Assembly (NCBI GenBank): GCA_903862955.1
Contig: CAIPAH010000024.1
Span: forward strand, 186,001-250,000
Origin: an uncultured Opitutia bacterium
GTDB taxonomy: Bacteria; Verrucomicrobiota; Verrucomicrobiia; Opitutales; Opitutaceae
Reading direction: 5' to 3'
DNA length: 64,000 bases
In this document: piece after piece, positions 1 through 64,000 of the stretch
Layout of the letters: each line of letters opens with the position of its first letter
Position numbering within the stretch: position 1 is the stretch's first letter
The notes under the pieces: model-generated
What the model was told of the DNA's origin: nothing
Databases searched by the model: none
Seen by the model: the letters and a program-made list of their open reading frames with translations, nothing else
Program-made: the position numbers and the translations under genes

Positions 1-358
1 TGCGGGGCGGCTCGCCCGGCAGCGGTGAAATCTCGTCCGCCACCAGCTCCTCAATCTCGTGCAAGCCCGCCACGGCCAACGCATGCGCAATGTCGAGATC
101 GGTCGTCGAGGAGCGCACGGCCAGGCCGTTGGCCTCCCACTCGATCACCACGTATTCGTCCTTCTTCTCGACCCGGCGGTGAATAATAGCGTCCTTGGCG
201 GTCAATTCCAGCTCCCGGACTTCCCCATCTCGATAAATCCGCCGGCCTTCTTCCAACTGACTGGCACTAAACGCGCCAGCCCAGTCATTTTCGAGTCGGT
301 CAAACCAGGATTCGAGGGAATGAGGAGTGTAAACGCGCTTAGGGCCGTGCGATTGCAT
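1..358 (-). CDS. Partial CDS running off the window start; N-terminus MQSHGPKRVYTPHSLESWFDRLENDWAGAFSASQLEEGRRIYRDGEVRELELTAKDAIIHRRVEKKDEYVVIEWEANGLAVRSS...; possibly the N-terminal region of a SNF2-type helicase/SWIM-like protein
   Basis: Manual reverse-strand translation is open from ATG at 358 to the window edge; absent from the ORF track because its stop lies outside. Family assignment is tentative (Y-x-x-G-x-V SWIM-like context). Confidence 0.55.
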   Translation of the reverse strand, partial: MQSHGPKRVYTPHSLESWFDRLENDWAGAFSASQLEEGRRIYRDGEVRELELTAKDAIIHRRVEKKDEYVVIEWEANGLAVRSSTTDLDIAHALAVAGLHEIEELVADEISPLPGEPPR

Positions 359-575
359 CCGCTTAAAAGAACTGACCGTAGAACCCGAAATCCGGCGGGC
401 AATCAAAATCTCACATAATTTGCATTGCCGGGATCTACTGTGACTTACGCATTCCGCCGTAGGGAGGTGTCCAGGGCTGGCGACGTCAAATTCCCGTAAT
501 TGTAACGCGCGCGCCACGAATTCGGCACATTTCCGCGTTACTTTTCCGTCGCCCGGTTATGACAAAAACACCCAG

Positions 576-1718
576 GTGAAACTCACCATCGTCACCGAAA
601 CCTTCCCGCCCGAAATCAACGGGGTGGCCATGACCTTCGGCCATATCGCCCGGGAACTCGGCCGGCGCGGGCATCAGGTGACGGTTTGCCATCCGCGCCG
701 CGACGACCTCGGCAAGGGCAAGGTCCACAGCGACTTCCAAACGCTGCCCCTCCCCGGCCTGCCCATCCCGGGCTACCCGCTGCTCCGCTTCGGCCTCCCC
801 GCCGGCAGCACCCTCCGCCGACGCTGGCGCGCCGACCGGCCGGACCTCGTGCATGTCGTGACCGAGGGTCCGCTCGGCAGTTCAGCGGTCACCGCCGCGC
901 GGGACCTTCGCCTGCCCGTCACTTCGAGTTTTCACACCAATTTCCACGCCTACACGCGTCACTACGGTTTCGCCCCGCTGCACCGCGCCACGCTGGGCTG
1001 GCTGCGTCGCGTGCACAACCGCACCCTGCGCACGTTCGCGCCGACGGCCGAGCTTTGCGCCGAGCTCTCCGATCACGGGTTCACCGGCCTGAGCGTGCTG
1101 TCGCGCGGCGTCGACACCGAGCAATTCACCCCCGCCAAGCGCTCCGCCGTTCTCCGGGCGTCGTGGGGCGCCGCGCCGGCCGACCCGGTCGTGCTTCACG
1201 CCGGGCGCATGGCGGCCGAAAAGAACTACCCGCTGCTCTTCCGCGCCTTTGACGCGATGCGCGCCGCCAATCCCGCCTGCCGCTTCGTCCTCGTCGGCGA
1301 CGGCCCGCTGCGGCCGAAATTCACCCGCGAGCATCCGACGTATCGCTTCACCGGCTTCATCCCGCGCCAGGAACTCGCCCGGCACTACGCCTCGGCCGAC
1401 ATCTACGTTCACGCGAGCCTGACGGAAACATTCGGCAACGTCCTCACCGAGGCGATGGCCAGCGGACTCGCCGTCGCCGGCTTCGATTACGCGGCCGCCC
1501 GCCAATTCCTCCGCGATGGCGAAAACGGCCTCAGCGCGCCCTGCGATCAGCCCGACGCGCTCATCGCCGCCGCCGTTCGCCTCGCCACCGACGCCCCGCT
1601 CCGCACCCGCCTCGCCGCCGCCGCGCGCACCACGATCGAGCCGCAATCGTGGACCAACGTCATCTCGCGCTTCGAGTCCGACCTGCTCGCCGTCGTCGCC
1701 GCGCACCGTCTTTCATGA
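576..1718 (+). CDS. GT4-family glycosyltransferase (Agt/MgtA/PimB-like)
   Basis: MKLTIVTETFPPEINGVAMTFGHIARELGRRGHQVTVCHPRR N-terminus; HAGRMAAEKNYPLLFRAF and E-x7-E region (SLTETFGNVLTEAMASGLAV). GTG start. Confidence 0.9.
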   Translation: MKLTIVTETFPPEINGVAMTFGHIARELGRRGHQVTVCHPRRDDLGKGKVHSDFQTLPLPGLPIPGYPLLRFGLPAGSTLRRRWRADRPDLVHVVTEGPLGSSAVTAARDLRLPVTSSFHTNFHAYTRHYGFAPLHRATLGWLRRVHNRTLRTFAPTAELCAELSDHGFTGLSVLSRGVDTEQFTPAKRSAVLRASWGAAPADPVVLHAGRMAAEKNYPLLFRAFDAMRAANPACRFVLVGDGPLRPKFTREHPTYRFTGFIPRQELARHYASADIYVHASLTETFGNVLTEAMASGLAVAGFDYAAARQFLRDGENGLSAPCDQPDALIAAAVRLATDAPLRTRLAAAARTTIEPQSWTNVISRFESDLLAVVAAHRLS

Positions 1719-2842
1719 GCAAGATCCTCATCCTCACCGCGAGTTTTGGCGAGGGCCACAACGCCGCCGCCCGTGCGCTCGCCGCCGCCGCCGACCGCGC
1801 CGGCGGCCCCGGCACCGCCTGCGTTGCCGACATCTTCGACCTCGCCGCCCCGCGCTACAACAACCTCGTCCGCCGCAGCTATCTGGCGCTGATCAACCGC
1901 GCGCCGCGCCTGTGGATCAAATTCTACCGCTGGAGCGACGAGTCCCGCATCGCCGAGCGCCAGGTGCGGTTCTTCTTCCGGGAAATGCGCGTCCTCCGCG
2001 CGCTGCTCGCCCGCGAGAAACCCGACGCCGTGTGCTGCACGTTCCCCGTCTGCACGCTCCTGCTCGCGCACCTGGCACGCCACGGCGGGCCGAAGCTGCC
2101 CTGCTACAACGTCGTCACCGACTCGATCAGCATCCACTCGCTCTGGTGCGCGCCCTGCGACGGCTGGTTCGTGCCCAATGAGGACTCCGCCGCCGTGATG
2201 CTGCGCGCGGGGCTGCCTCCCGCGCGCGTGCACGTTTCCGGTTTTCCCGTGCCGGCGTTTTTCACCGAACAGTCCGGCGTGCTCACCCCGCCCGATCTTG
2301 CTTTCGGCGGCGCGCCGCGCGTCCTGCACATCATCAACTCCGGCACGCGCGGCGCCGCGGAGACCGCGCAACGCCTCCTTGCCGAGGAGAACTGGGACGT
2401 CACGTGCGCCGTCGGCCGCAACGAGCGCTTGAAACGCCAGCTCGAGACGCTCGCCGCGGGCCGCCGCCGGCCTGCGACGATCCTGGGTTGGACGCAGGAG
2501 GTGCCCCGGTTGCTCATGACCCACCACGTCGTGGTCAGCAAAGCGGGCGGCGCCACCACGCAGGAGGCCATCAACGCGCTTTGCCCGATGGTGGTCAGCC
2601 AGGTCGTGCCGGGCCAGGAAGAGGGCAATTACGAGCTGCTCCGCCGCCACGGCGCAGGCGTCCACGCGCCAACACCCGAGGCCGTCATCGCCGCCCTGCA
2701 CCAAGCCTTCGCCGATCGCGGTCGCGTCTGGCGCGAATGGCGCGCGGCACTCGCTCCCCTCGCCCACCCGTCCGCCGCCCGCGACATTGCCGAGCACGTC
2801 CTCGCCGCCAGCACAACGCGCCCTGTCGCCGTCCTCGCATGA
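1715..2842 (+). CDS. MGDG synthase/processive diacylglycerol glycosyltransferase-like GT28 protein
   Basis: MSKILILTASFGEGHNAAARAL; C-terminal SKAGGATTQEAINALCPMVVSQVVPGQEEGN. ATGA overlap with the upstream gene. Confidence 0.85.
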   Translation: MSKILILTASFGEGHNAAARALAAAADRAGGPGTACVADIFDLAAPRYNNLVRRSYLALINRAPRLWIKFYRWSDESRIAERQVRFFFREMRVLRALLAREKPDAVCCTFPVCTLLLAHLARHGGPKLPCYNVVTDSISIHSLWCAPCDGWFVPNEDSAAVMLRAGLPPARVHVSGFPVPAFFTEQSGVLTPPDLAFGGAPRVLHIINSGTRGAAETAQRLLAEENWDVTCAVGRNERLKRQLETLAAGRRRPATILGWTQEVPRLLMTHHVVVSKAGGATTQEAINALCPMVVSQVVPGQEEGNYELLRRHGAGVHAPTPEAVIAALHQAFADRGRVWREWRAALAPLAHPSAARDIAEHVLAASTTRPVAVLA

Positions 2843-3786
2843 AAATGTGCTTCATCCTCAACCCGCGCTCCGGCCACAACGTCCGCCGGCCGTGGCTCGC
2901 GGAGTTCATCCGCGAGTTCATCGCCGCCCGCGCGCTGGATGCCGAGCTCTTCACCACCGAGGGCCCGCGTCACGCCACGGAACTCGCCCGCGCCGCGCTG
3001 ACTCTCGGCTGCACGCGTGTCATTGCCATCGGCGGCGACGGCACCATGAACGAGATCGCGCAGGCGCTCCTGCACACGCCCGCCGCGCTGGGCCTCGTGC
3101 CCTGCGGCTCGGGCAACGGCCTCGCGCTGCATCTCCGCATTCCCACGCGGCTGCGCGACGCGCTCCGGCTGGCCACGGACGATTCCGCCCGCGTCGCCGC
3201 GATCGACACAGGCACCGCCAACGGCCGCCCGTTCTTCAACGCCATGGGCTGCGGCTTCGACGCCGAGATCAGCCGCCGCTTCAATCGTCTCACCCGCCGC
3301 GGACTTGCCGCCTACGCCCGCATTGGTTTCTCCGCCTTCCGCGCGCGCCGCTCCGAATGGACGATCATCCACGGCGTCGGCCGCACCGAGGCGCTGCACA
3401 CGCTGCTCGTGACCGTCGCCAACTCCGACCAATACGGCAACGGCGCGCTCATCGCCCCCGGCGCCCGCGTGGACGACGGCCAGCTCGACCTGGTCGCCGT
3501 GCGGCCCGTGAGCTTCACCAGCGCCCCGTCACTGGTCGCCCGCCTGTTCCTTGGCAAGATTTCCAGCAGCCCCGGCGTGTTCCGCCTGCGCGGGGCCCGC
3601 TTCCTCATCGAACGCGCCGGCCCCGGCCTCATCCACACCGACGGCGAGACCCACGAGACCGGCGCCCTCGTCGAAATCAAGGCGCACCCCCGCAGCCTCC
3701 GCCTCGTCGTGCCGCCCAACGCCCGCATCCGCGCCGAAGCCGACGTTCGCGCTCCGCAACTTCAGCCCGTCTTTCCCCAACCATGA
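2839..3786 (+). CDS. Diacylglycerol kinase/YegS-type lipid kinase
   Basis: ILNPRSGHNVRR...VIAIGGDGTMNEIAQALLHTPAALGLVPCGSGNGLALHL; ATGA overlap with the upstream gene. Confidence 0.9.
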   Translation: MKMCFILNPRSGHNVRRPWLAEFIREFIAARALDAELFTTEGPRHATELARAALTLGCTRVIAIGGDGTMNEIAQALLHTPAALGLVPCGSGNGLALHLRIPTRLRDALRLATDDSARVAAIDTGTANGRPFFNAMGCGFDAEISRRFNRLTRRGLAAYARIGFSAFRARRSEWTIIHGVGRTEALHTLLVTVANSDQYGNGALIAPGARVDDGQLDLVAVRPVSFTSAPSLVARLFLGKISSSPGVFRLRGARFLIERAGPGLIHTDGETHETGALVEIKAHPRSLRLVVPPNARIRAEADVRAPQLQPVFPQP

Positions 3787-4607
3787 AACCCACGCTCCGC
3801 GTCCGCACCGTCATTCTCTCCGATGTCCATCTCGGCACGAGCGACTGCAAGGTCGCCGAGGTGAACCATTTCCTGCGCCATGTCCGCTGCGAGAAGCTCA
3901 TCCTCAACGGCGACATCATCGACGGCTGGCAACTGCGACGCGGCGGCCAGTGGACGAAAGCCCACACGCGCTTCATCCGGATCGTGCTGAAGAAAATCGA
4001 GAAGAAGGACACGGAGGTCATCTACCTCCGCGGCAACCACGACGACATCCTCGCGTCGTTCCTGCCGCTCGACTTCGAGAACCTGCGCATCGTCGAGGAC
4101 TACGTGCACGAGAGTCCGGCGGGACGCTACCTCGTGCTGCACGGCGACGTGTTCGACACCGTCACGAAAAACTTCGTCTTCCTCGCGCACCTGGGCGACT
4201 GGGGCTATCGCTTCCTGCTCAAGTTGAACCGCGCCTACAACGTCTGGCGCGCCTGGCGCGGCAAGGAATACTGGTCGCTCAGCAAGGCGATCAAGGCGCG
4301 TGTCAAGGAGGCGGTCAGCCACGTGTCCAACTTCGAGGAGCACATTGTCCAGCTTGCCCGCGAGCGCGGTTGCACCGGCGTGATGTGCGGCCACATCCAC
4401 ACCGCGGCCGACAAGCACCTCGGCGACGTCCACTACCTCAACTCCGGCGACTGGGTCGAATCGCTCACCGCCATCGTCGAGCACTACGACGGCCGCTACG
4501 AGCTGATGGACTTCGTCACGTTCTGCCGCCAGTTCCCGATGGACCAGCCGATGGACATCGAGACGGGCGAGGAAAAGCGGGTCGAGGCGTCGGAGCTGGA
4601 GGTTTAA
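3783..4607 (+). CDS. Calcineurin-like phosphoesterase of the PlcP/LpxH-like (UDP-2,3-diacylglucosamine pyrophosphatase-like) group
   Basis: VRTVILSDVHLGT...LILNGDIIDGWQLRR...IYLRGNHDD...CGHIHTA...LNSGDWVESLTAIVE; ATGA overlap with the upstream gene. Confidence 0.88.
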   Translation: MKPTLRVRTVILSDVHLGTSDCKVAEVNHFLRHVRCEKLILNGDIIDGWQLRRGGQWTKAHTRFIRIVLKKIEKKDTEVIYLRGNHDDILASFLPLDFENLRIVEDYVHESPAGRYLVLHGDVFDTVTKNFVFLAHLGDWGYRFLLKLNRAYNVWRAWRGKEYWSLSKAIKARVKEAVSHVSNFEEHIVQLARERGCTGVMCGHIHTAADKHLGDVHYLNSGDWVESLTAIVEHYDGRYELMDFVTFCRQFPMDQPMDIETGEEKRVEASELEV

Positions 4608-4616
4608 GACCGATTG

Positions 4617-5915
4617 TTAGCTGCTTCCCAACTTCGCCAGCTCCTCGCGAATGATGGTGAGCGTGCGCGCGACCGCGCCGGAGTTGGCGCGGTGCCATTG
4701 GCCGCCGGCGGCGGCGAGTTCGGCGCGACGCGCGGCGTTGGGCAGCAACGCCACCACGGCGGCCGTCAGCGCGGCGGCCTCCGGCACTTCGATCGCCGCG
4801 CCATCAGCCAGCAATTCGTCCGCGATTGCGCGGAAGTTTCCCATGCCCGGCCCGAACAAAATCGGCTTCTCCAGCGCCGCTGCCTCAACCGGCGTCTGGC
4901 CTTCCGTGTGCGGCGGCAGACTCTTGCCGACGAACACCAAGTCCGCCAGCTGCAACAGCCGGCGCATTTCGCCGGTGGTGTCCGCCACGCTGACATCCAC
5001 TTCGCCCGGCGCCGCGCCACTCGTCCGAAAATGATAGCGGAGATTTGACCCCGCCAGCAGCTGCTCGATCTCCGGCCGGCGCTCGGCGTGGCGCGGCACG
5101 ATGAGCAGCGTGCACCGCGTGCCCACCGCGCGCACTTGCCGCAATGCGTCGAGCAACGCGGTTTCCTCGCCCGGCCAGGTCGACGAACCCATCAGCACGA
5201 GTCCCGCCGGCAGCCCGAGTTCGCGGCGCAGTTGCTGGCGCTCCGCTTCGGTCAGGCGCGGGATGCTCACGTCGAGCTTGATGTTGCCGGTGAGGTGCAA
5301 CCGGTCGGGCGCGTAGCCCAGCTCGGCGAACCGGGCTTCGTCGCGGGCGGAACAAGGCAGCAGGCATGTGATGCCGTCCAACGTCAACCGCGCCGCGGGC
5401 GGAAATCCCCGCAGCCGGCGTAGGCTCCGGTCCGACAGGCGCGCATTGATGCCCAGCACCGGCACGCGTCGCTTCGTCGCCTGGTAGATGAGCTCCGGCC
5501 AGCGTTCGCCCTCCGTCAGGATCACCAGGTCGGGCGCGATGTGTCGCCACGCACGGCTCGAAAACAGCCACCAATCCAGCGGAAAATAGCCAATGCCGAT
5601 CGTCAGCCCCGTGTAGCGCTCCTTCGCCAGGCGATAGCCCGTGCTCGTCGTGGTGGTGAGGTAAACTTCCGTCCCGCCTTCCTTCGCCAGCGCCTCGAGC
5701 ATCGGCGCAATCGCGAGCATCTCGCCCACGCTCACCGCCTGCAGCCACACGCGTTTGACGCCCGGACGTTTCGCCGGCAGCCCGTCATGCGCGCCAAACC
5801 GCTGCGTGAAATTCCCGCCGTAGCCCCCGCGCCGCCGCATGCGCCGCACGTAAAACGGTGCCGAGAGCACCAGCGCGGGCAGGAAGATGATTCGGTAAAG
5901 CCAGAGCATCAGCAT
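4617..5915 (-). CDS. waaA: 3-deoxy-D-manno-octulosonic acid (Kdo) transferase
   Basis: WLQAVSVGEMLAIAPMLEAL...YLTTTTSTGYRLAKERY...LTEGERWPELIYQATKRRVPVLGINARLSDRS...GSSTWPGEETALL; KdtA/WaaA hallmarks. Confidence 0.92.
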   Translation of the reverse strand: MLMLWLYRIIFLPALVLSAPFYVRRMRRRGGYGGNFTQRFGAHDGLPAKRPGVKRVWLQAVSVGEMLAIAPMLEALAKEGGTEVYLTTTTSTGYRLAKERYTGLTIGIGYFPLDWWLFSSRAWRHIAPDLVILTEGERWPELIYQATKRRVPVLGINARLSDRSLRRLRGFPPAARLTLDGITCLLPCSARDEARFAELGYAPDRLHLTGNIKLDVSIPRLTEAERQQLRRELGLPAGLVLMGSSTWPGEETALLDALRQVRAVGTRCTLLIVPRHAERRPEIEQLLAGSNLRYHFRTSGAAPGEVDVSVADTTGEMRRLLQLADLVFVGKSLPPHTEGQTPVEAAALEKPILFGPGMGNFRAIADELLADGAAIEVPEAAALTAAVVALLPNAARRAELAAAGGQWHRANSGAVARTLTIIREELAKLGSS

Positions 5916-5996
5916 TGGACCCAGACAGTTACACCCAGTTCAAATCGCCCCGGCCCAATTGCCGAGACATATTTGTCCCGAGCGAAACCCGGCAAG

Positions 5997-6070
5997 TTGG
6001 CCACGAAGAGGCACAAGAAGGCACAAAAACACCCTCTCTTCTTGTGCCGCTTGAGCCTCTTTGCGGCCAA
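5997..6070. repeat. Imperfect hairpin repeat TTGGCCACGAAGAGGCACAAGAAGGCACAA ... CTTCTTGTGCCGCTTGAGCCTCTTTGCGGCCAA (copy A, short form)
   Basis: Arms are inverted complements; arm sequence shared with 14353-14486 and 63540-63658. Confidence 0.85.
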
Positions 6071-6117
6071 TCCGATCGATCTTCGCGTGCTTCGCGACTT
6101 GGCGTGAGATCCTCCGC

Positions 6118-7431
6118 TCAAACCTTGCTGAAGACCAGCGACGCATTGGTACCGCCGAAGCCGAAGCTGTTGGCGAGCGCCGCGCGCACGGGTTTCCGCA
6201 CCGCCGTGAGGGGCGTGAAGTTCAAACCCGTCGCCGCGCACTCGGGATCGATGTTCACGAGGTTGATCGTCGGCGGCACCACGCCGTCGCGGATCGCCAT
6301 CACGGCCGCAAACGCCCCCATCGCGCCCGCGCCGCCGAGCAAGTGGCCGGTCATGGACTTCACGCCGCTCACGTGCAGGTTCGCCTTGTTGTCGGCGAAC
6401 ACCGAGGCAATCGCGGCAGCCTCCTCGCCATCGCCGCCGGGAGTCGACGTCGCGTGCGCCGAGACATAGTCAACGTCTGTCGGCTTCAATCCCGCGCGGG
6501 ACAGCGCCGCCCGCATCGCGCGCGCGGAACCTTCGGCACCCGGCGCCAGCGAGGAAAGGTGATGGGCATCCGCCGTCGCGCCGTAACCCCGCACCTCGGC
6601 ATAAATCCGGGCGCCGCGCTTCACGGCCTGTTCGTATTCCTCGAGCACAAACACCACCGAGCCCTCCGACAGCACGAAGCCGTCGCGATCCTTGTCGTAG
6701 GGCCGCGACGCCGCCTCGGGGGCGTCGTTGCGCGTCGAAAGCGCGCGCATCTGGGCAAACGCCCCAATGCCCAGCGGCGTCACCGTCGACTCCGCCCCGC
6801 CCGCCACCATCACGTCCGCGTCCCCGCGCACGATGGCCGCGGTGGCCTCGCCGATCGCGTGGCCGCTGGTGGCGCACGCCGACGCCACGCTCATGTTGGG
6901 TCCGCGAAAATCCAGCAGCAGGCTCACCTGGCCCGCGAGGAGGTTGGGCGCGATCTGGATGATGAAGAACGGCGAAATCTTCCGGTAGCCGCCCGCCTTC
7001 CACGTGTCGTGCATCGCTTCCATCTCGGGCAAGCCGCCAAGGCCGACACCGAGATTCACGCCCATGCGCTCGGGATTCAACGTCGCCCGGTGCGCATCGA
7101 GGCCGGAGTCCGCGTAGGCTTCCACCGCCGCCGCCGCGCCGAGATGCGTGAAGCGGCCGAATTTCTTCACGTCCTTCGGCGTGGTCGCCTGCGTCAGCGG
7201 GTCATGGCCGGCGCCGCGCGGGTGCAGCGGAGCGGGGAGCGGACGCGCGGGATCGAAGTTCTTCACCTCGCCCGCGATGTGCGCGGTGCAACCCGTGGGG
7301 TCGAACCGTGTGATGCGGCCGATGCCGCTGCGGCCGGCGCTGAGCGCGGCCCAGGTGTCGGGGGCGGTGTTGCCGCAGGGGTTGACGGCGCCAAGGCCGG
7401 TGATGACGACGCGACGGTTAGGTGGGTTCAT
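6118..7431 (-). CDS. fabF: Beta-ketoacyl-ACP synthase II
   Basis: VVITGLGAVNPCG; SVASACATSGHAIGEA active-site Cys; SAHATSTPGGDGEE and KSMTGHLLGGAGA His motifs; NSFGFGGTNASLVF. Confidence 0.93.
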   Translation of the reverse strand: MNPPNRRVVITGLGAVNPCGNTAPDTWAALSAGRSGIGRITRFDPTGCTAHIAGEVKNFDPARPLPAPLHPRGAGHDPLTQATTPKDVKKFGRFTHLGAAAAVEAYADSGLDAHRATLNPERMGVNLGVGLGGLPEMEAMHDTWKAGGYRKISPFFIIQIAPNLLAGQVSLLLDFRGPNMSVASACATSGHAIGEATAAIVRGDADVMVAGGAESTVTPLGIGAFAQMRALSTRNDAPEAASRPYDKDRDGFVLSEGSVVFVLEEYEQAVKRGARIYAEVRGYGATADAHHLSSLAPGAEGSARAMRAALSRAGLKPTDVDYVSAHATSTPGGDGEEAAAIASVFADNKANLHVSGVKSMTGHLLGGAGAMGAFAAVMAIRDGVVPPTINLVNIDPECAATGLNFTPLTAVRKPVRAALANSFGFGGTNASLVFSKV

Positions 7432-8018
7432 GAAAAGGAGGCGAAGGTTTTTCGGAGCATGCGCCGGGACGACGCCAGCAGCGCATCACTGCGCGCCGGA
7501 TCATCCGTGGCCCGGGCAAAAATCAGTGCGCCCACGAGGGAGCTCATCAAGTGGGTGACGCGGTCGCGGTTCTCCCCGGGATCGCGGGCCAGGCGCAGGG
7601 CCTCGCAGAGCCGGTCGATGTGCCGCACAAAACCGCGGGCGTATTCGCCCCGCGCCGGGCTGCTCAGCCGCGCCATGTCGGCGCCCACGGCGACAACCAG
7701 GCAGCCGGATCCGCGATTGTCGCGGTGGTGGGTCGAAAGATAGCTGTCGATCAGCAGCCGCGCCCGGCGCGCCGCCGTCGGCTGCGCCGCAATCCGCTCC
7801 AGGTTCACGACCGCTTCGTCAAACGCCTCCGCGCAAGCCTCGGCCACCAGCTCGGACTTGTCCCGGAAATGTGCGTAAAAACCCCCGTGGGTCAGCCCCG
7901 CCCGGCGCATGACCTCGTCCACGCCGGTGCCCTCGACGCCGCTTTCGCGAAAAGCCGCGCTGGCCGCCGCCACAATGCGGCTGCGGGTGGCTTGCTTGTG
8001 GTTGGGTGGATAACGCAT
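7428..8018 (-). CDS. TetR/AcrR-family transcriptional regulator
   Basis: RSRIVAAASAAFRESGVEGTGVDEVMRRAGLTHGGFYAHFRDKSELVAEA HTH; ATGA overlap with fabF. Confidence 0.9.
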   Translation of the reverse strand: MRYPPNHKQATRSRIVAAASAAFRESGVEGTGVDEVMRRAGLTHGGFYAHFRDKSELVAEACAEAFDEAVVNLERIAAQPTAARRARLLIDSYLSTHHRDNRGSGCLVVAVGADMARLSSPARGEYARGFVRHIDRLCEALRLARDPGENRDRVTHLMSSLVGALIFARATDDPARSDALLASSRRMLRKTFASFS

Positions 8019-8031
8019 GGCGGGCGGTTAA

Positions 8032-8045
8032 ATGACGCCCGTCAT
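8032..8045. promoter_or_regulatory. Putative TetR operator palindrome ATGACG-CC-CGTCAT
   Basis: Perfect 6+6 palindrome 14 bp upstream of the tetR start codon. Confidence 0.45.
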
Positions 8046-8230
8046 ACCAATTCGCAAGCGGGAAGTTGATGAAAACTATGACCTCATATCTCATTTTCTA
8101 TTAAACTCTTACATTCTGATGTTCCCCGCCCATTTGCCGACTACGACGCTGCACTCCGCATTCCTCGTCTGCCTTGTCTAGGCGTAGCCGGGCTCGACTT
8201 CGACGCCCCGGTCGCTTTTGCTCGAACTCT

Positions 8231-8758
8231 TTGAACTCGCCACAGCTGCACGCCTACTGGCGCATGGAATACATCGAGGCGCCGCGCTATCCCGCCGCGC
8301 TGAAGCGCCCGTTTACCGACCTCCCGGCCTTGGGCGACGACAAGACCGCGCTGATCGTCCATCGCACGCGGCTCTCGTATCTCCTGCTCAACCGCTTTCC
8401 CTACAACCCCGGCCATCTGCTGGCCGTGCCGTATCGCGAGGTGACAGACCTCGAGCAGCTCACGCCCGCCGGCCGCGCCGACCTGATGGAGATCATGACG
8501 TTCGCCAAGCGCCTGCTCGCCGCGACGCTCAAGCCGCAGGGTTTCAACATCGGTTTCAACCTGGGCTCCGCCGCCGGCGGCAGCATCGCCCACCTTCACG
8601 GCCACATCGTCCCCCGCTGGAACGGCGACAACAACTTCATGCCCGTCCTCGGCCACACCCGCATCCTGCCGCAATCCCTCGACGCCACATGGGAAAAGCT
8701 GAATGCCGCCGCCCCTAAGCTGGCGAAGAAGCGGCGAGGCCGCCGCAGCTGCCAATGA
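8231..8758 (+). CDS. HIT-family hydrolase (Ap4A phosphorylase-like)
   Basis: LHAYWRMEYIEAPR...NRFPYNPGHLLAVPYREV...NLGSAAGGSIAHLHGHIVPRWNGDNNFMP (HxHxH motif). Start uncertain: TTG 8231 or ATG 8264. Confidence 0.88.
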   Translation: MNSPQLHAYWRMEYIEAPRYPAALKRPFTDLPALGDDKTALIVHRTRLSYLLLNRFPYNPGHLLAVPYREVTDLEQLTPAGRADLMEIMTFAKRLLAATLKPQGFNIGFNLGSAAGGSIAHLHGHIVPRWNGDNNFMPVLGHTRILPQSLDATWEKLNAAAPKLAKKRRGRRSCQ

Positions 8759-8839
8759 CTAATTTCTAATGACTAATGCCAACCCGTCCGCCCGCGCCCA
8801 CCCACCGCTTCCGTCACTAGACATTAGACATTTCCCATT
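8753..8839. repeat. Imperfect inverted repeat of the AATGACTAAT family
   Basis: aatgactaatttctaatgactaatg on the left, cactagacattagacatttcccatt on the right; overlaps the HIT stop codon. Confidence 0.6.
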
Positions 8840-8844
8840 CCCCC

Positions 8845-9855
8845 TTGCCCGCCAAAACCCTCCATTTTCCCAGTCCGCGGCACCTCCATTCGCTTTACGC
8901 GGGTCGGGAGGAAAACCTCGCGCACGCGGAACGCACGTTTGGCGTGAAGCTCATCACGCGCGAGGGCTGGCTCAAGATCGAGCCCGCCGCCGGCGCCTCC
9001 GCCGCGGACGCCGCCGGTCCGATCGCGCGCACCGAGGCCCTGTTCAACTTCCTCAATGAGGCCCGCGGCCAGGGCATGACAATCCGCACGCCCGACTTCC
9101 ATCGCATCGCCGACGGTTTCGCCCGCGGCGAGGGCGAGCAGATGCGCGCCCTCATCGACGAGCCGCTCGTCATCGCCACCAACCGCAAGAGCATCGTCCC
9201 GAAAACGCTCGGCCAGAAACTCTATCTCCAGTCGATGCTCGCCCACCCGATCGTCTTCGGCATCGGCCCGGCCGGCACCGGCAAAACCTACCTCGCCATG
9301 GCCGCGGCCGTCTCGGCGCTCCTGCGCAACGAGGTGGAGCGCATCATCCTCACCCGCCCCGCGGTCGAGGCCGGCGAGACCCTCGGGTTTCTCCCGGGCG
9401 ACCTCCGCGAAAAGATCCTGCCCTACTTGCGCCCGCTCTACGACGCGCTGGGCGACATGCTCGATCCCGAGGACACCGCGCGCCTCACCGAGAAGGGCAT
9501 CATCGAGATCGCCCCGCTCGCCTACATGCGCGGCCGCACGCTCTCGCACGCGTTCGTCGTGCTGGACGAAGCGCAGAATGCCACGGCCGAGCAAATGATG
9601 ATGTTTCTCACCCGGCTGGGCGACGATTCCCGCATGGTGGTGACCGGTGACATCACGCAAATCGACCTGCCGCGCCACAAATCCAGCGGGCTCCTTGAGG
9701 TTCGCCACATCCTCGCCGACATCCCCGGCATCGATTTCCACACGTTCAGTGGCGCCGACGTCGTGCGCCACCCGCTCGTCCAGAAGATCATCGAGGCCTA
9801 CGACCAGTATCGCAACCCGATGAACTCGGAGAACGGCGCCCCCGAAAAGCGCTGA
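8845..9855 (+). CDS. phoH: PhoH-like ATPase
   Basis: VFGIGPAGTGKTYLAMAAAVSAL Walker A; RIILTRPAVEAGETLGFLPGDLREKILPYLRPLYDAL; VVLDEAQNATAEQMMMFLTRLG; TGDITQIDLP. TTG start. Confidence 0.95.
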   Translation: MPAKTLHFPSPRHLHSLYAGREENLAHAERTFGVKLITREGWLKIEPAAGASAADAAGPIARTEALFNFLNEARGQGMTIRTPDFHRIADGFARGEGEQMRALIDEPLVIATNRKSIVPKTLGQKLYLQSMLAHPIVFGIGPAGTGKTYLAMAAAVSALLRNEVERIILTRPAVEAGETLGFLPGDLREKILPYLRPLYDALGDMLDPEDTARLTEKGIIEIAPLAYMRGRTLSHAFVVLDEAQNATAEQMMMFLTRLGDDSRMVVTGDITQIDLPRHKSSGLLEVRHILADIPGIDFHTFSGADVVRHPLVQKIIEAYDQYRNPMNSENGAPEKR

Positions 9856-9889
9856 CCCACCGCCCGAATCGAACTTCGACAATTTAAAC

Positions 9890-12250
9890 ATGTCCGTCCG
9901 CAACCAGCTCAAGCTCCTCGTCGGCGGCCTCAACGCGCGCCGTGCCGGGCATTCCGCCTCCCCCCACTCCGCCACGCGGGAGTTCTTCGACCGCAGCCGC
10001 CTGGTCGCCGTGCTGATCTTCGTCGCGACGGTCACCGCGATTGTCCTCATCAGCTCGGCCGGCCTCACCACGCTCAACGTCCCCGTCCTCCCCAACCAGC
10101 TCGCCACGGCGCGCGTCGCCGCCGCCACCGCCTTCACCTATCAAAGCCTCGAGCAGACCAGCGCCGCCAGCGACCAGTTGATCAACCGCCTGCCGCCCGT
10201 TTACCGCCTCGATCTCGAGGCCTCCCGGCGCTTCGAGTCTGCCGCGCGCGAACTGCTGGCCGGGCTCGACGCCTATGAGCGCGACCATCCGGCGAACGCC
10301 CTCGTCCTCGGCAACCGCCGCGCCGAATTTGCCGCATTGGTCGATGCCTTCAACGCCCGCGGGCCCTACCACGCCAGCGTCGAGGACGTGGGCGCGGTTT
10401 TCACGGCCGGCGACGCCAAAGCCCGCGCCGCGCTGTTCGAGAACGGCCTCGCCGCCCTTCGCGACATCGCCAACGAGGGCGTGCATGACGACGCCCTGGG
10501 CGGCACCGCCCCGGGCAGCGTGACCGTCTTCCAAGTCGTGCGGCCCACCGGTGAGGTCGCCATTCGCCCGGTCCAGTCGATGGAGGAGGCCATGACTTTC
10601 CTCCGTGTGAACCTCGCCGTCGAGAGCCTCCCGCGCCCCACGGCGCTCGCGCTCTTCCGCTTTTTCAGCACCGGCCTGACCGCCAATCTCGTCTTCGATC
10701 ACGACGCCACCCAGGCCCGCGAGGTCGCCACGCGCCGCCAGGTGAAACCCGTGCTGGTCAGCGTCGCCCGCGGCCAGACCATCATCGAGCCCGGCGAGCG
10801 CGTCTCCCCGGGACAATACGAGATGCTCATGGCGTATCGCCGCTACCTGCGGGAACACACGGACACGCCCTTTGACGAGGGCCTCACGCTGTTCGGCCGC
10901 ATCCTCCTCGTGCTCTCGATGGTGATTGCGAGCGTGATTTACATCCGCCTCGAGGATCGCGAGACGCTCCAGCGCAACGGCCGCCTCGGCCTCCTCTCGC
11001 TCGTCGTCATCGTCAACCTCGCCATCGTCCGCCTCGTCTACTCGATCGGTGGCCTCGACTTTTTCACGCACGACGGTTCCTGGGCCTCCACGCTCCCCTA
11101 CGTCGCGCCCACCGCGCTCGCGCCCCTGATCGTCGCCATCCTGATCGACGCCGGCTCCGCCATCTTCATGGCGCTGCTGATTTCGATCTTCACCGGCGTA
11201 ATCTACGGCAATCGCCTCGACCTCGTCGTCCTCACCTTCCTCGCCTCGCTCGTCGCCATCTTCGGCTGCCGCGAGGTGCACAAGCGCGGCCGCGTCGTCC
11301 GTGCCGCCGCCGCCGGCGGCCTGACGCTCGCGCTCTTCGCCCTGCCGATCGGCTTCGCCGACCAGGTGCCGTTCGCCACCCTCGCCCGCCAGATGACCGC
11401 GGCGCTCGCCACCGGCCTGCTCACCGGCATGGCCGTCGTGGGCGTGCTCCCCGTCCTCGAGTCGCTCTTCAAGCGCACCACCGACATCACGCTGCTCGAG
11501 CTGACCGACTACAACCACCCACTGCTCCGCCAGCTGCAACTCGACGCCCCCGGCACTTACCACCACTCGCTCGTCGTCGCCCAACTCGCCGAGAATGCCG
11601 CCAACGCCATCGGCGCCAACCCGCTGCTCGCCCGCGTCTGCGCGCTGTTCCACGACATCGGCAAGACGCCCCACGCCGCCTACTTCACCGAGAACCAGCG
11701 CAACAGCGTCAATCCCCACGACGGCCTGACGCCCACCGCCTCCGCCTCCATCATCAAGCAACACGTGACGGACGGCGTCGAACTTGCCCGCCGCCACCGC
11801 CTGCCCCGCACGGTCCTCGATGTCATCCAGCAGCATCACGGCACCACCCTCGTGCGCTCGTTCTACCTGCGCGCCGTCGAGCAATCCCGCGTCCCGTTCC
11901 CCGTCAAGAACCTCCCGCCCTCCGCGCCGCTGCTGCCGCCGCCCGTCGAGGCCGCCTTCCGCTACGAGGGACCCAAACCGCAATTCAAGGAAAGCGCCGT
12001 GATTTCGCTCGCCGACGGCGTCGAAGCCGCCACGCGCTCGCTGCGCTCCGTCACCGCCGAGCAGCTCGGCCCGCTGATTGACCGCATCGTGGGCGACCGC
12101 GTCGCCGACGGCCAGCTGGACGAGGCGCCGATCACCTTCGAGGAGCTCGCCAAGATGAAGAACAGCTTCCAGTTCACGCTGCTCAATATGCTGCACGCCC
12201 GCGTCGCCTACCCGTCCGGCGACCCCGCGAGCGCCGAGGAAAAGGCGTGA
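9890..12250 (+). CDS. 7TM receptor with intracellular HD hydrolase (PgpH-type c-di-AMP phosphodiesterase family)
   Basis: Extracellular domain, several TM segments, then APGTYHHSLVVAQLAENAANAIGANPLLARVCALFHDIGKTPHAAYFTENQ and IQQHHGTTLVRSFY. Position next to phoH/ybeY is typical. Confidence 0.92.
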   Translation: MSVRNQLKLLVGGLNARRAGHSASPHSATREFFDRSRLVAVLIFVATVTAIVLISSAGLTTLNVPVLPNQLATARVAAATAFTYQSLEQTSAASDQLINRLPPVYRLDLEASRRFESAARELLAGLDAYERDHPANALVLGNRRAEFAALVDAFNARGPYHASVEDVGAVFTAGDAKARAALFENGLAALRDIANEGVHDDALGGTAPGSVTVFQVVRPTGEVAIRPVQSMEEAMTFLRVNLAVESLPRPTALALFRFFSTGLTANLVFDHDATQAREVATRRQVKPVLVSVARGQTIIEPGERVSPGQYEMLMAYRRYLREHTDTPFDEGLTLFGRILLVLSMVIASVIYIRLEDRETLQRNGRLGLLSLVVIVNLAIVRLVYSIGGLDFFTHDGSWASTLPYVAPTALAPLIVAILIDAGSAIFMALLISIFTGVIYGNRLDLVVLTFLASLVAIFGCREVHKRGRVVRAAAAGGLTLALFALPIGFADQVPFATLARQMTAALATGLLTGMAVVGVLPVLESLFKRTTDITLLELTDYNHPLLRQLQLDAPGTYHHSLVVAQLAENAANAIGANPLLARVCALFHDIGKTPHAAYFTENQRNSVNPHDGLTPTASASIIKQHVTDGVELARRHRLPRTVLDVIQQHHGTTLVRSFYLRAVEQSRVPFPVKNLPPSAPLLPPPVEAAFRYEGPKPQFKESAVISLADGVEAATRSLRSVTAEQLGPLIDRIVGDRVADGQLDEAPITFEELAKMKNSFQFTLLNMLHARVAYPSGDPASAEEKA

Positions 12251-12265
12251 GCCAGCCCGGATTTG

Positions 12266-12350
12266 CCCGCGAATCACGCGAATGAACGCGAATGCGGATC
12301 TGGCTTTTCGCCTCTCAAGATTCGCGTGAATTCGCGTCCTTTCGCGGTTA
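12266..12350. repeat. Hairpin repeat of the CGCGAAT/ACGCGAAT family (copy 1)
   Basis: cccgcgaatcacgcgaatgaacgcgaatg ... ttcgcgtgaattcgcgtcctttcgcggtta. Confidence 0.8.
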
Positions 12351-12367
12351 AATAAATCCCGAACCCG

Positions 12368-12898
12368 ATGCCGCCCCGCGAAATCCTGATCGCCAACCGC
12401 CACCCGCGCCTGAGCCTCGACCGCCGCGCCGTGGCCCGCGTGATCCACACCCTCGACGCCAAATTTTTCGCTTCCGCTTCCGGCCAATCGAAAATCGAGC
12501 CTGCCCGCCGTAGCCTTGGCGCAGGAGGGAATCGAAAATCGAAAATTCCCGAGGGCGAGATCTCCCTCGTCTTCCTGACCGACCCCGCCCTCGCCCAGCT
12601 CCACGCCGACTTCCTCGCCGACCCCACGCCCACGGACGTCATCACCTTCGCCGGCGCCCCCGCCGCCGGCACCGCCGGTGAAATCTGCATCTCCGCCGAC
12701 GCCGCCCTCCGCCAAGCAGGCCGCCGCCGAGACTTTTCCGCCGAACTCATCCTCTACCTCGTCCACGGCTGGCTGCACCTCGCCGGCTACGACGACCTCC
12801 AGCCCGCCAAGAAACGCCACATGCGCCGCGCCGAATCCCGCGCTCTCCGCCTCCTCCGCACCGCCGGCGCCATTCCGAAGTTTACGCTGCGTCGCTGA
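12368..12898 (+). CDS. ybeY: Endoribonuclease/rRNA maturation factor YbeY, carrying an internal repeat-derived insertion
   Basis: ISLVFLTDPALAQLHADFLADPTPTDVITFAG...GEICISADAA...LILYLVHGWLHLAGYDD (H-x3-H-x5-[GH] metal motif). Confidence 0.92.
   Translation: MPPREILIANRHPRLSLDRRAVARVIHTLDAKFFASASGQSKIEPARRSLGAGGNRKSKIPEGEISLVFLTDPALAQLHADFLADPTPTDVITFAGAPAAGTAGEICISADAALRQAGRRRDFSAELILYLVHGWLHLAGYDDLQPAKKRHMRRAESRALRLLRTAGAIPKFTLRR
12485..12550. repeat. Intragenic repeat AATCGAAAATCGA ... GCCGTAGCCTTGGCGCAGG ... AATCGAAAATCGAAAATTC inside ybeY
   Basis: Tandem AATCGAA units on both sides of a CCTGC..GCAGG stem; frame is preserved. Confidence 0.75.
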
Positions 12899-12899
12899 C

Positions 12900-13016
12900 C
12901 CGCCTCGTTCGGTAGGCGGAATTGGCAAGCCCACTCCAATTTTCACTCGTCGCGCTCTTCGCGGGCGTCGCGAGACCCCCACGCAAAAACCCTTTGCGTC
13001 CGCCGCGTTTCCGGCG
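12900..13016. other. Structured intergenic segment with consecutive short perfect hairpins
   Basis: CCGCCT(8)AGGCGG 12900-12919; AATTGG(10)CCAATT 12920-12941; ACGCAAA(5)TTTGCGT 12981-12999; CGCCG(6)CGGCG 13001-13016. Confidence 0.55.
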
Positions 13017-13031
13017 ACCGTAGCCCCCGTC

Positions 13032-13700
13032 ATGGCCATCCGTCCGTCCAAGCACATTGTCACTGTCCGCACTGCGTTTTTCTCGGGTCTGCTGCTGCTC
13101 GCGCCGCTTGCCGTCACCGTCTGGGCCTTCCTCTGGATCATCGGCATCATCGGCGGCAGCTTCCGCCCTCTGTTCGACCTCGTCCTGCCGACGCGGCTCC
13201 AAAGCCTCCCGTTTGTCTGGGACGTCGCCGTCACCATCGTCGTTTTCGGCCTGATCACGCTCTTCGGCTTCATCTCCCACTACTTGTTCGGCAAATACCT
13301 CCTCGATCTCGGCGAACGCGTCATCCTCGGCATTCCCGGCGTCAGCACCGTCTACAACTCGGTCAAGCAGGTCGTCTCCACCTTCAGCACCCAGAACCGC
13401 AACCTCTTCAGCAAGGTCGTGCTCGTCCAGTATCCCCGTCCTGGCATCTGGTCCATCGGCTTTCTCACCAGCAAAACCCAGGCCGAGGCGCAGCATCGCC
13501 TCGGACGGGAGCTCTGGTCGGTCTTCGTGCCCACCTCGCCCAATCCCACCAGCGGCTTCGTGCTGCTGCTGCCGCCGGACGAGATCACCGAACTCGATAT
13601 GTCCGTCGGCGACGGCATGAAACTCGTCATCTCGGGCGGCGGCGTCGTGCCGCCGTTCCAGCCCGCGGACGCCAAAAAGCGCTCCACCGTCTCGACCTAA
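13032..13700 (+). CDS. DUF502-family membrane protein
   Basis: TAFFSGLLLLAPLAVTVWAFLWIIG...GIPGVSTVYNSVKQVVSTFS...FVPTSPNPTSGFVLLLPPDEITELDMSVGDGMKLVISGG. Confidence 0.9.
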   Translation: MAIRPSKHIVTVRTAFFSGLLLLAPLAVTVWAFLWIIGIIGGSFRPLFDLVLPTRLQSLPFVWDVAVTIVVFGLITLFGFISHYLFGKYLLDLGERVILGIPGVSTVYNSVKQVVSTFSTQNRNLFSKVVLVQYPRPGIWSIGFLTSKTQAEAQHRLGRELWSVFVPTSPNPTSGFVLLLPPDEITELDMSVGDGMKLVISGGGVVPPFQPADAKKRSTVST

Positions 13701-13704
13701 GCGC

Positions 13705-14349
13705 GTGCCGGGCCTCCCGCTCCAGACCGACGCCTTCGTCCTGCTGAAACGCCCGCCCACCGACGCGTTCCAGGGTCTCCAAGTTTTCTCGGTCGAGCAC
13801 GGCGCACTGCTCATCCACCAGCGACTGCCCAAGTCCGTCCGCCGCGCGGCGAGTCCCGCCCAAGCTGCCGCCACGCGCGTGACGCTTGACCTCTTCGACG
13901 AAGTTTCCCTCCGCATGGAAAGCTCCAACCAAGGCGCAACCTGGTTCGTGACGGAGGCGCGCCTCATCACGCGCCACGCCGACATCGGTCGCAGCTACGC
14001 GACCCTGCAGGCCGCATCCGCCCTCGCCGGGCTCGTCGCCCGCAATCCCATGCACGAGGACAGTCGCGCCTCCGTCGCCGCGCTGCTGCGCCAGGCGTTT
14101 GCCTCGTTCGCCGCGGGCGCCCGGCCCGACTTCGTCTGGTTCAAGAGCCTGTATTGCTTCGCCCGCGACGAGGGTTACCCGGTGAAACAGCAATGGTTTC
14201 CCACGCTGCCCGCCGAGGACCGCGAGAACGTCGCCCAACTGCTCAACCGTCCGCTTGCCGAACAGACCGCCGCGCCCGCCGCCGTCCTCCGCCTGCAAGC
14301 CCGCCTCGAGGAATACCTCACCGGCCACACGGAGATCCTGCTGGGATGA
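13705..14349 (+). CDS. recO: DNA repair protein RecO-like
   Basis: LPLQTDAFVLLKRPPTDAFQGLQVFSVEHGALLIHQRLPKS, RecO-like OB-fold N-terminus; neighbourhood (ybeY...recO). GTG start. No zinc Cys cluster seen. Confidence 0.65.
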   Translation: MPGLPLQTDAFVLLKRPPTDAFQGLQVFSVEHGALLIHQRLPKSVRRAASPAQAAATRVTLDLFDEVSLRMESSNQGATWFVTEARLITRHADIGRSYATLQAASALAGLVARNPMHEDSRASVAALLRQAFASFAAGARPDFVWFKSLYCFARDEGYPVKQQWFPTLPAEDRENVAQLLNRPLAEQTAAPAAVLRLQARLEEYLTGHTEILLG

Positions 14350-14352
14350 GAC

Positions 14353-14486
14353 TCCGGAAGGTTGGCCACAAAAAGGCCCAAGGGGTCAGGTGCTGCGACG
14401 GAGTCGACATCGCGCCTATAGGCGCGCGGGAGACTCACGACGAAGTCCCGGAAACTTTTGTGCCTCTTCGTGGCCAAACTTCCGAG
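14353..14486. repeat. 119-bp hairpin element (copy B; core 14361-14479) with GCGCCTATAGGCGCGCGGG centre
   Basis: Terminal inverted arms GTTGGCCACAAAAAGGC ... GTGCCTCTTCGTGGCCAAAC; aligns along its length with the reverse complement of 63540-63658. Confidence 0.88.
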
Positions 14487-14502
14487 GTTTGCCTTCCGGA
14501 CC

Positions 14503-14532
14503 TTTCGTGGTGTTCGTGTGTTTCGTGGTAAC
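14503..14532. repeat. Short tandem motif tttcgtgg-tgttcgtg-tgtttcgtgg
   Basis: Three near-repeats immediately before the helicase start codon. Confidence 0.55.
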
Positions 14533-14535
14533 CTC

Positions 14536-17112
14536 ATGGAATTCAACCTCGACCAGCGCACCGCCAGCCTGAGCGTCGGCGAATTCTCCGACTTCACCAC
14601 CGGGCCCCACGACGCCGGCAGCGGCCGGCCGGGCCTCTGGCGCGCCCAGCTGGGCACGCACTGGCACAACGAGCTCCGCGCCCGCGCCACCGACGAGTCG
14701 CCCGGCGCCGAGTTCGAAATCGTCATCGCCGGCCAGATCTTCCACGGCGGCTGGACCCTCTCCTTCACGGGTCGCATCGATCAGCTGCTGCGCGCCGACG
14801 GCCGTGTGACGCTGCGGGAAATCAAGACCGTCACCCGCCCCCTGCCCTGCGCCGAATCCGAACTCCGCGCGGACTATCCCGGCTACTTCGTCCAGCTCGC
14901 GACGTATGTCGCCCTGGCGAAGCTGTCAGCCGTCAGCGATCAGCGATCAGCAGTCAGCGATCAGCCGTCAGCGATCAGCACTCCGCCGTTGAGCGAAGGT
15001 TCGACTCCATCTCCCATCGCCCATCACCCATCGCCTATCGCCCGCTCCGCGCTCCGCGCGGAGCTGGTCTTCGTCGAAACGGCGAGCGGACTTGCGCAAT
15101 CGATCCCGCTCTCCCCGGCTGACGACGTCCTCTTCCGCACGCAACTCGAGCGCGTCGTCGAGTTTCTCAACCTGCGCCTCCGCGCCCGCGAGCGGCTTCG
15201 CTCGCTCCGGTTTTGCTCCCCTTTCGCCGCACCGCGCCCGGGCCAGGAAACGACCCTCACCGAGCTCACCGCGGCATTCGAACGCCAGCTGCTCGTGCTG
15301 TTCGAGGCGCCCACCGGCTTCGGCAAGACGGGCATCCTCTTGGAATTTGCCCTCGGCCAGCTGCGCGCCGGCCACTTCGACCGCGCGCTCTATCTCACGA
15401 GCAAATCCACCGGCCAGCTGCAGGTCGTCCGGACGCTGCAGACGATGACGGCCCAGCCGTCCATCGCCGCTGAAAGTCCCAAGGCAAAAGTTGAAGGCCA
15501 GTCCGCCTCCGACCTTTCACCTTTCAACGTTCAACTTTCAACCCCGGCGACTCCGGTCGCCGTCTGGCACGTCCGCAACAAGGCCGAGCACTGCATCAAC
15601 GCCGTCTTCCACTGTGTGCGCGAGGCCTGCGGCTACCTCGACCGCGTTGAAGAGCGTTGGGCCGCCAGCGGGCTGTCGCGCTTCTATCTTTTCGAAAACC
15701 AAGCCCGCGACTTGGAGACGCTCCGCGCCGCCGGGCGGGATGCGCGCATCTGCCCCTACGAGATCACCCGCGCCGCCCTCGCGTTCAACGACGTGTGGAT
15801 CGGCGACTACAATTACGTCTTCGCGCCGCGCAACCGCGCCCTCTTCTACAACCAGCCCGGCTTCGACCCCGCGCGCACGCTGCTCATCCTCGACGAGGCC
15901 CACAACCTGCCCGCGCGCGTCGCCGACGCCCATTCCTACACCGCCAAAGCCATCGACGCCAGTGCGTTGCTCGCCGAACTCGACCACGTCAACGCCGCCA
16001 CGCCCTTCGTGCGCGCTTGGGAGAGCTGGGCTCACCTGCTGCTCGCCCTGCAGCCGGTCGACGCCCTCGATCCCGCCCTCGAAGCCGACGTGGCCGACAC
16101 CCTCGCCAAGATTGCCGGTTTCCTCGGCGACCTGCCCCTCGACTACGCCGCCCTCGGCCCGCAGTTCAGCGACCAGCTCTGGCAGACGCAGCAGCTGAGC
16201 GAATGGCTCGCCAGCGCCCAACTGAAGAAGCTCCTTTGGTGTCCGCGCCCCGGCGAGCTCGCCTTCACCTGCATCGACGCCGCCGACGCCATCGGCGCGA
16301 CCCTCCGCGAATACGGCGGCGTAGTCTTCGCGAGCGCCACGCTCTCGCCGGTCGAAAACTTCGCCGAATCCTGCGGCCTCGCGCTCAGCGTTCCGGCGAC
16401 TACACCCAGCGCCCCTGGCCCATCGCCCATCGCCCCCTTCCGCTTCGTCACCGCGCAAACGCCGTGGCGCGACCACGCCTACGACATCGCGGTGGATGCG
16501 CGCGTCGACACCACCTTCCAGCACCGCTCGCATTACTACGCCACCACGGCGGCCACCATCGCCGCCCTCCAAGCCGCCGCCGGCGGCCCGGTCGCGGTCT
16601 TCTTTCCGTCGTATGCGTATGCCGACGCTATCGCGAAGGAGCTCGAACGCGCGGCGCCGTTGCGCGTCGCGCTGCAACCCCGCCTGACCGACCTCGCCGC
16701 CCAAACCGCGTGGGTCGAACAGTCGCTCGCGTTCACCGATGCGCTCTTCCTCGTCCTCGGCTCAAGCTTCGCCGAAAGCATCGACGCGCTCGGCGGGCGC
16801 ATCACGCACGCGATGGTCGTCGGCCCTGCGCTGCCCGAGGTCAATGCCGTCCAGCGCGCGCGTCTTGCGGAGTTCTCCCCGCTCGGACGCGAGGCGGCGT
16901 TCCGCCGCGTTTACCAAATCCCCGGCATGACGAAAGTGAACCAGGCCCTCGGCCGCCTCGTGCGCGCCCCCGGCCAGCACGCCCGCGTGATCCTCCACTG
17001 CCGCCGCTTCCTCGAGCCCGCCTACGCCAGCCTTCTCGCCCCCGACTACCAGTTCGGCGCCAACGTCCTCACCGACGCCGACCTGGTCGCGTGGCTGAAG
17101 CGCGCCAATTAG
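14536..17112 (+). CDS. PD-(D/E)XK nuclease domain fused to a DinG/XPD-like ATP-dependent DNA helicase (likely Fe-S)
   Basis: FTGRIDQLLRADGRVTLREIKTV nuclease motif; FEAPTGFGKTGILLEFA Walker A; LLILDEAHNLPARV DEAH; VVFASATLSP; NQALGRLVRAPGQHARVILHCRRF motif VI; clustered Cys EHCINAVFHCVREAC...RICPYE. Confidence 0.88.
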   Translation: MEFNLDQRTASLSVGEFSDFTTGPHDAGSGRPGLWRAQLGTHWHNELRARATDESPGAEFEIVIAGQIFHGGWTLSFTGRIDQLLRADGRVTLREIKTVTRPLPCAESELRADYPGYFVQLATYVALAKLSAVSDQRSAVSDQPSAISTPPLSEGSTPSPIAHHPSPIARSALRAELVFVETASGLAQSIPLSPADDVLFRTQLERVVEFLNLRLRARERLRSLRFCSPFAAPRPGQETTLTELTAAFERQLLVLFEAPTGFGKTGILLEFALGQLRAGHFDRALYLTSKSTGQLQVVRTLQTMTAQPSIAAESPKAKVEGQSASDLSPFNVQLSTPATPVAVWHVRNKAEHCINAVFHCVREACGYLDRVEERWAASGLSRFYLFENQARDLETLRAAGRDARICPYEITRAALAFNDVWIGDYNYVFAPRNRALFYNQPGFDPARTLLILDEAHNLPARVADAHSYTAKAIDASALLAELDHVNAATPFVRAWESWAHLLLALQPVDALDPALEADVADTLAKIAGFLGDLPLDYAALGPQFSDQLWQTQQLSEWLASAQLKKLLWCPRPGELAFTCIDAADAIGATLREYGGVVFASATLSPVENFAESCGLALSVPATTPSAPGPSPIAPFRFVTAQTPWRDHAYDIAVDARVDTTFQHRSHYYATTAATIAALQAAAGGPVAVFFPSYAYADAIAKELERAAPLRVALQPRLTDLAAQTAWVEQSLAFTDALFLVLGSSFAESIDALGGRITHAMVVGPALPEVNAVQRARLAEFSPLGREAAFRRVYQIPGMTKVNQALGRLVRAPGQHARVILHCRRFLEPAYASLLAPDYQFGANVLTDADLVAWLKRAN
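14924..14979. repeat. Tandem GTCAGCGATCAGC-type repeat inside the helicase ORF
   Basis: gtcagccgtcagcgatcagcgatcagcagtcagcgatcagccgtcagcgatcagc; encodes SAVSDQRSAVSDQPSAIS. Confidence 0.9.
15012..15042. repeat. Tandem CCCATCGC-type repeat inside the helicase ORF
   Basis: tcccatcgcccatcacccatcgcctatcgcc; a related unit recurs at 16418-16436. Confidence 0.85.
15471..15542. repeat. Palindromic TTGAAAGTTGAA-type repeat inside the helicase ORF
   Basis: tgaaagtcccaaggcaaaagttgaagg ... cctttcacctttcaacgttcaactttcaac. Confidence 0.7.
16418..16436. repeat. CCCATCGCCCATCGCCC repeat inside the helicase ORF
   Basis: Same unit as 15012-15042. Confidence 0.7.
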
Positions 17113-18794
17113 TGATTGGGGGCTGGTGCCGGAACGCCGGGGATGGGCTTCGCTCTTGAGGATTCCAGCTCCTCCAGCCCGTCCGTGTGCACAGCGCGGC
17201 TGATCGAGCCGATTCGGTAAAACGCCACTTTCATGAGAACAGCGTCATCCAACCAATCCGGCTGGGCGGGATAAGCGAGAAGGCCGGGTGCGAAATCAAT
17301 CCGGCGCTGCTCGATGCCGACCGTGCCCATCATGGTGTAGATCAGCCGCTCCTCTCCCACCATCGCGATTTTCGAACGATCCTTGCTCACCAACGCGTAG
17401 AACGTGTTGGGCGTTCCCCGCCGGCTGGTGGTCGTCAGGAAGCCGGGCAGGTAATCGGAGTCGAGCACCGGTTCGGTTTCGGCGATCGTCAACGTGAGAC
17501 CTTTGTCCTTCCTGTCCTTGAAACGGAGCACTTCGCGCACCTCGATCCGGTGTCCGGCGCGCCCGTCTCGTGCGCCAGGCTTCAAGGGAACCTCCGCTAC
17601 GACTTCCCCCGCATAAACGTTTAGCTTGAAATGGGCATCCCACGCCGGCGCGCGTTCGCGTAGCTTGACGGCATAGGAGCGGGGCAGCCCGATGTCGGCC
17701 GCGACCGACGGGGCGACACTCAAATCTCCCCGTTGCGAGTCGACCAAGTATTTCGTCGCGCGGACTGAAGCTCCCATCAGCTCCCAAGCCACAGGCCCAA
17801 AATATGAAAAGGTCCACCCTTGGCGCTCCAAATTTGTTCCGTCCGTCCAGCGGAGCGTGCCGGCAGCCCGCCCCCCATTGATGGCAATTCCGCGCGGCAA
17901 ACCTTCGAGGCGGGTGCCCACAAGCATGGTCACCATCGATTCGTCATCATAGGGCGACTTTCTCCTCTCGTGTAGGTCCACCGGGCCTGGCGTGGCGACA
18001 ACCTTGGCCAGACCCGCCGGTTCGCCGCTCCGCCAATCGATCGCCCGGGACCAGTCCCACGGCGCAAAGCCCAGGCTCAGCAGCATGAGCACAAAGCCGG
18101 TGGCCAGAATCGCCCATGACTTGGGCAGCGCCCGGGTGCGATATTGATGGATGATAACGGCCAACACCGTCGCGATGGCCACGAGGATGGTCAGCTGCAT
18201 GCGCGTCATGCCAAGGCCCCAGCTCAGTCCGCTCATGCGGTACGCGAAGAGGGGGCCCGAACAGCAGATCCAAGCGAAGACCAGCAACAGGAAAGCCACC
18301 GTGAAGCGGGAGTAATTGGCCGTAAGGGTCGCAACGCCAAACGCCAGCACGGAAACGATTGCCTGCCCCAGCATGATTTGGAGCGAGGCCCTTAGCACCT
18401 CACTCGCGCCATAGCCGCAGAACAACCACCACGGCAGCAAGGCGAGCACGGGGAGGAGGCCAAAGAACAGGACGGCGGAAATCAGCTTGGCCGACAACAG
18501 CCGCAGTCCGGTGATGGGACGGGTGACCCACCAGGTCTGCTGCCCCACCAGGGGGTCTTCCTGAACAAGGCCCGCGACCAGGAAGAAACCCAGGACCAGC
18601 TGCATGCCCCAGAGGATTTCATGCAGGGCATCCAGACCGTTGATGCCCGTCCGCAGCACCATGACTTCCTCGTCCGCCCAGCGGAAAAGCACGAAGCAAA
18701 GGATGGTCTGCGCGAGGATCAGTCCCACCCACAGCGCGAGCGGCAGCCGGAAGCGGCGGATGTCTTTTTTGACGATGTGCCAGGTAAGGTTCAT
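17109..18794 (-). CDS. ABC transporter permease-like membrane protein with a large soluble domain
   Basis: N-terminal TM helices (WHIVKKDIRRFRLPLALWVGLILAQTILCFVLFRW; MQLVLGFFLVAGLVQEDPLVGQQTWWVTRPITGLRLLSAKL); adjacent to the ABC ATPase with ATGA overlap. Confidence 0.82.
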   Translation of the reverse strand: MNLTWHIVKKDIRRFRLPLALWVGLILAQTILCFVLFRWADEEVMVLRTGINGLDALHEILWGMQLVLGFFLVAGLVQEDPLVGQQTWWVTRPITGLRLLSAKLISAVLFFGLLPVLALLPWWLFCGYGASEVLRASLQIMLGQAIVSVLAFGVATLTANYSRFTVAFLLLVFAWICCSGPLFAYRMSGLSWGLGMTRMQLTILVAIATVLAVIIHQYRTRALPKSWAILATGFVLMLLSLGFAPWDWSRAIDWRSGEPAGLAKVVATPGPVDLHERRKSPYDDESMVTMLVGTRLEGLPRGIAINGGRAAGTLRWTDGTNLERQGWTFSYFGPVAWELMGASVRATKYLVDSQRGDLSVAPSVAADIGLPRSYAVKLRERAPAWDAHFKLNVYAGEVVAEVPLKPGARDGRAGHRIEVREVLRFKDRKDKGLTLTIAETEPVLDSDYLPGFLTTTSRRGTPNTFYALVSKDRSKIAMVGEERLIYTMMGTVGIEQRRIDFAPGLLAYPAQPDWLDDAVLMKVAFYRIGSISRAVHTDGLEELESSRAKPIPGVPAPAPNH

Positions 18795-19696
18795 GCGGCC
18801 TCCTCCTTCTTCGCTCCGGCGCGCTCACTGTGGGCCAAGGCGAGATAGATTTCCCGCAGCGTCATCGGGGAAGCGTTCACCGAGGCGCCGGGAAAGCGCT
18901 CGCGCCACGCCCGTTCGGTCGACTCGCCCGCATATGCGGGTTCGACCCACGACGTCAGCGCGCCCGCCTGCGTCCACTCCAGCCCGCCTGACACCGGCGT
19001 GGCGTTCGTCGCTCCGGTCACCTCCACGCGCCGGAAGCGGCCCAGCAGGGCATCGGTTGTCTCGTTGAATTTCAGTCGGCCGGCGTAGATCACGGCCACG
19101 CGGTCGCAGAGGCGTTCGACTTCCTCGATGTCGTGCGACGACACCAGTACCGTCCAGTCGCCCAGCTCGGAGATCTCCAGCATGCCGCGCACAAATTCGT
19201 CGCGGACGAGCGGGTCGAGTCCGGCAAACGGTTCATCCAGCACAAGCAGTGGCGGCCGGTAGGCGAGCGACGACAGCAGCGCCGTCTTCATCACCATGCC
19301 CCGCGACAAGTGCTTCATCTTCCGTTCCGGCGGGAGTTCGAACAGGTCCAGCAGCTTCGCTTCCAGCGTCGCGTCCCAGCGCGGATAAAATGGCCGGCAG
19401 AAATCCAGATACTCCCGCACCGTCATCCAGAGAGGGAGTGACTGGCTCTCCGCCACGTAGCCGATGTTGGCGAGCTCGGCCGGTCCCAGCTTGCGGGAGT
19501 CAGTCCCCATCACGGTCGCCCGGCCGCTCGTGGAGTGCAGCAAGTTCAGCAGCATCCGGATGGTGGTCGATTTGCCCGCGCCGTTGGGCCCCAGCAGCGC
19601 GCACACGCTGCCGGACGGGACCTGGAGATCCAGCCCGTGCACCGCCTCGGTCCGGCCGAACCGCCGGGTCAAATTGTGGGTTTCGATGATGTTCAT
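18791..19696 (-). CDS. ABC transporter ATP-binding protein
   Basis: LLGPNGAGKSTTIRMLLNLL Walker A; HLSRGMVMKTALLSSLAYRPPLLVLDEPFAGLDPL. Confidence 0.95.
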   Translation of the reverse strand: MNIIETHNLTRRFGRTEAVHGLDLQVPSGSVCALLGPNGAGKSTTIRMLLNLLHSTSGRATVMGTDSRKLGPAELANIGYVAESQSLPLWMTVREYLDFCRPFYPRWDATLEAKLLDLFELPPERKMKHLSRGMVMKTALLSSLAYRPPLLVLDEPFAGLDPLVRDEFVRGMLEISELGDWTVLVSSHDIEEVERLCDRVAVIYAGRLKFNETTDALLGRFRRVEVTGATNATPVSGGLEWTQAGALTSWVEPAYAGESTERAWRERFPGASVNASPMTLREIYLALAHSERAGAKKEEAA

Positions 19697-19709
19697 GGGG
19701 TGAAAAATG

Positions 19710-21149
19710 TTATTCGGGCCGGAGCGCGAACCGCTCGAGCTTGCCGTTGGCGTCGTAGGAACAACGGGCGATGGCGGTACTTTCGCTGCAGACGATGATG
19801 TATTCGTAAACCCGGTGCCCGCCCGGGTAATCCTTGCGCTCCACCAGGCTAATCGACTGGAGCGACCCCGCGGCTTTCAGGTCGTTTGTGACCGGCCCCG
19901 GAATCACCTTGGCGAGCGCCTTGCCCAGCTCGGGCGTGAACAATGCCTGATCGAGCTTCCCCGCCTGCGCCGCGAGGTAGGCCTGCCGGATCTGCTCCGT
20001 CACCGCCGGCTCCTTGTCTGGGATGGGCTTGGGCGTGACGTAGGGATGGTAATCCGGCCAGCCGTAGGCCTGCGCCACTGCATCCTGCACGCGGAGCATG
20101 AATTTCGAGTCGTCGTTGGCGTTGATCATGATCGCGACGCCCATCCCCGCCTCGGTGTAGGCCACGAGCATCGTGTCGAATCCTTCATTGCGGCCGCCGT
20201 GCATGAAGCGGGCGGTCGGACCGCTGCCTTGGATGGCCAGGCCCAGGCCGTAATTGTTTTTCACGGGCGTGACCATCAGTTTCACGGAGGCGGGCGAGAG
20301 GACGGGATGCGGCCGACCGGCGAGCGACTGCTGCAGCGCAATCGCAAAGCGCGCGAGGTCCGACGGCGTCGTCCAAAGTCCCGCCGGCGCCATTTCCGGG
20401 TAAACATTCCACCAGGTGGGCAGGGCGCGGTTGCCGGTCCAATGTCCGGTGGCCGCCCGCGGGATGAGCGGTTCCGGCAGGGGCTGCGCAAAGGTGCTCG
20501 CGTTCATCCCGAGGGGTCGGAGCACATGGTCCTGCATGAAGTCGGGAAAGGCCTGGCCCGAGACATCCATCATCAGCTGCTGGGCGATCACGTAGCCGCC
20601 GCCCGAGTAACTCCACGCACTTCCCGGCTCGGACACCACCCACACAGGCGCGGAATTGGCCGGCGGCGTCCCGTTCAAAATCTGCACTACAGTCGGGATC
20701 GGCGCACCCCCCAGGTAACCCCGGAAACCGTGCACCGTCGTCCCCGCGGTGTGGCTGAGCAGCTGACGCAGCGTGACGGGGTGGCCGGCGGTGAAGTGAT
20801 TATCCGGCACTTTCCACGTGCGCAGCAGGTCGTTCACATTTCCATCCAGGGTCAGTTTCTTCTGCTCCACGAGGTAGAGGGCGCCCATCGCGGCGACTGC
20901 TTTGCTGTCCGAACCGGCCTGGAACAAGGTGTCGACGGTCACCGGCGCCTTGGTGGCGAGATCCCGCACGCCGTAGCCCTGCGCCTTGACGATGGCCCCG
21001 TCCTTGAAAACGGCGAGCGACAGCCCAGGGATCTTCCGCTTGGCCATGAGCGCCTGAATGGTGTCGTCCAGCGGCTCGGCGCGCGCGATGACGGCCGCGG
21101 AGATCAGGAGCAGGGAGAGGGCGAGAGCGAGGCAGGCTTTCGATTTCAT
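19710..21149 (-). CDS. Secreted serine hydrolase (beta-lactamase class C/DUF3471-like)
   Basis: Signal peptide MKSKACLALALSLLLISAAVIARA; IPGLSLAVFKDG; FQAGSDSKAVAAMGALYLVE (SxxK); LRQLLSHTAG. Confidence 0.88.
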   Translation of the reverse strand: MKSKACLALALSLLLISAAVIARAEPLDDTIQALMAKRKIPGLSLAVFKDGAIVKAQGYGVRDLATKAPVTVDTLFQAGSDSKAVAAMGALYLVEQKKLTLDGNVNDLLRTWKVPDNHFTAGHPVTLRQLLSHTAGTTVHGFRGYLGGAPIPTVVQILNGTPPANSAPVWVVSEPGSAWSYSGGGYVIAQQLMMDVSGQAFPDFMQDHVLRPLGMNASTFAQPLPEPLIPRAATGHWTGNRALPTWWNVYPEMAPAGLWTTPSDLARFAIALQQSLAGRPHPVLSPASVKLMVTPVKNNYGLGLAIQGSGPTARFMHGGRNEGFDTMLVAYTEAGMGVAIMINANDDSKFMLRVQDAVAQAYGWPDYHPYVTPKPIPDKEPAVTEQIRQAYLAAQAGKLDQALFTPELGKALAKVIPGPVTNDLKAAGSLQSISLVERKDYPGGHRVYEYIIVCSESTAIARCSYDANGKLERFALRPE

Positions 21150-21156
21150 GGGTGAA

Positions 21157-21540
21157 TCATTTGCCGCCGAGTTTCTTCCAGTGCGCGGCGAGCGCCGCCT
21201 GCACGTCGTCCAGTTCCAAACCGAGCTTGCACGCCTCGACCACCAGCCGCTCGGCCTCGGCGCCCAGCAGTTCGGCCCGCTCCTTGCGCCCGCCGATCCC
21301 GCGCTCCGCGACAATGCTGCCGACCGCGGGCGTCGTCACCAGCACGCCCTCGGCCACCAGCGCCGCCACGACCTTGTGCGCGGTGTTGGGGTTCACCTTC
21401 AGCTCCTGGCTCAGCACCCGCACCGAGGGAAACTTGTCACCCGGCCGCAGCTGCCCCGCCACCACGGCCTTCTTCACGGCGAACAGGATCTGTTCCGCGA
21501 CTGGCAGGCCCGGACGAAGTTCGATGGAGAACGGGAGCAC
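21157..21540 (-). CDS. GntR-family (YtrA subfamily) transcriptional regulator
   Basis: LPVAEQILFAVKKAVVAGQLRPGDKFPSVRVLSQELKVNPNTAHKVVAALVAEGVL wHTH; short C-terminus. Confidence 0.92.
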   Translation of the reverse strand: MLPFSIELRPGLPVAEQILFAVKKAVVAGQLRPGDKFPSVRVLSQELKVNPNTAHKVVAALVAEGVLVTTPAVGSIVAERGIGGRKERAELLGAEAERLVVEACKLGLELDDVQAALAAHWKKLGGK

Positions 21541-21543
21541 GCC

Positions 21544-21571
21544 GTCCTAGTTGCACTAATACAGTTAGGAC
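21544..21571. promoter_or_regulatory. Putative GntR/YtrA operator GTCCTA-N16-TAGGAC
   Basis: Perfect 6-bp inverted arms immediately upstream of the gntR start, in the divergent intergenic region. Confidence 0.5.
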
Positions 21572-21660
21572 AGCAAGCATTTTTTCGCCGAAGGGCGATT
21601 CCCGCCCGGCTTTTTGCTTTTGCTCGGGGACAAATCCAGCCACTTTCGCGGCTCCACAAC

Positions 21661-23697
21661 ATGACCACCCGCCACCCTGCCCCACTGGCCGCGCTGTTCG
21701 TCGCGGTTTCCGCCCTTTTCACCGCCGGCCTGCGCGCCGCTGATGCCACCCCGGCCATGCCGACGGGCGCGGCCATCCCGATCGAGCACTTCTTCGCCGA
21801 TTCCGCCATGCACTCGCTCCAGCTTTCGCCGGATGGGCATCACCTCACCTTCCTGGCGGCCATGGGGACCGGGCACACCGGCATCGCCATGATGGACCTG
21901 GAGACGGGCCAGACCGAGGCCATCGTGGCCATGCGCGACGAAAACATCACCCAGTATTTTTGGAAGGGAAACGACCGGATCGTGTTCGGCGGCGATGTGG
22001 GCGGCAATGAGTCGTATTCCTACCGCTCCATCGGGCTGAAAAACCGCAAGGTCATCGACCTGGCCCAGTCCCAGAAGCAATACGGCACCGAAATGGCGAA
22101 CACCGCCGGCATCATCAGCACCCTGCGCCTCGACCCCAACCACATCCTGATCGAGGGAACCAAGCATGCCGACAGTCTCAACAACTTCGGCGTGTTCCTC
22201 CTCGATGTGCGCAGCGGGGATCGGGACAAGATGGAAGGGAGCGACGTCGTTGGTATTCGCGGCTTGTTCCCCGACAACACGGGGGTCATCCGCGGCTTGG
22301 ATCGTCGCGTGGGCGATGTCGTGATCCACGAACTTCGGCCGGACAGCCTTTCGACCTTTTTCAAGGTGGGAGAGACGCCCGCCGATCTCGCCGTCGGCGA
22401 GCCCACCTGGCAGTCCCTCGCCTTCAACGCCGACAACCAGACGCTTTACGTCCTCACCCGCGAGGGCAGCCACGCCTCTCACCTCCGCGCGTATAACGTG
22501 GCCCGGCGCGCCTTCCTGCCTGAATTGGATTACACCATACCGGGCAGTTACGAGAGCATCATCCTGTCCCCCGATCTCAGGCGGTTGTTGGGGGTTTCCT
22601 ACCTCACCGACCGGCGGGAGGTGCACTGGTTTGACGAGACCCGGGCCCAGCTGCAGGCCAAGATCGACGGCGCCCTGCCGGATACCACCAACCTCATCAT
22701 CAGTTCGTCGGATGATGGCCAGCGCCGCGTCATTGTCAGCACGTCCGATCGCGTGCCCGGGACCTTCTACCTCCTCGACCTGCAAAATCCCGCCCGCGGC
22801 CGTCCGGCCATCATGATGCTTGGTCAGGCCAACCCTCACCTGCAGCCGGCGCAGCTCCAACCCATGATGTCGATCAGCTATCCCGCCCGTGACGGACTGC
22901 TCATCCATGGCTACCTCACGCTGCCCGCCGGAGCCCAAGGTCACCGCGTGCCGCTCGTCATCCATCCCCATGGCGGGCCCTACGGCATTCGGGACGAATG
23001 GGGTTACGACGGGGAGGTGCAGTTTCTCGCCAGCCGCGGCTACGCCGTGCTGCAGCCCAACTACCGCGGCTCGGGGGGCTACGGCGTCGATTTCCTCCTG
23101 GCCGGCCGACAACAGTGGGGCGGCAAGATGCAGGATGACCTCACGGACGGCGTGAAATGGGCCATCGCCCAGGGCTTCGCCGACCCCGATCGCGTCGCCA
23201 TCGTCGGCGCCAGCTACGGCGGTTATGCCGCGCTCGCCGGCGTCACCTTCACCCCCGAGCTCTACCGCTGCGCGGTCAATTACGTCGGCGTCTCCGATCT
23301 CAGCATCATCGCCGGCTACGGCATCGGCAACGGGCGCAACAATGGGATGGATCGGACCTTCCAGAACAAATGGATCGGGGACGACCCGGTGTACCGCCAC
23401 GATCATTCGCCGGTGAATTACGTCCAAAACATCCGCGTGCCCACGCTGCATGCCTACGGCGACAACGACCCACGCGTGGACATTGACCACTGGAAACGCC
23501 TCAAGGCCGAGCTCGACCGTTACAACAAACCCTACGAATACGTCCGCGAAGGCGACGAGGGACACGGCTTCCACCATGAGGATGCCCGCATTGGGTTTTA
23601 TCGCAAAGTGGAGGATTTCCTTGCCCGTTATCTCGCCGCTCCCGGCCAGATCAAAGTCGGCCCCACCAAGGTCATCGACCTGCCGGCCAAGAACTGA
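21661..23697 (+). CDS. S9-family (prolyl oligopeptidase-like) peptidase, secreted, copy 1
   Basis: Signal peptide; HPHGGPYGIRDEWGYDGEVQFLASRGYAVLQPNYRGSGGYG; VAIVGASYGGYAAL nucleophile elbow; YGDNDPRVD; GHGFHHE. Confidence 0.93.
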   Translation: MTTRHPAPLAALFVAVSALFTAGLRAADATPAMPTGAAIPIEHFFADSAMHSLQLSPDGHHLTFLAAMGTGHTGIAMMDLETGQTEAIVAMRDENITQYFWKGNDRIVFGGDVGGNESYSYRSIGLKNRKVIDLAQSQKQYGTEMANTAGIISTLRLDPNHILIEGTKHADSLNNFGVFLLDVRSGDRDKMEGSDVVGIRGLFPDNTGVIRGLDRRVGDVVIHELRPDSLSTFFKVGETPADLAVGEPTWQSLAFNADNQTLYVLTREGSHASHLRAYNVARRAFLPELDYTIPGSYESIILSPDLRRLLGVSYLTDRREVHWFDETRAQLQAKIDGALPDTTNLIISSSDDGQRRVIVSTSDRVPGTFYLLDLQNPARGRPAIMMLGQANPHLQPAQLQPMMSISYPARDGLLIHGYLTLPAGAQGHRVPLVIHPHGGPYGIRDEWGYDGEVQFLASRGYAVLQPNYRGSGGYGVDFLLAGRQQWGGKMQDDLTDGVKWAIAQGFADPDRVAIVGASYGGYAALAGVTFTPELYRCAVNYVGVSDLSIIAGYGIGNGRNNGMDRTFQNKWIGDDPVYRHDHSPVNYVQNIRVPTLHAYGDNDPRVDIDHWKRLKAELDRYNKPYEYVREGDEGHGFHHEDARIGFYRKVEDFLARYLAAPGQIKVGPTKVIDLPAKN

Positions 23698-23779
23698 GCA
23701 TTGCGATGGGGATGCGGCCGTCGCCGCATCCCCTCCCCCTGTGCGGCGAAGGCGCCGCGGCTCCAGCAACCCCTTTCGA

Positions 23780-23807
23780 CCGCCCCAGCGCCGGGGCGGT
23801 TTTTTTG
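23780..23807 (+). terminator. Rho-independent terminator
   Basis: ACCGCCCC-AGCGCC-GGGGCGGT followed by T-run. Confidence 0.8.
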
Positions 23808-23830
23808 CCCTTCCACTTCCAGCGCTGCCC

Positions 23831-23887
23831 GTCAAATCTACTCTCGTGGGCCCGCCAACGACCATGGAATCCAGTGCGATTCACGCC
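23831..23887 (+). repeat. Segment homologous to the pyrR leader/5' end (partner at 26064-26121)
   Basis: gtcaaatct..ct..gtgggcccgccaacgaccatggaatccagtgcgattcacgcc versus gtcacatct..gtgggcacgccaaagacgattggatccggggagattcacgcc; same reading frame. Confidence 0.7.
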
Positions 23888-25921
23888 GTCAGCCGGTGGT
23901 GGGCGGAGGTCGCGTTGCTGGCCGCGGCGCTGGCCCTGACCAGCCCCGTCCTTTCGGCGCGCAACGAGGAATCCGCGCTGCCGATGGGTGCCGCCATCCC
24001 GATCGAACACTTCTTCGCCGACCCGGCGATCCGCTCCGTCCAAATCGCCCCCGACGGCCGTCACCTCGCCTACCTTTCCGCCACGGGCACCGGTCATCTC
24101 GGTCTCATGCTCGTAGACCTCAAGAGTGGCCTGTCCGAGCTGCTCGTCGGCAAACGGGGCGAGGACGTCGGGATCTTCTTCTGGAAAGGCGGCGACCGCA
24201 TCGTCTACGGCGGCGACCTCGGCGGCAACGAGTCGCTCTTCCTGCGTTCCATCAGCCTGAAGTCCCGCAACGTCGTTACGCTCGCCGAGTCGTTCAAAGA
24301 GATCGACGCCAACCAGTCCACCTACGCCAGCGTCGAGGACATCCTAAGGCTCGACCCCAAACACATCCTCATCCGCGGCAACAAGGCCGCCGGCAGTTAC
24401 GATTACGGCATCTTCCTGCTCGACGTCCGTACTGCCGAGCGGCGCAAGGTACAGGGCCTCGGCGTACCCGGAGCCTACGGCGGTTTCGCCGACAACGCAG
24501 GCGTAATCCGCGCCCTCGACCTCCGCGTCGGCCCGGTCGTGGAACACCAGATCCGCGCCGACGGCCGCTCGACCTTCTTCAAGGTCGCCGAAACTCCCGC
24601 GGACATCGCCATCGAGGAGCCAAGCTGGAAGCCCTTGGTCTTCGCCGCCGACAACAACGTCCTCTACGTCCTCACCCGCGAGGGCAATCAGCCCCAGCAC
24701 TTGCGGGCCTACGACGTCTCCCAACGGGCCTTCCGGCCCGGCCTGAACTACGTCCTCGAGGGCGGTTACGACACCCTCCTCATGAGTCCGGACCGGGCCA
24801 AGCTGCTGGGCATCCAATACCTCACCGACCGGATCCATGTGCACTGGTTCGACGAGGAACGCGCCAGCCTGCAGGCCAAGATCGATGCCGCCCTGCCCGG
24901 TACCGCCAACACGATCTTCAGCTCAGCCGACGACAGCCGCCGACATGTCATCCGGTCGAGCTCCGATCGTGTTCCCGGCATCTACTACCTCCTCGACCTC
25001 GACCGGAGCACCGACGGCCAGCCCGCCATCACGCTCTTGGGCCCGGTCAACGTTCACCTGCATCCGTCGCAGCTGCAGCCCATGCTGCCCGTCAGCTATC
25101 AGGCCCGCGACGGCCTGACCATCTCCGGCTATCTCACACTGCCCGCCGGGGCGGCGGGCCACCGGGTCCCGCTCATCATCCACCCTCACGGCGGCCCGTT
25201 TAACGTCCGCGATGATTGGGGCTACGATGCCGAGGTACAGTTCCTTGCCAGCCGTGGCTACGCGGTGCTGCAGCCCAATTACCGCGGCTCGGGCGGTTAC
25301 AGCTTGGATTTCCTCCTCGCCGGACGCCGCGAATGGGGCGGGAAAATGCAGGACGACCTCACCGACGGAGTGAAATGGGCCGTCGCCCAGGGTTTTGCCG
25401 ACCCCGACCGTGTCGCCATCGTCGGCTCCAGCTACGGCGGCTACGCCGCACTCGCCGGCGTGACGTTCACGCCCGAGCTTTACCGCTGCGCGGTCAACTA
25501 CGTCGGCGTCTCCGACCTCAGCATCATCGCCGGCTACGGCCGGGGCTACGGGCGCGGCCACAGCCCGGATCGCACGTTTGAGAGCAAGTGGATCGGCGAC
25601 GACTCGAAATACCTCCACGACCATTCCCCGGTTCACTTCGTCCAAAATATCCTCGTGCCGACGCTGCACGCCTACGGCGAGAACGACCCGCGGGTGGACA
25701 TCGACAACTGGACGCGCCTGAAGTCCGAACTCGACCGCTACAACAAGCCCTACGAATACGTCCGCGAGGGCGACGAGGGCCACGGGTTCCACCGGGAGGG
25801 CGCCCGCATCAACTTCTATCGGCGCGTCGAGGATTTCCTCAGCCGTTACCTCGCCTCCCCCGGGCACGTGAAGATCGGTCCGACGAAGGTCATCGCTATG
25901 CCGGCCAAGGGCACGGACTGA
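23864..25921 (+). CDS. S9-family peptidase, secreted, copy 2 (tandem paralog)
   Basis: GAAIPIEHFFADPAIRS; HPHGGPFNVRDDWGYDAEVQFLASRGYAVLQPNYRGSGGY; VAIVGSSYGGYAAL; GHGFHREG. Confidence 0.93.
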   Translation: MESSAIHAVSRWWAEVALLAAALALTSPVLSARNEESALPMGAAIPIEHFFADPAIRSVQIAPDGRHLAYLSATGTGHLGLMLVDLKSGLSELLVGKRGEDVGIFFWKGGDRIVYGGDLGGNESLFLRSISLKSRNVVTLAESFKEIDANQSTYASVEDILRLDPKHILIRGNKAAGSYDYGIFLLDVRTAERRKVQGLGVPGAYGGFADNAGVIRALDLRVGPVVEHQIRADGRSTFFKVAETPADIAIEEPSWKPLVFAADNNVLYVLTREGNQPQHLRAYDVSQRAFRPGLNYVLEGGYDTLLMSPDRAKLLGIQYLTDRIHVHWFDEERASLQAKIDAALPGTANTIFSSADDSRRHVIRSSSDRVPGIYYLLDLDRSTDGQPAITLLGPVNVHLHPSQLQPMLPVSYQARDGLTISGYLTLPAGAAGHRVPLIIHPHGGPFNVRDDWGYDAEVQFLASRGYAVLQPNYRGSGGYSLDFLLAGRREWGGKMQDDLTDGVKWAVAQGFADPDRVAIVGSSYGGYAALAGVTFTPELYRCAVNYVGVSDLSIIAGYGRGYGRGHSPDRTFESKWIGDDSKYLHDHSPVHFVQNILVPTLHAYGENDPRVDIDNWTRLKSELDRYNKPYEYVREGDEGHGFHREGARINFYRRVEDFLSRYLASPGHVKIGPTKVIAMPAKGTD

Positions 25922-25922
25922 A

Positions 25923-26023
25923 GTCGAGAAGCCGAGTCGACGAGAGTCGATAGACCAGATTTGCAGAGGCGGAATCCGGCCGATCTTTCGAGGCCTCGAC
26001 TCGTCGACTCTCGACTTCTCGAC
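25923..26023. repeat. Long inverted repeat of the GTCGAGAAGTCGAG family
   Basis: 25923-25950 GTCGAGAAGCCGAGTCGACGAGAGTCGA; 25996-26023 reverse complement GTCGAGAAGTCGAGAGTCGACGAGTCGA. Confidence 0.85.
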
Positions 26024-26076
26024 GCCCGCCTTCTTTTTCCCCTTTCCCTTTGGCGCCGTAGCCGTCACATCTGCTG

Positions 26077-26634
26077 TTGGTGGGCACGCCAAAGACGATT
26101 GGATCCGGGGAGATTCACGCCGCAATCGAGCGGCTGGCGGAAGCCATTTCCTCCCGCCACACCGGCGACCAGCGCCTCCTGCTCCTCGGCATCGCCAACG
26201 GCGGCGTCGAGTTGGCCCGCCGCCTCGCTGCGAGCCTCGCCCGCACTTCGCCGGCGCGCTCGGTCACCGCGGGCACGGTTGATATTTCGTTCCACCGTGA
26301 CGACATCGGCCGCCACCCCATCCCCAAGGAGTTCGCGCCCACGCACATCCCCGCCGATGTCCACGGCGCCATGGTGATCCTCGTGGACGACGTCCTGTTC
26401 TCCGGCCGCACCGTCAAAGCCGCGCTCGACGAACTCTTCGACCACGGCCGTCCCAGGAAGGTCGAGCTCGCCGTCCTCGTGGATCGCAGCGGCCGGCTGC
26501 TGCCCGTCGCCGCCGACTACACCGGCCTGACCGTCACTGCCGGCCCGGACGAGCGCGTCATGGTCACGCTCGACCCCAAGAATCCGAAGGCCGACGCCGT
26601 CAGCGTGCTCCCCAATCGAAAATCGAAAATCTAA
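26077..26634 (+). CDS. pyrR: Bifunctional pyr operon regulator/uracil phosphoribosyltransferase PyrR
   Basis: LLLLGIANGGVELARRLAASL; AMVILVDDVLFSGRTVKAALDELFDHGRPRKVELAVLVDRSGRLLPVAADYTG (PRPP motif). Start TTG 26077 or GTG 26080. Confidence 0.93.
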   Translation: MVGTPKTIGSGEIHAAIERLAEAISSRHTGDQRLLLLGIANGGVELARRLAASLARTSPARSVTAGTVDISFHRDDIGRHPIPKEFAPTHIPADVHGAMVILVDDVLFSGRTVKAALDELFDHGRPRKVELAVLVDRSGRLLPVAADYTGLTVTAGPDERVMVTLDPKNPKADAVSVLPNRKSKI

Positions 26635-26639
26635 AATTC
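26612..26639. repeat. AATCGAAAATCGAAAATC repeat forming the pyrR C-terminus
   Basis: ccaatcgaaaatcgaaaatctaaaattc; encodes NRKSKI-stop; same unit as in ybeY. Confidence 0.75.
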
Positions 26640-26640
26640 A

Positions 26641-27594
26641 ATGCCCTGGACGCGCCAGCACTTGCTCACCCTGGAGGAACTCTCGCTCGCCGAGATCAAC
26701 CAGATCCACGCCACCGCCGCCGCGTTCAAGCGCACGCTCACGCGCAGCGTCAAAAAGGTCCCCGCCCTCCGCGGCAAGACCATCGTCAATCTCTTCCTCG
26801 AGCCCAGCACGCGCACGCGCATGGCCTTCGACATGGCCGCCAAGCGCCTCAGCGCCGACGTCATCTCCCTTGACGGCTCGTCCTCCAGCACGACCAAGGG
26901 CGAGACGCTCCGCGACACCGCGCAGAACATCCAGGCCCTGCAGGCCGACATGATCGTCCTCCGCCACTCCGCCGCCGGCGCGCCGCTCTACCTTTCCCGC
27001 ATTCTCCACATCCCCGTGATCAACGCCGGCGATGGCGCGCACGAGCACCCGACGCAGGGTCTCCTCGACACGTTCACGATGAAGGAGCACCTCGGGAAAT
27101 TGAAGGGCCGCAAGGTCGTCATCCTCGGCGACATCCTCTTCAGCCGCGTCGCCCGCTCCAACATCCACGCGCTCACCAAGATGGGCGCGGCCGTCACGCT
27201 CGTCGGCCCGTCCACCCTCGTGCCGCACTGGTTCACCGACCTCGGCGTGCAGGTGTCCCACGACCTCAAGTCCGCCCTGGCCGACGCCGAGGTCGTGATG
27301 CTCCTCCGCATCCAGCACGAGCGCCAGGCCAGCGGGCATTTCCCCTCGCTCGGCGAATACACCGGCATGTTCGGCCTCAACAAGACCCGCGCCTCGTGGC
27401 TCAACCCCAAGGCCATCATCATGCACCCGGGCCCGATCAACCGCGGCGTGGAGATCGACAGCGAACTCGCCGACGGCGAGCGCAGCGTGATCCTCGAGCA
27501 GGTGACCAACGGTATCGCGATCCGCATGGCCGTCCTCTACCTGTGCTCCGGCGGCCAGCCTGAAAACGTCTACTCCGGCTCCGACCCGAACTGA
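26641..27594 (+). CDS. pyrB: Aspartate carbamoyltransferase catalytic subunit
   Basis: NLFLEPSTRTRMAFDMAAKRL; HEHPTQGLLDTFTM; ILGDILFSRVARSNIHALTKMG; MHPGPINRGVEI. Confidence 0.97.
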   Translation: MPWTRQHLLTLEELSLAEINQIHATAAAFKRTLTRSVKKVPALRGKTIVNLFLEPSTRTRMAFDMAAKRLSADVISLDGSSSSTTKGETLRDTAQNIQALQADMIVLRHSAAGAPLYLSRILHIPVINAGDGAHEHPTQGLLDTFTMKEHLGKLKGRKVVILGDILFSRVARSNIHALTKMGAAVTLVGPSTLVPHWFTDLGVQVSHDLKSALADAEVVMLLRIQHERQASGHFPSLGEYTGMFGLNKTRASWLNPKAIIMHPGPINRGVEIDSELADGERSVILEQVTNGIAIRMAVLYLCSGGQPENVYSGSDPN

Positions 27595-27606
27595 TCCCTT
27601 TTCCCG

Positions 27607-28899
27607 ATGCCCACCCTCTGGATCCGCTCCGCCCGCGTCATCGACCCCGCCAGCAAACGCAATGGCGTGGATGACCTCTTCGTCGTCCACGGCAAATTTG
27701 TGCCGTCGCTTTCCGCCGCCGCCAAAAAAGAGGCGCAGGTCATCGACGCCAAGGGCCTCGTCGCCTGCCCCGGCCTCGTCGACATCCACGTCCACTTCCG
27801 GGAACCCGGCCAGACCCACAAGGAAACCATCGGCACTGGCGCCCGCGCCGCCGCCGCCGGCGGCTTTACCACCGTCGTCTGCATGCCCAACACCGCGCCC
27901 GTCGCGGACAACGCCGGCACCATCCAGTTCATCAACGACGCCGCCCGCCGCGACGCCGTCGTCAAGGTGCTGCCCACCGGCTGCATCACCGTCGGCATGA
28001 AGGGCGCCGCCCTCGCGCCGTTCGGCTCGCTCAAGCGCGCCGGCGTCGTCGCGCTCACCGACGACGGCGAGTGCGTGCAGAGCAACGAGATCATGCGCCG
28101 CGCCTGCGAATACGCCAAGATGTTCGGCCTGCCGATCATGGACCACTGCCAGGACGCCGCGCTCACCCAGGGTTCGGTGATGAACGAAGGCACCATCTCG
28201 ACCCGTCTCGGCCTGCGCGGCTGGCCGCACGCCGCTGAGGACATCATTGTCGCGCGCAATGTCATCCTCTCGGAATACACCGGGGCGCACATTCACATGC
28301 AGCACATCTCGTCGCGGTATTCGGTCGGCATCATCCGCCGCGCGAAGACCCGGGGCGTGAAGATCACCGCCGAGGCCACGCCGCATCACCTGGCGCTCAC
28401 CGAGGACGCACTCGGGACCTACGACACGAATTTCAAGATGAACCCGCCGCTGCGCACCGAGGCGGACCGCCGTGCGCTCATCGCCGGCCTGCGTGACGGC
28501 ACGCTGGACTGCATCTCGACCGACCACGCGCCGCACACCGATTACGAGAAGGACAAGGAGTTTGATTATGCCCCCAACGGCATCCTCGGCCTCGAGACCT
28601 CTCTCGCCGTCTCGCTCGACGTGCTCGTGCGCCGCAGCAAGTTCCAGCTCAGCCAGGTCATCGACCTCATGACCCGCCAGCCCTCGCGCATCCTTGGATT
28701 GCCGGCCGGCACACTCGCCACCGGCGCCGCCGCCGATGTCTGCCTCTTCGACCCGAACGAGTCGTGGATCTACGACGCCAAGGCGGGCTTCAGCAAGTCG
28801 AGCAACTCCCCCTGGCACGGCGCGAAACTCACCGGCCGCGTCAAGACGACCATCGTCGACGGCCGCGTGGTATTCGCCGACGGCAAAATCGTCGCCTGA
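27607..28899 (+). CDS. pyrC: Dihydroorotase
   Basis: GLVDIHVHFREPGQTHKETIGTGARAAAAGGFTTVVCMPNT; STDHAPHTDYEKDKEFDYAPNGILGLET. Confidence 0.97.
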   Translation: MPTLWIRSARVIDPASKRNGVDDLFVVHGKFVPSLSAAAKKEAQVIDAKGLVACPGLVDIHVHFREPGQTHKETIGTGARAAAAGGFTTVVCMPNTAPVADNAGTIQFINDAARRDAVVKVLPTGCITVGMKGAALAPFGSLKRAGVVALTDDGECVQSNEIMRRACEYAKMFGLPIMDHCQDAALTQGSVMNEGTISTRLGLRGWPHAAEDIIVARNVILSEYTGAHIHMQHISSRYSVGIIRRAKTRGVKITAEATPHHLALTEDALGTYDTNFKMNPPLRTEADRRALIAGLRDGTLDCISTDHAPHTDYEKDKEFDYAPNGILGLETSLAVSLDVLVRRSKFQLSQVIDLMTRQPSRILGLPAGTLATGAAADVCLFDPNESWIYDAKAGFSKSSNSPWHGAKLTGRVKTTIVDGRVVFADGKIVA

Positions 28900-28977
28900 T
28901 CCGGACGGGGCGTCCCTTCGCGGTTCAATCGACTGAGGCGTTGCGCGGGCCGGAATTTTCGTCCGCACTGTTTCGGC

Positions 28978-29784
28978 ATGCCGCCGTCCGCCACGAACGC
29001 CGTTTTTCTCGTCGAGTGCCTGTTGCTCCTCGTGGGTTTGGCGCTGCTCTGGCGGCTCGGGCTGAGCCCGTTGGCCCGGCAGGCGCCGGCTCGTTTGTCA
29101 GCTTGGGAAATCAGCCTGAGCGACTTCTTCCTGTTTCTCTGGCTGATAATCCTGGGCGGCCTGGCCGCACAGTTTGGCCTCAACGTTTATCAGAAATTCC
29201 GCCCGCTCGACCGCACCCACCTCGTGATCATCGGTACCGGCGCGTTTCAAGGGGGCCTGTTGCTCGGCATGCTGGTCTATCGCGTGGCTTTCACGCGCCC
29301 GGCCTCGCGCTCGCCGTTTGTCTTTTCCGGCGCCGTGGGTTCCGGCATCGCGACCTTTCTCATCACCCTGCCCGTCATCACGGCTGTCAGTCTCGTTTGG
29401 CAGGCGTTGCTGGCCCTGGTCCACATCAAAGTCGAAAATCAGGAGGCCATCGACCTGCTGCGCTTCACGGATTCCGACGCCCTTCGGTTCCTGTTGCTGA
29501 CCGTCGCCATCATCGTGGCGCCCGTCACCGAGGAATTGATCTTCCGGGCGGGCATTTTTCGCTATGCCCGCACGCGCCTGCCTCGCTGGGCGGCGCTGCT
29601 GCTGCCGGCCGTCCTGTTCGCCACGCTGCACCTCAACCTCGGCAGCTTCGCCCCGCTCATCGCCCTCGCGGTCGTCTTCTCGCTCGCCTACGAGCGGACC
29701 GGCCTGATCGCCACGACCATGGTGGCCCATGCCTTGTTCAACCTGAATGCGAGCGTGCTCGTCCTCGCGGGCGTCAACGTCTAG
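28978..29784 (+). CDS. CPBP-family intramembrane metalloprotease
   Basis: APVTEELIFRAGIFRYAR; VLFATLHLNLGSFAPL; TMVAHALFNLNA. Confidence 0.9.
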   Translation: MPPSATNAVFLVECLLLLVGLALLWRLGLSPLARQAPARLSAWEISLSDFFLFLWLIILGGLAAQFGLNVYQKFRPLDRTHLVIIGTGAFQGGLLLGMLVYRVAFTRPASRSPFVFSGAVGSGIATFLITLPVITAVSLVWQALLALVHIKVENQEAIDLLRFTDSDALRFLLLTVAIIVAPVTEELIFRAGIFRYARTRLPRWAALLLPAVLFATLHLNLGSFAPLIALAVVFSLAYERTGLIATTMVAHALFNLNASVLVLAGVNV

Positions 29785-29796
29785 CCTGTCCCGCCG

Positions 29797-30726
29797 TTGC
29801 ATCCGTACACCAAACATCACTCCGAGTCCGTCTCCGCCTGGGGCGAGGAAAAGCTCCTCACCGCCATCCGTCGCTGGCTCGGCTCCGCGTCGCCCCGCTC
29901 GCCGTTCGGCATGGGCGACGACTGCGCGGTCCTGCCCGCCAGCCGGGGCAAACAGCTCATCACCGTCGATCCCGTCATCTACGGGCGGCACTTTGACGAC
30001 ACCGTTTCGCCGCGCGCCGTCGGCGCCAAGCTGCTGAAGCGCAACCTCAGCGACCTCGCGGCCATGGGCGGGCGCCCGACCACCGCCGTGCTGGCGCTCA
30101 CGCTCGACCCGCGCGTCAGCCGCCGCTGGCTCGAAGAATTCTACCGCGGCCTCGCCGCCTCCGCCCGTCACTTCAACGTCGCCCTCGTCGGCGGCGATCT
30201 GGCGCAGACCGACCGCGTCATCGCCGCCAGCCTCACGCTCCTCGGCCAGCCCGCGGGCCCGCGAATTGTCACCCGCACCGGCTCCCGCCCGGGCGACTGG
30301 ATCTACGTCACCGGCGTGCTCGGCGGCAGCTTGCGCACGGGGCACCACTTTCGCTTCACGCCCCGACTGGCGGAAGGCGCGTGGCTCGCGCGCCACACGG
30401 CGGTGCGCGCCATGATGGACGTGAGCGACGGCCTGGCGAAGGACCTTCACGCCCTCACGCCCCGCGGCGCCATTCCCATCCTGCACCCCGACGCGCTACC
30501 GCGCCGCAGCGGGGCCTCGCTGGTCGAATCGCTCTCCGACGGCGAGGACTACGAGCTCGTTTTCACGGTCGGCACGCGCTCCGATCACAGCGCATTCGTG
30601 CGGTCCTGGCACCGGGCCTTTCCCCGGACGCGTCTCACCTGTATCGGGCGTTTCATGCGGCCGGGCACCGAGCCGTCCGGCTCACTGAAACTCGCCGCCT
30701 TCCGTGGCTACGAACATCTTCGCTAA
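29797..30726 (+). CDS. thiL: Thiamine-monophosphate kinase
   Basis: [80 protein letters not shown]. Confidence 0.94.
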
Positions 30727-31192
30727 ACTCCGCGCAGGCGTGACGACCGCTTCCGCTGCCGAGACGCAGGCGCTCGCGACGGAATTCGCGGCGGCGTTGC
30801 CGCCGGACACGACGCTCGCGCTGCACGGCAATCTCGGCGTCGGCAAGACCACCTTCGTGCAAGGCCTCGCGCGCGGCCTCGGGCTCACCGAGCCGGTCAC
30901 GAGCCCCACCTTCAACATCTACACCGTGCACCATGCCCCGCGCGCGGCCTCCCTTGCGGGGAAGCTCGGCCCAAAGCGCGTCCCAGCCGGACCCACGCTG
31001 GTCCACCTCGACGCCTACCGGCTCGAGTCCGGCCAGCAGGTGGAGGACTTGCTGTTGGAGGATTTCCTCGAGTCACCTTGGTATCTGGCCGTGGAATGGC
31101 CCGAGAAAATCGCCGACTGGCTGCCGTCCGGCGCGCTGCACCTCGACCTCGGCATCGCGCCGGACGAGCATCACACCCTGAAATTGCGCTGA
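30704..31192 (+). CDS. tsaE: tRNA threonylcarbamoyladenosine biosynthesis ATPase TsaE
   Basis: [55 protein letters not shown]. Confidence 0.95.
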
Positions 31193-31201
31193 AGGCGTGC
31201 C

Positions 31202-31654
31202 TTAGCGCGCCGCCACGTAGTCGCCGGTGAAGGTCGCGGCTTTTTCACCCTTGTAGGTGAGCACGGCGGACAGCGTCGCACGCGCCTTGCCGTAGCGGTC
31301 CAGCGTGCGAAGAAACTCCTCGAACTGGGCCGCGGGCAATCCCGTGCAGCGGGCCTCAAACTCGCCCTTGATCGGCGCGAGGTAATTCACGGTGTTGCGC
31401 TGGATGACGAGCCGCGAGGTGTGCCCCGCCCCGCGCAGGGAAAAATTCAGCCACGTCCACGCCGCCAGGATCCCCACCGCCGACGTGCTGCCGCCGAAGA
31501 CGGTGGCATGGTGGTTGATGTTCGGCGCCAAGGGTGCGCGCAGCGTCACGCCGGCGACGTCGCAGGCCACGACGCGCACGCCCATGCCCGCCGACAGCGG
31601 GATATGCTTGTGCAAATAGGCCTCCACCTCCGCCAGGGAGGAAACGGGACGCAT
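31202..31654 (-). CDS. YiiD C-terminal-like thioesterase domain protein
   Basis: EVEAYLHKHIPLSAGMGVRVVACDVAGVTLRAPLAPNINHHATVFGGSTSAVGILAAWTWL; hotdog-fold pattern. Confidence 0.78.
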   Translation of the reverse strand: MRPVSSLAEVEAYLHKHIPLSAGMGVRVVACDVAGVTLRAPLAPNINHHATVFGGSTSAVGILAAWTWLNFSLRGAGHTSRLVIQRNTVNYLAPIKGEFEARCTGLPAAQFEEFLRTLDRYGKARATLSAVLTYKGEKAATFTGDYVAAR

Positions 31655-31668
31655 GATCGGCGCCCGGC

Positions 31669-33663
31669 TCAATTCGCAGCCGGGGGTTCCGGCGTCGGCT
31701 GAGTTTCCGCGGCCGGCTGCGTCTCCGCTGCGGGGACTTCCGCGACCGGGGCAGCGACGGGCGCCTCGGGGGCTTCCGCCGGTTTGGCTTCAAACGGCGG
31801 GGTCGACGGCGGCGCTTCCGGGAAGTTCTCGGGATCGTGCTCCTCGGCCTCGGCTTCCTTCTTGCGCGCCTCGGCCATCGGCGGTGACGCAAAGAGCCGG
31901 CCGTCGATGAACTCGGTCACGTAACCCTCGGTCACGAGCCAGCGCAGGTCGCCCTGCATCCGGGAGAGCTTGTTGCGCTCGTCGATCGTGAGCGTGGGCT
32001 CCGCCGCAGCCGGCTCGACCGCAGGTGCGGCCGGATCCACCGGCGCGGGCGCGGGCACAGGTTTGGCAGGAGCTTTGAGCCCCAGGAACTTCGTCGAAAG
32101 CTCGCTCGCCCGGATCATCGGGTGCGCCTCGATGAACGAGATCAACGTGCCGATGCTCTCGGACAGGGACTGGCCGGGCACGCGGAACTTGCGCTTCACG
32201 GCGCAGACGTAGGAAACGCCCTTCGAGCCCTTCTTGAAGATGGTGAAGTGCTCGCGGCGCAGGCGGCCGCGGAGCGCGTTGGCGGTGTCGAGAGGAAAAC
32301 GCCGCTGGCGCTCGAGCGCACCCTCGATGGCGCGGCGAATTTCGCCGGAGGGCAGCGATTCGGCAATCTTGCCGTGGAAACGCGCGGAGTCGGACTGCCG
32401 CACGATCTTGTCGCGGGCTTGGCTGAGCAGGAACGTCCGTGCTTCCTCGTAATTGTCGAAGGACGGCGCGGCGGGCGCGACCGGAGCGTCGGCGGCAGGC
32501 GCTGCTTCAGCGGGTGCTGCCGCAGCGGGAGCGACTTCAACCGGCGCGGGCGCGGCCACAGCTGGATCCGCAACGGGCGCGGCGTCGGCGGGCGAGACCG
32601 TCGATTCGGCTGCCGCAGGAGCGGGAGTCGCGGCGGCGGTTTCGGGCGCGGAGGCGGGAACTTCCTCCGTCGCGGCGGCCGCAGCGGGCTTCGCCGGCTT
32701 GGCGACGACCTTCCACGTGTAACGCGTGGCCTTCTTCATCTTCTCGAGCCACTGCGCGACGACCTCGGGGTCCCGGATCGTCTCGATGCGGTTCCGATAG
32801 GCCTCGAGGGACATGCCGCGGATCTTCGCGGCATGGTGCTGCTGCACCATCTGGTTGTAGCGGTGATAGTTCGGCGGCCCAAGCAATTCGCCGGTGATCG
32901 TGCACTTGTTGATGACGAGGAAATTTCCCTTGGGCGGGTCGATCACGACATCGGTCCGGTCGAAGAACTTGTCGAGGTGCTCGCTCAACACGTGGGCGAT
33001 GGCCGCCTCGTCGTTCTCGAACGGCAGGCCATCCGGCACGGAAATCGAGATCGGGGCCGGCTTGCCCGCCGCAGGCTCGGCGGAGGTGGGCTTGCGCGTC
33101 AGCACGACAACAAAGCGGTCCAGCTTGTCGATGACGGTACGCGCAATCTCGAACAGCTCGATCGTGCGGCAGGAGGAGCGGATCGTTTTCGCGAGGGCGT
33201 TGAAGCTGGTGTCCTCGGGGTAAAACGTGGCGTTGAAAAACGGACTCTCGTAGGGACCGCGATCAACAGGCTCGTCCCGGTAGCCCTGGCGCGGACCGCG
33301 CGGGCCCGCCCCGCGGTTGTCGTGCGCGTAATTTCCACCCGCGCGACGATCACCCGCCTGGCGGCGGTCGTCCCCCAGGTGGCGGCGGTCGCCCTCGGCG
33401 CCTGCGCCGTCGGCCGGACGCGCCGGCTCGGCGCCGGTGCCCGGGCCAACCGGCTTGCGGAACGCGCGGCGGTCACGCGGACCATCGCGGCGGTCGCCCC
33501 CGTCGCGGTTGTCGCGCGGCGGGCGGTCGCCCTGCTCGCGGCGCTCGGGTGCGGCGGTTTTGTCCTGGGCCCACTGGGTGCCAAAGCTAAATCCCTGCAG
33601 TTGGCTCAAATCGAGTTTGTTGAAATCCTTGGGAGGATTTTCCTTGGCGGGCGTGTCGTCCAT
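31669..33663 (-). CDS. Multi-domain hypothetical protein with R/D/G-rich disordered N-terminus and Ala/Pro-rich linkers
   Basis: MDDTPAKENPPKDFNKLDLSQLQGFSFGTQWAQDK..ERREQGDRPPRDNRDGGDRRDGPRDRR...; three compact segments joined by PA-rich linkers. Confidence 0.75.
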   Translation of the reverse strand: MDDTPAKENPPKDFNKLDLSQLQGFSFGTQWAQDKTAAPERREQGDRPPRDNRDGGDRRDGPRDRRAFRKPVGPGTGAEPARPADGAGAEGDRRHLGDDRRQAGDRRAGGNYAHDNRGAGPRGPRQGYRDEPVDRGPYESPFFNATFYPEDTSFNALAKTIRSSCRTIELFEIARTVIDKLDRFVVVLTRKPTSAEPAAGKPAPISISVPDGLPFENDEAAIAHVLSEHLDKFFDRTDVVIDPPKGNFLVINKCTITGELLGPPNYHRYNQMVQQHHAAKIRGMSLEAYRNRIETIRDPEVVAQWLEKMKKATRYTWKVVAKPAKPAAAAATEEVPASAPETAAATPAPAAAESTVSPADAAPVADPAVAAPAPVEVAPAAAAPAEAAPAADAPVAPAAPSFDNYEEARTFLLSQARDKIVRQSDSARFHGKIAESLPSGEIRRAIEGALERQRRFPLDTANALRGRLRREHFTIFKKGSKGVSYVCAVKRKFRVPGQSLSESIGTLISFIEAHPMIRASELSTKFLGLKAPAKPVPAPAPVDPAAPAVEPAAAEPTLTIDERNKLSRMQGDLRWLVTEGYVTEFIDGRLFASPPMAEARKKEAEAEEHDPENFPEAPPSTPPFEAKPAEAPEAPVAAPVAEVPAAETQPAAETQPTPEPPAAN

Positions 33664-33924
33664 GTAGTCGAGGCAAGCGGGCGCGGGCCCGCGGTGGTTT
33701 GCTGGGGCGCGCAATGCGCCGGTGATAGTCGGCGGGAGTGTTGCCGCGCCCCGGGGTGAAGCAAGCGATTTCCCGGGCAGGAGTTCGCGTCGAAAAGGGA
33801 ACATTTTTCGTAAAGTCCGCCGCCGTCGCGCCGGGGCGGATTGGGTGGCCGCCCACGGCTGCTGAGCCAGCGCCCGGCTGGGCGCGGACTGCCCCGCTTC
33901 GCCCTTTGACTTTGCAGGGCATTA

Positions 33925-33941
33925 TTGCGGCTGCGCCGCAA
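33925..33941 (-). terminator. Weak stem-loop downstream of tRNA-Leu
   Basis: TTGCGGC-TGC-GCCGCAA; no clear T-run. Confidence 0.35.
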
Positions 33942-33944
33942 AAT

Positions 33945-34029
33945 TGGTGCTCGGGACAGGACTCGAACCTGCACGCCTTACGGCACACGCCCCTCAAACG
34001 TGTGTGTCTACCAATTCCACCACCCGAGC
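33945..34029 (-). tRNA. tRNA-Leu (anticodon GAG), CCA encoded
   Basis: GCTCGGG acceptor paired with CCCGAGC-A-CCA; GGTGGTGGAATTGGTAGACACAC D-arm; anticodon loop TTGAGGG; GGTTCGAGTCC T-loop; long variable arm. Confidence 0.95.
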
Positions 34030-34128
34030 ACTGAAAAACAGGGGAAGGCGGACTAAGAGCAATCGGCTCCGCCTTGTAAAGCCCTGAAATCGCCGGGTGG
34101 TGGATCAGTTTGAAGGTCGATCCCCCAC

Positions 34129-34189
34129 TGTAGGAGCGGCTTTACGCCGCGACGTTCAAAATCATTCGCGGGATAAACCCGCTCCTACA
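34129..34189. repeat. REP-like palindrome TGTAGGAGCGGCTTTACGCCGCGA ... TCGCGGGATAAACCCGCTCCTACA
   Basis: Arms are near-perfect inverted complements; loop acgttcaaaatca. Confidence 0.9.
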
Positions 34190-34239
34190 TTCAATCCGTG
34201 CCACGACCAATTGCCGCAACGCAGCGAGCGAATTAGGAC

Positions 34240-35304
34240 TCACTTCCGCTGCCGGTCCGCCAGCGCCCGGGCCACCGCGGCGGGAAAAAACGGACCACGG
34301 TAAATCAGCCCGGTGTAAAGCTGCACCAGCGTGGCCCCGGCATCCATTTTTTCGCCCGCCCCGGCCTCATCCATGATGCCGCCCGAACCGATGATCGGCA
34401 GCCGGCCGTTGGTCGCGCGGGAAATGTAGTTGATGATCTCCGTCGCACGCGTGCGCAGCGGTGCCCCGCTCAGCCCGCCGGATTCGCTGACGGCGGCAAA
34501 TGCGCCCGGACGCGCCAGGGTCGTGTTCGTGGCGATAATGCCGTCGAGCCCGAATTCCGCGATGGCCTCCAGCACCGCGTCGACTTGCCGGAAATTCAGG
34601 TCGGGCGCGATTTTCAGCAGGATCGGCTTCCGGCCCTGCCCGGGCGACGTGGCGCGGGCGCGATTCGCCGCAGTGATCGCACCGAGCAACTCGCGCAGGC
34701 GGTCCACGTCCTGCAGCTGCCGCAGGCCGGGGGTGTTGGGACTGCTGACATTGAGGACCAGGTAGTCCGCATGTTGCGCCAGCAGCGCAAAGCTCGCGAG
34801 GTAGTCCGCCACCGCCTGGTCCAGCGGCGCCAGTTTCGATTTGCCCAAGTTGATGCCCAGCGGAATCCGCCGACGACCCGGCGGGGTGTGGTGGGCGAGG
34901 CGTTTCGCGATGGCCTCCGCGCCGTGGTTGTTGAAACCCATGCGGTTGATCACCGCTTCCTCCGCCGGATAACGAAACGCCCGCGGCCGGTCGTTGCCCG
35001 GCTGGGCCAGCGCGGTCACGGTGCCGATCTCCACGTGGCCAAAACCAAGCGCCGCCGCCGCCCGCCAGGCGCGCGCGTTCTTGTCAAAACCGGCGGCGAG
35101 GCCGACCGCGTTGGGGAAAGTGAGCCCGAACGCCTGCACCGGCCGGCTGGGTCCGCCGGGCAGCGCGTGGCACCGCTCCAACAGCCGGCACAAGGGCGGC
35201 AGCCAGCCCAAAAGCGCCATGGCGTCGATCGCCACTTCGTGCGCGTGCTCCGGGTCGAGCTTGAACAGCGCGCGGCGGACGCATTTCTCGTAAATAACAC
35301 CCAT
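34240..35304 (-). CDS. pyrD: Dihydroorotate dehydrogenase (quinone), class 2
   Basis: FGLTFPNAVGLAAGFDKNARAWRAAAALGFGHVEIGTVT; NRMGFNNHGAEAIAKRL; LNVSSPNTPGLRQLQ; IIGSGGIMDEAGAGEKMDAGATLVQLYTGLIYRGP. Confidence 0.95.
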   Translation of the reverse strand: MGVIYEKCVRRALFKLDPEHAHEVAIDAMALLGWLPPLCRLLERCHALPGGPSRPVQAFGLTFPNAVGLAAGFDKNARAWRAAAALGFGHVEIGTVTALAQPGNDRPRAFRYPAEEAVINRMGFNNHGAEAIAKRLAHHTPPGRRRIPLGINLGKSKLAPLDQAVADYLASFALLAQHADYLVLNVSSPNTPGLRQLQDVDRLRELLGAITAANRARATSPGQGRKPILLKIAPDLNFRQVDAVLEAIAEFGLDGIIATNTTLARPGAFAAVSESGGLSGAPLRTRATEIINYISRATNGRLPIIGSGGIMDEAGAGEKMDAGATLVQLYTGLIYRGPFFPAAVARALADRQRK

Positions 35305-35488
35305 GGACGCGGACAGTGAAATTGCCGGCGCAAAAGGCAAGTGCCCGCACCGGTAAACTCCCCAACGCAAAGGATTTTCACAGCCAACCGCGGCATTTTG
35401 CGTGTCCGTAACCTGTAATTCTTTTGTGCTTGTTTTTTAAATCTCCCCTCGCACGCTGCGCCAAAAATCCCTCCCGCTCTCCTCTCCT

Positions 35489-36277
35489 ATGGCCAAAGCT
35501 ACTTCCACGCTCGAATGGTGCATCGTCCGACTCGGTGACGATCATAACTGGTGGGTCGCCGAGACGAGCGACCCCGTGCGTTGGGACGTCGACGGCCTCA
35601 GCATTATCGATCCCCGGCAGCTGTCCCACCTCATCGAGCTGGTGGACCCGCTGCGCGACTACGGCTTCGACCAGGACGTGATGGAGCGGGCCTTCATCCC
35701 CTTCCGCATCGAGAAGGACCTCGGCGGCGGCAAGGTGCGGCTCAAGCGCACCAAGGAATCGCTCTTCGAGTCCGAGGAGAAACTTTTCGTGCTGCCCGAC
35801 GTCCTCGACGAGGAGAACGGCCCCTACGCCGACCTGCTCGACCTCGTGACGCGCTGCCGCGTCAAGATGCTCAACGACCTCTTCGACTTCGAATCCAAGC
35901 TCACCGTCGACGAGGTCGAGGACGAGCTGCGCGAGGCGCAGAACAGCCACTTCATCGAGGGCCGCGCGGTCCATTCCTTCGAGGAAATCACCGCCATCCT
36001 CGACTTCATGCCCGCGGGCTACGAGTCCGATGACGAGAAACCCGCCAAGAGCACCGAGGAAGATGACGATCTGCCCGAGCTCGACGAGGCCGAGGAGGAA
36101 AAGCTCAAGAACGACGAGTCGCTCAAGTGGGACGACGACGAAGAGGAAGACGAGGACGGGGAAAAGAAAGCCAAGTCCGACGACGACGAGGAAGAGGACG
36201 GCGAGGAGGGCGAGAAGCCGGCCAAGTCGGAAGACGAGGACGAAAAGCCCCGCCGCAAGACGCGCGGCAAACGGTAA
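35489..36277 (+). CDS. Hypothetical protein with about 85-residue Asp/Glu/Lys-rich tail ending in basic RRKTRGKR
   Basis: MAKATSTLEWCIVRLGDDHNWWVAETSDPVRWDVDGLSIIDPRQLSHLIELVDPLRDYGFDQDVMERAF...; acidic tail EEEDEDGEKKAKSDDDEEEDGEEGEKPAKSEDEDEK. Confidence 0.8.
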   Translation: MAKATSTLEWCIVRLGDDHNWWVAETSDPVRWDVDGLSIIDPRQLSHLIELVDPLRDYGFDQDVMERAFIPFRIEKDLGGGKVRLKRTKESLFESEEKLFVLPDVLDEENGPYADLLDLVTRCRVKMLNDLFDFESKLTVDEVEDELREAQNSHFIEGRAVHSFEEITAILDFMPAGYESDDEKPAKSTEEDDDLPELDEAEEEKLKNDESLKWDDDEEEDEDGEKKAKSDDDEEEDGEEGEKPAKSEDEDEKPRRKTRGKR

Positions 36278-36315
36278 GATTGCCTTTGGCGCCGGTGTGC
36301 CCTACCAGCCGGACC

Positions 36316-36912
36316 ATGATTTTCTCACCTCGCGCCCTGTTCTCCGGAATCGCGGCGGCCCTGTTGGTGGGATTTTGGACGGGGTGCGAAACGGACGGCG
36401 TCGGAGGCACGAATCCGGAGGTTCCCGCGACCACCACTTCCGCGCAACTGCGCCCCGGTGACAGCCTGACCGTCTCGCTCCAGGGCGTGCCGGATCCGAG
36501 CGTCAACCAAGTGCAGATCGGCGAGCGCGACACGATCAGCCTGCCGTTCATCGGTACCCTCTCGACCGCCAACGCGACGGCGGGCGAACTCGCCCAGCGG
36601 GTCCGCGAGGCCTACATCGCGAAGAAGATCTACATCACCGTCGACGTCTCGGTCAGCGTCACCGAGCGGTATGTCTACGTCGGCGGCGAGGTGACGCGGC
36701 CGGGTCGCATCGTGTGGACGCCCGATCTCACCATTTCCAAGGCCGTGCAGGCCGCGGGCGGATTCACGCTCTACGCCAAGGAGTCACGCGTCAGCCTGAT
36801 CCGCGAGCAGAAGGCCTACGACATCAACATCACCCTCGCGCAAAAAAATCCCGCGCAGGATGTCCGCCTGATGCCGGGCGATTCCGTGCAAGTGCCGCGC
36901 TCGGCGTTCTGA
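36316..36912 (+). CDS. Polysaccharide biosynthesis/export (Wza-like, SLBB) lipoprotein
   Basis: Lipobox-like [90 protein letters not shown]. Confidence 0.88.
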
Positions 36913-36965
36913 GCGCGCCGGGCGTCCGCGCCGATTTTTCCGCCACCCTCAACCACCGCCGGCCC

Positions 36966-38426
36966 ATGAAGCTGTTCCAGACCAAATCCATCGCCCAACT
37001 CCAGGGCGAGGCCAACTCCGACCAGGGACTGCGGCGCAGCCTCACCAGGCTCAATCTCGTCAGCCTCGGTGTCGGCGCGATCATTGGCGCAGGCATCTTC
37101 GTGCTGACCGGCCAGGCCGCCGCGCAATACGCGGGGCCCGCGATCGTCATCTCCTTCATCATCTCCGGCCTCGGCTGCCTCTTCGCCGGCCTGTGCTACG
37201 CGGAATTCGCCGCGATGATCCCGATCGCCGGCAGCGCCTACACCTACGCCTACGCCACGATGGGCGAATTCCTCGCGTGGGTCATCGGCTGGGACCTCAT
37301 CCTGGAGTATCTGTTCTGCGCCCCGACGGTCGCCGTCGGCTGGTCGGGCCACTTCGTCGCCTTCATCAAGGAATTCGGCCTCGTGATCCCGCCGGCCCTG
37401 ACCAGCGCCCCGCTTAATTTCGTCAACGGTCACTTCGTCGCCACCGGCGCAATCCTGAACCTGCCCGCGATGGTGATCATCATCCTGCTCTCGGCGCTGC
37501 TCTACATCGGCATCAAGGAATCGGCCACGTTCAACAACCTGATGGTCATCACCAAGGTCTCCGTGCTGCTGGCCGTCATCGGGTTCGGCGCATGGTATCT
37601 GCTGCGTCACCCGGGCCTCGCGGTGAAGAACTGGACGCCCTTCATCCCGCCGAACACCGGCGTCGAGGGCCAGTTCGGCTGGAGCGGCATCTGGCGCGGC
37701 GCGGGCGTGATCTTCTTCGCCTACATCGGCTTCGACGCCGTCTCCACCTCCGCGCAGGAGGCCAAGAATCCGCAGAAGGACATGCCCGTGGGCATCCTCG
37801 GGTCGCTCGCCGTCTGCACCGTGCTCTTCATCACCATCTCCCTCGTGCTGACGGGCATGTCGAAATACACCGAGCTGAACAACGCCGCCCCGGTCGTGAA
37901 CGCCCTGCAGGCGGCTGGCGCACCGCTGGCCCTCCGCTTCGTGGTCGAGATCGCCGCCATCGCCGGCCTCAGTTCCGTCATCCTCGTGATGCTAATGGGC
38001 CAGCCCCGCATCTTCTTCTCGATGGCCAACGACGGGCTGCTGCCGGCCGTGTTCGCGAAGGTTCACCCGCGCTTCCATACGCCCTACGTGACCACCGTCG
38101 TCACCGGCGTCGCCGCGACGATCATTGGCGGCATCCTTCCGCTTTCGCTCCTCGGCGAGCTCGTCTCGATCGGCACCCTCTTTGCGTTCGTCATCGTCTG
38201 TGTCGCCATCCCGATCCTCCGCTACAAGCAGCCGGGCCTCGCCCGTCCTTTCCGGACGCCGTGGGTGCCGCTCGTGCCGCTGCTCGGCGCCGGCCTGTGT
38301 TTCTGGCAGATGAAGGCCCTGCCGCACGACACGTGGATGCGGCTCATCGTCTGGATGGCGATCGGCTTCGTGATCTACTTCGGCTACAGCCGCCGCCACA
38401 GCAAGCTGAACGCGGGGCAGCAGTAA
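36966..38426 (+). CDS. APC-family amino acid permease
   Basis: [82 protein letters not shown]. Confidence 0.95.
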
Positions 38427-38448
38427 GCTGTCAGCTCCGGAAAATTTT

Positions 38449-38505
38449 AGCCGGAAGCCAGGAAGCCACGAAACGGATCGATTCCTGGCTTCCTGGCTTC
38501 CGGCT
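38449..38505. terminator. 20-bp perfect inverted repeat AGCCGGAAGCCAGGAAGCCA/TGGCTTCCTGGCTTCCGGCT between convergent genes; likely bidirectional terminator and/or repeat element
   Basis: Perfect arms 38449-38468 and 38486-38505, flanked by aaaatttt and taaaaaa. Confidence 0.75.
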
Positions 38506-38530
38506 TAAAAAAGACCTATCCGCTTCCGGC

Positions 38531-39544
38531 TTACTTCGAGAGCTCCGCGGCCATGTCCTTGGCGAAATACGTCAGGATCATCTCCGCCCCGGCGCGCCGG
38601 ATGGCCAGCAATGACTCGTGCCGCGTCCGGGCGAGGTCCAGCCAGCCGAGCCGTGCGGCGGCGTGCAACTGGGCGTATTCGCCCGAAACCTGGTAGGCCG
38701 CCACGGGTTTGCGCGTGGCCATCCGCACTTCGCGGATGATGTCGAGATACGGGCCGGCCGGTTTGACCATGATGATGTCCGCGCCCTCCGCGGCATCCAG
38801 CGTGGCCTCGATGATCGCCGAGCGGCGATTGCCCGGGCCAAGCTGATACGTGGCCTTGCTGAGGAGCTTCGTCCCCGCCGCCTTCGCGCTGCCGACCGCG
38901 TCCCGGAAAGGACCGTAGTAGGCGGAGTTAAATTTCGCCGAGTAGGCCATGATGCCCGTCCCCGTGAAATCCGCGGCGTCCAATGCCTTCCGGATCGCCA
39001 GCACGCGCCCGTCCATCATGTCGCTCGGCGCCACGAGGTCCACGCCCGCGCGGGCGTGCAGGACGGCCATCTTGGCCAAAATCGCCACGGTGCGGTCGTT
39101 CTCGACGTCGTCCCGGGCCGCATTCAACACGCCGTCGTGGCCGTGCGTCGTGTAGGGATCGAGCGCGATGTCGGTCATCACCGTGATTTCCGGCACCTGC
39201 TGCTTCACCGCGCGCACCGCGCGCAGGATCAGCCCGTCCTCGTGCAGCGCCGCCGTGCCTTCCTCGTCCTTGAGCTTGGCGTCAAGCTTCGGGAACAACG
39301 CCACCGCCGGCACGCCCAGCTTGGCCAGGGCGCGGCATTCCTTGACGAGGTCGGCAATGCTCAACCGGCTGACGCCGGGCATCGACGCGATCGGCTCGGG
39401 GGCGCGTTTGCCCTCCACCACGAAGAGCGGGGCGATGAAATTCGCCGGGCGCAGCACCGTTTCCTCGGTCATGGCGCGCAGGCTGGCCGTCCGGCGCAAC
39501 CGGCGGGGGCGTTGGGTTAAATCGAGCTTGAAGTTGTCCGGCAT
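38531..39544 (-). CDS. hemB: Delta-aminolevulinic acid dehydratase (porphobilinogen synthase)
   Basis: RPRRLRRTASLRAMTEETVLRPANFIAPLFVVEG; DVENDRTVAILAKMAVLHARAGVDLVAPSDMMDGRV; IMVKPAGPYLDIIREV. Confidence 0.96.
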   Translation of the reverse strand: MPDNFKLDLTQRPRRLRRTASLRAMTEETVLRPANFIAPLFVVEGKRAPEPIASMPGVSRLSIADLVKECRALAKLGVPAVALFPKLDAKLKDEEGTAALHEDGLILRAVRAVKQQVPEITVMTDIALDPYTTHGHDGVLNAARDDVENDRTVAILAKMAVLHARAGVDLVAPSDMMDGRVLAIRKALDAADFTGTGIMAYSAKFNSAYYGPFRDAVGSAKAAGTKLLSKATYQLGPGNRRSAIIEATLDAAEGADIIMVKPAGPYLDIIREVRMATRKPVAAYQVSGEYAQLHAAARLGWLDLARTRHESLLAIRRAGAEMILTYFAKDMAAELSK

Positions 39545-39641
39545 AATCGCGTTCTTCCATGAGAGCACGCCATGCCCCGGTCCGCCACACGATTTTGCAC
39601 CGTCCCCCGCCGTCCCACCCCGACGACGCGAACGACGCGCT

Positions 39642-39665
39642 GCGGTTGTTAAGTCCGACAACCGC
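39642..39665. promoter_or_regulatory. Stem-loop GCGGTTGT-TAAGTCCG-ACAACCGC in the hemB/cysS divergent intergenic region
   Basis: Perfect 8-bp stem with 8-nt loop. Confidence 0.4.
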
Positions 39666-39754
39666 CCGGCGCCATCACGCGCCGCACCCGGCAAGAATCG
39701 CGTTCCGCTGCGGCGGAATTTCAGGTAGCAACCTCCACCGACCCTTCCCTTTTC

Positions 39755-41140
39755 ATGGCCATCAAGCTTTTCGACTCGTTCTCCCGGGAGATCCGCGAAC
39801 TCCGCAACCCGGATCCCAACAATCCGGCCGACGTCTTCAGTTTTTATAACTGCGGTCTGACGGTCTATGCGTCCGCGCATATCGGCAACTTCCGCACCTT
39901 TGTCATCAACGACGTTCTCCGCCGCCTCCTCATCCTTGAGCACGGTGCCGGCAAGGTGCGTTACGTTCGCAACCTGACTGACGTTGATGACAAGACGATC
40001 GCCCGCGCCCGCGAGGAGGGCCGCACGCTCGCTGAAGTCACGAAGGAATGGACGGACAAATTCCATGCCGACTGCGACAAGCTCAATTGTCTGCCCATGG
40101 AGGCTAAGTTTGAGCCCCGGGCCACCAGCTACATCAAGGAGCAGGTCGACATGATTGACGTGCTCATGAAGAAGGGAAACGCCTACCGCGCCCCCGACGG
40201 TTCGGTTTATTTCAAGGTCTCTTCCTTCGACCACTACGGTGAGCTCTCCCGCGTGAAGGAGCGGGAACTCAAGTTGGGCAGCGCCCTGAAGACCATGGCC
40301 GCCGATGCCGATGAAAAAGACGACGTCAGCGATTTTGCCCTCTGGAAAGCCCACAAGGACGAGGATGGCGTGAACAGCTGGGACAGCCCGTGGGGCCGCG
40401 GCCGGCCCGGCTGGCACATCGAGTGCAGCGCCATGAGCAAAGCGCTTCTTGGCACAACCATCGATTTGCACACCGGGGCCGTGGACCTGCTGTTCCCCCA
40501 TCATGAAAACGAGATCGCCCAGAGTGAGTGCTGTAACGGGCAACAATTCTCCCGCCATTGGTATCATAACGAGCACCTGCTTGTGGATGGCAAGAAGATG
40601 AGCAAGAGCCTGGGTAACTACTACACACTCGATGACCTCCTAGCCAAGGGAGCCTCTCCAATGGCCGTGCGCTACGCCCTGCTCTCAGGCCACCCGCGCA
40701 AGCAGCTCAACTTCACGCTCGATTCGCTCCACGCCGCGGAGAGCGCAATCAAGACGCTCCGCGAATACCGCGCCACCTTGCCGGCCGGGACAACTGGAGC
40801 CCACGACACGTTTGGTCACGTCCTGGCGATCCTGCAGGACGACCTGAATGTTCCGGGCGCGCTTGGCGCCGTCTTCACGCTGGTCAATCGCAAGGCCGGC
40901 GAAGCCGACCTGGCCTCCTTCGACCGGGTCATGTTCGCGCTCGGACTCGACTTGAAGGCCGCCGAACCCGCCAAAGCCAGTGCGCCCGCGAACATCACCG
41001 CCCTCGCCGAAAAGCGCTGGGCCGCCAAAGCCGCCAAGGACTTCGCGTCGGCCGACGCCCTGCGCAAGGAACTGACCGCCGCCGGCTGGTCCATGCTCGA
41101 CCGCAAGGACGGCTACTCGCTCGAACCGCTGAAGAAGTAG
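39755..41140 (+). CDS. cysS: Cysteinyl-tRNA synthetase
   Basis: VFSFYNCGLTVYASAHIGNFRTFVINDVLRR; GRPGWHIECSAMS; DLLFPHHENEIAQSE; MSKSLGN. Confidence 0.97.
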   Translation: MAIKLFDSFSREIRELRNPDPNNPADVFSFYNCGLTVYASAHIGNFRTFVINDVLRRLLILEHGAGKVRYVRNLTDVDDKTIARAREEGRTLAEVTKEWTDKFHADCDKLNCLPMEAKFEPRATSYIKEQVDMIDVLMKKGNAYRAPDGSVYFKVSSFDHYGELSRVKERELKLGSALKTMAADADEKDDVSDFALWKAHKDEDGVNSWDSPWGRGRPGWHIECSAMSKALLGTTIDLHTGAVDLLFPHHENEIAQSECCNGQQFSRHWYHNEHLLVDGKKMSKSLGNYYTLDDLLAKGASPMAVRYALLSGHPRKQLNFTLDSLHAAESAIKTLREYRATLPAGTTGAHDTFGHVLAILQDDLNVPGALGAVFTLVNRKAGEADLASFDRVMFALGLDLKAAEPAKASAPANITALAEKRWAAKAAKDFASADALRKELTAAGWSMLDRKDGYSLEPLKK

Positions 41141-41165
41141 CGTGAACCAAACCGCTCCAGCTTCC

Positions 41166-41390
41166 TCACGATGCCCTGTGCACCGCGCGCACCGACACGA
41201 TCTGGTCGGGATTGATCACGACCAAGAACGGAGGGTTCTCTTCGTCCGGGTAAAGTATCAGGTCCCGGGTGTTGGGATGCATTTGCGCGTGGTCCGGATG
41301 AGGCAGCAGATGCCGGTCGCCGCTGGCCAATGTAACCTCCAGCGGGAAGACCACCGGCCGTCCCAACAGTCGCTCCAGGGAAGCTCTCAT
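41166..41390 (-). CDS. Small hypothetical protein
   Basis: MRASLERLLGRPVVFPLEVTLASGDRHLLPHPDHAQMHPNTRDLILYPDEENPPFLVVINPDQIVSVRAVHRAS; convergent with cysS. Confidence 0.6.
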   Translation of the reverse strand: MRASLERLLGRPVVFPLEVTLASGDRHLLPHPDHAQMHPNTRDLILYPDEENPPFLVVINPDQIVSVRAVHRAS

Positions 41391-41540
41391 GCCGCCCAGT
41401 CTAGCCGCCAGACGCGTCGGCACAAGGGGTGGCATCGTAATTTATCCGCAAGCATCCCTGAATTGACACCCAAGCAGGCTGCCCCGCTTATCTCCCTTTC
41501 GGCCCTGCAATCGTAGGCAGGACCGCAACCCACCCAGACC

Positions 41541-43457
41541 ATGTCCATGTCCCCGCTCGAAGAACTCCGCCACTCCGCCTCGCACATCATGGCGACGGCC
41601 ATCCTCCGTCTGTTCCCGGACGCCAAGCTCGACATCGGACCGCCGACGGACACCGGCTTTTATTACGACATCGACCTCGACCACAAGCTGACGGCCGACG
41701 ACCTCATCAAGATCGAGGCCGAGATGAAGAAGATCGCCGACGAGAACCAACCGTTCCTCCGCAAGGAGGTCTCGCGCGATGAAGCAGTCGAGATCATCAA
41801 GTCCCGCGGCCAGGAGCGCTACAAGCTGGGCCGCCTCGCCGACATTCCCGAGGGCGAGAAGATCTCGTTCTACTCCAACGGCGAGTTCACCGACCTCTGC
41901 GCGGGCACGCACGTCCGCTACTCGTCGAAATTGAAGGCGTTCAAGCTGCTCTCCATCGCTGGCGCGTATCACCGTGGCGACGAGAAGAACAAGCAGCTCC
42001 AACGCATCTACGGCACCGCCTTCCCGACGAAGGACGAGCTGGCCGCCTACCTCGAGCAGCAGGAGCAGGCCAAGGCCCGCGACCACCGCAAGCTCGGCAA
42101 GGACTTGAAGCTCTTCGTCATCGACGAGGACGTCGGCCAGGGTCTCATTCTCTGGACCCCGCACGGCTCCATCATCCGGCAGGAGCTGCAGAATTTCATC
42201 GGCGGCGAGCTGCAGAAACAGGGCTATTCCCAGGTCTTCACGCCGCACATCGGCAAGCTCGAGCTCTACAAGACCTCCGGCCACTTCCCGTATTACAAGG
42301 ACTCGCAGTTCTCCCCCGTCTTCGAAAACGAGTCGCTCGCCAAAGTCATCACCGAGGGCTGCTCGTGCGGCGAGGCGTTCGCGCGTCTCGAGGCCGTGTC
42401 CGCCCACCTCGCATCGCAGATCAACGCACGCACCGGCAAGGAGACCATCACGCCCGACCGCGTGAAGCCAGACGCGCAGCTGCTCGACGGCTTCATGCTG
42501 AAGCCGATGAACTGCCCGCATCACATCAAGATCTTCGCCTCGCAACCGCATTCCTACCGCGACCTGCCCGTGCGCCTCGCGGAATTCGGCACCGTCTACC
42601 GCTGGGAGCAGTCCGGCGAACTCAACGGCATGACGCGCGTCCGCGGCTTCACCCAGGACGACGCCCATCTTTTCTGCACCGAGGAACAGGTCCCGCAGGA
42701 GCTGATCGGTTGCCTCGAGCTCGTGAAGATCGTACTCACCACGCTCGGCATGAGCGACTATCGCGTCCGCGTGGGCATGCGCGATCCCGACTCCAAGAAA
42801 TACACCGGCGATTCCGCCAACTGGGACAAGGCCGAGGCCGCCTGCCGCGCCGCCGCGCAAACGCTCGGTGTGTCCTTCACCGAGGAGCCGGGCGAGGCCG
42901 CGTTTTACGGCCCCAAGATCGACTTTGTCATCAAGGACGTCATCGGCCGCGAATGGCAGCTCGGCACCGTGCAGGTGGACTACAACCTGCCCGTGCGCTT
43001 CGACCTGTCCTACATCGGCGCCGACAACCAGCCGCACCGCCCCGTGATGGTCCACCGCGCGCCCTTTGGCTCGATGGAGCGTTTCTGCGGCGTGCTGATC
43101 GAGCACTTCGGCGGCGACTTCCCCGCTTGGCTCGCGCCCGAGCAGGTGCGCCTGGTGCCCATCAGCGACAAGCTCAACGACTACGCCGGCGGACTGCTGG
43201 CCAAACTCAAGGCCGAGGGCCTCCGCGCGACACTCGACTCCCACAGCGACAAGCTCGGCGCCAAGATCCGCCGCGCCGAGCTCGACAAGGTGCCCTACAC
43301 GCTTGTCATCGGCCAAAAGGAAGCTGACGCCCAGAGCGTCTCCGTCCGCAGCCGCGCCCGCGGCGACGAGGGCGTGATGACCAGCGACGCGTTTCTCACG
43401 AAGCTCAAGGCCGAGGTCGCCACCCGCGCGCTGCCGTTGAAGAAGTCATCGGGCTGA
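41541..43457 (+). CDS. thrS: Threonyl-tRNA synthetase
   Basis: LRHSASHIMATAI; DLCAGTHVRYSSKLKAFKLLSIAGAYHRGDEKN; PMNCPHHIKIFASQPHSYRDLPVRLAEFGTVYRWEQSGEL; HRAPFGSMERF. Confidence 0.97.
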   Translation: MSMSPLEELRHSASHIMATAILRLFPDAKLDIGPPTDTGFYYDIDLDHKLTADDLIKIEAEMKKIADENQPFLRKEVSRDEAVEIIKSRGQERYKLGRLADIPEGEKISFYSNGEFTDLCAGTHVRYSSKLKAFKLLSIAGAYHRGDEKNKQLQRIYGTAFPTKDELAAYLEQQEQAKARDHRKLGKDLKLFVIDEDVGQGLILWTPHGSIIRQELQNFIGGELQKQGYSQVFTPHIGKLELYKTSGHFPYYKDSQFSPVFENESLAKVITEGCSCGEAFARLEAVSAHLASQINARTGKETITPDRVKPDAQLLDGFMLKPMNCPHHIKIFASQPHSYRDLPVRLAEFGTVYRWEQSGELNGMTRVRGFTQDDAHLFCTEEQVPQELIGCLELVKIVLTTLGMSDYRVRVGMRDPDSKKYTGDSANWDKAEAACRAAAQTLGVSFTEEPGEAAFYGPKIDFVIKDVIGREWQLGTVQVDYNLPVRFDLSYIGADNQPHRPVMVHRAPFGSMERFCGVLIEHFGGDFPAWLAPEQVRLVPISDKLNDYAGGLLAKLKAEGLRATLDSHSDKLGAKIRRAELDKVPYTLVIGQKEADAQSVSVRSRARGDEGVMTSDAFLTKLKAEVATRALPLKKSSG

Positions 43458-43484
43458 GGTGGAGCGCATTGTCCCAAATGCGCT
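43458..43484 (+). repeat. REP (left) GGTGGAGCGCATTGTCCCAAATGCGCT
   Basis: 27-nt match, inverted, to 43935-43961; begins immediately after the thrS stop codon. Confidence 0.85.
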
Positions 43485-43485
43485 G

Positions 43486-43926
43486 TTAGACTCCGCTCCA
43501 CCAGTAAGCCCATGATTCCTCATCCGGGCACAATCCCTTCACGACCGGATTGCGGCGGATATAGTCCCACGTCTCAGCCTCGAGCTTGTCGCTGCGGATC
43601 CGGTGGTCGAAGAAGTTATCCTGCCAAATTACGCCGTGCAGCCGAGCCGTGCCCCGCTTCCATTCGCGAACGGTAGCCGCCATGCCGGCTTCTCTCGAGA
43701 AAGCTAGCAGCACGTGCAAATGATCCGGCATGAGCAGGAACAGTTTGCACCTCCATCTACCGGAGGCGTGATACCGATGTGCGGCTTTCAGAAGGTTGGC
43801 CGCCAGACCCGGCGAGATGAGAGGTCTGGCTTGGCTGGCATCCACACGAATGCGGATGTGAAATACTGAGCCGTCATTCACCCAGCCGGGCGTGTTGTGA
43901 CTAAGTCTGAGCGGGTAGTCCTTCAT
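43486..43926 (-). CDS. REP-associated tyrosine transposase (RAYT; Y1_Tnp/IS200-like HUH family)
   Basis: FHIRIRVDASQ; CKLFLLMPDHLHVLLAFSRE (HUH-type H-x-H); WQDNFFDHRIRSDKLEAETWDYIRRNPVVKGLCPDEESWAYWWSG, typical RAYT C-terminus. Confidence 0.9.
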   Translation of the reverse strand: MKDYPLRLSHNTPGWVNDGSVFHIRIRVDASQARPLISPGLAANLLKAAHRYHASGRWRCKLFLLMPDHLHVLLAFSREAGMAATVREWKRGTARLHGVIWQDNFFDHRIRSDKLEAETWDYIRRNPVVKGLCPDEESWAYWWSGV

Positions 43927-43934
43927 GCGATGAA

Positions 43935-43961
43935 AACACGTTAGGGACAACGCGTTCCACC
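43935..43961 (-). repeat. REP (right), minus-strand reading GGTGGAACGCGTTGTCCCTAACGTGTT
   Basis: Inverted relative to 43458-43484; abuts the stop codon of the aldehyde dehydrogenase gene. Confidence 0.85.
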
Positions 43962-45547
43962 TAAGAAGGATTTCTCGTAATTTCCCCGTTCACGAGCCGC
44001 AGCAGGCCGAGCGGGTTCGCCTTCCGCAGCTCGGCGGGCAGCAGCTCGTCCGAGAAATTCTGGTAGCACACCAGCCGCGCCCAGCGGTTGAGCGCGCGCG
44101 TGCCGACCGACGTGCTGCGGCCGCCATCGCTCGTCGAGGGATATGGGCCGCCGTGCACGATTGCCGCGCTGACTTCCAACCCCGTCGGATAGCCATTCAG
44201 GATCAAACGGCCCGCTTTCGCCGCCAGCAGTTCGATCAATTCGCCCTGCCCCGCGGCCTCCGCTGCACCAGCCTGCACGGTCGCGGTCAGGCTGCCTTCG
44301 AGGTGGCGCGCCACGTCCAGCATCTCCGCGCCGTCGTGGCACCAGACGACCAGTGAGCTGGGCCCGAAAATCTCCTCCGACAGGCTCCCATTCTTCAGGA
44401 AAATCGCCGCGTCCGTCTCAAACCACACCGGCGCCGCGCCGCAGGCCGTCACCGCCTTGGCTTCCGCGATCACCTTCACGCCTAGCTGTTTCGCGCGAGT
44501 CGCCGTGTTAGACACGAAATTTTTTCGAATGCCCGCCGTGAGCATCGCGCCTTCTGGCGTCGCCGCCAGCTTTGCGGTCAACGCGCGGATAAACTGCTCC
44601 GCCGCCGGCGAGCGCTGCAGCACGATCAACCCGGGATTGGTGCAAAACTGACCGACGTTCAGCGTCGCCGACGCGTGCAGGCCATCGACGATCGCCGCCG
44701 CCCGCTCCGCGAGCGCACCCCGCAGGATGAACACCGGGTTGATGCTGCCCATTTCGGCATACACGGGGATCGGCTCGGTCCGCGCAGCCGCCAGGTCCAC
44801 CAGCGCGCGGCCGCCCTTGAGCGAACCGGTGAAGCCCACGGCCTTCACCAGCGGATGTTTCACTAATGCCTGGCCGAGCTCGAATCCGGCATCGAAGAGG
44901 AGCGAGAACGAACCCTCGGGCAGCCCGCATTCCTTCACGGCGTCGACAATCAGCCGGCCAACGAGCTCACCGGTGCCCGGATGCGCCGGGTGGGCCTTGA
45001 CGATCACAGGGCAGCCCGCGGCGAAGGCCGACGCGGTGTCGCCGCCCGCCACCGAGTAGGCGAAGGGGAAATTGCTCGAGCCAAACACCACCACGGGTCC
45101 GAACGGGCGCAGCATCGAGCGGTGATCGGGCTTTGGCAGGGGCTTGCGCTCGGGCAGCGCCGTCTCGATGCGCGCATCCAGCCAGTCGCCGCGCGCGGCG
45201 GTCTCGCCGTAGAGCCGGAGCTGCCCGGACGTGCGCGCGACTTCACCGGTGCAGCGCGCCAGGGGCAGCCCTGTCTCCTGCACACCCATTGCCGCGAGCA
45301 CCGCAGCATTTTGATCCAGCTTGTCCGCGATCAGCCGGAGAAACCGGTTGCGCTCCGCACCGGGCAACCGGGCCCAGCGAGGCGCAGCCGCTGCTGCCAT
45401 TTGGACCGCGCTCTCCAGCTCCGCAGTGGAGGCCGAGTGAAAAACCGGCTCGAGGTCCTTCCCTTCCGTCGGATCGAACGCCCGGAACGTGGCGCCGCCC
45501 GGCGTGCCGCTATCCGAGCCGATGAACGAAAGACCGCGTAGTTGCAT
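43961..45547 (-). CDS. Aldehyde dehydrogenase, alpha-ketoglutarate semialdehyde (2,5-dioxovalerate) dehydrogenase type
   Basis: FRAFDPTEGKDLEPVFHSASTAELESAVQ; GPVVVFGSSNFPFAYSVAGGDTASAFAAGCPVIVKAHPAHPGT; ASATLNVGQFCTNPGL; context. Confidence 0.9.
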   Translation of the reverse strand: MQLRGLSFIGSDSGTPGGATFRAFDPTEGKDLEPVFHSASTAELESAVQMAAAAAPRWARLPGAERNRFLRLIADKLDQNAAVLAAMGVQETGLPLARCTGEVARTSGQLRLYGETAARGDWLDARIETALPERKPLPKPDHRSMLRPFGPVVVFGSSNFPFAYSVAGGDTASAFAAGCPVIVKAHPAHPGTGELVGRLIVDAVKECGLPEGSFSLLFDAGFELGQALVKHPLVKAVGFTGSLKGGRALVDLAAARTEPIPVYAEMGSINPVFILRGALAERAAAIVDGLHASATLNVGQFCTNPGLIVLQRSPAAEQFIRALTAKLAATPEGAMLTAGIRKNFVSNTATRAKQLGVKVIAEAKAVTACGAAPVWFETDAAIFLKNGSLSEEIFGPSSLVVWCHDGAEMLDVARHLEGSLTATVQAGAAEAAGQGELIELLAAKAGRLILNGYPTGLEVSAAIVHGGPYPSTSDGGRSTSVGTRALNRWARLVCYQNFSDELLPAELRKANPLGLLRLVNGEITRNPS

Positions 45548-45570
45548 GGATCAAAGCAAGGACCTTCCCG

Positions 45571-46464
45571 TCAAAGTTTCGGCAAGGTCTTCCGCGCCTT
45601 GGCCAACACGGCCCGCGCGTGCGCCAGGTCGGCTCCCGCCAGCTCCAGCCGCGGCGCGCGCACGGTCGGGGTTCCGCGGCCCTCCTCGGCCTGCACCCAT
45701 TTGATGAGCTGCACGAACTTCGGCACCGTATCGAGGCGGAGCAACGGCAGGAACCACGCGTAGAGCGCAGCGGCACGGGCCTTGTCGCCCCGGCTCGTGA
45801 AGTCGAAGAGCGCCACGGATTCCTCGGGAAACGCGTTCACCAGCCCGGCGATCCAGCCGACCGCGCCGGCATAAATCCCCTCGACGATGGCGTCATCCAT
45901 GCCGACGAGCACGTCCAACCGCCCGCCGCACGCGTTGCGGATGGCCGTCACACGGCGCGTGTCGCCGCTGGATTCCTTCACGGCCTGCAAATTCGAATGA
46001 TCCGCCGCCAGCTCGGCAATCTGCCAGGGCAGGAAGTCCGTCTTGTAGGCCACGGGATTGTTGTAAAGCAGGCAGGAGAGCTTGGTCGCCGCGATCACCG
46101 CGCTGACGTGCGCCTTCATCTCGCGCCAATCCGTGCTGTAAACGTAGGGCGGCAGCACCATCAGGCCTTCGCAGCCCGCACGCGCCGCTGCCCGGGCCAG
46201 CGCCACGGCCTCCGTGGTCGAGAGCGAGGCAATGCCCAGCACAACCGGCGCCCGATCGCCGACGGCCTTCACGCACGTCTTGGCCACCGCCACCTTTTCG
46301 GCGAACGACAGCGTCGCCGCTTCGCCCAACGAGCCGCAGCACACGATGCCTGTGCAGCCGCTGTCGATCATCCAGCGGCAATGCTTGGCGAGTGCCCCGT
46401 GATCCACCGCGCCGTTGGCGCGCAGGTTCGTCGTGATGGCGGGAATGACACCTTTCCAGTTCAT
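45571..46464 (-). CDS. DapA/NAL-superfamily enzyme, probable pyrroline-4-hydroxy-2-carboxylate deaminase
   Basis: GVIPAITTNLRANGAVDHGALAKHCRWMIDSGCTGIVCCGSLGEAATLSFAEK; LQAVKESSGDTRRV Schiff-base Lys region; operon context. Confidence 0.85.
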   Translation of the reverse strand: MNWKGVIPAITTNLRANGAVDHGALAKHCRWMIDSGCTGIVCCGSLGEAATLSFAEKVAVAKTCVKAVGDRAPVVLGIASLSTTEAVALARAAARAGCEGLMVLPPYVYSTDWREMKAHVSAVIAATKLSCLLYNNPVAYKTDFLPWQIAELAADHSNLQAVKESSGDTRRVTAIRNACGGRLDVLVGMDDAIVEGIYAGAVGWIAGLVNAFPEESVALFDFTSRGDKARAAALYAWFLPLLRLDTVPKFVQLIKWVQAEEGRGTPTVRAPRLELAGADLAHARAVLAKARKTLPKL

Positions 46465-46504
46465 GGGATCAGATTAGCTGAGGTCGTATTTTTTGCCACG
46501 GATT

Positions 46505-47764
46505 TCACGCGTATCGGTCGGGCGTGAGCAACTCCAGCGGAATGGACGGCTTCCGTCCGCCGAGGATTTCCGAGACCAACAATCCCGTGCTCGGCGCCAT
46601 CGTGACACCCAGCATCGCATGCCCGCACGCCGCCGTGAGATTCGGGTGACGCCCGAAGCGGCCGATGTAGGGCAAGCCATCGGGCGTGACCGGGCGCAGG
46701 CCGAACCATGGCTTGATCCCGGCGAAATCCGCCGGGGTAAAATCCGGGAAATACACCGGCACGGCGTCGATGATCTGCTGCACCCGCTCCGGGCGGATGC
46801 GGTCGTTGATGCCGCTGATTTCCATCGTGCCGCCGAAGCGCAACTGGTCCCCCATCGGCGTCGCCGCCACGCGGCGTTCCGTGAGGATCAGCGACTTCGT
46901 CAGTTTGAAACGCGGCTTCGGGATCGTGAGGCTGTAGCCCTTGCCGGCCTGCAGCGGGAGCCGGATGCCGAGGCCGCGGGTCATGTCGGGTGACCACGAA
47001 CCGGCGGCCAGCACGAATTCATCCGCCCGTAATTCGCCCGACGTCGTGGATACCGCCCCAACCCGTCCGCCCTCCACGCGCCAGCCGTTCACGGACGTGT
47101 TCCATTGGAAAGTGACGCCCATCTGTCCCAGCAGCGTGACCAGCGCGGGCATGAACTTCCGCGGCGTGATATGCGCATCGACGGGAAAATAGACCGAGCC
47201 CGCGACGTCCATCCGCGCGCCGGGTTCGAGCTCCGCCGTCTGCCGCGCGTCGAGCACGCGTGCCTCCACGCCGAGCTCGTTGGCCAGCCGCGCCAGACCA
47301 TGGGATTCGTGATCCAGGCATTGCTGCGTCTTACAGAGATTGAGCAGGCCTTCCTGGCGAAGTTCGAAGGCATTGGCCGTGAGCGCCGCCAATTCGACGA
47401 ACAACCGGCGCCCGGTCAGGCTGAGGTCGCGCAGCACGGGCGCCGCGCGCACGGTGTGCTCCCGCGTGCACGAGCGCGCGAACAGCCAGCCCCAGCGCAG
47501 CAGATCGGCGTCGAGGCGGGGCTTGATGTAAAACGGACTCTTCGAGCTGAGCATCCACTTCAGCCCGTTCCACACCATGCCAGGCGCGGCCAGCGGCACG
47601 ACATGGCTGGGCGAGACGTAGCCGGCGCTCCCCTGCGCGCAGGAATCCGCGCCCTCGGCGTTGCGTTCCACGACGGTCACGCTCCAGCCGTCGCGCGCGA
47701 GATAGTAGGCGCAGCTCAGGCCGACGATGCCGCCGCCACAGATGATTACAGATTTCGAAGTCAT
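46505..47764 (-). CDS. FAD-dependent D-amino acid oxidoreductase, probable cis-4-hydroxy-D-proline oxidase
   Basis: SVIICGGGIVGLSCAYYLARDGWSVTVVERN; FGLRPVTPDGLPYIGRFGRHPNLTAACGHAMLGVTMAPSTG (DadA family). Confidence 0.87.
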   Translation of the reverse strand: MTSKSVIICGGGIVGLSCAYYLARDGWSVTVVERNAEGADSCAQGSAGYVSPSHVVPLAAPGMVWNGLKWMLSSKSPFYIKPRLDADLLRWGWLFARSCTREHTVRAAPVLRDLSLTGRRLFVELAALTANAFELRQEGLLNLCKTQQCLDHESHGLARLANELGVEARVLDARQTAELEPGARMDVAGSVYFPVDAHITPRKFMPALVTLLGQMGVTFQWNTSVNGWRVEGGRVGAVSTTSGELRADEFVLAAGSWSPDMTRGLGIRLPLQAGKGYSLTIPKPRFKLTKSLILTERRVAATPMGDQLRFGGTMEISGINDRIRPERVQQIIDAVPVYFPDFTPADFAGIKPWFGLRPVTPDGLPYIGRFGRHPNLTAACGHAMLGVTMAPSTGLLVSEILGGRKPSIPLELLTPDRYA

Positions 47765-47770
47765 GAGTTG

Positions 47771-47850
47771 CCCGCGAAAGGACGCGAATCGATGCGAATA
47801 TTCGGTCGGGATAGGAATGGTTTCATTCGCTACGATTCGCGTCCATTCCG
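47771..47850. repeat. Hairpin repeat of the CGCGAAAGGACGCGAAT family (copy 2)
   Basis: CCCGCGAAAGGACGCGAATCGATGCGAAT ... ATTCGCTACGATTCGCGTCCATTCCGGAC. Confidence 0.82.
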
Positions 47851-47858
47851 GACCTCAA

Positions 47859-48797
47859 TCAGCGGATCCCCCAGCAAAACGGGTCGCGCGGGTCGAGCAG
47901 CAGCGTCGCCTCACCCGTGACGAACGCCGACCCTGTGATGGTCGGGGCGATCTCGCCCTTCGCGTGGTCCAGCCAGCGATACCGGCCGGTGAACGTGCTG
48001 CCGATCAGGCTCTCCTGGACCCACGCGGCGCCCTCCGCGAGTTTCCCATCCGCGGCGAGGCAGGCGAGCTTGGCACTCGTACCCGTCCCGCAGGGCGAGC
48101 GGTCGTAGACGTGGCCGGGGCAAAGGACGAAATTGCGGCTGTGCGCCCCAGCGTGCGGCGACGAGCCAAACAGCTCAACGTGGTCCACCTCGGGAAAGCC
48201 GTGGGCGTTGACCGCCTGGCGGACATGGACGGTGTAATTCGTGAGCTTGCCCAAATTCCCGAGATGGAGGGCCTGCCCGTGGTCCTCGACGAGGAAGAAC
48301 CAGTTGCCGCCCCACGCGACGTCGCCGCGCACATGGCCGATGCCCGCCACGTCGACGACGACGCCCTTGGCCTTGCGGTAGCTGGCGACGTTGTCCACGG
48401 CGACGGAACCGTCCGCCTGCAACTCGGCCTCGACCACGCCGACGGGCGTGTCGATTTTCACGCGCCCAGGCGTCACCTTCCCGAGATGCGCCAGCGAAGC
48501 CACGAGCCCGATCGTGCCGTGGCCGCACATGCCGAGCGGGCCGACATTGTTGAAAAAGATGACCCCGAACTGACATCCCGGGTGGTGGGGTGGCACCAGC
48601 AGCGCGCCCACGACGGTGTCCGATCCCCGGGGCTCGTTGACGATGGCCGTGCGCCACGCGTCGAATTTGTCGCGGAAACGCTTCACCCGGGAAGCAAGCG
48701 GGCCGGCGCCCAAGTCGGGCCCGCCTTCGAGCACGAGCCGCGTGGGCTCGCCGCCTGTATGGGAATCGATCACGCGAATGCGTTGGAGACCGGCCAT
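47859..48797 (-). CDS. Proline racemase family, probable 4-hydroxyproline 2-epimerase
   Basis: IRVIDSHTGGEPTRLV; FFNNVGPLGMCGHGTIGL and DRSPCGTGTSAKLACL (both catalytic Cys present, as in epimerases). Confidence 0.92.
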   Translation of the reverse strand: MAGLQRIRVIDSHTGGEPTRLVLEGGPDLGAGPLASRVKRFRDKFDAWRTAIVNEPRGSDTVVGALLVPPHHPGCQFGVIFFNNVGPLGMCGHGTIGLVASLAHLGKVTPGRVKIDTPVGVVEAELQADGSVAVDNVASYRKAKGVVVDVAGIGHVRGDVAWGGNWFFLVEDHGQALHLGNLGKLTNYTVHVRQAVNAHGFPEVDHVELFGSSPHAGAHSRNFVLCPGHVYDRSPCGTGTSAKLACLAADGKLAEGAAWVQESLIGSTFTGRYRWLDHAKGEIAPTITGSAFVTGEATLLLDPRDPFCWGIR

Positions 48798-48862
48798 GGG
48801 GTCATTTCAAGGCTCCCGGCGCAAAAGGCAACGCCGCGGTCGCGACGGCGGGCCGGGCGCTC

Positions 48863-48899
48863 CCAAAAAAAAGCCGGCTCCGTTCGCACGGAGCCGGCT
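48863..48899 (-). terminator. Rho-independent terminator downstream of the PII gene
   Basis: AGCCGGCTCCG-TTCGCA-CGGAGCCGGCT followed (minus strand) by a T8 run. Confidence 0.88.
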
Positions 48900-48919
48900 G
48901 AAGCTGGCAGACAGGAGGC

Positions 48920-49270
<351 letters not shown>

Positions 49271-49276
49271 TTAAGG

Positions 49277-50737
49277 TTAGCTGACGTAGCCCTCTTCGCC
49301 GTGTTCGTTGATGTCGAGACCCTGGCGCTCGACTTCCTCGGTGGGACGGAGTCCGATGGTGGCCTTGACGAGATAGGCGATCACCGCCGTGGCCACGAGG
49401 GCCATGACCAGCGTGATCCCGATCGCCTTGAGCTGGGCGGTCCAGAGGCCGCCGTCGGTGACGAGCTTGGCCAGACCGTTCTTGACGGCCGGGGCACCCG
49501 TGAGGTTGCCGTTGACCGGGCCGCAGACGAGGACGCCGGTGATGAACGCGCCCAAGGTGCCGCCGATGGCGTGCACGCCGAACGTGTCGAGCGCGTCGTC
49601 GTAGCCGAACTTCGCCTTGAGCTTGGTGCAGGCGAGGTAAGGCACGACGGCGGCGAGGACGCCGATGATGACGGCGCCGGTGCTGCTGACGAAGCCGCAG
49701 GCGGGCGTGATCACGACCAGGCCGGCGACCGCGCCGGAGCAGAAGCCGAGGATGGAGGCGTGACCGCGGAAGATCCGCTCGATGGCGCCCCAGGTGAAGG
49801 CCGCCACGGCGGTGGCGAGCGTCGTGGTGGTGAAGGCGTTGGCGGCGATGCCGTCGGCGGCGACGGCGGAGCCGGCGTTGAAGCCATACCAACCCACCCA
49901 GAGCATGCCGGTGCCGACCATGCAGAGCACCATGCTATGCGGGGCCATCTTGTCCCTCCCGAAGCCCACGCGGGGCCCGAGGATCAAGCAGAGGAGCAGG
50001 GCCGACCAGCCCGAGCTCATGTGCACCACGGTGCCGCCCGCGAAGTCGATCGCGGGGATCTTGGCATCGGCGTTCCACACGCCGTTCATCATGCCGCTGG
50101 AGCCCCAGACCATGTGGGCGAGCGGGAAATAAACGACGAACATCCACACCGTCACGAAGGCCATGATCGCGGAGAACTTCATGCGCTCGGCGATGGCGCC
50201 CACGATCAGGGCGGGCGTGATGATCGCGAACATCAGCTGGTACATCGAGAAGACGTTCTGCGAAACCCAGTAGGCGTAGTTGGTGTTGGGGGCGGAAGTG
50301 ACATCCTTCAGGAAGAAATATTCCGTGCCGCCGATATACGGGCTGTTGAAGTTGGACCCGAACACCAGGCTGTAGCCGAAGGCCCACCAGAGGATCGTGA
50401 CGAGGCCGGTGATGCCCAGGCATTGGGCCAGCACCGACAGCACGTTCTTCTTGCGGACCAGGCCGCCGTAGAACAGCGCGAGGCCGGGCAGCGTCATGAA
50501 GAGGACGAGCGCCGCGCTGGTCATCATCCAGGCGTTGTGGCCGGGACCGGCCACGCCGGTCAGGCTTTTGCCGGGATCGGCGTTATTGACGTAGGCCTCG
50601 AGGGCCGCGATCCGTTCATCCGAGGTGGGAGCAGCAGGGGCAGCCGGGGCTGCACTCTGGGCTACGGCGGTCAGGCTGAATAAACAGGCCAGACACGCGA
50701 ACAAGGCAGTGCGAAGCAGACGCAGGGGAGTATGCAT
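49277..50737 (-). CDS. amtB: Ammonium transporter
   Basis: DPGKSLTGVAGPGHNAWMMTSAALVLFMTLPGLALFYGGLVRKKNVLSVLAQ; DFAGGTVVHMSSGWSAL; VHAIGGTLGAFITG; signal peptide. Confidence 0.97.
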   Translation of the reverse strand: MHTPLRLLRTALFACLACLFSLTAVAQSAAPAAPAAPTSDERIAALEAYVNNADPGKSLTGVAGPGHNAWMMTSAALVLFMTLPGLALFYGGLVRKKNVLSVLAQCLGITGLVTILWWAFGYSLVFGSNFNSPYIGGTEYFFLKDVTSAPNTNYAYWVSQNVFSMYQLMFAIITPALIVGAIAERMKFSAIMAFVTVWMFVVYFPLAHMVWGSSGMMNGVWNADAKIPAIDFAGGTVVHMSSGWSALLLCLILGPRVGFGRDKMAPHSMVLCMVGTGMLWVGWYGFNAGSAVAADGIAANAFTTTTLATAVAAFTWGAIERIFRGHASILGFCSGAVAGLVVITPACGFVSSTGAVIIGVLAAVVPYLACTKLKAKFGYDDALDTFGVHAIGGTLGAFITGVLVCGPVNGNLTGAPAVKNGLAKLVTDGGLWTAQLKAIGITLVMALVATAVIAYLVKATIGLRPTEEVERQGLDINEHGEEGYVS

Positions 50738-50801
50738 GGTCGGGAGGCCTCAAGCAGCACCCATGCCACCCGCCGCGCTCCGCGCTCTATACCAAAGACA
50801 A

Positions 50802-50830
50802 AGGGCCGGCTCCCTCGGGGAACCGGCCCT
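50802..50830 (-). terminator. Stem-loop AGGGCCGGCTCCCTCGGGGAACCGGCCCT between PII copy 2 and amtB
   Basis: Strong GC stem with T-rich sequence after it on the minus strand. Confidence 0.65.
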
Positions 50831-50848
50831 GAAAAAGAGCAAACGGGC

Positions 50849-53034
<2,186 letters not shown>

Positions 53035-53168
53035 GGAAGGTCAGCTAATCTGAGCCGTCACCCCCGGGGCAACCAGAATTTGGGGCGGTATGACACGGGA
53101 ATCTGGCCTAAACCGCTCCCCTGCCCTCCTGATCGGTCTCCGCGACAAACGCGCGACCTCCTGCGCTG

Positions 53169-53336
53169 CTATTCCAACTCGTCCGCCAGGAGGTTCAGTT
53201 TCACGGCCAGCTCGCGCGCCTCGTCGGCGGACAGCTCCACCGGGTCACCAAACGATCCGCCGGCCTTGAGCAGGATCACGCCGGCGTGTTCATCGGTTCG
53301 CAGGATCACGTCTTCCGCAGGATGGGTTGAGTTCAT
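53169..53336 (-). CDS. Small (55-aa) hypothetical protein
   Basis: Manual translation MNSTHPAEDVILRTDEHAGVILLKAGGSFGDPVELSADEARELAVKLNLLADELE; ATGA overlap with the upstream gene; too short for the ORF track. Confidence 0.65.
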   Translation of the reverse strand: MNSTHPAEDVILRTDEHAGVILLKAGGSFGDPVELSADEARELAVKLNLLADELE

Positions 53337-53836
53337 AGTCGGTCGGTTTCTTTGGGAATGGGAGCCTCGTAGCTGATGGCCAAGGTGCCGCTGCCCTGTT
53401 CATGGCCCGGCGGAGCCCAGGTGAGCAGGATGACGGTCTGAACCGCCTTCCATTTGACCTCGATGCCCATCCCGCTGGTCGTGGAATACTCGCGGTCGTA
53501 TTTCGCCCGCAGCAAATCACGGAAGGTCTCAAACTCCTTCTCATCGATCTCGCCCGTCGCCACCAGCGTGACGTTCACGAGCTGTTCCTGCTTGAAGAAA
53601 AACCGGACCTTGAACTTGCGGTCCGCGATGACGATTGAGTCCAGGTCCAGCAGCTCCGTGCCCCGCCCGGCGGGCAGGTCGATCGCCTTCTCGGGTTCAT
53701 GGGCGTCGGGAAGCATTCTCTGCACCTGCCCCACGCTCATGCCCGCCGTGGTGCCCGGCCAGAGCGTCTGGCCGTGCAGCACGCCGGCCAGCAGCACGAA
53801 GGCGATCCCGCTCGCGAGGCTGAGGCTTCGCTTCAT
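53333..53836 (-). CDS. Hypothetical exported protein
   Basis: Signal peptide MKRSLSLASGIAFVLLAGVLHGQ; located 8 bp after gpmI. Confidence 0.75.
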   Translation of the reverse strand: MKRSLSLASGIAFVLLAGVLHGQTLWPGTTAGMSVGQVQRMLPDAHEPEKAIDLPAGRGTELLDLDSIVIADRKFKVRFFFKQEQLVNVTLVATGEIDEKEFETFRDLLRAKYDREYSTTSGMGIEVKWKAVQTVILLTWAPPGHEQGSGTLAISYEAPIPKETDRL

Positions 53837-53844
53837 GCGACTGC

Positions 53845-55431
53845 TCAGGCCGACAACACCAGGTTGTCGCCGGTCATTTCCGCGGGCTTCGGCAGGCCCA
53901 TCAACGCCAGCAAAGTCGGCGCGATGTCCGCGAGCCGTCCGCCCGTGCGCATCCGCGTTTTCTCCGCGGACAAACCCGGGCCGACGACGAACACCTCAAC
54001 CTGGTTCAGCGTGTGCGATGTGTGGGGCGCGTTGTGCACAAAATCCCACATCTGCTCGCTGTTGCCGTGATCGGCGCAGATCACGGCCGAGCCACCCATC
54101 TTTTCGAGCGCCGCCAGCAACTCGCCCACCCCGCGGTCCGTCGTTTCGACGGCCTTGATCGCCGCCGGCAGCGAGCCGGTGTGGCCGACCATGTCGGGAT
54201 TGGCGTAGTTCACGACGATGAAGCCATACTTGCCCGACAGGATCGCCGCCTTGACCAGATCCGTCACTGCGGCCGCAGACATTTCGGGCTGCAGGTCATA
54301 CGTCGCCACCTTCGGGCTCGGTGGACACGCGCGCTCCTCGCCGGGAAACGGCTGGCTGCGGTAATTGTTGAAGAAAAACGTCACGTGCGGGTTCTTCTCC
54401 GTCTCGGCACAGCGGAATTGCGCGATGCCCGCGTCGCTCACCACCTGCCCGAGGATGTTTTTTAACGGCGGCGGCTTCATCGCGATCACGTGCACAGGCA
54501 GGCCCGCCTCGTATTCGGTCATCGTCGCGTAGTAGAGGTCGAGTTTCGCGCCGCGGTCGAAACCCTTGAAATCGTCCAGCACGAACGCCTTCGTGATCTC
54601 GCGCGGCCGGTCACCGCGATAATTGTAGAATAGCACCGCGTCGCCATTGGCGATCACCGCGACGGGGTGCCCATCGGCGCCGACCACCGCCGTCGGCGCG
54701 ACGAACTCGTCACCCTTCTGCGTCGCGGTCAGCGGCGCGTCGTAATACTGCTGCACCGCCGCCGCCGCGCTCGGCGCCGTGGCCACGGCCTTGCGGCCCG
54801 TGAGCAGGTCGTAGGCCTTCTGCACCCGGTCCCAGCGGTTGTCGCGGTCCATCGCCCAAAAGCGCCCGCAGACCGACGCGATCCGGCCGACGCCAATCTG
54901 CTGGCAGGCCGCGTCCACCTGTTTCACGTAGCCCAAGCCGCTCTGCGGCGGCGTGTCGCGGCCATCGGTGAACGCGTGGATGAACACCTCGGTGAGGCCG
55001 TCCTCCTTTGCCTGGCGCAGGATGCCGTAAAGATGCTCCAGCATCCCGTGCACGCCGGCGTCGGAGACGATGCCCATGAGGTGGAGGCGCGAACCGCGGG
55101 TCTTCACGCGATCCACCACGCCCCGCCAGACGGGGTTTGCGGCCAGGCGCTTCTCGGAAAACAGCTTGTTCAACCGGACCAGTTCCTGGTCCACAATGCG
55201 GCCCGCGCCGATGTTCTCGTGGCCAACCTCGCTGTTGCCCATGACGCCGTCAGGCAGGCCCACGTCGAGCCCGCTGGCGTTGATCAGCGTGTGCGGATAT
55301 TTCTTCTGCAGCGCGTCGTCGCACGCCTTTTTGGCCAGAAAGACGGCATTCACGTCATTCTGCGCCGGATCGGGATTCTTGCCCCAGCCGTCGCGAATGA
55401 CGAGGAGCACGGGTTTGCGGGTAGTGGCCAT
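53845..55431 (-). CDS. gpmI: 2,3-bisphosphoglycerate-independent phosphoglycerate mutase
   Basis: KPVLLVIRDGWGKNPD; LPDGVMGNSEVGHENIGAGRIVDQELVRLNKLF; FVVNYANPDMVGHTGSLPAAIKAVETTDRGVGELLAAL; ICADHGNSEQM. Confidence 0.96.
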   Translation of the reverse strand: MATTRKPVLLVIRDGWGKNPDPAQNDVNAVFLAKKACDDALQKKYPHTLINASGLDVGLPDGVMGNSEVGHENIGAGRIVDQELVRLNKLFSEKRLAANPVWRGVVDRVKTRGSRLHLMGIVSDAGVHGMLEHLYGILRQAKEDGLTEVFIHAFTDGRDTPPQSGLGYVKQVDAACQQIGVGRIASVCGRFWAMDRDNRWDRVQKAYDLLTGRKAVATAPSAAAAVQQYYDAPLTATQKGDEFVAPTAVVGADGHPVAVIANGDAVLFYNYRGDRPREITKAFVLDDFKGFDRGAKLDLYYATMTEYEAGLPVHVIAMKPPPLKNILGQVVSDAGIAQFRCAETEKNPHVTFFFNNYRSQPFPGEERACPPSPKVATYDLQPEMSAAAVTDLVKAAILSGKYGFIVVNYANPDMVGHTGSLPAAIKAVETTDRGVGELLAALEKMGGSAVICADHGNSEQMWDFVHNAPHTSHTLNQVEVFVVGPGLSAEKTRMRTGGRLADIAPTLLALMGLPKPAEMTGDNLVLSA

Positions 55432-55568
55432 GGAATGGGTAAGGTTCAATCAAACGCCGCTTCGCACATTTGACAACACTGTGGATGGCTCCGCGATGGC
55501 GCACATCCTGTCCGCTGGATCCGGCGTTCGTTTGACTTCATCGCGAAACTTCCGACGAATGGCCCCGC

Positions 55569-56597
55569 ATGTCCCAACGCGCGGTCCTCCTCGTCAACCT
55601 CGGCTCACCCGACTCCCCTTCCGTGCCCGATGTCCGGCGCTACCTGCGGGAATTCCTCGGTGACGAACGCGTGCTCGACCTCCCCGCCCCCGCACGGTGG
55701 CTGTTGCTCGAGGGCATCATCCTGCGCACCCGGCCCAAGAATTCCGCCCACGCCTACGCGTCGGTGTGGACGACCGAGGGCTCACCGCTGATCGCGATGT
55801 CGCAGAAGGTCCAGCGCGACCTCGCGGCGACGCTCGGCGCCGACACGCCCGTTTACCTCGCGATGCGCTATGGCTCGCCGTCCATTGCGCAGGTCGTCGG
55901 CCAGCTCGTCGCCGACGGCGTGCAGGAAGTCCTGCTTTTCCCGCAATATCCCCACTACGCGATGTCGTCGTGGGAAACCGTGGTCGTTCGCGTGATGGAG
56001 GAAGTCGCCCGCCAGGCACCGGCGCTGGGGGTCACCACGGTCCAGCCGTTTTACGAGGATGCCGACTACATCGAGGCGCTCCACGCAGTGGCCGCGCCGC
56101 ACCTGGCCAAGGGCTACGATCACCTGCTGTTCAGCTATCACGGCCTCCCCGTGCGGCACATGCGCAAGGCCGACTCGTCCCACGCGCACTGCATGACCGT
56201 GACTGACTGTTGCAACTCGTGTTCGCCCGCCCATGCGACGTGCTACCGGGCGCAGTGTTTTGCGACCACGCGGGCTTTCGTGAAGCGCGCGGGCCTCGAG
56301 CCGGCGAAATACTCGGTGTCGTTCCAGTCCCGGCTCGTGGGCGAACCGTGGCTGGAGCCCTTCACCGACAAGGAATTCGAGCGCCTGCCGAAGGCCGGGG
56401 TGAAGAACATCCTCGTGATGTGCCCGGCCTTCGTCACCGACTGCCTTGAGACCCTCGAGGAAATCGCCGGCCGCGGACGCGACTCCTTCATTGCCGCGGG
56501 CGGGGTCAAATTCCTCCAGATTCCCTGCCTGAACGACCATCCGGCCTTCATCGATTTTCTCGCCAAACGGACGCAACGGTGGCTCAATCGGGCCTAA
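55569..56597 (+). CDS. hemH: Ferrochelatase with internal Cys-rich motif
   Basis: AVLLVNLGSPDSPSVPDVRRYLREFLGDERVLD; LLFSYHGLPVRHMRKADSSHAHCMTVTDCCNSCSPAHATCYRAQC; VSFQSRLVGEPWLEPFTD; VMCPAFVTDCLETLEEI. Confidence 0.96.
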   Translation: MSQRAVLLVNLGSPDSPSVPDVRRYLREFLGDERVLDLPAPARWLLLEGIILRTRPKNSAHAYASVWTTEGSPLIAMSQKVQRDLAATLGADTPVYLAMRYGSPSIAQVVGQLVADGVQEVLLFPQYPHYAMSSWETVVVRVMEEVARQAPALGVTTVQPFYEDADYIEALHAVAAPHLAKGYDHLLFSYHGLPVRHMRKADSSHAHCMTVTDCCNSCSPAHATCYRAQCFATTRAFVKRAGLEPAKYSVSFQSRLVGEPWLEPFTDKEFERLPKAGVKNILVMCPAFVTDCLETLEEIAGRGRDSFIAAGGVKFLQIPCLNDHPAFIDFLAKRTQRWLNRA

Positions 56598-59287
56598 CCG
56601 TGGACCAGCCCAATCTTTCCCGTCCGCCGTTCTCCTTCTCGGCCCAGTCGGCGTCCGCCCAGGCTGCCCCCGAGTTGAGCGCCGTGCTGCTCCTCGATGC
56701 CGACGGCCGCATCACCGCCGCCAATCACTCCGCCCGCGCGCTCTGGGGCACCTCCGGACGTGAACCGGTCGGCGGGCACATTTGCAGTCTGATCCAGTTC
56801 GAGACCGCGTCGGAGGAACCGGGCTGGATCGTCGCCCAGTGGAAGGTCCTGCTTACCGCCACACTCGACCAGAACACCCTGCTCGTCACCAAACCGGCGG
56901 CGGGAGTGCCCCGCAACGTGTTCATCCGCCTGGAATCCCACCTTGGCGCCACGCCCGGCTACATCGCCACGGTCCAGCCCGTGCAGCCGCTCGCCGCGCC
57001 GGCCGTCGGCGACGTCGCCAGTTTTCGCCTGCTGACCGAGAAAGGCGCCGCGGGATTCTTCGACCTCAATCTCAAGACCGGCCGCGCGCACTATTCCGCG
57101 GCGTGGAAAAAGATCCTGGGCTATCTCGACGCTGAGTTGCCCGACACGATTGACCAGTGGCGCGAGCTCATCCACCCGGATGACTCCGGCGCGTCGCCCG
57201 ACCAGCTCGGCAAGAAGATGACCGGCGTGGCGCGGCCGTTCACCGTCGAGTTTCGCATGCGCCACCACGCCGGCCATTGGGTGTGGATCCAGTGTCTCGG
57301 CCTGCAGCTGCCCGGCGCCTCCGGCGAATTGGAACGCATCGTCGGCCTGCACATCGACATCACCGAGCGCAAGGAACTCGAGGAGGCCAGCGTCGCCAAC
57401 GACTCGCGCATGGTGGAGCTGAGCGGGGCCGGTCCGCTCGGCGCCTTCGAGCTGGATTTCATCGGCAAGGTCTTCTGGTTCTCCCCGGCGTGGAAAAGAA
57501 CCCTGGGTTGGGCCGCGGATGAACGCGCCCAGGAACTCGAAACCTTCACCGCCGCCCTGCCGCGCGAGGTCGCCCCCGGCGGCTTCGAGGCTTGGCTGCT
57601 CGCCCTCGCTCCGGGCCAGGCGGAGCTGCTCGCACCAGTGGAACTCGTCGACAAGGCCGGACGCCGCGTGACCGTGCTGCTTGGCGCCCACCGCACGGTC
57701 ACCCGCAAGAAGGAACTCGCCCGCGTCACCGGCTTCATCTGCGCCATCCCCGCCGGCCAATCCCTTTCCACCGGCGGCGGCATCCCCTCCGTCCTCGCCC
57801 ACCAAGCCCTTTCCGCCGTGGCGGAGGGCGTCATCGTCGCCGATGGCCACGGCAAGATCATCTTCGTCAATTCCTCCGCCGCGCGCCTCTTGCAGCGGAC
57901 GCCCGAGGCCGTAATGGGCCAGCCCGTGAACGAGGTTTTCCGCCTCGTCAGCCAGGAAAGCGGCCGGCCCAGCGACCCGGCCTTCGACCGCGCGCTCACC
58001 GCCGACCAGCCGCTGCCGCTTATCAGCCAGGACGCGCTGGCCTACGCCACGGAAGGCACGAAGCCCACGCCGATCGTGTGGTCGGCCCGCGCCGCCATGG
58101 ATCCCGACAGTAAGCCCCTCGGCGTCGCCATCGCGTTCCGCGACCCGGCGGAAATGAGCCTCACGCCCGAGGAACTCGTGAAGGCCAACCGCTTCGAGAC
58201 GCTCGGCCTGCTCGCCGGCGGCATCGCGCACGATTTCAACAATCTCCTCACGACAATCCTCGGCGGCATCTCCCTCGCCAAGGACAACCGCGATTACTCG
58301 TCCCTCGAGGACAGCGAGAAGGCCTGCATGATCGCCAAGGGCCTCACCAAGCAACTGCTGTCGTTCGCCAAGGGCGGCGCCAACACGCAGGCCGTCGTGT
58401 CCGCCAACGAAATTCTCGCCGACTCCATCAAGATCGCCGCCGCCGGCTCCACCGCCGAGATCACCCTCGACGTCGCCGAGCGCACCGCGCCGGTGCAGGT
58501 CGACCGCGCGCAGATCCTGCAGGTGTTCCAGAACCTCATCGTCAACGCCCTTCAGGCCATGCCGCCCGCACCCCACCGCGGCAAGCTCCAGCTCAAGGCC
58601 GGCAACGTCACGCTCGTGGACGGACAGGTCGCAGCCCTCCCGGCCGGCGATTACGTCGAGTTCCAAGTGCGCGACAACGCCAGCGGCATCCCGCCCGAGA
58701 ACATCGCCAAGATTTTCGACCCGTTCTTCACCACCAAGAAGCACGGCACCGGCCTCGGCCTCGCCACCGTCCTCACCATCGTCCGCAAACACGGCGGGCA
58801 GATCACCGTCGACTCCGCCATCGGCGTCGGCACCGCCTTCACCGTGTATCTCCCACCCGCGGGCAAGCCTCCCGAGGTCCAGGCGCGCCGCGCGCCGTCG
58901 CTGCGCTTTGGCACCGGGCGCGTGCTGTTCATGGACGACGACGCGTCCATCACCTCACTCACGGCCTCGATGCTCAAGAGCCTCGATTACAAGTTCGACC
59001 TCGCGAAGAACGGCGACGAGGTCCTCGTGCTCTACAAGCGCTACCTCAATATCGGCCGGCCCTACGACGCGGTGATCATGGACATCAACGTCACCGCCGG
59101 CATGGGCGCGGAGGAAACCTTCACCGCGCTCAAGAAGCTCGATCCCGACGTGCGCGCCATCATTTCCAGCGGCTACGACAACGAGGACATGGTCCGCAAG
59201 TTCCTCGACGCCGGCTTCTGCGGCCACCTGACGAAGCCCTACCGCGTGTCCGACCTCGGCAAGCTGATCAAAACGGTGGTCGGCTAG
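56579..59287 (+). CDS. Hybrid sensor histidine kinase (PAS domains, HisKA/HATPase_c, C-terminal receiver)
   Basis: PAS-like repeats; ETLGLLAGGIAHDFNNLLTTILG; DNASGIPPENIAKIFDPFFTTKKHGTGLGLATVLTIVRKHGG; RVLFMDDDASITSLTASML receiver. GTG start 56579 or 56600. Confidence 0.92.
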   Translation: MAQSGLTVDQPNLSRPPFSFSAQSASAQAAPELSAVLLLDADGRITAANHSARALWGTSGREPVGGHICSLIQFETASEEPGWIVAQWKVLLTATLDQNTLLVTKPAAGVPRNVFIRLESHLGATPGYIATVQPVQPLAAPAVGDVASFRLLTEKGAAGFFDLNLKTGRAHYSAAWKKILGYLDAELPDTIDQWRELIHPDDSGASPDQLGKKMTGVARPFTVEFRMRHHAGHWVWIQCLGLQLPGASGELERIVGLHIDITERKELEEASVANDSRMVELSGAGPLGAFELDFIGKVFWFSPAWKRTLGWAADERAQELETFTAALPREVAPGGFEAWLLALAPGQAELLAPVELVDKAGRRVTVLLGAHRTVTRKKELARVTGFICAIPAGQSLSTGGGIPSVLAHQALSAVAEGVIVADGHGKIIFVNSSAARLLQRTPEAVMGQPVNEVFRLVSQESGRPSDPAFDRALTADQPLPLISQDALAYATEGTKPTPIVWSARAAMDPDSKPLGVAIAFRDPAEMSLTPEELVKANRFETLGLLAGGIAHDFNNLLTTILGGISLAKDNRDYSSLEDSEKACMIAKGLTKQLLSFAKGGANTQAVVSANEILADSIKIAAAGSTAEITLDVAERTAPVQVDRAQILQVFQNLIVNALQAMPPAPHRGKLQLKAGNVTLVDGQVAALPAGDYVEFQVRDNASGIPPENIAKIFDPFFTTKKHGTGLGLATVLTIVRKHGGQITVDSAIGVGTAFTVYLPPAGKPPEVQARRAPSLRFGTGRVLFMDDDASITSLTASMLKSLDYKFDLAKNGDEVLVLYKRYLNIGRPYDAVIMDINVTAGMGAEETFTALKKLDPDVRAIISSGYDNEDMVRKFLDAGFCGHLTKPYRVSDLGKLIKTVVG

Positions 59288-60974
59288 CCGCGCCGGGCTT
59301 TTTCTCCGGCAGCAGCACGCGCGCCCGGGCCACTGCAGCCTCCAGGTCGCCGACGATGTTTTCCGACCCAACGCGGTCGAGAAAACCTGACTTATCCATC
59401 AGGAAATACGGCTGGGTATGCGGCCCGCTCAGGATCAGGTGCCGGTGATGCCGGTGCAGTTTTTCCTGCAGCGTCTCGAGCGCGTTCAGCGCCGTGGCGT
59501 CGAGCGCACTCACCGCCGCCATGTGCAGGATGACGACTTTCGTGTCCGCGCCTGCGCGGCGCACCACACTGTCGAGTTTGTCCGCCGCGCCGAACAGCAG
59601 CGCCCCGAACACGCGATAAACCAGCACGCCCTTCGGCAAATTCGCCACCGGCTCGTGGCCCTGCGTGATCGAGGCTTCCTCGTCGTGCGCGATCACATGC
59701 GTCGTGTCCGCGATGCGCTTGATGAACAGCGCCGCCGCCAGCACCAAGCCCCATTTCACCGCCACCGTCAGGTCGAAGCAGGTCGTGAGGATGAACGTTA
59801 CGAGAAATACCGCCGCGTCGCTCTTGGCCTGCCGGCCGAGCAGCAGGAATTCGTCCCAGTCCCCCATGCGCAGCGCCACCACGATGAGCACCGCGCCCAG
59901 CACGGTCAGCGGGATAAACTTGGCGAGGGGCGCCGCCACCAACACGACGAGCAGCAGCGTCAGCGCGTGCGTCATCCCCGCCACCGGCGAATTCGCACCG
60001 TTGCGGACATTGGTCGCCGTCCGCGCCAGCACACCCGTCACCGGAATCCCGCCAAAGAACGGCACGGTGAAATTCGCGATGCCCTGCGCCATCAATTCCT
60101 GGTTCGAGTCATGCCGGTCGTCGATCATGCCGTCGGCCACCACGGCGGAGAGCAATGACTCGATCGCGCCCATCATCGTGATTGCCGCCGCCGGCGCGAG
60201 GAGGTTGACGAGGTGACTCCAGTCGACCACCAGCGGGTGAAACGCCGGCAAGCCGTTGGGAAACGCGTCCGCGCCAAACCGGCTGCTGATGGTCGCCACC
60301 GGCAGCTTCGCGAAATACACCACCGCCGTCCCCAGAATCACCGCCACGATGGACCCCGGCACATACCGGCCCCACGCCTTGGGCCAGAGCGTGATGATCG
60401 CCACGGCCGCAAGCCCGATCACGACCGTGGCCACGCCCAGCGACGGCAGCGCCCGGATGAGTGCGTCCATCTTTTCAAAAAACTCCGCCGGCACCGTCCC
60501 GAGCTGCAGGCCCAGGAAATCCTTCACCTGCGTCAGCATGATCGTGATCGCGATGCCACACGTGAAGCCCGTCGTGACCGGGTGCGGGATGAACTTGATC
60601 AAGGTGCCCAGCCGCGCCGCCCCGAGGACAAACAGGAACACGCCCGACAGCGCCGTGCAGACCAGCAGGTTCGGCAGGCCGTATTGCACGATGATCATGT
60701 AGACCAGCCCCACGAACGCGCCCGCGGGGCCACCAATCTGCACGCGGGATCCGCCGAACGCGGAGACCAGGAATCCGCCAATGATCGCCGTGTAGAGACC
60801 CGCCCCCGGCGAGACGCCCGACGCAATGCCCAACCCGATCGCGAGGGGGAGCGCCACGATGCCCACCGTCAACCCTGCCAGCAGGTCCGCGACGAACTTC
60901 TGCCGCGTGTAAGTTTGCAGGCAGTCGAGCAGCCGGGGCCGGAATGAAAAATAGCGGGAGGCAGGAGCGCTCAT
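59268..60974 (-). CDS. SulP-family anion transporter with STAS domain
   Basis: FVADLLAGLTVGIVALPLAIGLGIASGVSPGAGLYTAIIGGFLVSAFGGSRVQIGGPAGAFVGLVYMI; C-terminal STAS VVILHMAAVSALDATALNALETL. Confidence 0.94.
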   Translation of the reverse strand: MSAPASRYFSFRPRLLDCLQTYTRQKFVADLLAGLTVGIVALPLAIGLGIASGVSPGAGLYTAIIGGFLVSAFGGSRVQIGGPAGAFVGLVYMIIVQYGLPNLLVCTALSGVFLFVLGAARLGTLIKFIPHPVTTGFTCGIAITIMLTQVKDFLGLQLGTVPAEFFEKMDALIRALPSLGVATVVIGLAAVAIITLWPKAWGRYVPGSIVAVILGTAVVYFAKLPVATISSRFGADAFPNGLPAFHPLVVDWSHLVNLLAPAAAITMMGAIESLLSAVVADGMIDDRHDSNQELMAQGIANFTVPFFGGIPVTGVLARTATNVRNGANSPVAGMTHALTLLLVVLVAAPLAKFIPLTVLGAVLIVVALRMGDWDEFLLLGRQAKSDAAVFLVTFILTTCFDLTVAVKWGLVLAAALFIKRIADTTHVIAHDEEASITQGHEPVANLPKGVLVYRVFGALLFGAADKLDSVVRRAGADTKVVILHMAAVSALDATALNALETLQEKLHRHHRHLILSGPHTQPYFLMDKSGFLDRVGSENIVGDLEAAVARARVLLPEKKPGAASRPPF

Positions 60975-61076
60975 CGTCGAGCCGCCGAGATTGTCGGGAC
61001 GGATCCCGCTCCGCAAGGGTCCTTCGGGAACAAGGAGCCTTGCTTCTGGCGGCAATTAGTCTCCTGGCCCGCGAAG

Positions 61077-61655
61077 CTACTCGCGCCACGTAAACGCGTG
61101 GCAGAGCGCAACGCCCGCGGCATCCGCCTCGTCCGCCGCCAGCGGCCGCCCGTGTCCGAGCAGCGCCATCACCGTGCGCGCCATCTGCTCCTTGCTCGCC
61201 CGGCCCGCCCCCACTACCGCGAGCTTCACGCGGAGCGGCGGATACTCGTAAACCGGCCGCGCGTGCAGGGCCACGGCCGCGATGGCCGCGCCGCGCGCCG
61301 CGCCGAGGATCTGCGCCGTCTGGAAATTCTGCACGTAGATCGTCTGCTCCAGCGCCACGTGCTTCACGTCCACTCCGACCAGCATCGCTGTCACCGCCCG
61401 GTGGATCTCCGCCAGCGCGACCGCCATCGGCTGCTTCGCCGCCACCCGCACCGTCGCGCACCGCAGCAACACCGGCTGACGTCCCGGCGCAAATTCCACC
61501 AGCGCGAGCCCGGTGCCCCGCAGCGAGGGGTCAATGCCAAGCACCACCCCGCGAAACGGCGGGCGTTGCAGGGACACGATCGCCGGCCCGCTCGAGGGGA
61601 CGGAGCGTCCCTCGAGTTTCGCCTTCCACATCTGCCGGACGTTCATGCGTGCCAT
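61077..61655 (-). CDS. ruvC: Holliday junction resolvase RuvC
   Basis: VVLGIDPSLRGTGLALVEF; VALEQTIYVQNFQTAQILGAARGAAIAAVAL; YPPLRVKLAVVGAGRASKEQMARTVMALLG; DEADAAGVALCHAF. Confidence 0.93.
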   Translation of the reverse strand: MARMNVRQMWKAKLEGRSVPSSGPAIVSLQRPPFRGVVLGIDPSLRGTGLALVEFAPGRQPVLLRCATVRVAAKQPMAVALAEIHRAVTAMLVGVDVKHVALEQTIYVQNFQTAQILGAARGAAIAAVALHARPVYEYPPLRVKLAVVGAGRASKEQMARTVMALLGHGRPLAADEADAAGVALCHAFTWRE

Positions 61656-61657
61656 GG

Positions 61658-62428
61658 TTAGAACAAGAGCTTTAACCCCGCCGCCGCCGCGAGTCCAAGC
61701 GCAAGGTTTTCGAACAGCTTCTGGTCGATCCGCTGCAGGATCACGCGACCTGCCAGCGCGCCCACGATCACCGCGGGCAGCAGGATGAGGTTGCCGCGGA
61801 AGCTGTGCGCGTCGATCAACCCGAGGTTCACCATGAACGGCACCTTGAACAGGTTCATCAGCAAAAAATAATACGCGCCGGTCCCCATGTATTCCATCTT
61901 CGGCAGGCGCATCGCCAGCAGGTAGATCACCATCAACGGCCCCGCCGCGTTCGCCACCAGCGTCGTGAACCCCGCGAGCACCCCGATGACCGGTGCAAAC
62001 CAGACGCCGTGCTCCGGCACCTCGCCAACCGCTCCGACCGACCCGTTGCCGCGTTCCCGCTTCGCTTGCGCGCGGCGGATGAGGTGCAGTCCCAGCAGGC
62101 TCAGCACAATCAGCCCGATCAACACTTTCGCCTGCCGGTCATCGATCCGCCCCAGCGCGAAGTAGCCCGCCACCACCCCTAGCGCCGTCCACGGAAACAG
62201 TTTCCACAGGTAACTCCATTGCGCGTGCCGGCGATACGACGCCACGGCCACGACGTCGGCAAACACCAGCATCGGCAGCACGAACCCGCTCGCCTGCCGC
62301 GCGGGCAAGAGGTTCGCGAAGATCACCACCGCCAGCATCCCCAGGCCGCTGATGCCCGTCTTGGCGAGGCCGATCGCCAGCGCGGCCACCACCGCCAAGA
62401 CCCATTGCCAGAGTTCGAGATGCATCAT
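61658..62428 (-). CDS. TauE/SafE-family (sulfite exporter-like) permease
   Basis: [55 protein letters not shown]-terminal [29 protein letters not shown]. Confidence 0.9.
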
Positions 62429-63513
62429 GGGGCGGCGGTCTCCCCGGTAAACGTGCCGTCCACCACGGCGAACACCTGCCACTCGCCCAAGCCCTCTTCC
62501 GGCCGCGTCGTGCCCGTCGCGATGATCTGCGACGCCGGGTCGATCACCGACCAGAATTTTGCCCGCCGCGCCGGGTCCAACTCGCCCAGCACGTCGTCTG
62601 CCAGCAGCACCGGCCGCACGCCGCTCTTTTCGTGAAACCACGCGGCCTGCGCCAGCCGCAGCGCCAGCACCAGCGATCGTTGCTGGCCCTCCGACGCGAA
62701 ATCCTTCGCCGCCGTGCCGTGCACGGAAAAATGAAAGTCATCGCGATGCGGCCCCGTCAGCGTCGTGCGGAATTGCGCGTCGCGCGCCCGACCCGACTCG
62801 AACCGCGCCAGCAGCGCCTCCGCCGATGCGTCCGCAAAATCCGGCTCGTAGGCCAGTCCCGCCGCCTCCGCACCGTCGCACAACCGGCCATAGGCCCCCT
62901 GCAGCGACGCGCCGAGTTCCTTCAACCCCGCCGCGCGCCGGGCAACCAACTCCGCCGCCGCGGGCGCGAGGATGCGCTCGAACGCCGCCAGTTCGGCTTC
63001 CACCGCGCCACCGCGCTTGAGCAGGCTGTTCCGCTCCGCCAGCGCACGGCCGTATTGCTGCAGCGCGGTGAGATAACCGGCGTCCATCGCCGACAGCGTG
63101 AGATCCAGCCAGCGGCGCCGCAGCGCGGGCGCGCCCCGCACGAGCTGCAGGTCCTGCGCCGAGAACACCACCGTCGGAAACTTGCCCAGGTAATCCGCCA
63201 GCCGCGTGACGCGCCCCTGGTCGTGCCACAATTCCTTGCCGTCGTGACGCAGCTTGATCGTGACATGCGTTTCGCCATGGCGCTCATGCTCCAACTCCGC
63301 CGTCACCGCCGCGATGTGCTGGCCGTGGCCGATCAGCAGCTTGTTGTCCGTCGCCCGGAACGACCGCAGTGCCGTGATGAACCCCGCCGCCTCGAGCAGG
63401 TTGGTCTTCCCCTGCCCGTTTGCCCCCACGAGAAACGACTGCCGGCCGGCCAGCTCGAGCGTGGCAAAGCCCACGTTTCGAAAATGCCGCAGCGTGATCT
63501 TTTTCAGGCGCAT
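62425..63513 (-). CDS. recF: DNA replication and repair protein RecF
   Basis: [87 protein letters not shown]. Confidence 0.96.
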
Positions 63514-63539
63514 GACCGGGAGCGCCTGATTCAGGCAGG

Positions 63540-63658
63540 GTTGACCACGAAAAGGCACGAAAATTTCCGGGGTTTCGGCTCTAATCACCCGCGCGCCCAT
63601 AGGCGCAATGGAGTCACATCCGCAGCCCCGGCAATTCTTGTGCCTCTTCGTGGCCAAC
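63540..63658. repeat. 119-bp hairpin element (copy C) with core CCCGCGCGCCCATAGGCGC
   Basis: Inverted arms GTTGACCACGAAAAGGCACGA ... TTGTGCCTCTTCGTGGCCAAC; opposite orientation to copy B, same length. Confidence 0.9.
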
Positions 63659-63725
63659 CTCCGGTCGTTTCCGGCCGCAACAATTTCTTTCCCTCCTCCG
63701 CACTCTCGGCTACTCCTTTTCCCGC

Positions 63726-64000
63726 ATGACCTTCGAAGCCTCGCTCGCGGAATCCGTCAAAACGCTGCAGGGCCTGACTGCCCTCCGCCCCACCATCGAC
63801 CGGGCCGGCCAGATGATCCTCGCGACGCTGCAGCGCGGGGGAAAACTGCTCATCGCCGGCAACGGCGGGAGCGCCGCCGAGGCCGCGCATTTCTCGACGG
63901 AACTCGTCGGCCGCTACCAGAAGAGCCGACGCGCCCTCCCGGCCATCGCGCTGTCGTCCGACGGCTCGCTCATCACCTGCATCGGCAACGACTACGGCTT
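63726..64000 (+). CDS. gmhA: Phosphoheptose isomerase (SIS domain), partial at window end
   Basis: [91 protein letters not shown]. Confidence 0.92.

Follow-up and report, generated by a model that had tools for sequence, protein, structure and literature searches.

A single-copy RAYT gene framed by inverted GGTGG-foot REPs in an Opitutaceae-like genome and a probable helix code for the REP loop

In the window analyzed here (64,000 nucleotides from an Opitutaceae-like genome, Verrucomicrobiota), a small gene flanked by two palindromes lies between the convergent stop codons of thrS and an aldehyde dehydrogenase gene. The locus raises the question of what the encoded protein is, how it came to this site and how it recognizes the repeats around it. 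The results described below make it quite probable that this is a single-copy RAYT unit, inserted long ago, in which helix 82-97 reads the first loop base of the REPs, and that the window lineage has undergone a switch to the T-type loop.

The thrS gene (threonine--tRNA ligase, 41541..43457, forward strand) and the aldehyde dehydrogenase gene (43961..45547, reverse strand) are the convergent neighbors of the RAYT (TnpAREP) gene, which occupies 43486..43926 on the reverse strand and encodes 146 amino acids when read from the ATG at 43926; this start is more likely than the TTG at 43950, which would give 154 amino acids. The left REP, GGTGGAGCGCATTGTCCCAAATGCGCT (43458..43484, forward strand, 3' of the RAYT), begins directly after the thrS TGA (43455-43457), where the first-pass annotation had placed it, and shows a GGTGG foot, a hairpin with the stem AGCGCATT/AATGCGCT and T at the variable loop position (TTG-T-CC); the RAYT stop codon TAA, which ends the ORF at 43486, is 1 base away from this REP. 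The right REP, GGTGGAACGCGTTGTCCCTAACGTGTT (43935..43961, reverse strand, 5' of the RAYT), had been described as touching the TAG of the aldehyde dehydrogenase gene and in fact shares one base with it, the first G of the REP being the final base of the codon. REP termini often provide stop codons for neighboring ORFs (PMC3733652). The two 27-nt palindromes are inverted, with their feet outward, so that the unit has the polarity of a REPIN with the gene sitting between its arms. Folding of the two REPs as hairpins on the GGTGG-foot strand gives z-scores of -4.1 and -2.5.

The unit is of an ordinary type, given that GTGG-foot REPs and REPtrons have already been published, including those of Opitutus terrae; in REPtrons with GTAG- or GTGG-foot REPs, the gene of a tyrosine transposase likewise lies between REPs or dimers of them (PMC3733652, PMC6006769). 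The GTGG foot is reported for most of the O. terrae GTAG-20 repeats (PMC3733652), which were compared with the window REPs in foot and arrangement, and is counted as canonical GT[AG]G (PMC6006769). REPs that overlap the ends of the transposase gene or lie within ORFs are also on record for REPtrons (PMC3733652, PMC6006769). Unlike the published REPtrons, the window unit has no inner REP arms. Thus, an earlier description of the locus as a complete RAYT-REP unit stands with regard to the RAYT and its inverted REPs, but completeness is doubtful because in relatives the gene usually has a whole REPIN on one flank or on each.

Profile searches, suggested at the outset as a check on the assignment, support it in part: NF047646 of NCBIfam (REP-associated tyrosine transposase) is matched with an E-value of 5e-18, but the score of 65.5 bits is under the curated cut-off of 80, and the match to Pfam Y1_Tnp is weak (17.3 bits, under the cut-off of 23). 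The REP-framed relatives likewise fall under the 80-bit cut-off of NF047646 (69-78 bits); the shortfall is a matter of the score threshold, not a biological feature. The relative found by sequence in the PDB is 4ER8, the Escherichia coli TnpAREP bound to a REP hairpin (E = 2e-4), and the same entry is the best fold match (E = 6e-8, probability 1.00) of the AlphaFold2 model of the RAYT (mean pLDDT 80), followed by the IS608 and ISDra2 transposases. The alignment to E. coli TnpAREP bears out the H-x-H and C-terminal RAYT signature recognized in the first-pass annotation: the HUH motif is H69-L70-H71 (codons 43714..43722, reverse strand), the catalytic tyrosine, which aligns with that of DYI..NPV, is Tyr122 of 146 (codon 43561..43563, reverse strand), and the guide-binding residues W101, Q102, D107, H108 and R111 correspond to W94, Q95, E100, H101 and R104. 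With an HUH motif and a single catalytic Tyr in a predicted Y1 fold, these guide residues and dispersed REPs, the window protein is, by sequence and structural model, a RAYT/TnpAREP, a domesticated transposase.

The two proteins share fold, HUH motif, catalytic Tyr and guide-binding residues, and K82 of the E. coli protein aligns with R91, but they are only ~20% identical, and E. coli TnpAREP differs in its longer, bulged REPs, in having no loop-sequence requirement and in its C-terminal tail. In a comparison by features, the form of the window REPs (short, unbulged) and D107 make the protein a candidate for group 3 of the TnpAREPs, the group being defined by short unbulged REPs, D for E100 and the lack of a 20-residue C-terminal extension; the group-3 proteins of Stenotrophomonas maltophilia and Marinomonas also have short perfect-stem REPs and D in place of E100 (PMC8266576). 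The TnpA proteins of IS608 and ISDra2 (IS200/IS605) share the HUH Y1 fold, the subterminal hairpins and a guide tetranucleotide 5' of the foot; these elements are mobile insertion sequences, whereas the window RAYT is present once, at an old site.

The last RAYT codons (W-W-S-G) contain CGCTCCACC at 43494-43502, as seen at first pass, and the reverse-strand feature at 43494..43502, GGTGGAGCG, equals a REP foot. A role of GGTGGAGCG as a functional pairing partner of the REP was set aside because Trp-Trp forces TGG TGG and the sister gene L025 has the same codons together with a separate full REPIN; CGCTCCACC is the conserved WWS coding end of the RAYT. A 45-nt stretch with GGTGGAGCG can still fold on itself. 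The WWS codons are where, in L026 and L028, two relatives, a complete REP belonging to the 3' REPIN starts, and the RAYT ORF of relatives often has its end within a REP or continues across it.

As expected from the first-pass annotation, the genome encodes one RAYT of this clade, the second match being 32% identical and having no adjacent GGTGG REP, and the repeat is a dispersed family rather than a pair of flanking sites. A search of the 3.61-Mb genome with a degenerate 27-mer at no more than 2 mismatches identifies 31 REP copies, against 0 for the reversed pattern, so that the similarity is not due to chance. Most dispersed copies form head-to-head REPIN pairs (+ then -, ~65-110 bp apart, feet outward). 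By a simple codon-usage score of coding potential, used in place of annotation, 17 of 30 copies are intergenic, 10 are within ORFs and 3 extend across the end of one; a mostly intergenic placement, as proposed earlier, holds as a majority but no further. At L007, L009, L010 and L012, ORFs of the window genome apparently contain whole REPINs. The genome also encodes two other Y1-type proteins, L023 (G000:C23:11904-12221) and L022 (G000:C22:240405-240734); a search next to L023 found no GGTGG REP. The relatives that have names in the public collection belong to Opitutus, Opitutaceae and other Verrucomicrobiota. Three genomes (G151, G015 and G154) contain between 17 and 66 REPs of a single loop type, and no close RAYT was found in them, either through loss of the gene or through incomplete assembly.

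Of 12 genus members, 11 retain the thrS-aldehyde dehydrogenase neighborhood, and three (the window genome G000, G124 and G152) have a RAYT at this site; the others have a short gap. The three site-sharing RAYTs, 60-70% identical at the protein level, form one clade (support 90/81 in a tree built without the helix residues), and the junction TAGGTGGAACGCG is identical in G000 and G124. Given that the three RAYTs are one clade, while G015, the closest relative of G124, lacks the gene at this site, a single insertion followed by losses is the simplest history: the unit probably entered the gap between the two convergent genes once, in an ancestor within the genus, and would then have been inherited and often lost. 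The genus tree is weakly resolved and requires two or more events of gain or loss here. Comparison of the window RAYT with its sister in G124 yields a dN of 0.19 and a dS of 1.11 (dN/dS ~0.17). The G124 RAYT (L025/L062) contains an in-frame TAG near its start and is possibly a decaying gene. In several RAYT-less genus members (L055-L057, L059-L061), the gap holds another large palindrome, such as TTCACGCC..GGCGTGA or CCACGAAG..CTTCGTGG, apparently of another intergenic repeat family.

RAYTs of at least 43% identity are nearly all flanked by GGTGG hairpins, and few of the more distant ones are; among the REP-framed RAYTs, stem and loop differ by clade. Within the stem class of the window, the first loop base is T, A or C (TTG-N-CC) and is nearly always the same in all REPs at a given locus. 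Comparison of the 25 family RAYTs that share this stem, over 118 protein columns, reveals three positions that covary with the loop base: T loops are accompanied in 6 of 6 cases by H97 together with [LM]96; A loops by F96 in 12 of 13 and Y96 in the remaining one, mostly with Q97; and C loops by A93 in all six. For columns 93, 96 and 97, the observed value was reached by none of 5000 label shuffles, and for the next best column by 12; a weak correlation of columns 50, 51, 54 and 55 with the loop base was lost after correction for the 118 columns. Leave-one-out nearest-neighbor assignment, scored on the same 25 RAYTs in which the three residues were found, reaches 0.94 with residues 93/96/97 and 0.52 with the rest of the protein, the majority class being 0.52. 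Two proteins, L092 (A93 F96 H97, C loop) and L096 (A93 L96 H97, T loop), are exceptions to a one-residue rule. Other REP stem classes, which have different helix motifs and loops, were kept out of the code; their sole comparable RAYT, L042 (C loop, AAARCQ), fits it. An order-level search found no further same-stem RAYTs outside the family, and no relative was confirmed on viral contigs.

When residues 90-99 are left out of the tree, the loop base undergoes 9 changes, compared with a shuffled mean of 9.6, so that it follows no clade. In all eight path-disjoint pairs whose loop bases differ, residues 93/96/97 differ as well, in the expected direction; the eight same-base pairs show only F/Y, L/M/I and T/V swaps and one A/T at 93. 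A retrospective split, in which first-batch loci predict the later ones and L042, gives 9.8/11, with 2/11 ambiguous and counted in part. The genome-wide REP counts examined first match the flanking loop type in most genomes, and loop-base predictions noted before ten further genomes were scanned were right in eight (G165, C; G194, T; G181, G237, G215, G203 and G166, A; G209, a mixture of C and A), counts that include flanking REPs already seen, low-copy genomes (G237, 5 copies) being only a partly independent test. The predictions failed in G202 (few copies) and G132, and the code also fails genome-wide in G093. From these sequence comparisons, it is likely that RAYTs of this clade read the first loop base via a three-residue code in alpha3 and switch specificity repeatedly, with the window as a post-switch snapshot. 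Literature searches, with most subscription journals and preprints outside their coverage, found no published loop-residue code.

The window RAYT (T A R L H at residues 93-97, the end of helix 82-97; codons 43636..43650, reverse strand) and its own two REPs are of the T type, and its sisters at the same site are of the C type. The 31 REPs of the window genome, the RAYT's own two included, comprise ~23 of the C type and 6 of the T type. That the dispersed REPs are mostly C despite a T-type RAYT is a point against the preferred reading; this mismatch fits a specificity switch with a residual C population, after which a T-type helix and T-type flanking REPs would be expected beside dispersed REPs that are still mostly C. 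Because T-type REPs are common in other genus members too, an older mixed REP population is a possible alternative to a switch in the window lineage.

The most likely mechanism, modeled on the studied TnpAREPs, is that the RAYT binds GGTGG-foot REP hairpins as folded single strands, that the HUH/Tyr center would cleave nearby DNA with the GTGG tetranucleotide as the guide, and that this cleavage may let REPIN pairs be copied or moved. With a GTGG guide, cleavage would be predicted at CC, the position reported for a GTGG variant in Marinomonas (PMC8266576). The covariation points to helix 82-97 (alpha3) as the most likely reader of the first loop base. Residues 93, 96 and 97 (i, i+3, i+4), which in the AlphaFold2 model map to one face at the end of this helix, just after R91, would set the acceptance of a T, A or C loop. 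In the E. coli TnpAREP, the alpha3 residue K82 is reported to touch a base of the REP that is unpaired, and in the group-3 REP of S. maltophilia, loop base G13, the first of three, is essential for cleavage; the same study presents no structural data for group 3, and alpha3 is supposed to contact the loop through residues that are not named (PMC8266576). Here, by comparison, three positions of alpha3 vary in step with the first loop base; at the level of sequence, this supports the supposed contact and names candidate residues.

The residue-loop association could also be a by-product of common descent in an ordinary RAYT-REP unit, or of RAYT and REPs moving together, and the loop base shared by the REPs of one locus is what local homogenization or joint transfer would give. 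This explanation is unlikely, considering that the remainder of the RAYT carries no phylogenetic signal for the loop base, that the strong signal is confined to columns 93/96/97 and that the independent pairs uniformly agree with the code. An active IS200/IS605-family insertion sequence that mobilizes its own gene and is bounded by the REPs would account for the HUH/Tyr fold and the inverted ends, and a second, 5'-truncated RAYT copy indeed exists in one relative, G106 (L162 on G106:C32, compared with L026 on G106:C14, with 95% homology across 257 bp that stops at the 3' REPIN end). The window genome, however, has only one RAYT of the clade, not several near-identical copies, the divergence of the genes at the shared site implies that the insertion is old, and dN/dS is low, which makes an active element very unlikely.

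The REPs had further been suggested to serve as a terminator or intergenic boundary, and hairpins kept mainly for this purpose between convergent genes would be in line with the contact of both REPs with stop codons and with the unrelated large palindromes in the same gap of several other genus members. The role of an intrinsic terminator is not supported, as there is no T-tract 3' of either hairpin; the locus has no Rfam match, and a third of the dispersed REP copies (10/30) are inside ORFs, so that this reading is the most improbable of the three.

For the preferred reading, a loop-reading alpha3 helix, the covariation names three residues where it was left open which residues of the group-3 TnpAREPs read the loop (PMC8266576), and the many natural loop switches represent ready-made test pairs. 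If the code is correct, the REPs served by a RAYT would be predictable from the RAYT sequence, and the switches would suggest how a transposase lineage leaves one REP population and takes up another.
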